This document shows, in pieces, positions 1 through 64,000 of a stretch of 64,000 nt of DNA (the first letter of the stretch is position 1; each line of letters opens with the position of its first letter). A program made the position numbers and the translations under genes. The stretch covers positions 1 through 64,000 of the forward strand of contig JADGJC010000036.1 of assembly GCA_027596075.1 (NCBI GenBank). The letters are read 5' to 3'. The stretch comes from Rhizophlyctis rosea (Eukaryota > Chytridiomycota > Chytridiomycetes > Rhizophlyctidales > Rhizophlyctidaceae). A model generated the notes under the pieces. The model ran no database searches, had not been told where the DNA came from, and worked only from the letters and a program-made list of their open reading frames with translations.

Positions 1-2
1 AA

Positions 3-1106
3 CCCTCTCCTCCTCAAATTCCGTACACCAATCACTACTCTCACCAGTCCAAGAGCTTTGGAGCCGTTACGCTCAGAGACCTGTCCAACCAAGGAGGCCT
101 AGCCCTCAACGTCAAGAATGTGAACACGGACGAAATCCGCCTAAAGGCCTCCCTGATCCTTCCCCACGATTTCCCGCGCCCACCCTCAACAGAACACCTC
201 ACCCGTCAATTAGAACGCCTCAGCAGAGTCTGGAGCAAAAATTCCGAAACCGGCAGGCGTACATTCATCGACGCCATCTTGGCTGAAGCTGTTGACGTGG
301 CGTTTCATGGCCGCGTCGTGGATGACAAGGTGTCAGCAGAGGTCGGGTGTGATGATGAGGGTTTGGCAGGAGAAGAAGAAGAAGAAGAGATGCAGAAGGA
401 GGTGGCTGCTGGTGATGGCGGTGCTGGGGGAGTGAGTGAGGATGACGTGGAGGAGGAAGAGCCAGGGCCGCTAAGAGTGTTCACAGAGGTGGAGCTGAAA
501 TGGGAAGGTACAAAGATGGCTGTCGGAGGAACAGTCGATTACCTTTTGGGCCATGTGGAGGGTGATCAAATTGAGGAAGATATGAAGGACTCTTACCTCA
601 TTGCTGTCGAGGCAAAAAAGGAGTGGCCTGAGAATGCGTTCATCCAGGCTCTTGCAGAAGGTAAGAACCCTTTCTGTGTTGGCTGTTCCGGTTCATGTTG
701 AAAAGCGGGGGGGTTGGAACCTTCTGGGGAATACTTGGTTGAGGGTTTCATGTATCAAATCCACAAATCTGATCCCCCCAAAACTCCCACAGGCGGTGCG
801 TTACTTCGTCGCCGACAAGTCCAAACAACAAAAGCTGCAAAGGAAGGCGGGGTATTCATCGTCCTGACAAACGCAACACTCTGGAACTTCTACTACATCG
901 ACCAAAACGGAGTCGTATACTGCTCCGGAGATCCCATCACCTCATCACACGTTTCCGAAATCCTGGCGTGGCTGACATTCTTTGTCAAGGGGACTTGCGC
1001 CATTTCCCCGCGAGTTTCCATGCTTTCGATGAAAGAGGAAGATAAGGCTTCCATGCGGAACGGTATTGCGGGTGCCTGTCGCAAGTTGTGGATTAAGCGT
1101 CGGTAG
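3..1106 (+). CDS. PD-(D/E)XK-like hypothetical protein, 5' partial
   Basis: The reading frame is open to the left edge, so the N-terminus is missing. Two exons fit: 3-660 and 793-1106. The donor is GTAAGA at 661 and the acceptor ends CCCACAG at 792; the codon is split after its first base. An acidic low-complexity stretch (runs of E) lies near 370-470. It is followed by a segment with the layout of a PD-(D/E)XK nuclease-like core: an aspartate in GGTVDYLLG, then about 20 residues later LIAVEAKKEW, which supplies the E-x-K. A helix with an EGGALL-type start follows across the intron. Proteins of this layout occur in lineage-specific expansions in fungi and oomycetes, sometimes linked to Crinkler-type modules. 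That link is from family knowledge and is not proven here. Whether it cleaves DNA is unknown. The gene model is fairly sure; the fold assignment is tentative. Confidence 0.6.
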
Positions 1107-1379
1107 TTGTTGGTTGGATGTGTGAAGGGGCGATTTGCAAAAAAAAAAAGCCCAATGAGAAAATGTATATATGTATTCGCACGCTGTAAATGATAACTGC
1201 ACTTCTCCCATACTGTCGCGCCCAATGATTGTTTAGAGAACACCTCTGGGGAACATGAGCTGTGTCGCACACTGCCACGAAAAGAAATTCATTTCCATTT
1301 CTGGTGTCGGGGTAATACATGAGTATACACAAAAGGTTAACCTATGCTTTCTAAGAAATGAGCGCCCCGTTTGAGCCGT

Positions 1380-2507
1380 CTAGATCAATTTCTGTTCACA
1401 AGAAGGAGAGACGCAGAATGGATCAGGTCTCAAACATTTGGCGCTCGCCGCTTTTCCGGTCAAACACACAACACCGCACAACATTTGATCTCCATACCTT
1501 TGCTTGGAAGAACTTCTTCAGGTACATCACCTGCCATCCCGTCACGCCGATCAGGGCGATGATGGATAGGGTGCCGAACAACGCTACGCGGGAGTTTGCC
1601 GCTTCTGAGTGATAGCGGAGAAACGAGAAGTTGTGTGAATGCTTCATCTCTGATGATTCGAGACTTTGGGCGGCGCATATGATTTCGTTACGCACACTTC
1701 AACAAGCGCCCCTTCCGAATGCCTTCTCAAAGCTTCACACACCGCCTCCCTTCACAAAAGTCTGAAAACTCACCATTGGTATCCCTCATCTCCTCCTCCC
1801 TCCTCTTCATAAACTCCAAATCCCCCATAATAGCCCGCGAGAAATGCTCCAACCGCCTCAACTCAGATTCCAAAGGTGTAAGCTTTTCCTTCCGCATGTC
1901 TGCACTGGGATCTTTGGATTCTGGGCCGGTAGCGTCGACGTGGAGGTTTACGGTGCGGTTGCGTTGTGGGGAGGTGGGGATGTCTGTGGGTGGGATGATG
2001 GATTAGTGGGGGGCGGGGGATGGGGAGAGGGAAGTAAAGAGGGAGGGCGGCTTACGGGAGTCTAGGATGTTACGGAAACAGAAGTAAACGACTGCGTCTG
2101 CGTGAGTGGTGACCTCGAACTTCTGGCGACCGAAGAGGTTGTTTTTGTGGTAGTATTTGTTTTTTTGGGGTGTTGTATCTGCGATCTGTGTAAACCCATC
2201 CAAACAGTTAAACCTCTTTCCCTACCTTCTCCTAGCGTCCCATCACCATCTGCTCCCACAGCAGACAACAACTATTGCACTCAAAAAACGAAATACTCAC
2301 ATCAAACACAATCCTCTGCCCATCGCCCGCACCAGCCTCGACGTAGCCCACCAACAGCGTCTCCTTCGGGTGGTACTGCATCAGACACCGCCGGTTTTCC
2401 TCGGATTCTGATTCGATGTAGGCGGGGATGTACCATTTTACACCGAGGGCGGAGGTGAAGAGGCAGAATGCTAGGAGGAGGGTGAAGAGGGATGTTAGGC
2501 GGGACAT
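1380..2507 (-). CDS. ERV25: p24-family ER-Golgi cargo receptor, Erv25/TMED10-type (p24 delta)
   Basis: Five exons fit in phase: 2507-2301, 2185-2056, 1983-1774, 1604-1498 and 1391-1380, giving 221 aa, a normal p24 length. The start is MSRLTSLFTLLLAFCLFTSALG, a clear signal peptide. A GOLD domain follows (VKWYIPAYIE, then RRCLMQYHPKETLLVGYVEA and VYFCFRNI). Next is a coiled coil (LESELRRLEHFSRAIMGDLE, MKRREEEMRDTNEAANSRV), a single TM (ALFGTLSIIALIGVTGWQVM) and a cytosolic tail. If the last intron is ignored the tail reads through into unrelated sequence. Splicing AAG|GTATGG to the 12-nt terminal exon AAATTGATCTAG restores FFQAK-KLI, the expected Phe-Phe plus dilysine COPII/COPI sorting signal. 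The protein should cycle between ER and Golgi packaging GPI-anchored and other cargo in COPII vesicles. It is divergent from the gene starting at 2817, sharing about 310 bp. Confidence 0.93.
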
Positions 2508-2816
2508 TGTGAGCGGTTGGTTGGGGTGATGCGGGAGGACCGGATTTGATCTTGGGAGGGAACGAGAGGGAGAAGATGTGTGGGGAAGGTGGGTCGTAGC
2601 TGGCGGTTAGCCAGTGGCTAACCAAGCTGGCAAATTGCAGGGCAGTGTCAGACCCACAGACCCACCCTTGCCTACCCTCATCTGCTATCAAGATCAACCC
2701 AATCACCATTTCCTCCAGACCCAGCACTGACTGACAACTCAACACAAATCGGCTTCCTACCGCAAAAAACGCCCTATCACATAACCCAATACCACAACCC
2801 CCAACAGAAAGCAAAC

Positions 2817-3503
2817 ATGATCCCACCCCTACCCACCGAACTCTACCCCTTCGTCGCAAAACTCTGCCACCCCCCCACCGCGCAGCGCCTCCGCAACGCA
2901 ACCCGCACAACCCGCAAAGTCATCACCGAGCACGACCTCCTCATCGCCGAAGCCGGTTGGAGGTACTACACAAAAGGCGTCGACGCATGCTGGGAATGGG
3001 CAGTACGGAACCAGCACGAAGAGTTCGTAACCCTCTACACTCCGGAAATAACCTACCAAACTCTCAGCGAAAAACTCCGTTACGCAGCACACGGAAAAGA
3101 CAGGGGAGAGGATCCCCAACTCCTAGAAGGTCTAATCAACGTCATGTTCCTCAAGTACCTCTCTCACCACCCCGTCAATGACAATTTCAAAAAATCAGTC
3201 ATGGTTTTCGCCGTCATGGTTGCCCTCACAAATTTCGGGAAGCTCCACAGCCCGCCTATCAAAACACCAGCAGCTAAACTAGCTTCTTCGATCAGCATGG
3301 CGTTGCTCCGGCTTGGATGGGTGCAGACAGATGGAGGCAACATTGGTCCGATCATCAATGTGGTTTTTAAGAAGTTTGACCGTGGGGGTCGGGCTGTGTT
3401 TGATGGGTTAGTGACACATGTGGGAGGCCACGTTCGTGAGTTGGAAGTACTTGTCAGAATTGGGTGCATGGTTTTGGGTCATTTCTGGGAAGAGGGGATG
3501 TAA
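2817..3503 (+). CDS. Small F-box-like hypothetical protein, 228 aa
   Basis: Single uninterrupted frame with an ATG at 2817 just downstream of a CA-rich, A-rich leader. The N-terminus (IPPLPTELYPFVAKLCHPP, then RLRNATRTTRKVITEHDLL) looks like the short F-box-like start seen in chytrid ankyrin-repeat and F-box proteins: LP-x-E-L followed by two helices. An aromatic-rich stretch (GWRYYTKGVDACWEWAVRN) follows. The remainder is predicted helical, with no ankyrin motif I can recognise. No signal peptide or TM is evident. The function is unknown. If the F-box reading is right it would recruit Skp1-Cullin ligases, but that is inference. It could also be a shortened ankyrin-family member. Confidence 0.55.
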   Translation: MIPPLPTELYPFVAKLCHPPTAQRLRNATRTTRKVITEHDLLIAEAGWRYYTKGVDACWEWAVRNQHEEFVTLYTPEITYQTLSEKLRYAAHGKDRGEDPQLLEGLINVMFLKYLSHHPVNDNFKKSVMVFAVMVALTNFGKLHSPPIKTPAAKLASSISMALLRLGWVQTDGGNIGPIINVVFKKFDRGGRAVFDGLVTHVGGHVRELEVLVRIGCMVLGHFWEEGM

Positions 3504-3870
3504 TGGGAGCAGCAGTTTACCAGGTTGTAACTTCTGAAGGGTGTAAATTCTGAAGGGGGAAAGAAAGAAAGAAAGGCAAATGCGATCGGTGCCGATTTAT
3601 TGTCGGCAACTGCTTGTACTTATCATTTTGAAAAGCTAAAAATATCCACCAAGGTGCGACTCCGCGCCTCTGCGTTCGCTCCCTTGCACTCACCGATTGC
3701 CATATGTAATTCAGTGAAGGTCCCTTCCTGGGTTTCCTCATAGCTATGTCAAAATATTTCCAATGATTGTACATTGTGAAATACGCCGAGCATCAAACCA
3801 CATCATGCGCAGAAAACCTTCCGCATTATGGGAAAACGTGATGCACACATCCATCCCGATCGGAAAACTA
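3504..3870. other. Convergent intergenic spacer
   Basis: Lies between the stop codons of the 228-aa protein and PRMT5, which converge here. It contains a purine stretch (GAAAGAAAGAAAGG near 3560). No coding, RNA or repeat structure was recognised. It presumably holds the two 3' UTRs. Confidence 0.5.
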
Positions 3871-6598
3871 CTACAATCCAATCCAACTACTCCTCCCCCC
3901 AACATTATGCACCTCACTTGGGCCCCCAACAAGCGGCGTAACAACCCCACCCTCACCCATCAACTTTGGCACCGCACACCACTCATACCAAACCTTCCGC
4001 GCATCACATAACCTCCAGAAGTGCAGATCCAATATGCTGTTGGCTGGGAGGTAAATCGGTGACTGCAAAAAAAGACAACGCGTAAGCAACGTCCATGCAA
4101 AGAGGAATTAGATGCATTCTCCAGTGACGAAGGGGCCAAGGAAGGATGATTGAACAAAATATTCACCTTCAATGGGAAGAACAACGGAAACCAACTAAAC
4201 ATCCCCTCCGAATGCGTCTCCGGGTGTATGCTGATCATCACGTCTTTGTATAGCACGGATTCAAAATACCCCGCTATGCCGTGCTAAGAGTTCGCCGAAG
4301 AAAAAACAAAGTCAACACAGGCATTGCGCAGAGAAAAACGCGCATGAATTCCGCCCATAAAACTCACCAAAACCCCATCCTGCCTCATAAAAAACTCCCC
4401 CTTCCCCTCACGAACATTATGCTCATTGAACCCCGGCTGCCCCGCCACAAGTCTCATCCCTTCCTCCGCTCCACCCTCCCGATTAGGATGCTCAAACTTC
4501 CAAACAGGCACCGGATCCGCCAGTTCATATATCGCCTTGAACTTCACCACATACGGCGTCTCCATATGTGCTTGATCGTTATAGGAAGCACATTCGTTGT
4601 AGAGTTTTGTAGAGGATATGGGGGAGATGTAGGCGGTGTAGGAGGAGGGGATGGATATGCCGTCGTCTGTGTGGGGAGAGTGTTATGGGGGATGAAGGAG
4701 AGAGGGGAGGGAGGGGGGAACAAACCTTTTAGGAATCGTTGAGCCCCGTCTAGACATTCTGGAGATAGTTCGTTGTCGCCGAAGGAGCCGAGGAGTTCGG
4801 AGACGAGGATGTCCGTCTAGTGTCATGGTCGAAACGTAAGTCTCATTCAAATTCCGCTCATCCCTTCGCAAACCCATAGGGACTCTTCCACCCTACCTTC
4901 TCCGGCGCATCCCATACCCGCATATCAGAATGCACCACCTCCACCCGATCTCCCCACTCATCTTCCTTCCTGCACCGCAATCTACCCAGCGGAGGGAAAA
5001 AAAATCGTCCCGTCAGTCGGGATATCCTTTCCACATGAAACCAGGATAACTTTCCACTCACGTAACGACAGCATTAGGATTCTTCTCCACAGCATACACC
5101 CTAACATTCCTCCCCGCACTCTCGGCAGCCCGCAACACCCGCTCCACCAATGGTCCGCGTCCGGCTCCGACCACCATTACGACACTATATCAAAGGGGGA
5201 AAATGTACACTTGAGTCATCATCCCCGATATGTGTTGACCACTACTGTTAAGAGCATACATTACCATGGCACCTCGTTATTTCTCGGCACACGATCGCAC
5301 AACGCCTGATACGCCGCCTTCTCGTACTCTCTGTATTTGATGGGATCCTTTTCAAAGACTTCGTACGTCGCGGATTCGAGATTGTCCATCAAAGGTTGGA
5401 GAGGTGATTGAAGGTAGCTATGGGTGGTTAGAAGTTGCGTCAGGAAATGCTAGGAATCGTAAAGAGAAGTGACATCTTCCCCAAGGTTGTACGAAGCAGC
5501 CACTTACTCATGATATCCACTGGCAAACTGCTCGGCCTCGTCGGGTTGCGGTCGGGAGCGGTGAAGATGGCGGAGGTATTGCTGGTACGCTATTATTCCT
5601 CCTTGCGGGTGGACGTCGTTGATTGAGGGCAAGGACACAGCCAGTTGGACGTTGTGCTGATGTTGTGTCATCTCCGTCAGTATCCGGCTCTGGTTATCTA
5701 CTTTTTTTAAGCCATTACCAACCTCAAAGAACTCTATCAAAAGCCCCTGATGCCGTTTAGGAAGCACGGGAAACCCCTTGGCGTTTGTGATGAATGTTCG
5801 TTTCGGGAGGATGATGGTGCGGACGGGCTCTGCGAACCAGCGGCGGAGGAGGGATGGGTCTTGTGGGAGTTCTTCGTGCAGTTGAAGGGCTATGCGGAGG
5901 AGTTCAGCAAAAGTGATGCAAACGGAACGCCTCGTACATGACCACTGATGCCTCACCAACGGACAGCTTTGGATTGTGATTGCAAAGGGTCCGGACCAAG
6001 TTCCAGCTTGGCCAGATGTCGAAAGGCGATTGAGCGTCAAGAGTGACTCGGACAAGGACCTGAGTGTAGGACACCATGTTCAAGGCATGATTCACGACAC
6101 GCGCAAAGTTGACCAAATTCGATGCTGTATCAGGCAAGGTGAAGATGACGGAGGGGAGACCGAGGTGCGAAGCCCAGTTGATTTGCTGTTTAACCAGCTG
6201 TTCGCCGGCTTTGCGTATGTGCGCGTCGGGCGAGTCTAGTTCGACCCAAGGGGATATTCCACCCACAACGAACCCGGCGTAGTCTGGAAGGGTAGCAAAT
6301 GACAGCAGCGGTCAGGCGGGTGTGCATGGCAAGGCTGACGCGTTGGCAGAACGCAGACATGGAGTAGGCCATGATGGACAAGCAAAATTTGTCCTTCCTT
6401 ACCAGCACTCCATATTTGTAGCTGTGATCTCTCGAATGCAGTTGCAGAGCGTTCGGCGTAAGTGTGCTGCACGCTTGGGACCAATAGCTGCAATAGGCCG
6501 AAACTGTAACTCTCGTTCTCGGCGATATGAGCCAGTTCCTGCGCCGTCCCCACAGCCTCCAGTTCCAATCCGACTGATATTTGAGTCGTGTCAGCCAT
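3871..6598 (-). CDS. PRMT5: Protein arginine N-methyltransferase 5 (Skb1/Hsl7 type II PRMT)
   Basis: A multi-exon gene of about eleven exons. The start [14 protein letters not shown] is at 6598 and the stop TAG at 3871-3873. The N-terminal TIM-barrel region is recognisable ([67 protein letters not shown]). The SAM-binding core follows: [37 protein letters not shown] (motif I), [19 protein letters not shown]. The catalytic double-Glu loop is [19 protein letters not shown]. The beta-barrel and C-terminus close with [38 protein letters not shown] and the WIGL end. All PRMT5 signature motifs are intact. The enzyme makes symmetric dimethylarginine on Sm proteins and histones and in yeasts links to morphogenesis checkpoints. 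A segment at about 5649-5733 could be either an in-frame intron (GAG|GTTGGT to ATCAG|CAC) or an insertion. Confidence 0.95.
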
Positions 6599-6983
6599 AT
6601 TGATGTCGCGCTGATCTGGGCGTAAAATGCGGGGGGAGTTGAACAAAAATCAGCATGAGCGGCAAGACCCAAGAAATCGATTCAGGGATCGTTCCGATTG
6701 TTTGTGGCGGATGGCTGGTACAAACGTTGCGCCACACTGTTTACAACGTGATGATGATCGTGATGGATGACGTGCCCCGTTTAGACATGGGGCCACCCCC
6801 AACCCCTCTTTACACTCAGTCACAAACTTTCCCACACTCATCCTCATCACCGTCTTTGGCCTCATTAGTTACAGACTACCATAACAACAAGCTCGGCGTC
6901 TTCTCTTTGCCCAGCACAGCTGACCTCCACTTGCTGTATTGTACAGGCCCTTCTCTCCAAGTTTCACAACAAGTCGCTCGACG
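6599..6983. promoter_or_regulatory. Divergent promoter region between PRMT5 and ITFG1
   Basis: A spacer of about 385 bp between two diverging start codons must contain both 5' UTRs and core promoters. It includes TGTATTGTACAGG near 6937-6949. No convincing TATA box or motif could be singled out. Confidence 0.4.
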
Positions 6984-9900
6984 ATGAACCGCTCACGACG
7001 CGGTCGGTCGCCGTGGTCTCATTGCGTGGGAACACTCACCGCTAGCTTACTTTTGGTCTCAATATGCAACCGCCAAGGTGGTGTGCACGCGAAGAAGCAA
7101 CCAATGTTCTCCTCCTCAGGTCTCTTTGAAGTCAACGTGGGGTTGGGTGATCTGGACGGCGTCGTTGCGGCTTTCGGTGACTTTAACGGCGATAAACTGT
7201 AAGACTTATCGTACAGCGCGTTATGAAGTGCAGTGGAAGACTGACTGGTTTATGTCAGTACAGATTTGTTCATGTTAAACTATCAACAAACGTCAATATC
7301 GGTATATACCTGGGATCATGGTGCGTGCTGGTTTTTGGGTCGTGTGTGAGGCGGGCCGGAGGTGTTGCGGTGCAGTGGGCATATTCGATGGCATGAACAC
7401 TGAGATGTGTGAAAAGATTCATGGAGTGGTACTGGAAACGCGTCATGCGATGGGAGTCTAACTCGGAGCGAAAGGCCTCGGGCTACACGGGCAGCGACAA
7501 CGGAAGCTATGGCTTCTTCTTAGGAGGCAATGGCTGATATAAATTACTCGAAAACGCTTGCCGGCATGATTGTAGACCTATCGAAAGGCACCTGACAAGG
7601 GATATTGATTATCGAGGGCCCCTTCTCCCCAGAAAACTACCTATTCCGAAATGTACCATCCGCATCTCTCAATTTCGACCCACAACACGCAACACAATAT
7701 ACCATCACCAACGTTATTCCTGGTGATTACAACTATGATGGGAAGCTTGACGTTCTCCTCATGGGCAGACAAGGGTCAAGTGATGAGACGAAAATGAGAA
7801 TATTTTATGGAAACGGTGTTGATGCATTCAGTAGGTGCTCCATATGAACGTTAACGAGGTGGACATGTGTTGACTTGTTTCGCATCGAATGTGCAGATAC
7901 CACCAATCCCTTTGACCTAGCATCGTCCTCACCAATCCAACCATTCATAGTAGATTACAATGGAACCATGAAACCAGATCTGCTGGGATATCCCACCAGT
8001 GATAAGACGAAATTGTCATTGTGGTCGCCTACATCTAATGATGCAAATGCGTGAGTAGCCTTTCGTCCAGTCGTCATTTTTCGCTTCAGGATTGCCGGCT
8101 AATGCAAGAAGCACATAGAACGCCAGCAAATATCACAGCCAATCACACCGCGGGTCTTTGCCGAATATCAAGTCCGCATTCCAATGCATTCGTGGATTTA
8201 GATGGAGATTGCTTGCCGGGTATGGTTGCCATAAGGGTGGGCAAACATCTGCACCTGCCGTTTATTGAGTAACAAACGTACGATCAGACCTCTTTGTCAC
8301 ATGCCAAGAAAGTTCCTCCTCCCCCGTCAAGTTTCAAATTTGGCTAAATAGCAAGGAGGACGGATTCACCTTCGCGATGGACAAGGAGCTTCCTGCTGGT
8401 GCGGGGCAGGTGACGTTAGCTGATATGGGTAAGCGAGTGTCATCATTCGGGCACAAGCGGGTTTTCATATGCTGATGGCGCGTGTACCATGAAATGATGA
8501 ACAGACGGCGACGGCAACATCGACCTCGTCTTTCCGGTATGCAAAGGGAGCGATTGCGCCATCCATGTTGTACATAACCGCCAGATGCCGCTATGCGAGA
8601 CGGGAGACGTTGAGAAGAAAGGGTGCAGGAATCCGCATGATTTGTGTGTTGCGGATCCGGAGTTTGAGTTTGATTTGGGGGATAGTGGGGTAAGGGACTT
8701 TATGAAAATGCCAATGAAGTGGAGATTAAGGTTTAATAGAACATCACGTTTGGCAGGCCCACATAACCCTCAAATGGACCACCATAATTGGATCCTCCTC
8801 CGACTCCCTCCGTCTAACACATCCGCAATTCAAGGACACGCCGATACCTTTACGTGTAGGGGACTTTAATAACGACGGGTACCCGGACTTGCTCGTCGCG
8901 ACGACCAAAGGCGGAGTACGCTTGTTGAAATCCGTGCCGTGTTCGGCGGGCTTGTGTGGTGATGCGGCGGTTGGGGCGGGGAGGAGAGGGTTGGAGGATG
9001 TGGTGGTTGGGACGGAGGGGATGAGGGGGGTAGAGGGGACGGGGTTGGGAGGGGCGTTTATGGATTTGGATGAGGATGTGAGTTTTGCTTTTGCGTTTGT
9101 GTTTTGGAGGGTTTGTGGGGGTTGTTGGCGGTGAAGTGATGAGATTTTTGGAATGGGGATTATAGGGGCAATTGGATGTGTTGGTGTTTACGATGAAATC
9201 CGGGAAATTCCGCACGCATGCGTTTTATAATAATTTCTATAATGATGCGTTCTTTTTGAAGTCGCTTGGTGAGTATTAGGGTTTTCAGTTACTGGATTGT
9301 TGCTGCACAGATTCGTATAGTTCGGGCAATGGCTAAGGGGAATGCATGGAAGCAGAGTATTTTCTGACAGTCTTTCCCCACTTTTTTAGTTTCGAACGGA
9401 GTATGTCCCGCATGGTGCCCAACGGGGGAGAAGTTTCCGAATCCCAAGGTGGGTGGTATAGTCATTGTTGCCTTGGATTTATCCCTGCACAATCTTGTTT
9501 GGGATATTGTCCTTCTGACGGTCGAGAGTAAACCTCTGATTTTGCGCATCAGCCGTACGGAGTCAACTACGCTGGTGCAACGTTCAAGTACACTGTTTTG
9601 GACACTTCTGGGACAAGGAGAGCGAATACTGGTGAGGGGGAATAGAATGAATTCCATGTGTTGTACAACTGTTTCCGGTATTTTTAGGGGGGCTGTAACT
9701 AACATTGATATATACTATCTGTATGTATCATTCTCTGTTTTTTTCCATTCCAGTCGCCCAACTCCCCCAATCCTCCTACTTCTCCCTCCAAACCCCCTAC
9801 TCCCTCTTCGGTCTCGGTCGAACAAACAACTACATCGAAGACCTGTTTGTTGGCGTATCACGTCGTGAGGTGCGTTCCCCCTTCCCTCACCTTTCCACCC

Positions 9901-10296
9901 TTCCTCCCTCCCTCCCTCCATATCCAATCTCTCTTCCCACCAGCCAAACCACGTAGCCCACTACCAAGGCGTGATCCCCAACTCACAGCTAATCATCATA
10001 CCGCATGAGGAGAATCCGGACGCGTGGCAGTTGGAACTGTATGTTGAGCCGAGTAGTGCTACGAATGGGTGTTTGGCGGTGTTGGGGACGAGTCTTGTGG
10101 TTTTGTTGGGGGTTGTTGCGGGGTTGCATTTTATGGAGAAGGTGGGTTTCGTGGGTCTTGGTGGTGTGTGTTTTGGGGGGAGGGGGTGTGAGTGAGGGAA
10201 CTGTTTTCTAAATTTGGTGTATTTGCGTTTTGGCAGAGAGAGGATGAGTTGGAGAAGAAGAAAGCGTTGCATTTGTTGAATTTTGACGCTTTGTGA
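6984..10296 (+). CDS. ITFG1: T-cell immunomodulatory protein homologue (ITFG1/TIP), FG-GAP repeat type I membrane protein
   Basis: The start at 6984 gives a basic N-terminus and hydrophobic signal segment (GTLTASLLLVSICN). At least ten short exons follow, carrying FG-GAP beta-propeller blades with Ca-binding loops: VAAFGDFNGDKLTDLF, PGDYNYDGKLDVLLMG, AFVDLDGDCLPDLFV, DGDGNIDLVFP, VGDFNNDGYPDLLVATT and AFMDLDEDGQLDVLVF. The conserved distal region has the TIP signatures YGVNYAGATFKYTV, YSLFGLGRTNNYIEDLFVG, GVIPNSQLIIIPHEENPD, then a TM (VLGTSLVVLLGVVAGLHF) and the short tail KKKALHLLNFDAL, close to the animal tail HRFHFDAM. The protein is an integral type I membrane protein with a luminal or extracellular propeller; its function is poorly defined in any lineage. 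The overall assignment is firm; individual exon edges were not all resolved. Confidence 0.92.
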
Positions 10297-13103
10297 GGAG
10301 GCCGTGGTTGCGGGTGGGGGGTTTCATGTCGTTTGATTGGTGTTAATGTGATGAAGGGGATCATGATGGAGTTCGTTTGTAAATTACTTTCGATTGGCAG
10401 AGGGGCATGTTCATTTTCCGGTGTGTTGCATCCATGTTCTTTTTTGGAGTTTGATGTTTAGATGTAATGTACCTTGGAATAGAAAAGTATATAAGATTGA
10501 TGGAGGCCTGAAAGGGAGTGTTGTTTGGCCATTGGCCCGGCCAAGAGGGGAGCCGGTGTTGTATGCACCCGTTCATTGGTCTCTCTGGAATCAGGTCCTC
10601 GACAACCTTTTTTCATGTCCGGAAGGAAGTCAGGTCCGGGTTTGCTGTTAATCTGGATGCCATATTCAAAACACCCAGAGCTAAACGAAACGGTGGTGAT
10701 CGTTCGCGCTTGATGAGACTCACAAATGCTTGAAGATCGCACACGTCCCTCTCTCCTTTTTTTGGGGGGGGTCTCCTCAACACGAGCAACAGTCTCAGTT
10801 TGCAATTTGAGGACTGAAACTGGACATTCTAGCATTTGTGGAACTCACATCTCCATCATTTGTGGGTCCGTCATTGAGCTCATCGTCGGCCGTTTATTTT
10901 TGGAGGCCGTACATCCATTCACGCAGCACATGCGGCCTCCCCGCTTCACCATTCGTAGCATGCAAGCAGTTTGCTACCACTATAGTATACCTACATCAAT
11001 TGGTGACAGAAGGCACGACGCAAAAAAAAAAACAATGAATAAAGCGATCTCAACTCCGCATGCAATCCCACTGTCTTTAAACCCGCGAGGAAGGGATAAC
11101 GCCTGATTTGGAGTGAAACCCGCACCGGAGAATTACATTGATCTTGAAAAGGGCCACAGGTGACAAACGTCACAATGATGGTAATTGCATTGGCATGCAG
11201 GCACTGTTAATTTACAGACACTCTCCTCAGCTGCTGGCCAATGGGATGGCTTGCAGTGTGACTTATGAGAGAGTTCCGGTTTGCTTTATTACTTGATTTG
11301 TGGAATTTGAGAAATTTCGAGTCACTGTTCGCTCAACTCAAGTGCGAGGGATGTACCGCACTGATACCCGTGCTTCTTTTTCTTTCGTTAGCGATGTTCC
11401 GTACTGACATCCTCGCTTCTCGTTGTTTCGTTCTGTTGACACGGTGCTATGTGGAGCCTGTGGAGGGAAAAGGGAGAAGTAGAAAGGATGCGTAGGGAAT
11501 TCGCGGCTTTTTTGAGGTTCGGGCGTGGAGTGCGTGGTGATGGGGATGGCCAGCCCTTCACAAGCACAAGTGAGAGGAGCGTGACTGACTTGACTGTGAC
11601 GGGAAGGCCTGTTCATCAAACTTGTTCTGATTCACGACTTTGCCAATATGTCTTTTGGACTGACGCATCATGCCTGAAAATGAAGTCACCGATGTTGGTG
11701 TGTGCCCTGACAATGGATAGCAGCCTGAGGATGCAAGTGATGCAGGATGGCCGGGAAAGGATGAGGCGAAATCCCTCATCTTCTCTGATTTCGGCGTGTT
11801 TACCTTTTGAACCTTCAGAATACAGATTGATGGGTGAGTCTTGAGAAACAAAAAGAGGAGCGGGCGTGAATATTCCGAAGTGTGCCACAACCACCACTGA
11901 GACTAACAGAGTGTGTGGTGATACCGGTTTCTATGTGGTTCAGCATGTCTGCGTAACATCTTGAGACGTTAGGATATCTCTATATCTGCGGACTATCTTG
12001 AAACGTTGCAGGTGGCATTATTTTGCACCCGCACGACTCAAGCAGCAGTTCAAAAAGGAGAACCAGCGAAAGACGTCGGATCTAGTGCATGCCTGTTCCA
12101 TTATTTTGGGGCATGACTGCTTCAAGGAGCGCCTGGACTTTCTCGAATGAGCGCACGGCTTGGAGGACGCTCACTACGCTCTTTGTGGGCAGAACGAACA
12201 TGAGATGTAGAAGTCCGGCAAAAGGAAATATTTGGCGAGAATTTGACACTCTCAGGCCGTGGCGACAGCAGTCGGCCATGGTCAAGTTCCTGACTATCTC
12301 AACTTCCTGAGCCCGTTATGGTGGAGCGAGGCTATGTGCGTAACTTTACCTTCAGCAACAGACTTGTAAGCCAATGGGGAATAAGGACTTGACATACTAT
12401 CATCGAAGCTATGGTTTTGTTTCCAATTGAAAAATTTGAAGTAGGAGGAAGTCTGTTAGCCATGTTAGCTGCGTTACTTGCATAGGACCCTCGCGAAGGG
12501 ATTTTGCCTGCCATCACAGGTGAACTACAACGTCCATCACTACATCCATGTGATCGGACAATACAAGGGTTCGGGTCCATTGAAGACCCCATAAGCAGGT
12601 CGAAACAATTGACTGCCTTCTCCAGTAGACTTCAAGGCAATTTTCAAAAACCATAGTGGATCGATGAATGACGACGCTGTTATCATCACCTGACCAGCAC
12701 ATTGCCCATCTCCGCACTTCAATAGCATTGATAACGTGGATCAGGAATGAGATCCCAAACGAAGCCTCAAAACGTGCTCGCCCTTCATCATTGACTTGCT
12801 CTCTGAAAGCATGGGCGAATGGTTGGTCCGTGCTGGATCAATGAAAGACAATTTTTTGTCTCGCAAATATGATGCTTTCGGATTCGACAGGCAAAAAAGA
12901 AGCTCTGCTGAAGACCCTTGCAAGTCGGTTTAGATGATGTTCACAAGAGCACTTACACATCCCCCACAACTTTGTCACTCACTGGTCAACCCTTCGGCGT
13001 CGTCCGCAGCATCGTGGTCATCCGTCGAGCGTTTCGGAAACAGTGTCCTCTTTGCCAGATCTACATAGTCCTGCTCTTTTATGCGGCAACAACCTCCGAT
13101 AAA
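10297..13103. other. Gene-free stretch
   Basis: About 2.8 kb between ITFG1 and the receptor-like gene. Open frames here are short, overlap on both strands and show no family motif, signal peptide or plausible exon chain. A short imperfect direct repeat (ATCTTGAGACGTT, then ATCTTGAAACGTT) lies at about 11960-12010. Nothing else is supportable. Confidence 0.5.
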
Positions 13104-16100
13104 ATGAAATCCGCAATCATCCAACATCTTTGCCTGCTCATGCTGCTGTTCGCAAGTATCACAAAAGCCGATGTGTCAGACTACTACCTGCCGAAAGACA
13201 CAAGTCAAAGATGTCTGCCAAATCCTCCGCGTAAGTTGGTTGCTTGTAAGAATACGAAAAAGGAACCTAGGTGGAATCAAGAAGAACTTGGCACGCCTGA
13301 GTATGCACTGACATGGCCTCTTTCAAATGGGTAGCAATTGCCGATGGCAAACCTATTGTTCTGCCATACTGGGACTGGTGAGTAGTAGGTTCTTCGATGT
13401 CGCTGCCAGCAAAACAATATCAATGTCAGGTATTTTCAACACCCTAACGCTGCTTGTTCCAGGGGATCCACACAGCTAACTCATCAGGTATAAGTCGAAC
13501 GAACAATTAGAGCCATTGTCACCGTATATGCAATGAATGCAACTTACATTCCTTTGCTCTGATGTGGACCCAGATCATGCGGATCCTCATTGAAGATTAC
13601 TTTGGCTACCCGTACGTATGCACTTGGATCATGGGCGTCACATCAATCCGGCAAAACACTCACGTCTGACTCTTTCAGTGTCCAAATCCTCGATGGCAAT
13701 CCAGCATATAATGAAACGCTTAATGAGTTGAGTGCCCTTCCAAGATTTGTGAGCTGGATCGCAATGTGCGCTGACATTTCCCCCGAAGATTTCCCGATGT
13801 GCCCTACGCAGACCTATTCATGCTTTCGAGGGGAGATTACCACATGGATCTGGAGCTTTGGGGTCCATACGGGTCGAGCGCAGATGCGTATTTTGATGAT
13901 GGCAGGATATTCACTGGTGTGTAATCATACCCGAGTGGATCGTGCCCTGACCAGATGCCTGCTTCCAGAAGAGGGGAGATGCTGACCCTGACGCAACGCC
14001 TTGCAATTTGACAGGTGGACCATTAGGACCAACAGGTGCCAGCGGATGGTATATACCCACGTACATGCTCGAACTTGACGATACATTGAATTCTTACGGG
14101 ACATATAAGTACGGCATTCTCATCCCTCACTGCCACGTACAACTCACACCCCTTTCCTTCCAGATTTCAAGAAGCAGCATCCCTCTTCTCCTCCTCCGAC
14201 GCCCCCTACACCGACATCTGGACACATCTCCGCACCCTTATCGCCGACCAACAAAGCCTACTAGCAGAAACAGCGCTAAATACCACATTTGACACCAGCA
14301 CTTTCTGTGATGTAGCCGCGACGTCGGTGGAGGATAAGCGCCAATGTGTGCAAGATACATTGGCGGCATACATGAATTTGACAGGCAGTAGCAGTGGAAG
14401 TACATCAGCTGGGAGTGGAGGAGGGACGAACGAGACCTTGAGTGTGGGCGTGAACTTGCCGAGAGGGGTAATATATAGTCCTGGGGAGAATTGGGGAGGG
14501 AGGGAAGAGGCTATTGTGAAGAATTTGGGGTTGTATTTGGATGTTATGTTGCGTGAGTACTTTCGTTGAAATTGATGCCTTTCTGGGCTGTTTTGGTCAA
14601 GATTTTCACGCCTCATACCGACGCTCATCAGAGGGGAGCAACGACACCTTCTTCACCACAATGATGTCCGATCGTTTCGCTGCACAACAATCCTTCCTGA
14701 CATATTGGTACACTCCCCATTCGATCTTTTCCAGCCAGTCGGGAGTGAACTTGACCCGTATTGGATTGCCTCCACCTACCGCGGCGTGCATGTAAGCATA
14801 TGTGCGAGCTTTGTCTTTTTTGAGGTATGGATTCACTCAATGATTGATAATATTTCAGAGGAATGATCAGCAATGGCGATTATGAGTCTTATAATTGGTA
14901 AGAATGGTAAATGGTGATGTAGCTGTTGAGACTGCTTTCGCTCATGCTGTTCTGTCCAAAAAAGCGACTACGTACCGACCACACTGTCGAAGTTCATGTC
15001 CCATTTTCTAAAGGAGCAGTGGCCTAAGGTGTATTATCTGGCGAACAATTTTCAGTTGAAGGACTCAGGTAAGGGAGTGATGAGGATCGTTTTCCATCCT
15101 CTTTATGGCCATCTTGAAAGAAGCTCATGACTGCCTTTAAATATTTTTGTAACCCATGGTCAGAGGTGAACGACATGCTGGGGGACGTTGATTACAACGG
15201 GATGTCGATCTACGATGCCGCATGCAAGTGGGTGACGCAAAAGCAGTCGGTGTGGCAACGGTTCATGCCAACGAAAGTTACTGGTGCGTTGGGGACAAGT
15301 TGAAATTTGGGGATTTTCGGGCAATGTTGCTCTGAGGTTTTTGCATCAACTCCTCATGCTGATTTGCGGATACCCAACCTAGACTGCCCTGAAGGAACGC
15401 AAGCGGGCGAAGATAGTGGTGAGTACGCTTGCTGCGGAAGGTACTTGCAAGGTGTGGATATTGACACCGGCCTGATGGCAGACGGAAACGCCATCTGCAC
15501 ACGCTGCCAGGCAAACACCTACAACCGCGTTAGAAACGGACAATGCCTCCCATGTCCTGCTGGTGCTATCTGTCCTGGTGGAGCAGACGTCTTGGTCGCG
15601 GAGCAGTATTGGATGGACCCGCTGTCTGCTTATGCCTATCCTCAATTGTATTTGTGCCAGTCTGAGCATTGTTGTGAGAAGAATTGTACGGCGGAAGATC
15701 AATGTAAAGAAGGTATGGTTGTCTCGCGGTGACTTGGTAGTGGCATCAATTGGTTGAAGGTGGCTGATATGGTGTTTGATCTATGATAGGTTTCAGTGGT
15801 ACATTGTGCTCGGATTGTGACGAGGGGTTTTATGAGTGGAATGACGAGGTTTGTGTTGATTTGTTACCACCTTCTGTTTTCCTTTGATTTGTTGACATCT
15901 CATCCTTCGACAACCAAACAGTGCGTGTCCTGTGAGCAGGGGTCAAACTGGGGCGTCATAATCCTCATGGCCTGCTTCCTGATTGGGGATTGTATCCTCT
16001 TCACGCTTTACGCACCAGAATCCCATCTGTTCTGGCATGATGTGCTACTGTATTATCAGGTGAGAAGAGCGTGTTAGGAGAGAGTCTAGTTTATCCTCTT

Positions 16101-18093
16101 AGTGGCACTGATACTGATCAGAAACCATTGTTTGTCAGATATCATCCTATTTGATGGATATTCGCAGGCAGGATACGGAGTCTGCTTTGGAGTGGTCGAA
16201 CTTTGAAGTGTGGTTCTTCTCGAAAGGCAGGTTGCTCATGTGAGGGCAACCCTTCATCACATTTGGACTAACACTTTCGTCAACAGTCTCAAATAAATGT
16301 GTGGCTCCCCTCAACGCACGTACGTAATATCCCCTCATTTACTCCATCAATCTTCATCACTGAATTTCATCCACTGTCCAAGAACAGTCCAGAAATCTAT
16401 CGTCACACAATCCCTCCCATTCATCATCTGGGTTCTTCTGGGAATCAACCTCATCATATGGTTCATCTTAAGCAAGTACAAGATCGCGGATAAGAGTTCA
16501 GCAGCTCAGAAGGTTGTGAAACTTTTGCCAGAACATGTTGCGGAGCAGAAGATAGAGGAGATTTGGGTGGGACGGTTGCTGGCGATTATTGTTGCTACTT
16601 ATATGCCTGTTGTGAGTATTATCGGAGTTTTTTATGGCTGGGTCTGGGTTCCAGGAATGGTTCCCGTTATGAGATTGACGGAGGGTTGACATCTGTCACA
16701 TGCAGGTCCATCCAGCAATCGACACGTTCAGCTGTCGGACAATTGGCGACATCGTGGTCATGAGAGATTTGCCCATGATAGAGTGTTGGGGTCACGGACA
16801 TATTGGGCTGGTCGTGTGGAGTTCGTTTGTGTTTGCAGTTTGGGTGGTCAGTGTTGTTTCCTTCATTGCGTTGAACTCGCCAACATCGGCGTCGTTCAGC
16901 CAAATACCGCCGTAATTTCCTAATCCACTTTGTCGCCACACAGATCGCAGTCCCTGTCTTGATAGGCTTCCTTCTGCGATACACCATCAAGAATATTGTG
17001 ACCCATAAGAAGCAGATCAATGCGGATGGAGAATCAACAGGGACGGTACTGAAAGGCCTATACGTGCTGTATCACGGATACCAGGTTGGGGACAGATCTA
17101 TCCAACATGCGATATTGTAGGATCACAGCTGATTTGCCTTTCTGGCAGCCCAAATACTACTACTGGCTCATCCCAGATCTATACTTCCGCGTGGCCATCT
17201 CAATGGCCGCATCCTTGACCGACCGAACCAGCATCATCCACCATGTCAGCGTCATCATCATAATCTGGGCCTACGCTGCCATACATTATGCCATCCACCC
17301 ATGTCGGCACAACTTCGATAACTTTGCTCGCAGTGTCCTGTATATCTCGCTGATGGGTCTGGGTATTAGTCAAGTCCTACCATACGAGGGAGACCACGCC
17401 AGTGCGGGGACTTTTGTGTCCTATGTATTCTTGGCTGTGCCTGGACTGCTGGCGCCGGCATGGCTACTAGGAGAAGGTGCACATAAACTGAGAACTTGGG
17501 ACGGTGGAGAGGGAGGTGACGGTAAAGGAGAGGGTGGTGTGGATAGGACGAAGTTTGGAACCGTGATGAGGAAGTTGAAGGGGTGGGCGGAGCACTGGGC
17601 GGAAGAAGAGGCGAAACGGGCGGATGTCGTGGAGTTTTCGATGCACTACCTTCCGGAGACCATTCGCGCATCGAAAAATTCGTTAAGTGGTAGTGCATAT
17701 TTGGCGGGGAGTGGTGTAATACATGGGGGACATGGAATGAGACCGAGGGTCCTCACGGGTCGTAGCACGAGCTCCAGCCCTCGGAATGGGGTTATGCATA
17801 GTGCAATGATGGAGTATGGCGAAGGAGGATCTCCATCGCATAGTAAAAATCGACTGTCGGGCGTTGAAGGACCGCATGGCACATTTCTATCAGTACCGAA
17901 TCAACATGGCAGATTGTCTGGGGTAGGAGTCGGCCATGGGGTGCCTATAGGTGTTGGCCATGGCCATATGAAGGGTGCGGGGTTGGGTTCGGGTGATTTG
18001 GTGCAAGCAGTGGGTTTGAGAAAGGCTTCATGGGACGGCTTGAGTGCTCATCGTAGATCTTCCATGGATGCCAATGGCAAAAGTCCACCTTAG
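13104..18093 (+). CDS. Receptor-like membrane protein: ProX/OpuAC-like binding region, Cys-rich module, multi-TM
   Basis: A multi-exon gene. The start at 13104 gives the signal peptide MKSAIIQHLCLLMLLFASIT. The ectodomain has the hallmarks of an ABC-type glycine-betaine/quaternary-amine binding protein: LPYWDWGSTQLTHQIMRIL, GYPVQILDG, GRIFTGGPLGPTGASGWYIP, and later SFLTYWYTPHSIF with a Leu-Pro ending. A GCC2/GCC3 (ephrin-receptor-like) Cys-rich module follows near 15380-15850 (CRQ/CTRCQANTYNRV, CLPCPAGAICPGG, CSDCDEGFYEW, CVSCEQG). About seven TM segments come next, from WGVIILMACFLIGDCILF to FVSYVFLAVPGLLAPAWLL, with HPCRHNFDNFARSVL before the last two. A soluble, Ser/Gly/His-rich tail of about 200 aa ends at 18093. 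The architecture suggests a surface chemosensor or channel-like protein for a small zwitterionic solute; that role is inference. Parts of the ectodomain splice chain (13590-14300) are uncertain. Confidence 0.75.
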
Positions 18094-18519
18094 ATTCTGT
18101 AGTGCGGGAGATAGGTGTTCTAGAGGGATGGCCCAGCAATGTATGTATATGTAGCTGTATATTACTGATTACGATATGTGCTGTTTTCCAAGATATTGGA
18201 AAGGGAAGTTAGAATATGGTCACGTTTGCAGTTCCCGAGATTTCCCCCTTGAATTGTCAGCCCATAGTTGCAAATGCATCAACTACCCAAGGATTGTAGC
18301 CCCCAAGGAATCGCCATTTTCTCGTTTCCAGCCCTTCCCGTTGTTGCACTTTTGGGTCGAACTCCAACAGGGTCCATTCGCCAGGGTCCAAACCACAGAC
18401 GAATCATCCGGTTCCAGCCAGACCGGGGTCACACCAAGCAAAGTCCTTTCCCTTTCTTCCCGTTCTGTTCCACACTACGCACACATCGCAATGCCAAACT
18501 CCAGATCTACAAGCAAACA
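18094..18519. other. Intergenic spacer upstream of the DUF202 gene
   Basis: About 425 bp between the receptor-like gene and the DUF202 gene. The DUF202 frame stays open upstream to 18268. That part lacks family similarity and is rich in Pro and basic residues, so I treat it as 5' UTR. No promoter motif was identified. Confidence 0.4.
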
Positions 18520-19077
18520 ATGCCCTTCCGCTTCAGCAACCTCTGGCGACCCACCGTGCTCCCGAACTTAGACAGCACAGCCCGCGACCACCTCGCCAAC
18601 GAACGTACATTCCTCGCATGGGCACGAACCGGTCTCGGTTTCGTAGGTCTAGGCGTCGCACTCGAAAAATTCGCTCATCTCGGTGTAGCCCTCGAAAAGT
18701 TTGCCCACCTCTCTGCTGAATCCGCTGCTTCCGCTGCCTCTGCCGCGTCATCCATACCAAACGAAGCAGGAGCCATCACCTCACGCCCAGCACTACCACC
18801 GCCACCACCACTTGTTAAACAACAAGATGGCAGAGCAGCAGCCATAACTTTTGTTGGGTTGGGAGGGGCAGTGCTCGCACACGGCACCATTCGCTATTAC
18901 TCCACCATGCAACGATTGATGAACAAACAGTTTGCGCCCAGTACGGGCGGCGTTGCGCTGTTGGTCACTGTTAGTTCTGGCTTGACCTTGGGCGGACTGT
19001 ACAGCGTTTTGATGGAGCCTGGACACCACGCAATCCATCCAGTTGGTAGTGGTGAGGTTGTTGAGCATGGGAAATAA
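18520..19077 (+). CDS. DUF202 (YidH/Vtc1-like) membrane protein, 185 aa
   Basis: Intronless. The start at 18520 (MPFRFSNLWRPTV) was chosen because the DUF202 signature DHLANERTFLAWARTGLGFV follows near the N-terminus, as in the family, though an in-frame ATG exists further upstream. Three hydrophobic segments are visible: TGLGFVGLGVALEKF, ITFVGLGGAVLAHGTIRYYS and GVALLVTVSSGLTLGGLYSV. An Ala/Ser-rich and Pro-rich insert (about residues 70-105) separates the first two. DUF202 is the fold of yeast Vtc1 and bacterial YidH; Vtc1 is part of the vacuolar polyphosphate polymerase complex. Here only membership of the superfamily is claimed. Odd feature: an 11-residue unit, LGVALEKFAHL, is repeated directly in or after TM1, from a diverged in-frame duplication of about 33 nt. 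Confidence 0.85.
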   Translation: MPFRFSNLWRPTVLPNLDSTARDHLANERTFLAWARTGLGFVGLGVALEKFAHLGVALEKFAHLSAESAASAASAASSIPNEAGAITSRPALPPPPPLVKQQDGRAAAITFVGLGGAVLAHGTIRYYSTMQRLMNKQFAPSTGGVALLVTVSSGLTLGGLYSVLMEPGHHAIHPVGSGEVVEHGK

Positions 19078-19753
19078 GACCTTGGAGGACGACTTCGTCC
19101 TTGTGAGCCTTTGCCCCAGTGATACCTGAATCAATGTTTCTAGGTATGTAGAATTTTATTTTCATTAGATTATAGATTGCGGCTGCCCGGAATAATGTAA
19201 ATATTGAAGACATCCAGTTATGGTCTGGCGTGGTTAGTGACGAGGAATATAGATCCATATCGATAAGCAGAAAGGCATGAAGGAATGAATGCTCTGAAAT
19301 ACGGAAGGGTAATGTCCTTCAGAATATGGCACAGCAACGGCTGGAAAGCCCCGTTCACGGTTTAGCAGCAACAAAATATTGGAGGATCAGAAAGGTTTTG
19401 GGGGGCATTCATAAGCAGAACACATCTACGAATCACATCATTCTCCAAGTATTGGCACTAGTGCAATCATCATAGAAGTGACGATCAACTTCCAAAACAT
19501 TGCGAACACCCCCAAACACGCCCCAAACCACCCATCCCGCAAACAACACAGAAAAGAGAAACACATCAAATCAAAAATGAGGTCTTGTTTACACAAACCG
19601 CGCAGAAGAAGAGCCAAACCAAGAAGAACTAAAAAGCACAATCTTCATATGACAATTTACATAAAAAAGTATAAAACGCATCATACCAACATTTCCCATC
19701 TCCAAACCCCTCACGCCCTACATATTACTTCTTCCCCCACCAAGAAAAAACAC
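19078..19753. other. AT-richer convergent spacer
   Basis: Separates the convergent stop codons of the DUF202 gene and SEC16. It is richer in A and T than the flanking exons, especially at 19600-19760, consistent with SEC16 3' UTR and terminator. No gene or repeat was found. Confidence 0.45.
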
Positions 19754-22700
19754 CTAAATATCAGCGGGCGGCGCCCCCTGCTTCTGCACCCCACCATGCA
19801 CAGGCTTAGGACTCATCGCCGACCTCCTATCAGAATCACTCGCCCTCCTATCCCCACCCCCTTGCGCGCCATACCCTCCAAACCCAGCCCCTACCCCACC
19901 ATACCCTCCAAACCCAGCGCCCGGCGGTCCCATATACGAATGCCTATACGACACCGGCGGCTGCTGTGGTGCCTGACCAACCGGTCCACTAAACGTAGCC
20001 GCATGCGCCGGTCCCGCTGGACGTGCACCAGGTGCCGAGGGCGGTCGTTGAATACCGGGCGTTCGTGGTTGTGGTGGTGCGTTTTGTGATGGGTGAATGG
20101 GTGGTCGTCCTGCTCCGCCACTTCCGGGTGTGGGCTGTCTAGAAACGTTATGTGCGCCTAGGGGTTGTGGTGTACGTGAGGGTTGGAGTTGGGTAGGACT
20201 TTGATTCTCTCCACTGGTAGACGTCGGGGACGGTGTACCGAACTGGTCCGCGACGCTCGAGAAGGATGCGCTAGCGTGCGGCAGTGTGGGCTATATGACC
20301 GAGAAGAAATCCCGTCAGTTGTTGTCAAATCACACTCTCGCCCATGTCCATTCAATTGATCACTCACCGTCATAATCCTAGGCTGTCCAACACCCTGCCC
20401 ACCCAATATCTCCGCTACAGGCGTACTAGGCAAAAAGCTCTTCACCCCCGGACCAGGACTACTCTTCGACTCCGGGTTCATCACATCAACATACTTGTTC
20501 CTCGCTCCCCGCCTATTCGCCCCCCGTTTCCCTCCCAACACCGATCCAGGCGCCGGACTCGCCGGTGAACCCGGCACCGGAGAAGTCTGACGCGACGGGA
20601 AGGACGATCCAGGTGCGCTAGGAGCGCGATTCATCATGGGTGTTGCGGAACCTTAAAAGTCGAAAAACCCAATATGATCAGCCTTCGATCGACAGATGGC
20701 AAAAATACATGCTCTCCCGAAAACTCACCCAACGGAGCAGAAGCAGCCCTAGGCGGCGGCGGCAACTCCTTCTCCTTCTCCTCCTCCGCACCCGCATTCT
20801 TATTAACCCACTTCTTCTTCACCTCATCATAATAAAACGCGCTCGATTCACCCAAATTGGCCTTGACGGGCCCACCACCCTCCTGTTGCCTTTCCTCCTT
20901 CTTCTTCCCTCTCAGGAACCCAAACCAGCCACCTCCAGACTTTTCGTCTTTTTTGGTTTCTATTCAACAGCGAAAGTCAGTAAATCACGGAAAATGCAAC
21001 CACCCTGTCCTTGTCAGTTCAACAAATCAAGGGTTCCAGAAAAGAACAACACAAACCTTTAACTTCCTCCTTCTTCTCCTCCTTCTTCTCCTCAACAGCC
21101 CCAGCGCCAGACCCAGCATCAACCTGCTCAACCTTCTTCTTCAACCCCGTATTCCCAAACCCTAAATCCTCAAAGTCTTCCTCGCTCCCATCCTGCGTCT
21201 GCGCACCCAAACCGGGCGTCCCTAACTGGGCAGGCTGCTGTTGCTCATTCTGCTGGTTACCAAACCCAGGAGCCGCAAACTGCCCAGGCTTCTGTTGCTG
21301 TTGCTGGCTTCCAAACCCAGGCGTCCCAAACTGCCCCGGTTGTTGTTGTTGTTGCTTCGGCTGTTGCGGTGGCGGTTGCTGCTGACCACCAAACCCACCT
21401 CCATAGCCAGTCGCACCACCCCACGCCGGCGTCTGCGCATTTTCTTGCCCGCCAGCCCCTCCCTCACCTCCAAATTCTCCACCGTACCCCTGTTGCTGCT
21501 GCTGCTGCTGCTGCTGCTGGCTCCCATAACTTCCGTACCCAAAATCTCCACCTTCCGCCTGCCCTCCCTGCTCATACCCGTACCCGCCGCCATAAGACCC
21601 CTCCTGCCCCTGCCCCTGCTGCTGCTCATACCCTTCGCCATACCCTTGCTGCTCATACTGCTGCATCGGTTGCCCATACTGATCGTACTGCTGCTGACCA
21701 TACCCTTGCTGACCATACTCCTGCGTCGGCTGACCATACTGGTCATACTGCTGCTGTTGCTGCTGACCATAGCCCGGTGTTTGCTGCTGATCCTGCTGCT
21801 GCTGTTGCTGACCATATCCATCATCCGTCGCCTGCTGGTTATACCCCTGACCGTACCCTGTCCCATCATAATACCCCTGCTGTGTCTGACCCTCCTGTCC
21901 CTCCTGCTGCTGTCCACCACTCTGATCAAAGTACGACTGATCATACCCCTGCTGTTGCGGCTGCTGGTCATACCCCTGCTGCTGCGGCTGCGAATCATAC
22001 CCCGCATAATCCTCATACCCATATCCACCCGTCGCAGCTTCAACTCCAAACCCAATCTGCGTCTGCTCAGCTCCGTGTCCACCCTGCTGCTGCTGCTGTT
22101 GCTGCTGCTCACCATAAGAATACCCCCCATACCCACCATATGCCCCCGCCGCCCCACCGCCACTCCCATCCACACCCGGCACAAACATCCCCCCACCACC
22201 TCCCGTCACATCCCCAAACCCACCCACACCAGAAGAAACCGACACCTCCGGCGCAACAGTCGCCAAACTCGGCGCCCCACTCCCAACTCCCCTTCCACCA
22301 CTCCCCACGCCCGCCTGTGCCGCCGCACCAGCACCACCAGCAACACCAACCCCATCCTCCCCAAGCGCATTACTCATGATAGTATCCAATCCCTTCGCCC
22401 CAATCTTCCCCAACTTACTCAACCCCCCTCGGGCGGGCGGTGGGGGGGAGGGGGCGCGCTCCCACGAGAGACGCGGGGCCGGGCGGGACCAACAGGCGGC
22501 GGGGGGCGGCGACGCCGGCCGGGGGGNNNNNNNNNNCCCCAATCTTCCCCAACTTACTCAACCACCCTCCCCCCTCCTTCCCCCCACCACCCCCCAAACT
22601 ACTCCCCCCCTTCCCCATCCCCCCACTCCCAGCACACCGCTCTCCCAACTCCCTAACAACCTCCCCAAACACCCGATGGAAATACGGACTGCCCTTCGTA

Positions 22701-25700
22701 TACGTCCGCACAACCTCCCCAACAGACTCAACATACCGCCCAGCTTGCTCAACCATGCCCAAATCCGTCAGATACCACGCATACGCGATCTTGTACGCCT
22801 GCAAGTGCGGTAAGGCGTTGGCAGCGCCCGCGTTGTTGTGTAGCGTTTGGGCGTATTCGTATAGCTCTGTTGCTTGGAGCGCGGTTGGGGATCGGGCAAA
22901 TGTACTGGGATGTAGATTGTGGTCCGTCGTGAGGAGAACAGACCGCACGTCCGGTGTGTCCAACCCGGAAACGGTGGTCGGCGTCGGTGTAAGCAAGTAG
23001 CTAATGACAAAATAAAGTTGTCAACACCAAATCACACACAGAACAAGCACAAATCGAAAACACTCACCAAACCTGCGCAGCATTCCACCTCCCAATCCTC
23101 CGCAACGCATCCCCCAAAGCCACAACAGCAGCCTCAACCCCCGGCGTCCGATTCGCCAACATAGCAACCAAAACCTCCCTCCACCTCGACACATACTCCT
23201 CCCCTTCCTCCCCTCCCTCCCTCAAAAACTCCTCAACAGCCCCAGCCCCCATCCCCGCAAAAAGCCCATACAAAACCCTCAAACTAGGTCTATCCCTCTT
23301 CGCCTCCCCTCCTGCAACATTACTAACCCCCTCTTCCCCACCACCAAACTCACTCCTCGCAACCCTAACAACAACATCCCTATAACACTCCGCACTAACC
23401 TGCCTCGCAATAACAAGCGCATGAACCCACATCCCCCCCTTAACAGCAACCCTCACAGCCCCCTCCCTATCCCCCTTCCCAAGCAATCCCTCAATCTCAT
23501 CCACCGTCCCTCCACTCCCGCTCACAAACTCCGACACCCCCACAACCTCCCTCAACTGCCTAACCGCAACCCCAACATCCTTCGAACTCGCTCCACTCAA
23601 AACCCCATCCCCCTCAACAACACCCTTAATAACCCTCCACAAATAAACTTCCTCCTCATCCTCCCTCAACCCTTTCCAAACATCCTCCCCAACACCCTTC
23701 CCCTCCCTAACGGCACTCACAACCACCCCCCGTCTCTCCTCCACTTTCGCCTCAAGCCCCCGAACATACCCCTCCAAAAACGCCAAAACATCCTTCTTCC
23801 CCCTCTTCCCCCTCCCCAAAACCGGCCCAACCTCAAACCTCCCAACCTCCTCAACAACACCCGAATCGGCAAACCTCGACACCGGAACAACACTAACACT
23901 CCCACAATAACTCTTCTCAACAGCATGTTGCAGTCCCGTCACAGAATCAACAACAAACCGACTCTGGCGCCTCGGTCGCGTAATAACGAGTTTACCTCCA
24001 AACCCAAAGGTGGCGATACAATACCCCCGACTCCGTCCTAACGGGTCTTGGAACCCTTGTGGTTGGGATTGTTGCATTGGTTGGGCATCATAACCCGGCT
24101 GTTGTTGCGGCGCACCAGCATACGGACTCCCACTCCGCCCATACGCATCCGCAACCGCCGCCGCACCAGCAGCAGCACCAAAAACTAGAGGCGTCTTAGC
24201 CCGTTTCGGCGCACTACGGTACATGTTCACGCCGTCGCCACCTCCAGCAGGAACAGGTACACTCGGAGGTCTAGCTAACCCGGGACTAGCTACCCGTCCA
24301 ACATCCAACGGAACACTCGGTGTACGTGCCTGTCCCTGTCCGACAGACATCAATGTCCCAGCTGCAGTGGCGTCGTACGATTCGTACCCTTGCTGTTGCT
24401 GCACTTCGTATCCTTGCTGTTGCTGCGTTTCGTACCCTTGCCGCTGTTGCTGCTGTACAGGTTGCGCCTCATACCCCTGCTGGACATCGTACCCGTACAC
24501 CTGCGAATCATACCCCTGCTGCTGGTCATACCCACCCGTCTGCACCGCAGCAGCAGCAGCCGCAGCATCCTCCCTCTCCCTAACCTTCGCCTCCCTAACC
24601 CCAACAAGACTATTCCCACACTTCCCACAGAAATTCGCCTCAAAATCATTCTTCCTTCCACACTTCGTACAAAACAAATCAACTTCTTCCACCTCCTGCT
24701 GCTGTGGCAGTACCGCGGGCACATTCTCCACAACCGGCGTCGGCGTCGCTTCAACAGCCGCCGGGGGACCACCAAACTCCCCATACCCCTGCTGTGGCGA
24801 CACACCCGCACCGAAATGCTGACTAACCCTCTTCCCTTTACTCCCCCCCGCATACGGATTTCCCTCCACACCCGGACTAACACCCCTAGGCGGCGCCACA
24901 GCACCAGGAGGAGGGGGCGGAGCCAACCCACCAGCAAACGTCGCCGCCCGCGCCGCAGAAGCCGGTCGCGGGATTTGGTGTTGGGCAGAGGAGAAGTCGT
25001 AGGACATGGAGGACGTTAATGGTGGCGCAACGGATGGTGGTGCGCTGGTAGTCGTTGCGGAAGCAGGTTGGGAGAAATCATACCCTTTCGAAGGAGGTGG
25101 AGCAACGGGCGCAACGTCATTCGATTCAGTTTGAGCTACGCCAAAATCATACCCTTGAGAATGCACAACCTGCTCCCCTCCACCCTCTCCCTGTCCAAAC
25201 CCATACGCCTCCGTCTGCACTTCCGCCGGCTGTTCCTCCTGCTGCTGCTGCTGCACCTGACCCTCTCCACCAAACGCAGCAGCACCCTCAGCGGCATACC
25301 CACCAGCCGCATACTGCGCAAAGTAATCTTCACCCTCCGTCTGCGCCTGTCCCTGCCCATCACCACCCCCAAACGCTCCGTCCCCACCATATGCCCCACC
25401 ATCCTGCCCATACTCATACCCCTGCTGCTGTCCATCAAACACATACCCCGTCGCAGTCGCATCACCCGCACTATACTCCTGCTGCTGCTGCTCACCATAC
25501 CCACCATACCCCTCAGCATAAACCCAATTCCCATTCGCATCATAATACCCCGCATACTGCTGCTGCTGCTGTTGTTGCTGGTCCTCTACACCAGCATACC
25601 CTTCCCCAACAGCAACTTCCTCACCTCCATACACTTCCTGCTGCTGCTGTCCCTGCTCACCATACGCCCCATAATCCTCCTGAGTGGGTGCCCCATAAGC

Positions 25701-28700
25701 ATTCGCATCAAACGCCTGAGACACCGCCCCTTCAATAGCTGTTCCAGCCGGCACTTGACTCAACCCCTCCTGACTCCCTACAAAATTATCGAAAAAGTCT
25801 CCGCCTCCACCAGAAGCCCCGAACGTCAATCCCGGCTGTACTTCGGGTGCTGCGGCTTGTGGGACGAAGGACTGTGGTTGCGAAATGGGTGGTGGGGGTT
25901 GAGTGAAGGGTTTCGCCGTTGTTGGTGGGGCGGACGTCGTGGGTGGTGGGGGTTGAGTGAAGGGTTTCGCCGTTGTTGGTGGGGCGGACGTCGTGGGTGG
26001 CGGAGGCAGAGGTGTGACGTCTTCCTTTGCCGGAGGTGGAACAACTTCCTGCACCGGCGGTGATTGTTGGACCGTCGATTCAGGCACCACCTCGGCCGAC
26101 GGAAGAGGTTCCGAAACACCCTCAAACGAACTTTGCTGAGCCCCATACCCCCCAAAAGCACTCTCATCCCCACCCTGCCACCCATTCACGCCACTCCCCG
26201 CACTCGACGCCCCAAACACTAAATCATCCAACTCGTCCATACCCTCTCCATTCTGTTGCTGAACCGGCACCGTCTCAACAGGCGGAACACCAGTCGGCGT
26301 ACCCGCCCCTCCACCAAACCCAAAGAACCCAAACTTCTTCCCACCAGTATCAACATCCTCAAACTCCGCATCATGACCTTCTCCTCCCTGTTGCTGCTCT
26401 TGTTGCTGCACTCCAGCATCAACATTCACATCTTCCTTCCCCGCACCCTCACCAACCTCATTCCGACTCGTACTCCTGACAACATCATCATGCCCCTGCA
26501 CCGCAGTAGATCCTCCAAACCCAAAATCCCCACCACCCCCACTCTCAAACGGATTCGCCGAAAACCCCGTATCAAATTCCCCAAAGCCAGATGAATTGCT
26601 AAACCCAAACGCCGAGTCATGATGCCCAGTCGTAAAGTCCCCACCGCCATTCAGATCAACAGCACCAAAGTCGCTGGCTTCCGGCACGATTGTGGCAGGA
26701 GCGCCGAACCCAGCACCACCACCAGCACCACCACCACCAATAAACTCAGACTCCGAAATCTCCGACGCGGTAGGCCAAGCATCAAACTCCGTCGTCGCGG
26801 GACCTTGTGCGGGCTGTTCCGGTTGGAAGGTCGCGACGGGTGGTGGTGGAGTGAAAGTCTGCGGTTTGACCGATGGCGGACGTTCCGGAACAAAGTTCAC
26901 ACCCGTTGGCGGGGGAGGAGGAGTAAACGTTTGCGGCTTAACAGAAGGAGGTCGATCCGGTTGTTGGAACGTCTCTACAAACGACTGCTGCTGCTGCATT
27001 GGAGGAGGCGGCGGCGTAAAAGTCTGCGGCTTTACACTAGGCGGTCTTGAAATCGGTTGAGAAGGTTGCGCGATCGGCTGTGTAGATGGAGGTCGCGGAG
27101 GTAATCGCGCTTCAATCGGTTGAGCGGATGGGGGCCTCGGGGGAGGTTGTGCCACGATTTGAGGAGAGGGTTTGGTTGATGGTGGTCGGGGGGGTAGCGC
27201 AAAAGCGTCCTGTGATGGTTGATACTCTTCAACCGTCCCAAAAGCATCTGCGACACCTTGGGGGACAGCTCCAAGCCCGCCATTTACGTTCGGACTTGCA
27301 GCGAACCCAAAATCATCGTTCCACCCTTCCTCTGCTGACGTAGCCTGTTGCTGTTGCTGGGGTGGTGCGCTCACCCCCCCATCAGACCCTGCATTCTCAT
27401 ACTCAATCTGCGCAGGCTGTTCCTGGAAAATCGGGACCGTGGCAGAAGCATCTTTTTGCTCGCCAATGGTTCCCCACCCGCCATCTCCCCAATTCTGCTC
27501 ATCCCCCCATCCCGACTCCGCTGCGGTGTCCGGTACAGGTTCAGGAAACGCCGCAGGTTTCGGTGGAGTTGGCATGGACGGCGGCGCAGCGGCATGTTGC
27601 GGGGATGTGGCGGATTGCTGCCGTGATAATGGGGCAGGTGGAGGAGGTTGAACCGGTTGCTGCGGAGGCGGTGCGGCGACTGCAAATGCATCCAAAACTT
27701 CAATATGCGATGGTTCTGACATGGCAGGAGGTGGTGTGGGCTGTGGAGGTCGGTTGAAAGCACTGGGAGCAGTTGTGACGGGTGACGCAGCAAAAGCATC
27801 ATATGCAGGAGTACTAGATTGCGGGACCAGAGAAGGTGGTGCATTCGCTTTGAATGCATTGCTAGAAGGCGGTCGAGCCGGAGGTGCGGCGGTCAAAGAT
27901 CCGTTACTAGATGGTTGAGCCGGACCAGCCGGGGGAAATGAAGTCTGCGACGCAAGTTTTGCGGGTGGTGCAAATGCTTCGGTCACATTTGACGGAGCGG
28001 GACTAGGGGACGGCCGCACACCAATTGTCTCCGACCCTCTATTGGGAGCTCCCTGCCCCGAGGTCGACCTCCTTTGCGTCCCAGCGGGTCTGCCCGGCAC
28101 AAAGCCAAACATATCCAAAGGCTTTTTCGGCCGGCCTGCTGTGCCGGCCGGGGGACTAGTCGGAGGGGTAGTGGCTGGACCTAAACCGAAAGCATCGAAA
28201 AAATCTGCCCCTCCTGCGCCTCCGGCTGCGGGTCTAGATTGACTCGATGTAGCGGGGGGGCCGAACAAGTTGGCAGCACCTTCCAACGCCTGAGATGATC
28301 GTGTGGATTGAGGTTGTGCGGGTTTACGGGCAACATGAGGAGATGGATGTACCGAGGACGATCGAGAACTGGCAGTATGTGGAGGAAAGAAGGGATCGGC
28401 TCCTGGCGCTAAATAATGCGAATTTGAATGAGTGTGATCCCGTTTCTCTGCCATTCCTTTACAGACTCACCTCCACCACCAAACAAAGAAGCTGCATCTC
28501 CCGCCGCAGGAGTGACGCTCGATCGAGCGCTTCTGCTCAATATTTGATGCGATGATGGCTGCCTCGCGGCCCCACCACCAGACCCACCCTGCCCACCCTG
28601 CCCGCTCTGTCCACCCGCTCCAGGAAACCCTGCGGACGCGAAAAAATCTTGATCTTGGCCCTGGCCTGCACCCGGCGCACCGGGTGTACCCGCACCGGGA

Positions 28701-28765
28701 CCACCAAAGAATGGTATAGGACCCTGGTCCACGGGCTGGTGGCCGCGTTGATATGGGCCACTCAT
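19754..28765 (-). CDS. SEC16: COPII coat assembly scaffold Sec16, very large, with zinc ribbon and prion-like tracts
   Basis: Exon 1 is 28765-28471 (MSGPYQRGHQPVDQ) and exon 2 is 28408-23068. Exon 3 begins at 23000 and continues across a scaffold gap to about 21060. Further exons run to the stop at 19754. The disordered N-terminal half is rich in PPSVKPQTFTPPPP, PPP and YGQQQ motifs. A zinc ribbon (CTKCGRKNDFEANFCGKCG, about 24605-24690) precedes the central conserved domain: RGYCIATFGFGGKLVITRP, the helical ACE1-like block with DREGAVRVAVKGGMWVHALVIARQ, LRVLYGLFAG, and ALRRIGRWNAAQVCYLLTP. After it come a Sec23-binding-type C-terminus (GGGWFGFLRGKKKEE, then PVKANLGESSAFYYDEVKKKWVNK) and a Pro-rich tail. 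Sec16 marks ER exit sites and organises Sec23/Sec24/Sec13/Sec31. The length (about 2,500 residues) is near the upper end of the family, mostly low-complexity. The gap breaks the frame within WLSKLGKIGAKG. Confidence 0.93.
21490..21519 (-). repeat. Poly-Gln (CAG/CTG) tract in SEC16
   Basis: A near-perfect CTG run on the plus strand (one TTG interruption) encodes ten consecutive Gln in Sec16, followed by GYGGEFGG. Other shorter Q tracts lie nearby at about 22085-22110 and 25550-25580. Such tracts are length-variable by replication slippage. Confidence 0.85.
22398..22562. other. Scaffold gap flanked by a 26-bp duplicated edge and an alien GC-rich block
   Basis: Ten Ns (22527-22536) sit inside SEC16. 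The same 26-bp sequence beginning CCCCAATCTTCCCC occurs at 22398-22423 and again at 22537-22562, on either side of a block of about 103 bp that is nearly all G and C. Both copies encode the same peptide, LSKLGKIG, in the same Sec16 frame. The plain reading is that the two contig ends overlap. The GC-rich block would then be contaminating, chimeric or misassembled sequence rather than part of the gene. Confidence 0.75.
25891..25998 (-). repeat. Exact 54-bp tandem duplication in SEC16
   Basis: A 54-bp unit starting GGTGGGGGTTGAG on the plus strand occurs twice in tandem (25891 and 25945) with no visible difference. It encodes two copies of an 18-residue Pro/Thr-rich unit containing TTSAPPTTAKPFTQ. 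Identity at the DNA level implies a recent duplication or an assembly or length polymorphism. Confidence 0.85.
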
Positions 28766-31329
28766 ATCCTGAAATAGAATAGTCTATCAGTCGGCGTCAC
28801 TGACGAGGAAAAGCGCAGTATGCAACCTTTGTGTCACTAGCTCGTCGCCGCAAAACGAGGTTGTGATATATGGGTAAAAGTGGAAAAAACTCTTCCTATA
28901 CAAGGTGCGTGGGACAGATGTCAGTTTTGGCAAAAAGGGAGCGGCCGTCCTTACGACCAGATGGTACGCGTCTTAGTTCAGAGGCAAAGCCTGCCTCCGG
29001 TACAACTGCAGTGGTATTCCGCAGGATTGGAAAAAATGCTATGTATGGTTTGGTTGCCGTGACAAGCTCTCCACACTTTCCCACGGTCCGTGCGAGAGCA
29101 ACGATCTTGACACCTACTGTCGAAAAGCTCCGAGAAGACGTACCTCAGTATGACGACACTAACGATACGGTGAGATATTTACGTAGTCCCTTCTCTACTC
29201 GTGAGGAATCGTGCAAGTTGCTCTTCCAGCACTATAGTCGCTAGAGTTTTGAGTTCAGGTACCACGTAATGGCGATGTGTGCCTGAGGGGAGAGCAAAAG
29301 GCAAACCGTCTCCTTGAAATGGCGTTTCCCCATTCCCATTCCCACGCCGTGTGATGGTGGTGCTGATGGCGATCGATCCATGACATACACTGATTCATGG
29401 TTGGGCTTATATGCTTACGCGAGACCATGTGGCAGGGCATTCATTGATTGGCCAGGGCCATAGTATGGAGGAGCCAGAGCTTACGTAACATATGGTGAAA
29501 GTCCTCATTCCTGAACGCGGCCTACGCCGGCAAAGCAAAAAGGAGACGAAAAAGGAACGGTACAGAAGGCGAGCCGTATATCCTAGGAATCAAATTGGTG
29601 CAAGATGATTAAAACGTTTGAGTATGATGCGCAATCGTAAGACGCGAACTTTTCCAAGGTGTCGCTTTGTTGACATGGAAAATTATGGAATATATGAAGT
29701 GCACCACTGCGGTGAGCACAGATTGGAAGCTGGAGTCAATGGGACTGGAAAGGTCATGCGCTAGTTTCTACCGGTTCATCTCCAGTACGAGCTTGTTTGC
29801 TCGTCACCCCGTCAGTTTCTAATGACACATCGTCGCCAATTCAGGACCCTCCCACGAACGAAGCAGTGGAAATTTTCTGTCAAAAGGTTTGAAACACAAA
29901 TTTTCAGGGACAAAAAGTATATCACACGCACTGATTAACTATGCATCAAAGCCGCGTTGGTGGCTATCGTGCAAGCGGAATTTGGTGCTGCCATATAATC
30001 AGGTTGACACTCGAAGAACTCAGAAAGCCGACCTGACAACTTGACAGCTCAACGAACATACACTAACTTACACTAAGGACAGAACACAAAAAGGCCAGGA
30101 AGTCATTCATGTTCAATTGCGAATCCGGGCGGCCGCTGACCGCACACGAAAAATTGCAACGTCGCACACTCAAATTGAGGCAACCATTGTACTTGTTTGG
30201 CAGCTGTGTCGGCGTTCGCCCCGGTCCTGCAGTACAAAGGTCTAGCCATTGTTTCTTTTTTTAGCTACACAAGATGGAACAGATCAGTGAACTCGAAGAA
30301 TGGATGTGACCTACATGAGGATTGGAAAAAAAGGAAATTACGAAGCACGGCAAATTGTATGCAGCATGCAGCGCGGGTTTCCACATCCTTGCGTCGGGAG
30401 GATTTGAAGTGCCCTTCATCAGTGGACGTGCATTGTCAACACGCGGATGATGTTTGTGAAAACTTCATCGGAATGCGCCCCCATTGTTATGTTCACTTCG
30501 TAAACCTTGTTGCAGCTGACTCCGATGAAGTCTTCAATATCACTTACATCATCCACACAAACTGGATTTAGGTGAGACACTCGCGGATCTGTTTTGTGAA
30601 GACATGTTGGGCACACTGCGTGTGCTTTTTCCGCAGGTAGTGTGCGACTCTACGAAAATGATCGTTTCTTACAGAGCACAATACAATTAAGCAATTGTCT
30701 CAAGCAACGGTCGAATTCATCCTCACCATCTGGTAATAACTTGGCCTTCTGAATTTTTCATAGACACCAAGGATTTGTCGCCGCGACAGCAACACTTCAA
30801 TGATACTTTCAATCGCTCATTAGGTGCACCACCCGAACGGCCTGTCATTGCACAGTTCCCGATTAGATGGCTTGCCCGGAGGTCCGTAAGAGCTGACGAA
30901 CATTCAACACTTTAGACATGGCCCATGCAGAATTTCCTTTTTGTTTCTGCTCGGACACAAGGTCATGATCACCATCCCAACCATTCCAAAAAAGTCTTCA
31001 GTTCAGACGAAGCTGATACTCGAACGTTTGCCCCAACTTCAATCTCACGTTCTTGGAACTATCTTTCTTCGCTTTGCCGCCGGTGGATGGCGGGTTAAAC
31101 ACAAAGCATCAACTGCCTTGGAGCGATTGGTTCAGAAGGTTAGGCAACCTTCAGGCAGTTGATCCAAAGCAAAGTTATGGTTGACAGGTATTAGGAAGGG
31201 TTGTAAATCTTGAGCAGAACAATTAATGCCTTCATTGGACGGTATTGGTATACCACGCATGTTTAAATGTTGCTCTTCAGCGCGCCTCGAGTGGAAAAGT
31301 TTTTCATTCGTTCTGATGCTGCATGCGGC

Positions 31330-31350
31330 CCAGCCAATGCTATATAAGGA
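31330..31350 (+). promoter_or_regulatory. Possible CCAAT/TATA core promoter
   Basis: A CCAAT pentamer immediately precedes CTATATAAGG, followed by a purine-rich stretch and an ATG at 31372. That ATG opens only a short frame of about 36 codons with no recognisable homology. The spacing between CCAAT and TATA is unusually tight. This may be a promoter for a short or non-coding transcript, or chance. Confidence 0.25.
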
Positions 31351-32602
31351 GGGAAAAAGGGACAGGCGATAATGGATGAAAAGCATGGCTGGTTGAGCTT
31401 CAACGAGATCAAACCGGCCCTCTTGGACAAGTGTCCTGGGATGCGTCAGTGTCTTCTTTCTGCAGATTCACATTCGGCCTAACAATCCTTACGATTGGAT
31501 GATGAGAATGACAGCTTCTTGATTACACGGACTTGACACGCAGGTATACTGCTCATGAAATACTGGGTTTAACAGGACTGGAAATACTCACATTACCTCA
31601 CGCCCTGTACGAGAGGCTGGCACTCCGCCAAAAAGGGAAGATTAGGCATTTGATGTACAGTCTTCACAGTTTGATGCAATAACACCCAGAGGAAGAACGT
31701 GCGAGAGATGCGCATGCCGCTCACCATGCGCATCAGGTAGACTTTTTGACTCGCGTTGATGTGTTGAGTGGCCACAGATCGACGATATGACCGAATATTG
31801 TCATTTTTTACCTCGACTACACCGTCCCGTTCAGTTCTAACTCATCATTTGACTCGTCAAGGCTGCGGACGACTGCAAAAAGAATAATGCGGCAATCGTC
31901 CATCTGGACTTGAGGTATCCATCTTTTCAACCACTATGGACTGACCTCAGCTCAACCGAAGCAATCGGACGAACTAAGACCACACTGAACTCAAGTTGAA
32001 GGCGACAGTCCCACGCTGAAGAAATATTGGGAAAAATAACGAAGACCTTCAGAGACCCGCTCAATCATTTGGTGCCACATGATGGTTGCGGCCCATGATG
32101 CCCTAGCACTCAAAGTTCATCGAAGTCTGCGCGATAGAGGTCGCTGGCTCAGTGAATGAGGTACCAGTGCTCACCGCACATGAATGCACAACCATCGCAG
32201 GTGATAGACGTATGCTTGTATCTAGGGCATGGAGAAAAGACAGGGGATGATATATGCAAGTTGGAGAGATGCCAGATGAACTGAATCCCGTCATACCCCT
32301 GCTTCGGGAGTTCTTCAAATTTGATTCTGCGCATCATTCATTTATTATCCACTGCTACATGTTTGTGCCCCTGCAAATCGCCGGGAAAGCATCAGGCAGT
32401 GCTTCGAGGGCAGATGTGATTGTCCCGAAGACCGATGTTTGCTTCACAGTCAGACAGCTTGCAATCTTTCTTCACACTCGTTGCAGTCGGATGTGGACGT
32501 GGCCTCATTTGAGAAGGCGAGGTGAATATGATCAGGTGTCAACGGTTGTTCAAAAAGAAATCATTGAAGGCGGAAAAACACACGTGAAGGTCCGAGTTTT
32601 CC

Positions 32603-32702
32603 ATTCCACCCCTCCACCTCCACCTCCACCTCCCCCTCCCCCCTCCACCTCCACCTTCCCCCCTCACAAGCCCCCCCTTTCCCCCCTCCCCCGTCCCCCC
32701 CT
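32603..32702. repeat. Polypyrimidine (CCACCT)n-type low-complexity tract
   Basis: About 100 bp almost free of purines except for regular A in CCACCT units, grading into C runs. It is a homopurine/homopyrimidine tract on opposite strands of the kind that can form triplex structures. It is not inside a recognised gene. Confidence 0.7.
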
Positions 32703-34050
32703 CCTTTTTCTGACTTGTATATCGGACCCTGTAGCGTAGCGGACGCGTTCCTGGTCAGAAGTAACGGACGGGACCCAATTGTAATGCGTCTCTTCAATAT
32801 GTCGGCGCATACAAAAATGGTGCCTCTTTTTCTCATCTATAATTAGATGCTCACTTGTAATGGGACTGGCTATCACGTCTGTCCATGGAGACGACTTCAT
32901 AAGACAGGCTTGAGACAGATCTGCGAAAAAGTCATACTGGGAATCGAATGGTCGAGCTAAGCAGGTGAAGGCCAGTCTTTTCTGGCAATCAGCTGTATGA
33001 TGCTTGGAACCCTGTCTTTTTTCACGTTCAGGCACATTGTCAGTTGTGCCGATTGGAGCTATTGCCTTGGTGGAGTCATCAAAAACAATGCCCAACCAGG
33101 AAACTCGGTTGGGAGGAGTGCGAAGGTCGCATCCATATCGATGTGCTGACTTTCATTCGCACAACAAAATTTCAATAGCTACCTTGATTGCAGGGTAAGC
33201 AGTCAGTCAGCCTCTCATGCATATGGCCTCCACCATCTCATCCCTCGTCCTTTTCTCTGACACGAACCTAATGAAACAGCACAGTGATGGTCTTGCGATT
33301 AGTACCCTTGATTGATAGCTAAGAAAAAGGAATGAGTTGTCGACATGGATTTACATCAACTCGGCACCTCATGGAAAAGGCGGTCTGTCAGATCTCACTA
33401 ATTCTTGTTTCAAAGCAGCAAGATGAGCCAACTACCAAGCTTGATGGCTGCTTGAGTTTGTCATATCATCCGCATCAAGCATCACTGACATCTGGCATTC
33501 GATAAATTCATGAGTTTTTGGTCCTCGCTTCGTGAACGCCTATGGAGGAGTAGTGCGCTTGCAGTGGTCAAGGGTAAATGTTACTTTCAGTTTTGCTTTT
33601 TTAGCGAGCTGATTACAAATCTAGATGTTCGTGCATCATGCTATACAATGAAATCCTCAAAGGGCTCTTAGCACAACCTTTCGCCAAGCATCAACTACGT
33701 AGCATAAGGTTTCTTCCAGTGAAGGACAAGTGCCTCAAAATTTCTTGGAGCTTGTGAGCGTGCTAACGAACATATTGCACCCGGAAGTTTCATTTGTTCA
33801 AGCTTTACACCTACCTTCATCATCGCGCAGGCACACAAAAACGATACACGAATGCTCAAGCACTATGGGACCGCAATGTATTGACTATCCTATTCTGCTG
33901 CTGCAACTATCTTGAACATTTTGCTAATCCCTATCACTACCTGCCCGCGGTCTCTACCACTACCAGCTCTCCCCATGCCGGCGCTACCGCATCGCTCGAC
34001 ACCACCAACATCCCCCTACTGCATCCCGCAACCCTCCTCGTGCAACGGCA

Positions 34051-34917
34051 TCAGTTCATCCGGATCGTTTGAACCCGACAGACCCTCTTGTGTTCACGCC
34101 ACGCACCACGCTGACATTCTTTCTTGCAATAGTAAGCAGACTGGCAGCGGGAGCATTTCTTGGTGGTAGGAGTTTTGCAGACCGCGCACGGGTGCGGAGT
34201 CCTCGGCTTCTCCCACTTGTTCCAATCGTAGCTCACGGTCCCATCCAAGTAGTTCTGAAGCGGCTTCTCTTTGTCGTGTTCGTTGAAGATGATGAATTTC
34301 TTCAATTGCGGCATCTTGTGCAAGTTCTTCAGTCCCGCATTTTTGAAGTCGTCCCAACCCGTCTTGGACTCCAACCCTCCGATCATGGCTTCCTCATTTT
34401 TCCAAACCCCCATCGTGTCGCAGTTGTACCAGTGCCAGCAGTCCACTTCGATGGTGAGCTTCTTCAGGTTTGGGAACGCTTCTGCGGACGTGAAGAACGC
34501 GGGGCAGAGGTAGTGCAGGTGGAGGTAGACTTCTTCCATGTTGCGGACGGCGCGAGCGAGGATTGGACAGATGTGGTGAGCGTATTCGTAGGTGTAGGCA
34601 TTGTCGCTCCAGAACGCTTGGACGCAGAGCTTTGTGACAGACGGTGGGATGCTTTGCAGGAGGAGGGCGAGCGTCGTCATGGAGATGCGGCCCAGGGTTG
34701 TGGTTGGACCGACGGTCACCTCTCGAAGGTTGTCCATGTTCTTCAGGTGAAAGGCGGTATGCAACATCACGTCATTGAGGGCCCTGTCACATTCGCCCCT
34801 ATCGAAGTCGTTCCACAATCCCACACTTGGACGGAAAGCTGCCTTGCGGATGTAGGTGCAGATGTGTGGGTTGGTTGACAGCATTTTCAAGAAGGCAGCA
34901 GGGTCTAAACGGGCCAT
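34051..34917 (-). CDS. LRR-like MYND-finger protein (copy A), probably 5' truncated
   Basis: The frame from the first ATG at 34917 (MARLDPAAFLKMLSTNPHI) encodes 288 aa. It begins with a helical F-box/LRR-like region (FHLKNMDNLREVTVG, MTTLALLLQSIPPSVTKL, HICPILARAVRNMEEVYLHL). It ends with an intact MYND zinc finger: CAVC, then KKCSRCQSAYYC, KKEC, REHKRVC. It is clearly paralogous to the gene at 50766-52078, with shared blocks CPILARAVRN, FFTSA, SKTGW-D-F and NYLDG. Relative to that copy about 100 N-terminal residues are missing, and the homology stops where a truncated RING gene of opposite orientation begins. MYND fingers bind proline-rich peptides in partner proteins. The role here is unknown, and expression may be lost. 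Confidence 0.7.
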   Translation of the reverse strand: MARLDPAAFLKMLSTNPHICTYIRKAAFRPSVGLWNDFDRGECDRALNDVMLHTAFHLKNMDNLREVTVGPTTTLGRISMTTLALLLQSIPPSVTKLCVQAFWSDNAYTYEYAHHICPILARAVRNMEEVYLHLHYLCPAFFTSAEAFPNLKKLTIEVDCWHWYNCDTMGVWKNEEAMIGGLESKTGWDDFKNAGLKNLHKMPQLKKFIIFNEHDKEKPLQNYLDGTVSYDWNKWEKPRTPHPCAVCKTPTTKKCSRCQSAYYCKKECQRGAWREHKRVCRVQTIRMN

Positions 34918-34935
34918 GGTATGTAAAACTTTCGA

Positions 34936-35304
34936 ATCCTCAATTGTCGCTACCGCTTCTACGGCATCAAGGACAAGGACGATGGTGAACTCGACTTCGT
35001 GCGATCTGAATGGACGGAGGTTCGGCTCGATCAAGGGTATGAGTTATTCTCAAAACGGTACTCGGGGGAAGCTGTATGGCATAGACTACACATAGAAGTA
35101 GAACCACTGGGTACCTCTGAGTGGGGCAAGGACGTTTGCGGCCTTTGCATGAAGCCATTGGCAGCGGCTGTAGTCAAACGGATGGAGTGTGAGCATAACT
35201 TTTGCTTCGAGTGTGCGGGGACCATTGTGGAGAGGAACCCTGAGGCGCCGTGCCCTTGTTGCCTTCCTCCGACTCATGATGAAGGTTCAGCGACCACCGC
35301 CTGA
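34936..35304 (+). pseudogene. 5'-truncated RING-family copy
   Basis: A frame without a suitable start runs from about 34936 to the stop at 35302-35304. It matches the C-terminal half of the Ub-RING protein encoded at 48793-50031: CRYRFYGIKDKDDG against [14 protein letters not shown], then a HIEVEPLGTSEW block. A complete C3HC4 RING follows: CGLC, CEHNFCFECAG, CPCC. The N-terminal ubiquitin-like and first Cys-rich parts are absent. It lies back-to-back with the truncated MYND copy, less than 20 bp away. Either a dead fragment or a short RING protein starting at an internal ATG (for example in MECEHNF) is possible; the fragment reading is preferred. Confidence 0.65.
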
Positions 35305-35864
35305 GGGGATTTCATATGATGGCGAGTTAGGATAGCATTAATAGGCACCATGTATAGCATATGATGATCATGTATAGTTTGTATTAATCAGTATCCTCTA
35401 AGCCTAATTCGAAAACAATTCGAAAACACTTGCAAACCACTCCAGCCCACTCAGCCCTTCATCCGTTTCCATCCATCACCTTCGCTGCCGCTACGGGTCT
35501 TTCACTCAAGGACCCGCGCGAGCCTTGTTCTGAGATGTGGTACAAACCTGATGCCGGTTCGGAGATGAAAGGGAAAGGCTAGTTGGGCGCATACCAAACG
35601 TCATCTTCCGGCCGTACAAACTCACGTGACTACAGATCTGTACCACCGTGCCACAACGCGTATCGAAACTTTCCTTCACCCAATCCCCTTTTGATTATGC
35701 CTCCTCCCAAAGGGACGCGCAGCAGGTATCCCACCATCCTACAAATAGAACCTGCATCCCGAAAACCAGCCAAACATCCTTTGTTCCCAATCCACATCAT
35801 TTGCTGCAATTTACAACTTTCAATCAAGTCTTCACATCTCCTCACCCCACAGCAAAATCCAAAA

Positions 35865-36804
35865 ATGCAATTCAAAACCATCACCGCTGCCTCCCTCCTC
35901 GTCCTCGCCGGCTCTGTCGCTGCTCAAAACACTACCGCCCAAACAGACTGTGGTGAATTCCAATCTGGCCAATCCCCTTTGGTGCAATGTAAGATCGACC
36001 CCAAGAACCCTATTCCCGTAAGTACGCAGGTTGATCCCCACATGGGGCGAATGGATCTGGTTTTGTTTACAAACAAATGGCAAAATGACTTACCATGCTT
36101 GTCGTTGATGTAGTCTGCACCATGCTCCTGCGATGAAGCCAAGCTCGTCATTGTCAACCCTTACGTCGCATGTTTGAACAACATGTTCAACAAGAAGCCT
36201 GATGCTACTGCCAGGTGTGTATAGTTGGATGAGACATTGGGAGGATGTGCATGGAACAGATCGCTGGGTGAGGTTGGACGGGGCCGGTTTCCAATGCCGG
36301 TGAGATATTCCCTATTCTGCGGCTGTCACAGCCGTTTCGGACGAGCCATTCCGTGAAATATGGTCACCTGATATATCTCACCGAGGAGACGGGGCTGGAT
36401 GTTGGGAAGGGGAGTAAAGGAAATTGGCAGGGCGATCAGGGTATCGAAGAATCATCCGCATCCTAAGGCTGATCCCACCGTCCACATTTAAATCTCGTCC
36501 TCCACTAACCAAAACACCCACTCAAACCAGTGATTACGACCGCATGCTCCTCGGCCTCAACGACATGTGCGCCGGCATCAAAGCCGCAAACAACGGAACC
36601 ATCCCCGCATCCACCGGTAACTCAACCGGAACCTCCAACTCCACCACTCCCTCCGGCGCCTCCAACTCCTCCACAACCACCCGGTCATCATCCGCCACCG
36701 CAAGCCCTACGGCAGCTGGATCGTCAGGAGCGGTCGAGGGAATGAAGGTGTCTATTGGGGCTGTGGCGGTTTTGTTGGCGGGTGTTGTTGCTTCTCTGAT
36801 GTAG
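35865..36804 (+). CDS. Secreted, probably GPI-anchored six-Cys protein
   Basis: Three exons fit in phase: 35865-36017, 36114-36214 and 36531-36804, giving 175 aa. The start (MQFKTITAASLLVLAGSVAAQ) is a textbook signal peptide, and the in-frame sequence upstream is leader-like. A small domain with six cysteines (DCGEF, LVQC, PCSC, VACLNN, MCAG) is followed by a Ser/Thr-rich, probably O-glycosylated stretch. The hydrophobic C-terminus (MKVSIGAVAVLLAGVVASLM), preceded by small residues GSSGA, fits a GPI-anchor signal. The likely location is the cell wall or plasma membrane. The domain recalls small secreted Cys-rich fungal surface proteins, but no named family is claimed. The second intron is unusually long for this window (316 nt). 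Confidence 0.85.
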
Positions 36805-38926
36805 ATGTAGAGTGCGTTAGAAAGTTTTGTCTTCGGAAAGTGCTTGATAGGAGGTACAACTGATTGCTGTCGCTTTCCACTTTCGTAGTCGTGCGGTCAC
36901 ATAACTCGCAATAGAACCGGTACACATAAGATCGTCGTACAGAACATAATAGATTATGTTGCACATATTTGTACAGAACAAATCAATCGCTGTTGTCGGT
37001 TACCTTTCTTGGGCGGATTTGAGTTTGATTCAGTAGCGTTGTCATATGCTCAGCAGAAGGCATTGTCGAAACTCGACATTTGTAAGAGGAGGATCTTTCC
37101 ATCATTCATACTGTAGGAATCGTATCAACACACTGGAAATGTGCTATGAGAAGGTGCAATCTGATATTTTTGTGAACTCTCACGGTCATCACTAACTTCC
37201 GTACGCCCAGGATTTTGGATAGCTGCCAGTCCGCTCAAATCTGTCAGACTGGTTCTTGGACCAGTGTAAGAGGTTTGCAACTGGAAACAGCCTGCATCGG
37301 AACGGGTGCCCCAAAAGTTGTTCCTTTTACTCTTCCGTGCTGTCCGATTATCTGACCATCAGACTTCATCAGGTTCTTGAGTCCCATCATGTTCGGGAGT
37401 TACATTCAAGCTCTGATGGCATTGAAGGCAAAGAGGGTGATGTTCATGCTCACTTGACCTCATCATTGTTTATTTTTTTGTATGGTTGCAGTTCCCATTT
37501 CTGTCGAGATTCATCTAAATGGTGGTGAGCCCCGCCCGCAAACGTATCTAACTACGTGCCACTCGTTGTCATGGAACACTTCCACAATGCCGTTCATACA
37601 TCAACTCTATTATGAGGATATCACATTGTTCACTTTTCGTTTCCTTGTGTCCTTTCAGATGTTCACTCTCTTTTTGCTGGTTCACGAAAGCTTTAGGAAG
37701 GAATCCAAAAACTTTTAGAACTTTTAGAGCACAGATGACAAAAGAAAAAGACAGGACAGACCCTTTACAATATGGGCTTTTGTACATCCGCACATCGACA
37801 AACCCAGATCTGGTATCATGGTTAGGGTGAGGTACGTCAATTTGCCGTCGAAGTTGTACTGGATAAAGACTGTTTGTGATGTTTCACTTGCTCCCACACT
37901 TTTCGATGACCGACATGGAGGAGGGAGTAGCGTGAAGAACTTGATGAATAGGACATAAACTGAACAATCATAGTAAACTTAATAATGAGAGTAACTTACT
38001 TTGAAAGTGGTAATGTACCACTGCGATCTGATCTGCTATAGGCCGGTTTGTACTTTTTTGTGTTATTGCGATCCAATGTTCAGTCACCCATTGAAGTTTG
38101 CTGAGCTTGACACGATACCATTGCTCCGTCAAGATCTGTAAACGATGCGATTCCGCAATGCACTCGAACAGTAGTAAACACTTCATGCTCCAGCATAATC
38201 CCACATCATTCAGATGCAAGAACTTCGTTTTTCCATTCATTTTATGGACCATGAGATAGATAGGAACTGTTTGATTCATTGATACCTACCAAACTTGTAA
38301 TAACGTGACTTACGAGCGCGTTTCGTTGACAATGATAGCGGCGAACGCATCGAACGCAATGGCGAGCTTTTTAGGATTGTTTTCTTTTTTCTTCCATACA
38401 TTCTATCTGGCAATATTGCTGGTGCATCAATCGAAATAATTCAGAATTGCCGGCATGGCGAGCGCCAGCTTTCGCATCCGCCCCCATGGTTGGTGCATGA
38501 TATGTTGGTAAACATATCTTCCATATATCGCTTCCATTCCCTCCCAAACATCTGTTTTTTTGTTCTCCAATTCCAGCCTGTGAAACGGAAGGGAAAATTT
38601 GAAGACCCGTTTGAATACAATTTAGCCTGGAATTGCAAAAACAACTATGTGATTCAGCGGACAAGACACTTAGATACTTTGCGTGGTATCCTCTGCCAGT
38701 GCACTTCCATCAGAACATTCCTCGACCTTCCTTTTTTACCGAAACTGTAAGACCTTCCTCCAAGTGCAAAAGCAAAAACAACGCACGATGGAGTACGAGA
38801 TGGATTGGGTTAACAGAAGGTTCGTCAGGGAACCCTGATGGCTTCAAGCTCAAAGCCAAATCATTTCAAAATCAAATCATTACATGGAAAACAAAGGCGT
38901 CACTCCCCAATCATTCCTTCTACCTC
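36805..38926. other. Gene-free stretch
   Basis: About 2.1 kb between the GPI-type protein and the 3' end of DZIP1. Open frames are short and show no signal peptide, family motif or exon chain. AT content is higher than in the adjacent exons. Nothing supportable was found. Confidence 0.5.
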
Positions 38927-41900
38927 TCAATCCCACTCACTACTATCACTCGCCCCTTCCTCCTCCTCGAACCTGCGCGGAACAATCGAAGTTTTGGGTG
39001 CTTGGGACGCAAAGCCTAATGAGCAAAAAAGAGAAAGATAAAAGTTAGACCTTGCTTATTTGCAACTCTTGCCCATGGTTGACTATGAGGCAGATCTCGG
39101 GATAAGGATCATTCTGAAGGATAAGGTCAAACTCACCTCGAACCCCACCCGCCGCCATCCCCCCAACTCCATCACCCGTCAGGCCCTTTCCCTTGGCTAA
39201 AGGCTTCGGCTCACTCTCCTCATCATCATCACTAAACTCATCCAAAATCCCCGATAAATCCGACACCGTATCCGTCGCTGTCTGATTCTTCCCCTGCTGT
39301 ACCTTCACACCCGTCTTCTGCTGTTGGTGTTGCTGTTGTTGTTGTGGCGTGGCCTTGACCGCGGCTTTGGGCTTGTTTGCAGGAACATCCTCAACATCAG
39401 ACACATCGCTGAAATCACTCAACGCAATACTGGAGTCGTCTTCCGTGAATGCTGAACGCTGTTGTTGTTGGGGTGGGGCTTTTGGTTGAGGAGACGGTTG
39501 AGTGGGTTGTGCACGTTGTTGCTGTTGCACTGGTTTGGTGGTGGAGGTAGGAATGGGAATGAGGTCTTCACCGAAACTGTCGTCGCTTTCTAGGTCGGAG
39601 GGTTCACTGATATCTAATGTTGACAAGTCCTGCGTTTGGCCACTTTGTTGAGGTGGTGGTGCGAAGGTATGGGGTTTTGTTTGCTGCTGTTGCTGTTGTT
39701 GTGCTTTTGTCTGCTGCTGCTGCTGCTGGTGTTGAGGTCGCATACCACCACCTAAAGCCCTGACCAATCCACCCGCTCTCCGTTCCTCCGTCGACTCGTC
39801 TTCCTCCTCTTCCCACCCCCTCGAAACACCTCTCTGTCTTGAACTCCCCTCCTCACTCTCTTCCCCAATAGTGCCGATACTATGACTTCTAAACATTTGC
39901 GATGGCCCTGCACTTAGAGGTGGAGATCCGCTGCCACGCCCACCACTACCACTGCTGATGCCTGCCCCTAACCCACCGGAAGAAGATTGGGTCAGTTTTG
40001 CTACGGCTGCCGCAAGCCCTCCTGGACTTGCAACATCCTGTGGACGCTGTTGTGGTTGTTGTGGTTGTTGCTGTTCAACATGTGTCCGCTGATATTGAGT
40101 CTGACGAACCACCTGAGTCAACCCTCCACCACCTCCAACCCTAGTCTTTCCAACATCAGGTAAGACCCCACTCTCATCCTCGGTATAACTCTCTTCCGTC
40201 GTGTACTCAACCTCGCTATCCGTCACTACCTTCCCTCCCCTGGGAGTTACATTTGTCTGCACTGCCGGCGGTTGTGGTGGAGGTCCCATCGGCAAAGCGG
40301 GCTGCGTTGTCGTGACGTGCAAGGGAGGTTCTTCCCCTCTACTAGCGGAAGCATTCCGACTCCTCCTTCCGAAAATATTTCCAAACGTTTTCTTGAACTT
40401 CTCACCACCTTCCGCACCAACACTTCTCTCTCGTTCACGTTCACGTTCATCCTCCCTTCCTCTTCCTTCCTTTTTCTTCTTGGTAGGCGATGCAGGCACA
40501 CTGGATGCAGGCGTATCCATCATGCTGTCCCTCTCATCATCCGACCCCGAATACTCCGTCGCGGATTCTGCCCAGTCTACTACGCTGCTGGCGTTGGAGG
40601 GTGCTCTGGCACGGCGGCGGAGGGAGGGAAACTTCCAGCCGCCTATGGCTGGGGTCGGGGCTTCGGGGGAGGAAGATGTCGATGTTGCGCGACGGTGGGT
40701 TTTTGTTGTTGTTGTTTTGATGACTGTTGGTGGTTTTGTGGGTGAACGTTGACGTGTAGGTGAAGACATTGCGGATTTAGCTTTGGGTGGTGGGGGTTTG
40801 GTAATGATTGGCGGTGGGCGGATGAGGGGTGGGTGGGCTTTTACTGACAAGTGTTTGCGGGATGAGTTGAAGGAGCGAATGGAAGGGGAAAATGCGAGTC
40901 AGTGATGATATTCTCCGGAGGGAAATAAAACGAAACTGCCACTCAAAATCTCTTACCTGGCGAGCTCCTCCCGCTCCTGATACTTACACTAGTTCTCCCA
41001 CCCACACTACTCCTCCCACCCACACTCCCCCTCCCAATCTGCATACCCTCACTCAAACTCCTCTTCCGCTCCTTCCCACTCTCCACCCTCTTACCCTCCA
41101 CCCTCCCATCACCCCCCTTCCTCCTCCCCTCCTTCTCCCTCCCCCTAACAACCTCCTCAACCTCCTCCTCAACCAACTCCCTCATCTTCATAAACACATC
41201 CCCCCTCCCCTCCCTCTCTTCTTCCATCTCCTTCCTCGCGGACTCAAGCAGCTGCGCCCGATCCGGGTGATTAATGATGGATTTTGAGTCGATGCCTTTT
41301 TGGTGGAGGGTGGCTTCGAGTTGGCGGGCGAAGGCGGTGCGGTGGGTGGGAATGCGATTTGTGGAGTGTGGGTGGGGGTAGAGGGATTTTATGTTTGGGA
41401 GGGGGGTTTCTGTTTGGGGTGTGTGTATGTGTGATGCTTCGGTGAGTGTTGGGGCGAAAGTGGAATGTATGGAGATGAACTTACGAGTGTGTTCTGATAA
41501 GAGTTCAAGCACGTGTTCCCATTCATCAATGGGCGGTTCCTGTTTTGAGGGCACGGCATAGAGAAAATGAATAAACCGCCATTCCCAAAGTGTGCATAAG
41601 GGACTCACCGGAGGTTGTTCAATAGCTGTCTCCTTGGGTGTAGGCGTTACTGCCTTCGGTGACGGCGCCAAAACAGGTTCCTGCTGCTTAACCTGCAAAT
41701 CAAAAACCATATCAGGTCCCTACTCCACGTCCAAACACAAACCTCCTACATACCTTAACAACAGCAACCTCCTTCTTCCTCTCCTTCTCCCTCTCCCACA
41801 CCCCCCTCTCTTTCTCCTCCCTCTGCCACTCCCTAAATTTCCTCTCCATCTCCTCTCTCTCCCTCCTCTCCTGCTCCCACCCCATCTCACTCCTCCTCTC

Positions 41901-43775
41901 CAACTGCTCAACCTCCCTCTCTCGATCCGCACCCTTCCGCCGCTCATCCTCCAATGCCCTAGCAAGAAGTGTCATGGCCTCGTTTGCTTCGTCTAGCCGC
42001 TTTCGGTCAAAGAGATGTGCGTTTTTGAGGGCGTCGATTTCGGATTGGAGGGCGAGGAGGCGGGTGTCGTCGGTTGGAGCAGGGGTTGGAGGGTGAGGTG
42101 GGGTTTCGTCTTCGAGGTTTCCGAAGCGGTCTTTGGTTTTGCGGGCTTGTTCCTGTATGATTGTTGGGATGGATGTGCAATGGTATTTTTGACGATTCTG
42201 TATTACGCACCAATAAAGCCGTAATATTCTTCCTCTCCTCCTCCAAAACCTTCCGCTCTTCGTCAAGTTCCCGATGCAACGCACTCTGCAACCACAATCA
42301 ATACCTCCGCTTTCAAAACCTTCCCCACTTCTCATCCTCAATAACCAACCTTCAAATCCATAATCTCCTTCTCATACCTCAACTTCTCCTGCCGATACGC
42401 CTCATCCAACGCTTTCTGCTTCCCCTCCACCTCCTTCCTCAATTTCTCCTCCATATCCGCCCGCATCTGCTTCTCGCTTTCCATGAGACGTTGTGTGAAT
42501 CTGTCAAGTGCGTCTGCCATGACGGACATGTCGGGCGCTGGAGGAGGAGGTGGTGGTGGTGGTGTGGGAGGTTTTGGTGCGGATGCTGGTGCGGCTNNNN
42601 NNNNNNTTGTTAGAGACTTTTTGACGGTTAGTGGAGAAAGAGTTGAACTATCTACCGGCGGGAGCGCTGTGAGGGATGTCTGCAAATTCTGGATGTCGCT
42701 TATTCAGATGAATGTCGAGGAAATATTGGCTTGAGAAGGCTTTTCGACAGTATGAGCATTTCTGTATTATCAACGGTTAGGGCATGCTCTTCCAATTCCT
42801 CTAAATGTCCAAGGGAAAACGATATGCTTTACATGATACGATGCAACCACTCCCCCACCATCCGCGCCAGGGATCTTCGTCATCAGCTGATAAGCGTATA
42901 GCGTCTTCCTCATGGCTCGTGCCTCCTTTTTTAGGGATGCGAGTTCTATGGTCTAGATTGGTCACAAATCATGATTGCAAATGGAATGTCAAAGGTTGGT
43001 TGTGCTAAACTCATTATGGATGTGTTGTGCACTCGAAAATATCAAAAGCCGAACCTGCTTATCGGTCGTCAAACATAGTGCGTCAAGCTGATGCTTAAGC
43101 TGCATGTTGTCATCTGTTAGGCATTTGTTTGTGTCCGCAAGGTAGTCCTGAAAATGCGACAGCTATGAGTAATTGAACATCACAGTAACCCGGTAGACTG
43201 AGTCATGCCCACCTGAGAATGCAACAAATATTCGATCATCAATTGCGCCAGTTGGAATAGTTTGATGAAGTTTGGGTCTGCACAGCGCATGTCTTTTGGA
43301 GAATGAGGTGTTAGCGAGCAAGTTCTGCGAACGCTTGCGAGGACCATGATCAGAGAGATACTACCTTCCGCCTCGATATCACAGAATGTGATGTTCTCCA
43401 TGGTGTCTTGTAGTGCCATTATGTCCACCTTGTAGAATTGGAGTCGAAAAGTCACAAATTGAAAATGCATGTCAGAAAAATCTCATAACGAATGCTCTCA
43501 ACCGGGATCGCCACACACTCCCGGTCACCAACCCACACCTCCCTCCGACAAAAACTCACATCCTTAACAATCCTCTCAACCGACACGCCCCCAATAACTC
43601 GCCAATTCAACCGCTCCCTCCGCCGCTTGAAGTAGAATCCATCGAGAAGCCCTCGATCTCTATCTCTGCGCGGGCTGGGTGTGCGTGCTGTTGTTGGGAG
43701 GGGGCCATCGTATGGGGTGGGGCTGGTATGTCGATGGTGGTGGTGGTGGAGTTGGCAGGTTTCGCACGCTGGCAT
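38927..43775 (-). CDS. DZIP1: DZIP1/Iguana-type cilium basal-body protein
   Basis: A multi-exon gene. The start MPACETCQLHHHHHR is at 43775. The Dzip-like N-terminal domain is split over exons: FYFKRRRERLNWRVIGGVSVERIV, then DIMALQDTMENITFCDIEAEG, then DPNFIKLFQLAQLMIEYLLHSQ. A C2H2 zinc finger follows near 42710-42770 (KCSYCRKAFSSQYFLDIH, then LNKRHPEFADIP). Next come a Pro-rich linker broken by a 10-N gap, long coiled coils (41200-42480, for example RLLALQSEIDALKNAHLFDR) and a long disordered, Gln- and Ser-rich C-terminal region. The last exon (39015-38927) is joined through CGAG|GTGAGT to TTAG|GCTTTG and ends in SSEWD. DZIP1 acts at the basal body and transition zone in ciliogenesis. Its presence implies a flagellated life stage. 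Confidence 0.9.
42597..42606. other. Scaffold gap (10 N) within DZIP1
   Basis: Ten Ns interrupt the DZIP1 Ala/Pro-rich linker just N-terminal to the coiled coil. No duplicated edge is visible, unlike the SEC16 gap. The true missing length is unknown, so the protein length is uncertain here. Confidence 0.95.
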
Positions 43776-44220
43776 GGTGTATATGCGGTGGAGATGGATC
43801 TTGAGAGAGAATGGGAAGAAGAGAGTGGGTGTGAGGTTTGCACCATGCGGGAGTGGCAAATGACTGGAGGCGTGGTGACTTGCTGACGTAAACAAGTTGA
43901 TTTGGGCGGTTGCATGAGATTCGCGGTGTGTTGCCGATTCTGGGTTGTTAACAACATATTCCCCAATGTGGATGTTTACATTTGGGCCTGATGTTCGCCG
44001 ATTGCTATATATATGGATTTGGCTATGGAGTTTCATGATATCGCGACGCACACAACTTGCAACTAGAACACCGCAACACCATGACAGCAATATCGATTGA
44101 CAGCAAATTCAAAGACAACTGTTATAACGCCATGTACACTTTACATGATACACTTGTTTTGGATATAGAGCAAATTGACGCATTCATAGTTACACTTACT
44201 GCAAAGCTCCAACAAAAGAC

Positions 44221-44973
44221 TCATCCTGGCCAAAACCGCAATCTACACTTTCCTCGGGAAAGCGGTAAACACACGAGACCGAACTGCCGCGCGACATGAC
44301 CACACAACGGACACCCAGCATCAGGACGCTCGCTCATATGCCCATCGATACAATCATAACAAAACGTATGCCCACACCCAACAGTTCCCAAATCCTCTGC
44401 ATTCACCAACTGCCTATGCTGACAAATCTGGCAAACTCCGCAATCCGTCCGATGGTGACCAAGAACTTCCGCTTCGATAATCAAGCTTCTCCAAGTAGCG
44501 ATCCCGGTGCTGAACCGTTCGTAGTAGATTGATTCAGCAGGTGTGGTGCTCCAAGCGGCTTCGCGACGGATTATGCCACCGTTTTCGGCGTTGCGGACGC
44601 CGGAGAAGCGGAAGCGGCATTGGAGGAAGCCGACGCGGGTAGGGCGGAAGGGATCTTGGCAGGAGGGACATTTTGAGGATTTTGTGTCGGCAAGGGTGTA
44701 GGTCTGGAAGCCGCGTTGATGCACGACCTGCGAAAGTAGAATCATTGGCTGTCTATCCAGAGGTGATGACCATCTGATGGTAGGGGAGGGGCTGCGACAT
44801 CCGATTATACTCACCAACTGCCGGCTTCTCCCTGCCGGACAAGACTCGTTTTCACAGAAGCCTTCCAGGTTGATTCCGGGCCCAACGGTCGTCCACTCTG
44901 CCTTCCCAAGCTTGCAGTTGCGAACTCGGATGGTGGTACTGCCTTGGAATAGGTCGACGAATTCGACTTTCAT
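44221..44973 (-). CDS. RING-finger protein, ubiquitin-less paralogue of the Ub-RING gene
   Basis: Two exons, 44973-44815 and 44727-44221, give 221 aa. The intron (TTG|GTGAGT to CGCAG|GTCGTG) is phase 0 at the same place as in the 48793-50031 paralogue. The start MKVEFVDLFQGST aligns with the point directly after the ubiquitin LRGG of the paralogue (DFVDLTRGS). This copy therefore begins where the ubiquitin ends. A first Cys module (INLEGFCENESCPAGR), a second (SKCPSCQDPFRP, LQCRFRFSGVR), a conserved block (YYERFSTGIATWRSLIIEAE) and a C3HC4 RING (CQIC, CGHTFCYDCID, CPLC) follow. A RING E3 ubiquitin ligase is the natural inference. The short tail after the RING is unique. The frame stays open upstream but without an ATG. 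Confidence 0.8.
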   Translation of the reverse strand: MKVEFVDLFQGSTTIRVRNCKLGKAEWTTVGPGINLEGFCENESCPAGRSRQLVSIIGCRSPSPTIRWSSPLDRQPMILLSQVVHQRGFQTYTLADTKSSKCPSCQDPFRPTRVGFLQCRFRFSGVRNAENGGIIRREAAWSTTPAESIYYERFSTGIATWRSLIIEAEVLGHHRTDCGVCQICQHRQLVNAEDLGTVGCGHTFCYDCIDGHMSERPDAGCPLCGHVARQFGLVCLPLSRGKCRLRFWPG

Positions 44974-45727
44974 ATTTGGAGTCCTGTCGTAGGTGTTGCC
45001 CAATCTTGGCGGTTGTCGTAAAGGTTGATATTGTTACTAAGGTCGAAGGCCACTAACAGAGCAAATTGAAGAGAGTTGCAAGTCTCATCATAACATTGGT
45101 TGGGGATAGAGTGATATGCAAGATAGTCCGGTTGCAGCAGTCACTGCCCCGCAGACACAAGGAGGCGCGACTTGCTGCACAGATTTTCCTATGGGCGAAT
45201 TTGGCGAACCATGCGCGTATTACGTGTCTCGGATGGGTCCCCGGGCCACCGTTTTGTTTCAGCAGGCAGTGGTGGCAAATGGAATTTGTTTCCATCAACT
45301 CCATCACAGCCCCGATTTTTGAAAGGTGGAGCAGCAAGAGAGGCGTCTAAAGAGCTTAGCATCCAGAATGGCACAAATTACCATGATGCATGATCATCAA
45401 CGCTACCCGATGAATTCCACTTGCAATCATGGTTTGCCTGAAATGATTTTAACGTGCATATATCAAATTGGCTATGGGTGACAGGGGAACACGTTATCGC
45501 TTGCCCGCCACTCACCCACAGGAGCTCACAGGCTCCTCCCCACTGTTTCAATCCATGATTGAGATTTAGTATCACATTAGACAATACTACAAGGCCCTCC
45601 GCAGGTTGAGTTTTTCGGAAAGGAAGTGGAAGGTATGGTCAAACCAATGATACGCACAAACGGCTTGGACCAATGAAGTTTCCAAATCAAGCTAAATTGA
45701 TTCCAATCGAATGAAATCAGGAACCCA
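44974..45727. other. Intergenic spacer
   Basis: About 750 bp between the RING gene's 5' end and the 3' end of the mucin-like membrane protein gene. Short overlapping frames on both strands show no motif. Nothing supportable beyond a presumed promoter for the RING gene. Confidence 0.45.
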
Positions 45728-46841
45728 TCACCTCCTCCTCTCATCATTCCTCCTCCAAACGTCGAACTCCGCCGGCCTCTGAACCTCCATCTCCCTCTGC
45801 TCCCTAACAGTATCCATCCTCTGATAAACCGGCAAATCAATCGCCTCACCACCACCACCACCACCACCACTGCCACGCATTCTCATCCTCGCTCTACGCA
45901 AATCACGGGCCTTCCTCCACCGAAAGATGCCGACAAACCCAATGATACCAACAACCGTTGCCCCGCCGGCCGTTCCGCCCGCAACCGCTGTGGTGTTGGT
46001 TTTGCTTTCGTCTTGGCCGATGGCGGAGGTGGTTGGGGTTGGGGTTGGGGTGGGGGAGTCGGTTTGGGAGGGGGGTTGAGTTGGTGAGAGAATGGTTGGC
46101 GAGGTGGGTGTGGAGGAGAGTGGGGTAGCAGATTGGGAGTTGAAGGCTGTTCCACTGATGGTGGTTGTAGGTGCTGTGGTCGCTGGAGATGTCGTTACTG
46201 AACGTGAGGCAGCATTGGGCGGAGTAGTTGATCCCAGAGCGGGCATGTTGGATGTATCTGGATTCCAAACCGACGACCAAATGTTTCAACGTTATCAGCG
46301 ATAAATGGTACCCACTACACGACTTCAACCCCAACCTCACGAAAGTAACCAACACTAACCACATTCCGGCACCCCTTGCAACATCGCAGGTGACCCCGCA
46401 TTCGTGATGTAATTATTCGGAATCAAAGCCCACACATTCTGAATTGGAGACACCCACGCCAACGTCCACCACTGCGTGGATGGCCGACCGTTGCCGTAGT
46501 CTACCCAGCATGTTCTGCCGGGGCATGTCTTTTGACACACCGCTTCGAAATGTTGCGGGGTGGGTACCCATGTTATGATGTCACATCTGGTGGTTGTTGT
46601 GGATCAGGGACTGAATGGATGATAGAGCATTAAGTGATCCCATCCCCTCCGCGCTGGAGTGATAGGATGTTTACCTCTCGCGGTTCGGTTGCGCAGCGCA
46701 TGCTTCCGTACGGTGTTGGTAGAGCGGAGTGCCTAGTTGTGCGGTGGCATACGTTTCGATAGTGAGAGCTTCTGTTTTGCGAATTGCAAGAAGGGCTGTG
46801 ATTGCGAGGATTAGGGAGCCTTTTGTAACCATTCTGTCCAT
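45728..46841 (-). CDS. Mucin-like single-pass membrane protein
   Basis: Start at 46841 (MDRMVTKGSLILAITALLAI), a signal peptide; MVTKGSL nine bases on is an alternative start. Three exons join as CGAGAG|GTAAAC to CACCAG|ATGTGA, and TGTG|GTTAGT to ATCCAG|ATACAT. The small Cys-containing ectodomain (TEACAAQPNRERC, HFEAVCQKTCPGRTCWVDYG, TQWWTLAW, GVPECG) is followed by about 100 residues of Thr/Ser/Pro-rich mucin-like stalk. A Gly-rich TM (VAGGTAGGATVVGIIGFVGIF) is immediately followed by a basic RWRKARDLRRARMRMR stop-transfer and a short cytosolic tail with a poly-Gly run. The layout recalls fungal wall-stress sensors (signal, Cys domain, ST-rich stalk, TM, tail). I do not see a canonical WSC domain, so a sensor role is inference. 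Confidence 0.8.
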
Positions 46842-47393
46842 ATTGTCAACACAATAGGTGTGCCACAGAATTTTACGGTGGCAGTTGCTGGCGATGTTAC
46901 GAGTTGTTGGACTCGGGAACAAAGAAAGGTAAACACTTTATTTCAGTTTCCGACCATTCCTACCGTTCATCCCCCACCACAACCCCCCCGCTAAATGCAT
47001 CCGGTTGTGTTCAGCTGAGTTCAGATAAGTGTAAGCCATGCACCATGTAAGGAAAGTCCCTTTAAACATTATTGAACGCAAACACGCCCCGCCCTTTGTG
47101 TTCCACAAATGAGCTTTCTCCAAACCAGAGGAATCCCGTATGACAAAGCTGATCCCGTCTTCAAATCCTTGCGAGTGTGCACTGCCTCTGCCTACTTCCT
47201 CGTCTCACTTCGTCTTCCCAATGCCAAACGAGGTTAGGAACTTAGGATGATCCATCCCATCATCGACATGATCAGGGGAAAAATAGGGTTAGGAAGGACA
47301 TTCCGTGTCGTCCATACTGTATGGGAACAAGCGACCAAAGGGCGACAAGGAGGAAGGACTGACAGGTCATGTGGCACAGTAAGTCTAACTCAA

Positions 47394-48087
47394 GATCAGG
47401 ATACCTATTTGCAACCTATCGTTTAGCTGAAGCTTGACCAACCCGAAAACAACCAAGTTCCCAAAATCTGTGCACTTGCAACGCCAGGCACTTTGATCTG
47501 AACGTTCTCACAATTGCTCCACCAATGGTCACTTTGCAGCATTTGCTGAAGCTGAAATCAGTTTCTGCTATACCTGCACATGCTCAACCATTGCGGGTGG
47601 TCAAGTTGAGACATTAATGCGTTATTATTTGCCCTCACCAGACGCCTCCTCTGTGCGAGTTCATCTCTGTTGCGGTTTCGGAACTATCCACTGGCAGGGC
47701 ACACTGTTTTCCGTTGCTCCGAACTATTGCATCACCAGGCGATATTGATTGGTCTTGATTTTGGCGTTCGGCAGATGGAAATGCTGAAAGGGTGTCCCAT
47801 CGGGGTTTGGCTCGGTGCCCTCCGTATGTTACGTAAAAATGGCTTAGCTCCATAATTTATCCCAATTGGGCTAGATTGATTCCACCCATGTCGATTTCTT
47901 TTTGTCAAGTTCCTGATTTCTTCCCACACTTTTCTTTTGCGCGATCTGCACCCAACTGTTGATAAGATAAAGGCATCTGCAACATATTGTTGAGGTGGAG
48001 TTTGACCAACGCGGAAGCAGCCAACTTCTCGACATCTGTGCACTTGCAACGACAGGAATTCTGGTATGGACAATCTCACAACTGCTG
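47394..48087 (+). repeat. Diverged direct repeat pair, about 127-bp unit
   Basis: Segments 47394-47520 and 47961-48087 align along their length. The best-conserved core is ATCTGTGCACTTGCAACG followed by CAGG, with TTGACCAAC upstream and TCACAA downstream. The copies lie about 440 bp apart in the same orientation. No open frame is conserved. They may be remnants of a dispersed element or of a segmental duplication. Confidence 0.6.
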
Positions 48088-48665
48088 AAAAGTTCTGGAC
48101 CCTGATATCGGAACTTGTACACCTTTAGTGAGCAGTACGACGTTTTCCGGTATCTTCCCATGTCGGTTTGCTCCGACTCGGGTGGTTTCATGTACATAAC
48201 ATACATATATCCTGATGGAGATGAGGGTACGAAGCTCACTCTTGTGGTAGCAATCATTAATATGTCGCACCATCAACGCGCGCAAAAGGTTGGAAAGACG
48301 AACGCACGATGGTGTTTTTAGCGACATTTTAGTGTAATAAGTATCGGTGCAGCCTGCTACCCGCATGAGGTTGCGCCATGGCTCGTCATATCACGGAAAA
48401 GCGGTGACGAAAAACATACCGCATTGTTCTGGAAAATTTGATCTTTTGCCATTCTGAAGAATAATTTTCTGTGGTGGGGGGTTAAGTTACTGCTCTGTTG
48501 TTTGTGCTCAAAGAGGATATACATCCCCACGCAGATGATGGGCGTGGGGAAGGGATCCAAAGCTTTTTTGTAAGGTCTTTTTGCTCTTATTGATACAACG
48601 GCCTTTGCAAGAATCGCAGGGAAAGGGGGGTATGTTTTTCGTACTTTGGAAGCCTCGACACTGAA

Positions 48666-48692
48666 GTATACTACACTACACTACACTACACT
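48666..48692 (+). repeat. (CTACA)n pentanucleotide microsatellite
   Basis: About five perfect CTACA units (TACTACACTACACTACACTA) lie just downstream of the Ub-RING stop codon. A simple slippage repeat. Confidence 0.85.
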
Positions 48693-48792
48693 TCATTACT
48701 TCGCAAGATCTACGCAAAGTTCTACCAGCTATTCTGCCTACCGGTGAACACTTTGTACGGCCATGAAAACACCTACGCTCTCCAAATCTGCC

Positions 48793-50031
48793 CTACACCC
48801 CACGACAACACGGACACCCCATCTCCGGCTGATACGTCTTCCAATCCCTGACACACGTGAAGCAGAAGAGATGGTCGCAAGTGACGGCCTCCAAATCCCC
48901 CGCGACATGAAGTGGTTTGAAACACATGCCACAGCAATCATCGAAGCTCCATTCGGGTTCGCCGCGCCTTTCGACCTCGATTATGAGGCGGTCCCATTTG
49001 GCGGTTCCGGCGGAGGCGGTGGAGAAGCGTTGGTATTGTTTTGCGGGAGGTAGGACGGTCCAGGAGGATTCGACGTATTCCCGGCGGTGGGAGGAGGGGT
49101 TTTGTTTGATGCCGTAGAATTTGTATTGGCAGTCGTAGAATCCGCATTGGGTTGGTGTGAAGGGGGTGTGGCATTCGGGGCATTTGCATTCGGAGCGGTG
49201 GTGGAGGAGGTCGAATTTGTGGAGGCCGTAGGGGTGTATGACCTGGTTTTTGGGAATCCAAAAAAAGGTTGACGTCAGATATGGATGTGAAATGCGCTGG
49301 TTTTCCCACACCCAAAGTGCGGGCGCTTGGCACGTTGCATAACTCACCAGCTCATTCTTGCGGCCGGCGGGGCAATCAACGTTCTCGCACCGCCCTTCCA
49401 AGTTGAGTCCCCGAATTGCGCTCCTCCATCGCGGTGCCGTAGGGTCCCAGCCGACAGTGATGCTGCCTCGAGTGAGGTCGACGAAGTCGCCCCCTCCTCC
49501 CCTCAACCGCAGCACCATGTGTAGAGTCGACCCACCATGAATGTTGTAGAAACTCAAAGCTCTGCCATCTTCCAACTGCTTCCCAGCATAGATGAGCCGC
49601 TGCTGGTCGGGGTGAACGCCTTCTTTGTCTTGGATGAGATCCTTTAGATCCGCAGTCGTACCGCCCGATTTGAAAGGCAAGATCAGGCGTTTCCCCGTCA
49701 AAGTCCTCACGTAGATTTCTGACGCTGAGTTCGGCTGGATTTTGCCGAGCCAGATGGTGTGGAAGGCCTTGAGGTACTCATAGTCGGTAAGGGAGTCGTT
49801 GTCCTTCATTTTGCGGGCTGCTTGGCTGGTTGGGATGGCGAGGTCGAATTCGGAGAAGGTGGGGTCCAGTATCTTCTGGGAGATTTCGGTTGGCACTCCG
49901 TCGGCGAGGAGGGTGCGTATGATTGTTTTGACGGCTTTGATGGTTTTGGTGTCGCTGGGGTATGTGAGCACCAACTGGTGGGGTTGGTCGGTCCAAGGGA
50001 GTTTGGGGAATAGGACGGTGATGGTAGGCAT
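48793..50031 (-). CDS. Ubiquitin-RING fusion protein (putative E3 ligase with built-in ubiquitin)
   Basis: Two exons, 50031-49348 and 49242-48793, give 377 aa. The intron (CTG|GTGAGT to AACCAG|GTCATA) is phase 0 with no in-frame stop. Residues 1-95 look like a degenerate ubiquitin-like domain ([10 protein letters not shown], ending [17 protein letters not shown]). Residues about 104-179 are near-canonical ubiquitin: [49 protein letters not shown]. The Ile44 patch and the Lys11, Lys33 and Lys48 equivalents are kept; Lys63 is Gly. LRGG is followed by [11 protein letters not shown], so the ubiquitin is internal. Cys-rich modules ([32 protein letters not shown]) and a C-terminal C3HC4 RING ([21 protein letters not shown]) complete it. 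It is divergent from the MYND gene at 50766. Function inferred: E3 ligase, possibly processed or autoinhibited through its ubiquitin. Confidence 0.85.
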
Positions 50032-50765
50032 TGCTATTTTGAGGTTTGATGATGATGGACTACCATTCTACTGAGTTCTTTCTTTTACTGTGCTTTGCTT
50101 GAATTTTGTTACGGAAAGTGGTGGATGATGAAGGGCGTTTCAGCAAGTATGAGCGTATGAAGCGTATGATGGTCTGCGATGATGGACCCTGTTACTCCTG
50201 GTTGGGGCAGGGAAAGTGACGGTGATTACAGTGATTGGCACACCTGGATCATACACCTTTTGCATGCGAGTACCTGGAGTGGCGCAAGTGCATTGCCCCT
50301 TTCATTATTTGGAGGACCCTTGATAGTTGAAACTAGTTGATGCAGCATACTCAGCATGACGGGGTAAGAGGCTGCCTGGCTGCATGAGTGGCGAGGACTG
50401 CGAGGTGGCGCGCCACCAAGTTCATCTAGTCGAGTGGGAGGGACACTGGCAAATGAATGAATGGTGACTGAACCTCACGCCTTGTTGAGTCTGCTGCGCT
50501 TTGCATGCTTTGCATATGACAACAAGGGTGGGGCGGGACCACCCCCCTCTAAGGTACTGTTCAATATTGGCAACCGATCCACGTCCTGATGCTTGGAGGC
50601 AAATTGTGCATGATGAGTATGATGAGTCGACTATTCTGCAAATTACATTGCAAAACTGCGAGTCGAGTATTGGCTTGATTGGATACCATATAAGCGGCCA
50701 GTTGCTGCTGTTCACAGTGTTCAGTTTACACCACACAGTTCGTTGCACCCGTGGCGTAGCAACCA
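50032..50765. promoter_or_regulatory. Divergent intergenic region between Ub-RING and MYND genes
   Basis: About 735 bp separates the two diverging start codons. On the plus strand ACCATATAAGCGGCC near 50687-50701 resembles a TATA box about 70 bp upstream of the first MYND ATG. The arrangement would allow co-regulation of the pair, which is inference. Confidence 0.45.
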
Positions 50766-52078
50766 ATGCCTGGCACGGTGGCACTGCGTCGGAACAGTAT
50801 GCCCAAATTTGGTGAAACAAGTTCAACGACGCAAGGGGATATCGAAGGTCCCGCCATTTGCCCCTTGCCCTTTCCCACACTCCCATCAGCCCATCTGCAG
50901 TGCGTTCACAACGTGATGCTCATTGCGCCGTTTTCATCACGTCCGTGGGCGCTTCTACACGTCCGTTCCTACGTTCCTCCAGATGCGTGGACTGGTCCCT
51001 TCCCACTCGCTTCGCTTCCACCTCCTTTGGTGGAGGAGATCATCGCCCAAGCCAATTCTCTCACGTGGTGCCCCAAAACTCAAAGATACCGATCTTTCCG
51101 CCCACCTCCCACCATATCCAAATGGTGGTACTCAAACTGGCAACGCTCCGTCTTCCGTGAGATCGACAAAAACGAGTACACCTTGAAGAAATTCTTGATG
51201 ATGCTGTCGAACAACCCGCACGTGGCCTACTACATCGAGAAAGCAACTTTCCTTCCAGTTGTGATGTCTGGTAATCTGAACACCGAGACCGACCCCAACA
51301 GGAAGCTCAACGATTGGATGTTGACGACAGCAGTTCATCTCAAGAACATGAACAGCTTGAGGACTTTGACTATCGGTACCAGGACTTCTTGGGGTCATTT
51401 GTCCTTTACGACGCTCGCGCTCATCTTGCAAAGCTTCCGTCCACCCTCAGGGACGTGACCATTCTTGGAGAGTTCACCGACGTATCCCTGGACAACGACA
51501 CCGCTCCCCACCTCTGTCCAATCCTCGCTCGTGCCGTCCGAAATGTACAAAAGCTCTACATCCACCTGCCCTTCCTCTGCTGCGCATTCTTCACGTCCGC
51601 CGACCTCTTCCCCAACATGGAAGACATCTTTGTCCACGTCCAAAACGGGTGCTGGGACAACTGCGACTCGATAAAGCAATGGCGGGAGGGACTGGTGCGT
51701 TCAAAAACCGGATGGAATGACTTCAGGGAGACAGGTCTGAACAACCGGCACAAGATGCCGAAAATGAAGCGTTTCGAGATGGCGGATCAGAATGATTTGG
51801 ATGGGCCGCAGGAAAACTACTTGGATGGGATGGCGAGCTATGATGGAGGCCGCACGTGGGAACGACAGGCGGAGCCACGACCCTGCGAATTGTGCCAGCA
51901 GGTCACACTCAAACTCTGTCGCTGCCGCTCGGCATACTTCTGCAGATCACAATGCCGGAACAGGGCTTGGAAAGATCACAAGGCGGAGCACATCGCGCTG
52001 TGCAGGGCTCGTGGTGATCCGGAACCCATTGGTGCTGAGATGAGTGATTGGGATGATGGATTGCCGGATTGGATGTAG
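50766..52078 (+). pseudogene. LRR-like MYND-finger protein (copy B), frame disrupted
   Basis: The first ATG (50766) lies just downstream of a TATA-like element. The frame runs through FRPPPTISKWWYSNWQRSVF, KKFLMMLSNNPHVAYYIEKA, VHLKNMNSLRTLTIG and FTTLALILQS, then hits a TGA at 51456-51458. Homology to copy A continues without a gap in another frame (LPSTLRDVTIL, PHLCPILARAVRNVQKLYIHL, to the stop at 52078). A single-base shift is needed near 51433, and no intron can be placed there. The C-terminal MYND finger reads CELC, then LKLCRCRSAYFC, RSQC, KDHK, so the second Cys pair is C-x-C instead of the usual C-x2-C. The acidic tail SDWDDGLPDWM is intact. It is either a young pseudogene, a sequencing error or, less likely, a frameshifting gene. 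Confidence 0.65.
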
Positions 52079-52904
52079 GGTGGGTGATGCAGCAGGATCT
52101 GGGTTGCATGGTGGGAATCCTTTTCGACGGGTTTGGCGGTATCTAGTGTTAGATGCGGGGAAGGAAACAAAATTGCATATGTGTGGTGGGTGTAGCGTGG
52201 TAGTAGCTTGTCCATTTGGGTAGTCGACACATCTTTGCAGTTTCAGCATAGTCGGTCCAATATCTGCAGTTTAGCATATGAATACATCGTTGCATTTTTA
52301 AACATTACGCGGGTCAAGCTATCGTGAGCGAACAAATGATAAGGAATTGCAGGCTTTTTTTTTTTTCAGGAGGTACGTATGAGCGGCGCCCCTTGAACCC
52401 TGCCTGAGCTGAACAGTCTCTGAAGTTGTGGCTGATTATGATATCATCTGTCTTCGTGCTCTGCAGGGCAAAAGTGGACCCCATTCAAATGAAAATGCAT
52501 TCATGGTGGCCTCATTCCGCGCTCTGCCGGTTGGCACGTAAGAAGTCCCCGGTCTTTTCCGTACATTATGCCGTTCTCGGTGTCTTTTACTCCAATGAAT
52601 TTTCTTTGGATGTAGGTTGGGGTATTCTGATTTTTGACATGCTACGGTACGGACAGTTGCAGATTTTCCAGTGCCTATTTGCACGAATCTATTCGTGAGT
52701 TTACCACTTATCGAATGCGGACGTCTCGAGTATTTTCTTGGCCGCATCTCATCAATGTAAACCGCACCCAGCACTTTTAGGATGTCGGTGATTTCTTTTG
52801 TGTTGGTGTTAAGAGATTGCTCACCATTCAAATGCTGCACCTGCCCACAGCTGTGGTCATATGCCAGTAAAACTATCTATAGACACAACGAACTCCGAGC
52901 TCTC

Positions 52905-52990
52905 CAACTTTCTACACCCCAGGACAAGACGGATCACCCCATCTCCGGCTGCCGCGCCGTCCAATCCCTCACGCACTTAAGATAGAAACC
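52905..52990 (-). pseudogene. Relic of a RING-family C-terminus
   Basis: The minus strand of this segment closely matches the last about 80 bases of the Ub-RING gene, encoding VRDW-x3-QPEMG and the stop region. An extra base after the QPEMG codons destroys the CPCC end and there is an upstream stop. It is a decayed fragment, separate from the larger relic that follows in the opposite orientation. Confidence 0.65.
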
Positions 52991-53084
52991 GATGCTTCAC
53001 ATCCATTATCAGTTGCTTGGTACCTGAATAAATTGAGTGGTGTTGTCCAACACATTCAACACAAACTCCATAACAGGTGATCTA

Positions 53085-53500
53085 CAAACGTGGCATTGTC
53101 CTGAGTGCCATTAGATGTTTGTGCCAACTCAATGCGGATTTTGCGATTGCCAATACATCTTTTGCGGTCTAAGAATGGACGCAAACGGCCATCATGTGGA
53201 GCCGGACTGGGTTGTGGTGTCACCGGAGAAGATGTATCACAAGATTTGCAGCGGAAACTGCTGGAGTTGTAGAGTGGGATGAGTTGGTGATTGAGGTGGC
53301 AGAGAAGGGAGAGCGTCAGTAGAGTTTCAGGAATGTATGTGCCTTCTGCTTCCGAAGCCTGATGATTGCCAACTATTTGAGTGGCGTGGGTGCGAGCACT
53401 GCTGTTACTGGAGGTGCATGAAGACTTGGGTGGAGAAGTAGCCTGAGATGGGATGTCCTGCTTGCGGGCATGTCGGAGAGATGGAGCAAGAGGTGTGGGG
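53085..53500 (+). pseudogene. Decayed RING-family gene fragment
   Basis: Conceptual translation on the plus strand repeatedly matches the Ub-RING protein. The pieces are WHCPECH, a stop, then MFVPTQCGFCDCQYIFCG (against [24 protein letters not shown]), then WDELVIEVAEKGER, a stop, SFRNVCAFCFRSL. After a frame change come GCEHCCYWRCMKTWVEK, a stop, and PEMGCPACGHVGE. At least three stops and one or more frameshifts show it is dead. The N-terminal ubiquitin part is absent. Confidence 0.8.
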
Positions 53501-54135
53501 GATAGGTTGCAGTGGTTATACGACTTGTTTATGGAGTGGCACTGAAGAAGGTGCCAATAGCATGTGCCTCTGGCGGCTTTAGGGTATCATGGGAAACGGG
53601 GAAAGCAAAGGTGCAAGATTGTGGTGGGAGTATAAAACAATAGCAGTTTGCAAGTTTAAGCGATCAATACATCATTGCACTTCAAGCGTGTTTGTGCCAA
53701 TTTTGTGGGAAACGTCTCAGAATGTGGGTGCGATTTGCCCATACGCATGTAAGTACATACATGAACGAACTTTTTGCAGATGGATACGCACATTGGATGG
53801 CATTAGCCGGCAGCGTTATCTCAAGAATACCTAGCATCGCCATATTTCCTCCGCACTCGTATTTGGATGCTTTGACTTGGGAAATGACAGCAGCACCCAC
53901 TGAGCCTCCTCCGGCGCATCCGCCTCCTTTACAGTCAATGAGGAAGCGTTTCCGGCAAGTTTGCATGTCCCCGTAACACTTTCACTAGCACAAAGTACTC
54001 GCCCGTGTAGGACAATACCGCCAGCAGAACCAAGACACTCAAAAATCATCTTCCAAACAAAACTCATGGGGTTGGCCCATTCCCTCAAACTCGTTTGCGT
54101 TTCGTGGGACTGGAAGTGGGCCCGAGTGAACAAGG
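53501..54135. other. Intergenic region upstream of the NLR-like gene
   Basis: About 630 bp. A TATA-like AGTATAAAACAA lies at about 53629. No gene was recognised; the region presumably contains the promoter and leader of the 54136 gene. Confidence 0.4.
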
Positions 54136-57100
54136 ATGCTCTCACGATGGCGAAAAAAGTCCGAGAAAAAGGATGGCAATAGCACAGGACAGAGATCGCA
54201 CGATCATACACCTCACCCAGACCTCCTTGCACCTGCCCCTCTCTCTCTGCTAACACCACCTCCCTCCCCATCCACCAAAACGCGGTCAAAGTCGTCCCCG
54301 ATCATACCCTCATTTCTGTCATCACCGTCTCCCTCCCCGAGTCCCACACCGCGGTCTTCAGCACCGTCGAAAGCCCAGCAGCGCCAGCTACAGGAGTTGA
54401 AGAGTATTTTGTATGAGGGGGCGCGGCAGTGTAAGAATTTGTCAGTCGAGTCGAAGAAGGGAAGTCGGAAGATCACGTTTGCAGAGTTGAAGATTTTGAG
54501 GGGGAGTTTGGAGTATAGGCATATTGTTCCTCAAGTATGAATCAAACACCATAGTCGTGTCATGTCCGTCTCATTGGATTGACATTTCAATATTTCTACA
54601 TGCCTGTTGATGCTGCCCAGTCGTCTAGTGTCCGAATCTTCCTCAGTTCTACGTTCACTGATACACAGCTGGAGCGCAACCTCCTCATTCGAGATGGGTA
54701 CCCGATCCTGACGGAGGTTTGCCGGATTTTGGGATGGGATTTTGAGGTGGTTGATATGTATGTTGAAAATTTTGAAGGCTGATGGGAGACCACACTAGTT
54801 AACGTCAACGAACGATGAGTGTGGTGTTGTTTACTAACAGACCGATCGGAACAGGCGATGGGGTATCCCGGATCATCAAGTCCACAGTAACGCTACAGAG
54901 GACATATGTCTTACGGAAATTGAAAGATGCTTCAAAGTCTCTGCCGGTCCAGCTTTCGTTAGCATATTGGGTACGTGAATGTGTGCCAATGAGCAGAGAA
55001 AGGCAGGTCCCTGCGCTATATATATAGTTGACTTCTCAAAACACCACCTCAGGAAACAAATACGGCTACCGCCCCATCCCATCCAAAATCCCCTCCCCCG
55101 AATTCACCCAACTCCTCCAATCCATCGATCCCCTCCGCGGCGGCGATCTCAATTTCCTTAAAAGCGCTTACCAATTAGATGAGAACAACGTCCCGCCGGT
55201 GTATGTGTTAAGACCAGCATACGCAGACAACATATCTGAAGAGGAAAAGGAGAAACAATTGGATGTGTGGAATAAGAAGTTTGTCCCGACTGTGCAGCGG
55301 ATTTTGTGGGCTGCGACGGAAGAGGTGTTGGGACAGGAACAGAGCAGTCGGTATACGGCGAGTATCACGCATAAGGAGGTGGAGTTGGGGTTGCTTTTGA
55401 GTGCGACGTGTGGGGGGTCGAAGAGGTTTTATTGTTTGCAGTTGAGTTTTGTCTTGCTATTTTGTCTTTTTGGAACGTCACCTGGCAGGGTGGGTATTCC
55501 TTACCCTTAATATATGAATCATCCTTCATCACCAGCCGCGAACTCGACGACATCGACGAAGTTCCCGTTGAAGATCTCCCACCAAAAGATGTCTCCACCC
55601 TTTCACGCTACGTCGACATCACCCAAAAATCCAAAGACGACTACGCGGAATTCCTCCTCCGCCAACTCAAAAGACGCGTCACATACGACGCTCAATACGT
55701 CGTTCCATTCTCCCACTCCTCCATCCCCTCTTGGGAACCCTCACCATCCGACCCCCTTCTATTCGCAAATGCCGATTACATAGAACATGCTGAGCAGTTC
55801 GTGCGGGAGGTTGTGGAGCTGATTGCGCAGGGCATTTTAGATGCATATGAGCATCGTGTTATCATGGGTGGAGAGCGGGATCCGGTGTTTGAGGAGGTTG
55901 TGAGGCATGCGAGGGTTGCGAGGGAGAGGATTGAGGGTGTTGCGGGGAGTGGGAGGGAAGAGGTTGTGGCGGATGTTGTGAAGTGGGTTAGGAGGGAGGT
56001 TGGGGATGGGGAGAAGCCTTTTTTGATTACTGGTGAGCGGTTTTTGATGTTTGGCTTAGAATGAAACTTTCAATAATCTTGTGCGATGCCTTTAGCACCT
56101 TCTGGATACGGAAAAGCAGACGTGATAGCGAAAACAATTCAACAACTGTCCACTTCCCGTCCATCCATGGCGGTTGTGTACCGCTTCATTGGCTCCACAG
56201 CAGAATCAGCAGACCCAGAACGCTTGATACAATCGCTTTGCCGGCAGATTGGAAGAATCTATGGCGATGAGCGGTGGGAAGCGCCCGGAGTTTTCGATGA
56301 AGAAGATCTAGCGGAGAACTTCCGCAGAGCGTTGAAGATGAGTCATATTGATTTGAAGTTGGTGGTTTTACTGGACTCGATACATCAGTTGGGGGAGGCT
56401 GCGGATTTGTTTTGGTAAGTAGAGGTGTGAGTTTGGACAAGGTTTTTCCGGGTTGGGGTTCCTGACCAGCCCTATAGGATACCGGAAAACGTTCCACCAC
56501 ATACCACACTAATTTTGACAACCAACGACCTTTCGCACTCCGCCGAAACACTCTCCTTCCGTCTTTCCGCGGACACGGACAACACTCTCACCCTCCCGCC
56601 TCTCACCGAAGCGGACATCACCGCCATGCTGACAACCCTCCAATCAAAATCCAACCGCACCCTCACACCCGCCCAACGCACTCTCTTCATCCAAAAATGT
56701 CTCAAAGAACGTTCCCCGCTTTTCGTCCAAGGCCTCTGGGGCTCGTTCAAGAAACTTCGGGGTGTTGTAGATGCAGAAATGCTGGCTCCACTTGTGCCGG
56801 ATGAGCTGGCGGCGATCGCGGTGGTGAGGATGATGGATGTGGAGAGCTTGTTCGGGAAGGAGATTGTGACGTGGGTTTTGGGTGTTTTTACGGCGTGTGA
56901 GAGGAGGGGGATTAGTGATAGGGAGATTTTGGAAGTTTTGGGGGGGATGGAGGGGGTTTTGGATGCTGTTTTCAAGGTTTATGTTAGGGCGTTGTCGGAG
57001 TTGATGCGTTTTTGCATGTTTAGGAATGCGTTTTGGGCTGGTGTTTGTCATGTGATTAATCGTCGTAATCTTTTTTTGGTGATATAGTATTGGAGTGAAC

Positions 57101-60100
57101 CGCTCCGCCGATTTCCTATCGTCATTTGGATCCGCATCAAGGATACTTTGAAAGAATACATTGTGGAACGTAGTGATGGAGGGGCTGTGAAGTATTTTTG
57201 GTGTCATGCGCAGGTGAGTTTTTGGGTTTTGCTTTGAGGTTTGCCATAATGCTTCACATTCATTCCTGCTGTAGTTCCGAGAATGGGCTGTCAAGAAATA
57301 CCTCCCCCACCATGAAGACCCCTGCAGCCTCTCCACACACCGAACAACAATCATCCATTCCGCCCTCGCCACCTACTTTGCGACCGGATCCCTCCCGAAA
57401 CTTCCCACGCAGTACCGGACAGATGCCACCACTCAACTTCACCTGGCGGAATGGTTTTCCTTGGGTATCTCCCAATTTTCCACGTCAATGGACCCCACGT
57501 CCAAACCCGGCGGCGGCCTAGCAGACATAGACGCGCACTTCTATTGGGCGCGGCAGAGCGCAAGTAACGGCAACGCTGACGGGATGGCGCTTCTGGGAAT
57601 TTGTTACAAATACGAAATCGGAACGGAGGAAAACCATCAACAAGCCGCAAAGTGGTTCAGCAAATCCGCCAATATGGGCTCAAATACCGGCGAGTTTTGG
57701 ATGGGTCTGTCATTTTTTGAAGGTGAAGGCGTCCGGAAAGATTCGAAGCAGGCGTGTATGTGGTTTGAGAAGGCTGTGCGAGGAGGGAATCCCAATGCAA
57801 TGATGTGGTTGGGCTTGGCATATGAGAATGGGAATGGAGTGAGGGAGGATAAGAAAAGGGCGGTGGAGTTGTTCACTACGGCTGCTGGGATGGGGCAGAC
57901 AATGGCGCAGTATATGCTGGGATGTGCCTACCGGGAGGGATCTGGTGTTGCTAAGGACGTGAAACGAGCATTCGGGTTATGGAAGAGGGCCGCCATGAAG
58001 GGTGATGCAATGTCGCAAATGGCGCTTGGACGGGCCTATTTCAACGGGACGGATGTTGAGAGGGATGTGGAACGCGCTATCATGTGGTTCCGGCAAGCTG
58101 CGGAGGGAGAGGATGAGGAGGGTGCGATTGCGTTGACGCAAGCGTATGCAGCGGTTGGCAAAGGGGACAAGAATGCAAAACGGGGCGCAATATGGACGAA
58201 ACGTGCTGCGGAAGCTGGGAATTCGGAAGCCATTGTGGCGTTGAGTCATTTGCAATCACAGGGACTGGGAGTGGAGAAGGATCCTGCGAAGTCAATCGCT
58301 ATGTTGTTGCCGGAAGCTGAGAAGGGGAATGTCCAAGCACAGTGTAATCTGGGGGTGCATTATTTTGAGGGTAGCGGTGTACCACAGGATTATGCGAAGG
58401 CGAAAATGTGGTTTGAGAGAGCGGCCACCGGTCCTGTTGAGAAGCGATCGGCGATGGCTATGCATGCGTTGGGAGTGATATATCATAGGGGTTGGGGAGT
58501 GGAGAGGGATGATAGGGTGGCGATCAAATATTTTCAGGAGGCGGCGGACAAGGGTGGTAAAGAAGGACAATTCAATGTTGGATTTTTCTACACTCAAGGC
58601 TTGGGTGGGTTGCAGAAGGACGAGAAGAAAGGTGCTGATTGGTATCAGAAGGCTGCGGAGCAGGTGAGATTCTTTTGTTCAGCTATGAGTTGTCCGAAAC
58701 GTGCACGTAACCTTCATTCACATTGACAGGGTTTGGCTGCCGCCCAATATTCGTACGGAAATTGCTTCTACAACGGTCGCGGCCGACCCTTGGACCGAGC
58801 CATTGCCGCAATGTGGTTCCGCAAGTCTGCAGAGGGTGGCAATGCAAATGGTCAAAACAACTACGGAGTTTGCCTTCGTGAAGGGCATGGCGTCCCAGCC
58901 GATCAATTCGCGGCTGTTGAATGGTTCCGCAAAGCTGCGGAACAAGGTGATCTCTCCGGAATGTCGCAATATGCAGCCCATCTTCGCGATGGGCGAGGAG
59001 TGCCCAAAGATCTGGAGGCTTCGGCGGAGCTGTTTTTGAAGTGTGCGGAGGCTGGCGATGCATTGAGCCAGTTCAATGTTGCATGTTTGTTGATGAAGGG
59101 GGATGTGTTGGAGCAGGATAAGGGGAAGGCTGTTTACTGGTGCCGGAAGGCAGCAGAGCAGGGGCAAGCTCATGCCATGAATAACTTGGGGAATTATTTG
59201 AGAGAAGGGAAAGGAATTGAGAAGGATGAAGTTGAAGCTTTCAAGTGGACCATGAAGTCAGCTGAGAAGGGCATTGCGGTGGCGATGTCGACCATCGCAG
59301 ATTGTTACAGAGATGGCGTTGGAGTGGGAAAAGACCGTGCACAGGCGATAAAATGGTATAAAGAAGCTGTCACCAAAGGTCATGTTCCCTCTTTGACTAA
59401 ATTGGTAAGTGGCGTTGAACTTCACATGCCATCTGCACCGCATCACATGATCATCTCACTTCACATTGTCATATCTCTAGGCCCAATTGGTAGGAGCGGA
59501 GCATTTACTGGAGCCAACAACTACCACGGCACCCTCTTTGCCACCTCCTTACACACCCACCCCATTAGAAGCTGACGCAGAGTCTGGTGACCCTGTTGCA
59601 CAATACAATCTGGCTCTTCGCTTGTCCCGTGGGGAAGATGGATATACCAAAAATGAGCGAAAAGCGTTTGAGCTCATGCTCAAGAGTGCCACGACGGGTT
59701 TGGTGCAAGCCAAGTCTGCAGTGGGAATGATGTACATGGAAGGGATGGGTTGTGAGAGAAACTTGCAGGAGGCGGCCAAGTGGCATTCCAAGGCTGCCGA
59801 AGGTGGGATCCTAGAGTCGCAAAACACGTTGGTGAGTTGTTGCGTCATTTTCTCCTCTCCTGGGCATCGTAGTTGACGTCCATCTTGTATCCGTTGCAGG
59901 GCATCATGTATAATAAAGGACTTGGTGTACCACGCAACGAAAAAGAAGCGTTCAAATGGGTGCACGCGGCCGCATCCAAAGGACATTTAGGTGCCATGGC
60001 AAATCTTGGCACGTTCTACTGTGAGGGCTGCGGAGTGCCGCCGGATAACGAGATGGCTGCTGTTTGGTTCCGTCAAGCTGCCGACGAGGGAAATGCTCAA

Positions 60101-60602
60101 TCCTCATGGAATCTGGGACTCTTGATGAGGCAAGGAAAGCTTGCCGGTGATGTGGATGTCGGGGAGATGCTGCGATTGATGAGAAGTGGGGCAGAGGGCG
60201 GGGTAGCTGATGCTCAATATGAACTGGTATGTGGCTTTGTCTATAACGCTCCCGGCTCCTCGTTATTGACGTGCTCTGGTGCAGGGGCTTTTGTACAGCG
60301 GTAGCGATCCTCGAGTCGCACCAAATTCAGGACTTTCAATGAAATATTTCATCCAAGCGGCAGCACAAAAACACACACTTGCGCTCATTGCTTTAGGAGA
60401 TGCGTACGTTGCTAAGGGCCCCAGCAATCGGGCTCAGGGGATTGCTATGTATGAGCAGGCTGCGAAGCAGGTACGGCAAGAAGCGGTTTCATCCGGATGC
60501 TGGCAGGGGGTAGTGATACGTTCTGTATTTCTGAACTAGGGCAATCCGCTGGCGCAAGAACGCCTCCGGAGAGTATTGCCAAATTATGTTGGTATGCGAT
60601 AA
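54136..60602 (+). CDS. NLR-like protein: DUF4062 - STAND/NACHT-type NTPase - Sel1 repeats
   Basis: A multi-exon gene of more than a dozen exons. The start at 54136 (MLSRWRKKSEKK) gives a Ser/Pro-rich leader. A DUF4062 domain follows the splice CCTCAA|GTATGA to GCCCAG|TCGTCT: SSSVRIFLSSTFTDTQLERN, LGWDFEVVDMRWGI, AGPAFVSILGNKYGYRPIP. Next is an NTPase with P-loop-like APSGYGKADVIAK (Ala replaces the usual Ser/Thr), Walker-B-like LVVLLDSIHQL and a sensor-like TTLILTTND. A winged-helix-like region (YWSEPLRRF, WCHAQFREWAVKKYLP) leads into about 900 residues of Sel1-type repeats, roughly two dozen, for example DSKQACMWFEKAVRGGNPNAM. The last exon ends PNYVGMR at 60602. The layout matches NPHP3/TEP1-like and NLR-type signalling ATPases: effector or adaptor, oligomerisation switch, repeat sensor. 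A cytosolic sensor role is inference. The exon chain is consistent through DUF4062; a few later junctions were not fully resolved. Confidence 0.85.
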
Positions 60603-61373
60603 GATCTTAAGGCTGACTCGGTGTCAGATTCTTTCATGTACCATAGAACTAAAAGGTGTAAACCAATGTGCTTGTCTGGTGAGCACGAAAGAACGTGTGA
60701 CCACTTTGCGCTTATCCGCGCGGTGATTCTGAACATGAGATGGGAGGCGGGATACGTCATCATAGTGTAGACTATAAAAGAGTGTATATCCCGCGATGGC
60801 ACAACATCAACCTCGCCTGATGAACGAGGTCTTTATGGCATCCTGCATGGAGAAACTGGCCGAGTCAGTCCTCACCTTCAAATCGCACCGGGAAGTGCTT
60901 TATCAGTGATGCCATCACTCGAGTGCTCCGTGGCCAATTCCGGCCGGCCGGCTTCGACTGTTCCTATCAGGAACCCGAAACATCGTCGCTTACACCACAT
61001 TCCACTCTGTCTTGGTGCTATCGGTCTATCAGTCTCGTTCTAAGTGTGGTCAATAGCCCTCCGATATGTGTAACCGCCTCCCTCCAGTGCGCCTACAGGC
61101 CACACAGTCAACCTGTGATTGCCTTTCCAGGCCAAACGCGTGGTTGCGCAGCCACGCGTTGATGGCTTAGTCGAAATCCATCCATACATCTGTCCCTGCA
61201 AGCCTGCATGTCTGTAAACTTTGTAGGCCTACCTTAGCATCCTCTAAAAACATGGAAAGGGAGGGAAGGCACACCCGCTCTTCAAAATTTAGACCGACAT
61301 CCTCATAGAGGCCTCTTTCGCGCGGGGCAATCATCATTGTTCTCCGCGTAATCGCAGCAAAGGCCAGTGGAAA
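60603..61373. other. Intergenic region with TATA-like element and hairpin
   Basis: About 770 bp. GACTATAAAAGAG lies near 60767, with a short open frame of about 37 codons starting at 60796 that has no homology. No known gene was recognised. The 3' part should hold the promoter of the Hint gene. Confidence 0.4.
61136..61159. repeat. Perfect 8-bp-arm inverted repeat
   Basis: ACGCGTGG and CCACGCGT are separated by an 8-nt loop, forming a GC-rich hairpin or dyad about 215 bp upstream of the Hint gene. It could be a protein-binding dyad or chance. Confidence 0.6.
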
Positions 61374-63485
61374 ATGATACGTGAACTGTTTCTATTCTTT
61401 GTGATTTTGGCCGTTTGGGCAGCAGTCGCAGGTATGGGCTCATAGGGACGTTCTCGAGCCGGATGCTTTGGAGAGCATTGAATGCTGATCAAGTGCTTCC
61501 TCCATTGAAGATGCTGCCTCTTCGAAAGTTGTGAAAAAGGTCGTGAAGGTGGTTCATGTCGTTGGAGAAGGCCGCCAATGCGGCTCTCACCACAACAATG
61601 CAATCTGTGCCAAAGGCTTGTGCTGCAGGTGAGAATATCTCGCACTCGACATTGTTTACCTCGCTTCCTTCTGTTTCTTGTTCTGACATCCGTTCCTTCT
61701 CCGTTCAAGCATCTATGGGTACTGCGGTAAGACGCAAAAGTAAGTACAATGTGTCGGTTGGTATGCATTGGTCTCAGTCTCTTATGTTGCCATATTAAGC
61801 CATTGCGGGGCCGGAAAGTGCCAGAGCAAGTATGGTCAATGCGGTCTGTACGCCACCCTGACAACCACAACGACCAAGTACCAGAAGCCTACCACAACGA
61901 AAAAGATCACCACAACTAAATACCAAAAGCCTACTACTACCACTACCACCACCAAATACCCAAAACCGACTACCTTGAAACCTACTACAACCAAGTACCA
62001 AAAACCCACTACTTCCAAGACCACTGTAAGAGATAGCATCTCCTCGCAACCATATTGCAAAGACGTCAGTTGATGATTCCCTCACTTTTTCCTTGACAGA
62101 CGCCCACCAGCACCACAACCACTACCACCACAACGACCACCACCACCACCACCACAACTTCCACCCCCACTACCACTCCCAGCTCTACAACTACCACTAC
62201 AACTTCCACCATACCCACCACAATGCCGAGTTCTACCACCACAACAACCACTACTACAAGCACTTCATCTCCCACTCCGTGAGGACATACATGAGCAAAC
62301 TTCCATCACACCTCATTGGTTCGTTCCAACCCGCTTTCTCTTCCGCAGCAACGTCTTCCCCTTCTGCGAAGACACATACGGCACATGCAGTACTGAATCA
62401 ACCGCTACCAACGTCTGTGGAGCCAATGCATCGTGCAACACGTATAAACTATGCCAATGTAATGCTGGATTGAAGGGGGAGAATGCGTTTAGGGTGAGTG
62501 ATGTTCTCAATCTACGGTTACGAATTTGAAGCTTATATTGCCGATTGTTGCTTGGGTTGTGATGTTTGTTTGTTCATTTACCATCATCACCAGGTCCACA
62601 ACTACACCGCCACATCCGCCACAACCGACATGAACGTCTACGTCCCTCTCGGTATCGGATGCGACGTCTCTTGCACCGCCAACCCATGCGATGAAACCGA
62701 GATTCCCCGCACTTGCGACACTAAACCCGATAACTGCTTCCCTGGGTACGCTACGTTGATGATGCATGACGGTGAGGTGTACATGCGGGATGTGAAGGTT
62801 GGGGATGTTGTTGAAGTCATAGGGAAAGATGGAAAGAAGATATGGGATGAGGTTGTATATGTGTACAGGAGTAAGCGGAGGAGTGGGGTGTTTAGTGTTT
62901 TGGAGTATGTTGGGGAGGGTGGGGAGGTAAGCAGAAAGGAGATCCCTTCCGTCTTTGATATGAGTTGCGACTGACGAGACATTTCCAGCGTGGCGAGTTC
63001 CACCTTACACCCTCGCACGTCCTTCCCGTCTCTACTACCGCCACTTCTCCTCGTTCCTTCATGCAAGCTAAGGACGTACTCCGTCATACCTACATCCACC
63101 ACATCTCTCACGGACCCGTTCTGGTAACCGGTATCTCCCAACGTCTCATCAAGAATGCCGGGCAATACGCTCCCATCACACGTACTGCCAGTTCGCTGCT
63201 CATTGTGGATGGTATCATTGCCTCGCCTTGGGCCGTTGATCACGATTGGGTATGTGTTTATCCTCGCATGATAATCACTACCTTCCACCCTCATTGATAT
63301 TGTGCTTCCTTTTTCCAAAGTTGGAACTCCTCATGGGTCCCATTGCCCGCAGTGCATATGCCATTCTCAAGCCGATGAACTTACACTTCACGGTCCTTAA
63401 CTCTGACTGGATCGCCTACGTCAACGACTTGATCGGTCCTAGCATCATGCGTGCCATCCAGTTTGCCCCTTTCGCCAAGGCTTGA
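61374..63485 (+). CDS. Secreted chitin-binding (hevein/CBM18) - EGF-like - Hedgehog-type Hint autoprocessing protein
   Basis: Nine exons fit in phase: 61374-61431, 61511-61628, 61710-61739, 61800-62025, 62100-62278, 62349-62493, 62594-62926, 62989-63249 and 63321-63485, giving 504 aa. The signal peptide is MIRELFLFFVILAVWAAVA. A CBM18/hevein domain is assembled from four exons: GRQCGSHHNNAICAKGLCCS, IYGYCGKTQ, NHCGAGKCQSKYGQC. A Thr/Lys-rich linker with TTKYQKP repeats and a poly-Thr/Ser mucin-like stretch follow. Then comes an EGF-like Cys module (FCEDTYGTCST, VCGANASCNTYKLCQCNAG). The Hint domain begins at Cys300 (NCFPGYATLMMHDGEVYM), with MRDVKVGDVVEVIG and catalytic T-x-x-H (LTPSHVLPV, Thr370/His373). 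The Cys-Thr spacing matches Hedgehog. It continues with YAPITRTASSLLIVDGIIAS and a tail LELLMGPIARSAYAIL. The Asp that Hedgehog needs for cholesterol transfer appears replaced (VYVYRSK). Predicted: wall-directed and self-cleaving before Cys300. Confidence 0.9.
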
Positions 63486-64000
63486 GTGAATAGAGCTTGT
63501 TAGGTGGACAATTCTTTTTCTGTCAGAAACCATGGTTAGAGTCCACGAACGATCGTCTGTATGCAACGCACCTTGAATTCCTCTGTTCTGTGAAAACTGG
63601 GAATAGACTATGACAGGCTCCGGTTCACAAGGCGTCTGTCACTCTAGAGAAGTAATCAGATAGAAGGCCGCTTGATTGCACGACCCAGTCAATCATCGCA
63701 TGAACGATCCCTCTCCTGATTATCCATTCATTTTTCCCATATACTGCGTCCACTTCAGTAAATCCGATGTCAGCCTTGTCATGTCACCGCCAGGCATGAC
63801 TTGCGGCATGGGGAAATTGATCAGATGGGAAGGCCACTTGCTTGCAAAGGACCAGTCAACGATGAGTTATCCTCGCAGGCACAAAGCGTTCTGGCCATCA
63901 GCCATGAAATCCTGATGTCACTCCAAGGCACATAGACCCCACGTGCTCGGCTTCGAGAACAGGGTTTTGGACATTTTGGTTTGCGTCCTGAAATGTGCGA
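63486..64000. other. Downstream spacer to window end
   Basis: About 515 bp after the Hint gene stop. Short frames only, with no recognisable motif. It presumably includes the 3' UTR. Confidence 0.4.

Follow-up and report, generated by a model that had tools for sequence, protein, structure and literature searches.

A predicted secreted protein that joins a chitin-binding CBM18 to a Hedgehog-type Hint domain in the chytrid Rhizophlyctis rosea

Hog domains have been described in many protists, mosses, red algae and Glomus, where they follow N-terminal parts that are unrelated to one another (Bürglin, 2008; PMC2362128). According to the same survey, the Cys of motif J is replaced by Ser, Thr or Asp in Hog proteins of mosses, red algae and some alveolates (PMC2362128). 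For the animal domains, the consequences of replacing residue D46 (D303 in the fly) have been described: the fly variant D303A, which corresponds to D46A, retains cleavage by DTT and does not mediate full cholesteroylation, and DTT cleavage is more efficient in D303A, D303N, D303R and D303E (PMC9163320). A preprint reports that D46A abolishes the activity on cholesterol of the fly, human, frog and zebrafish domains and that, in the frog and zebrafish domains, cholesterolysis is blocked while DTT thiolysis becomes 2-6 fold faster (PMC13060885). The nearest described architecture to the protein considered here is that of the choanoflagellate protein Hoglet, and judging by its sequence the chytrid protein looks to be built like it.

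The gene in the window and its public relatives

The analysed stretch of DNA, termed the window, comprises 64,000 nucleotides (positions 1 to 64,000) of contig JADGJC010000036.1 of Rhizophlyctis rosea. On its plus strand, a gene at 61374-63485 was rebuilt from the sequence as nine exons (1515 nt including the stop codon, 504 aa). The eight introns measure 60-100 nt, preserve the frame and have GT-AG ends in 8/8 cases, and residue 300 is a Cys, which reproduces the nine-exon model of the initial annotation. Its features are as follows:

61374..61431, plus strand: exon 1, signal-peptide-like start, aa 1-19 (spliced model, hydrophobicity)
61511..61628, plus strand: exon 2, KVV-rich basic/hydrophobic stretch, then first half of CBM18 (spliced model, Pfam)
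61710..61739, plus strand: exon 3, middle of CBM18, IYGYCGKTQ (spliced model, Pfam)
61800..62025, plus strand: exon 4, end of CBM18 (Cys 71, 76, 83), then Thr-rich linker with KY(Q/P)KP repeats
62100..62278, plus strand: exon 5, Thr-rich linker (spliced model)
62349..62493, plus strand: exon 6, N-terminal part of the 10-Cys module (spliced model, alignment; no Pfam match)
62594..62926, plus strand: exon 7, remainder of the 10-Cys module, predicted scissile bond N299-C300, N-terminal half of Hint
62989..63249, plus strand: exon 8, C-terminal half of Hint with T370-P-S-H373 and the motif-J equivalent ASPWAV with Pro443
63321..63485, plus strand: exon 9, the 54 aa that follow Hint as a C-terminal tail (possibly SRR/ARR-like) and the stop

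The 15-mers of highest hydrophobicity begin at aa 4-6, and a putative AxA-type site lies at about aa 19-21, spanning the join of exons 1 and 2. By hydrophobicity, the N-terminus is signal-peptide-like, as expected for the signal peptide that had been proposed. A profile search that failed to detect Hint had been named as evidence against the fusion; in the spliced protein, Pfam places PF01079 (Hint) at aa 296-470 with 56.6 bits (cut-off 29.7, E 3.4e-15) and PF00187 (Chitin_bind_1, CBM18) at aa 42-83 with 38.4 bits (cut-off 27.8, E 1.5e-9), so that both domain calls were borne out. Besides these two, Pfam lists only SH3_2 at E of 1 or lower, and this match is sub-threshold; up to the same value neither other Hint-type families nor the Hedge domain (HH_signal) are matched, and NCBIfam gives 1 family far under its cut-off. 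When the exons are read singly from the genome, without splicing, Hint reaches only 23.4 bits, under the cut-off, and no CBM18 match is listed here.

The CBM18 carries the eight Cys of the earlier description (positions 43, 52, 57, 58, 64, 71, 76 and 83), and its best solved relative is lectin-C (1ulk, E 1.9e-16). The binding site of hevein consists of a Ser and three aromatic residues. At these positions the chytrid domain has S59, Y61, Y63 and, at the third aromatic position, H70, as in two of the lectin-C repeats. The subsequent linker (aa 85-203, 119 residues) is Thr-rich as described, with 58% Thr, and the KY(Q/P)KP repeat occurs in it four times (aa 95, 109, 121 and 134). The module between the linker and Hint had been read as EGF-like, an assignment that was not sustained: it contains ten Cys, finds no match in Pfam even with E allowed up to 1, and is referred to here as the 10-Cys module.

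Searches of 5.8 billion proteins, confined to sequences within a length window that have 5-residue words in common with the query, listed four relatives (P0001-P0004), each under the name Rhizophlyctis rosea; no further one was listed with E allowed up to 10. These word- and length-limited searches list no animal Hedgehog either, hence they do not show that the fusion is absent from other fungi. P0002 (HK097_004645, 619 aa) comprises a signal-like start, CBM18, a YxKP/Thr linker, the 10-Cys module, Cys1 and TPTH; it was annotated independently and has the same domain order, linker type and 18+1 Cys layout as the window protein. The fusion claimed for a chytrid thus recurs in a second R. rosea record. 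P0003 (HDV00_010022), whose matching locus is on contig C517 (13,595 bases, against 16,331 for the contig given for P0003), joins CBM18 to the same C-terminal part. Compared with that of the window protein, the C-terminal part is 50-56% identical in P0002 and 45-49% in P0003, and Hint is not listed by Pfam at E<=0.1 for either of them. P0001 (HDV00_012448) has a Hint match of 43.6 bits, over the cut-off, and no CBM18, while P0004 is a partial protein with a Hint match of 24.0 bits, under the cut-off. Scans of viral and prokaryote contigs gave 76 and 42 pattern matches, 0 of them confirmed, and among the matches listed from the open-licence literature no description of a CBM18-Hint fusion was found.

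Ahead of Hint residue 1, there are 18 Cys (8+10) in the window protein and P0002 and 10 in P0001, and none of the three has a Cys after it. The even number of Cys in the payload and the lone Cys at Hint position 1 fit the need for a disulfide-bonded payload next to a thiol catalyst. As annotated, P0003 has 24 Cys ahead of the Hint start and none after it, a misfit to the 18-Cys plan; it was left out of this count because its gene model reads the linker in another frame.

Several other genes were observed around this locus. Just upstream, a Sel1-repeat gene (57275-59572, plus strand) shows Sel1 stretches in two adjacent frames, 8 in one and 5 in the other; ahead of it, at 55028-57087, the one frame scanned matches no Pfam family with E of 0.001 or lower. 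Further upstream are a marginal MYND finger (51275-52078, plus strand; 22.2 bits, cut-off 22.7), a ubiquitin domain (48793-50067, minus strand; E 4.3e-22) with a sub-threshold RING finger at the C-terminus of the protein, and a RING protein (44221-45033, minus strand). Downstream, the other strand encodes an alpha/beta hydrolase, and beyond the window the same contig (C290 in the genome searches) carries an NPHP3_N-type NTPase fragment (71237-71887, plus strand, L030:7237-7887; E 1e-26). No tie of the Sel1, alpha/beta hydrolase and NPHP3_N neighbours to the CBM18-Hint gene was seen.

Catalytic residues and predicted cleavage

The Hint domain has C300 and the block T370, P371, S372 and H373, in agreement with the Hedgehog Cys and T-x-x-H initially assigned to it, and C300 is the sole Cys in this part of the protein. 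Cys1 is kept in P0001 and P0002 and is Phe in P0003/C517; P0004 does not cover this position. The TxxH block is kept in the window protein, P0001, P0002, P0004 and the DNA of C517, and is missing from annotated P0003, the gene model of which skips it. The residue before Cys1 is Asn in the window protein and P0001 and Val in P0002, compared with Gly in Hedgehog. When a profile of the family was compared with the PDB, human SHH and Drosophila Hh chains were the top four of 14 matches (E 2e-4 to 0.05, only one below 1e-3), and 0 of the 14 were inteins. This places the chytrid Hint nearest to Hedgehog and not to inteins, an affinity that is weak in absolute terms. The same search with the Hint part as a single sequence gave 3 chance-level matches (E 0.1 to 0.77), with no Hint protein among them, and the AlphaFold model of P0001, which is aligned with P0002-P0004, is too poor for use (mean pLDDT 34.5).

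Two features of the Hedgehog type differ. Depending on the MAFFT setting, the column equivalent to D46 is occupied by Y/L/F, S/A/P or R/K, with D, E or H in 0/3 readings; the column itself is uncertain, as the chytrid sequences move by one residue between settings, and SHH is badly aligned downstream in the setting that yields R/K. Another side chain could act as the base. At motif J, 5/5 sequences read SPW(A/G) in place of the Cys-containing SCYA, so that the Cys is replaced by Pro. Given that no D46 equivalent was found and that motif J has a Pro, plain hydrolysis or ligation to a non-cholesterol acceptor must be considered. By analogy with the D46 variants, the chytrid domain should readily form the thioester and hand it over to an acceptor other than cholesterol, or do so by another route.

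The reading favoured here, which we hold to be reasonably probable, is that of a secreted, autocleaving Hog-type protein whose chitin-binding payload would be released by thioester chemistry other than the standard cholesterol transfer. From the observed anatomy, conservation and residues, we infer a path of secretion, disulfide formation and cleavage, with a predicted nucleophile and location. The precursor would enter the secretory path, form disulfides in CBM18 and the 10-Cys module, and dock on chitin through CBM18, which would be carried by a Thr-rich, perhaps O-mannosylated stalk. Hint would then convert the N299-C300 peptide bond into a thioester, using C300 with T370/H373, and a nucleophile would split the payload, namely CBM18, the Thr-rich YxKP linker and the 10-Cys module, from the Hint part. 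This nucleophile is probably not cholesterol activated via the usual D46 base; water or a thiol could serve instead, as could a different lipid or a molecule of the wall. The Hint part would be shed and the payload would remain on chitin, with its C-terminus left as a free acid or esterified, either to a lipid or to the wall. The roles in wall assembly or encystment suggested earlier would be conjectural. A bolder version, which we rate as improbable, takes the thioester as a transfer step outside animals: the C-terminus of the chitin-docked payload would leave C300 and be attached to a polysaccharide or protein of the wall, through a hydroxyl or amine of that acceptor, amounting to a self-contained sortase-like wall anchor in which the loss of D46 would reflect the change of acceptor.

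The foremost alternative, which appears unlikely, is that the domain still ligates lipids and joins the payload to a sterol or another lipid, with a different general base and with the tail acting as an adduct-recognition region. A tail of 54 aa does follow Hint and aligns across the family, and the family profile extends past motif J of human SHH into the first part of the SRR; this overlap is weak, with a domain E-value far >1. A sterol or similar adduct has also been proposed for the ancestral Hog protein in the survey cited above (Bürglin, 2008; PMC2362128). Against lipid ligation stand the missing D46 equivalent and the Pro at motif J, as well as the loss of cholesterol activity on D46A replacement in all four animal domains of the preprint (PMC13060885).

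Concerning further Hedgehog-related components, a search of the genome for HH_signal was empty, but its controls were equally silent and the result is therefore uninformative. Two loci for Vint, the VWA-associated Hint-like family, are over the cut-off (C502:79018-79485 and C102:69537-70016). The Patched family gives 2 matches on one contig; Patched-type proteins are no evidence of Hedgehog signalling.

Copies in the same genome and constraint

The last 300 residues of the window protein give 16 matches on six contigs of its own genome, the window contig included. Apart from the window gene, there are a CBM18 copy on contig C517, a copy on C624 that lacks this domain, and three loci that are partial. 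Where P0001 aligns with C624 (residues 1-45 and 150-462 of the protein), it is encoded there with no mismatch outside introns, the Thr-rich part in between being masked. No CBM18 match lies beside its Hint gene on the same strand, and separate CBM18 matches occur on the opposite strand; upstream of the Hint gene, the sequence may encode a KVV stretch and a signal-like exon (MMRKLLLLCALLVTLLAIHA), the latter left unused by the public gene model. The introns of the Hint region at GE/xGEF and HDx/xE have the same place and phase in the window gene and C624. The genome search for CBM18 gave at least 21 matches, among which that of C517 alone sits on a contig of the Hint list; this search is not exhaustive because the intron-split CBM18 of the window itself was missed. 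With the N-terminal 84 residues as the query, 24 matches were found, mostly other CBM18 loci.

Over 297 C-terminal codons, the window gene and C624 differ with pS 0.66 and pN 0.31 (107, 82 and 163 changes at codon positions 1, 2 and 3), and comparison with C517 gave pS 0.71 and pN 0.35 over 293 codons and pS 0.81 and pN 0.26 over 59 codons of the N-terminal part; with synonymous sites near saturation, these values show protein-level constraint and no more. They bear on a further alternative, namely that the gene family is decaying and that Hint has lost, or is losing, its catalytic activity, with at most its fold being maintained. Barring an assembly error, C517 has the appearance of a failing copy: it has a Phe codon at the expected Cys1 (L026:3181), its Thr/YQKP linker and CBM18 are in different frames, and no AG stands just before the TPSH block. 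In C217, the Cys module runs into the second half of Hint and the first half is missing, a loss internal to the gene; C253 begins at a contig end and has an in-frame stop inside, and C605 matches in the tail only. However, Cys1 and TxxH are kept in the window copy, C624/P0001 and P0002, the excess of synonymous change between the window gene and C624 argues against decay of these copies, and C253 is also cut by the contig end, which puts its Cys1 beyond reach. A dead domain in the window protein seems rather doubtful.

That the gene of a CBM18 lectin was wrongly joined to an independent Hint gene next to it is scarcely credible: among the matches listed by the word- and length-limited searches there is no near-identical public protein, but P0002 and P0003, annotated by others, link CBM18 to the same C-terminal part and share the N-terminus, the linker type and Cys plan are common to P0002 and the window protein, and a CBM18 match would fall by chance within 2 kb of a given place with a probability of ~0.002 (from 21 CBM18 matches, a lower bound). 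CBM18 and Hint in the window are very probably encoded by one gene.

Comparison with known systems

The combination of CBM18 with a Hint domain that apparently lacks the cholesterol-attaching residue suggests an older or different use of the cutting chemistry at the fungal wall. For the role of Hog before Hedgehog, a fungal protein with a definable chitin-binding payload, and with a Hint domain in which the base for cholesterol was not found, offers a testable case for the thioester nucleophile. Additionally, the pairing of a polysaccharide-binding domain, a Thr-rich stalk and Hog in both a choanoflagellate and a chytrid would point to an early or recurrent use in matrix or wall proteins.

Animal Hedgehog (Hint plus SRR) shares with the window protein Cys1, TxxH, the Hint profile, a two-part precursor and a signal-like start; in the window protein, by contrast, there is no Hedge domain, no D46 equivalent was found, the motif-J Cys is replaced and the tail is weakly SRR-like. 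Among fungi, GmGIN1 of Glomus mosseae is likewise described as a protein with a Hog domain, but its N-terminal part is AIG1-type GTPase-like and has no signal peptide, and its motifs J and K are good, whereas the motif-J Cys is Pro here (PMC2362128). Hevein-type CBM18 is also found in the chytrid Batrachochytrium dendrobatidis, in groups described as tyrosinase-like, deacetylase-like and lectin-like, and the word 'Hint' occurs 0 times in the text of that study (PMC3569864). Hoglet of Monosiga ovata, compared by its published description only, combines a polysaccharide-binding N-terminal domain, a long Thr-rich stretch and a Hog domain, as does the window protein; its N-terminal domain is similar to cellulose-binding domains, whereas that of the window protein is a hevein-type CBM18, and in the window protein a 10-Cys module precedes Hint (PMC2362128). 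Taken on its predicted sequence, the window protein is a CBM18-Hog architecture that fails two Hedgehog-type features, and it is no Hedgehog ligand.
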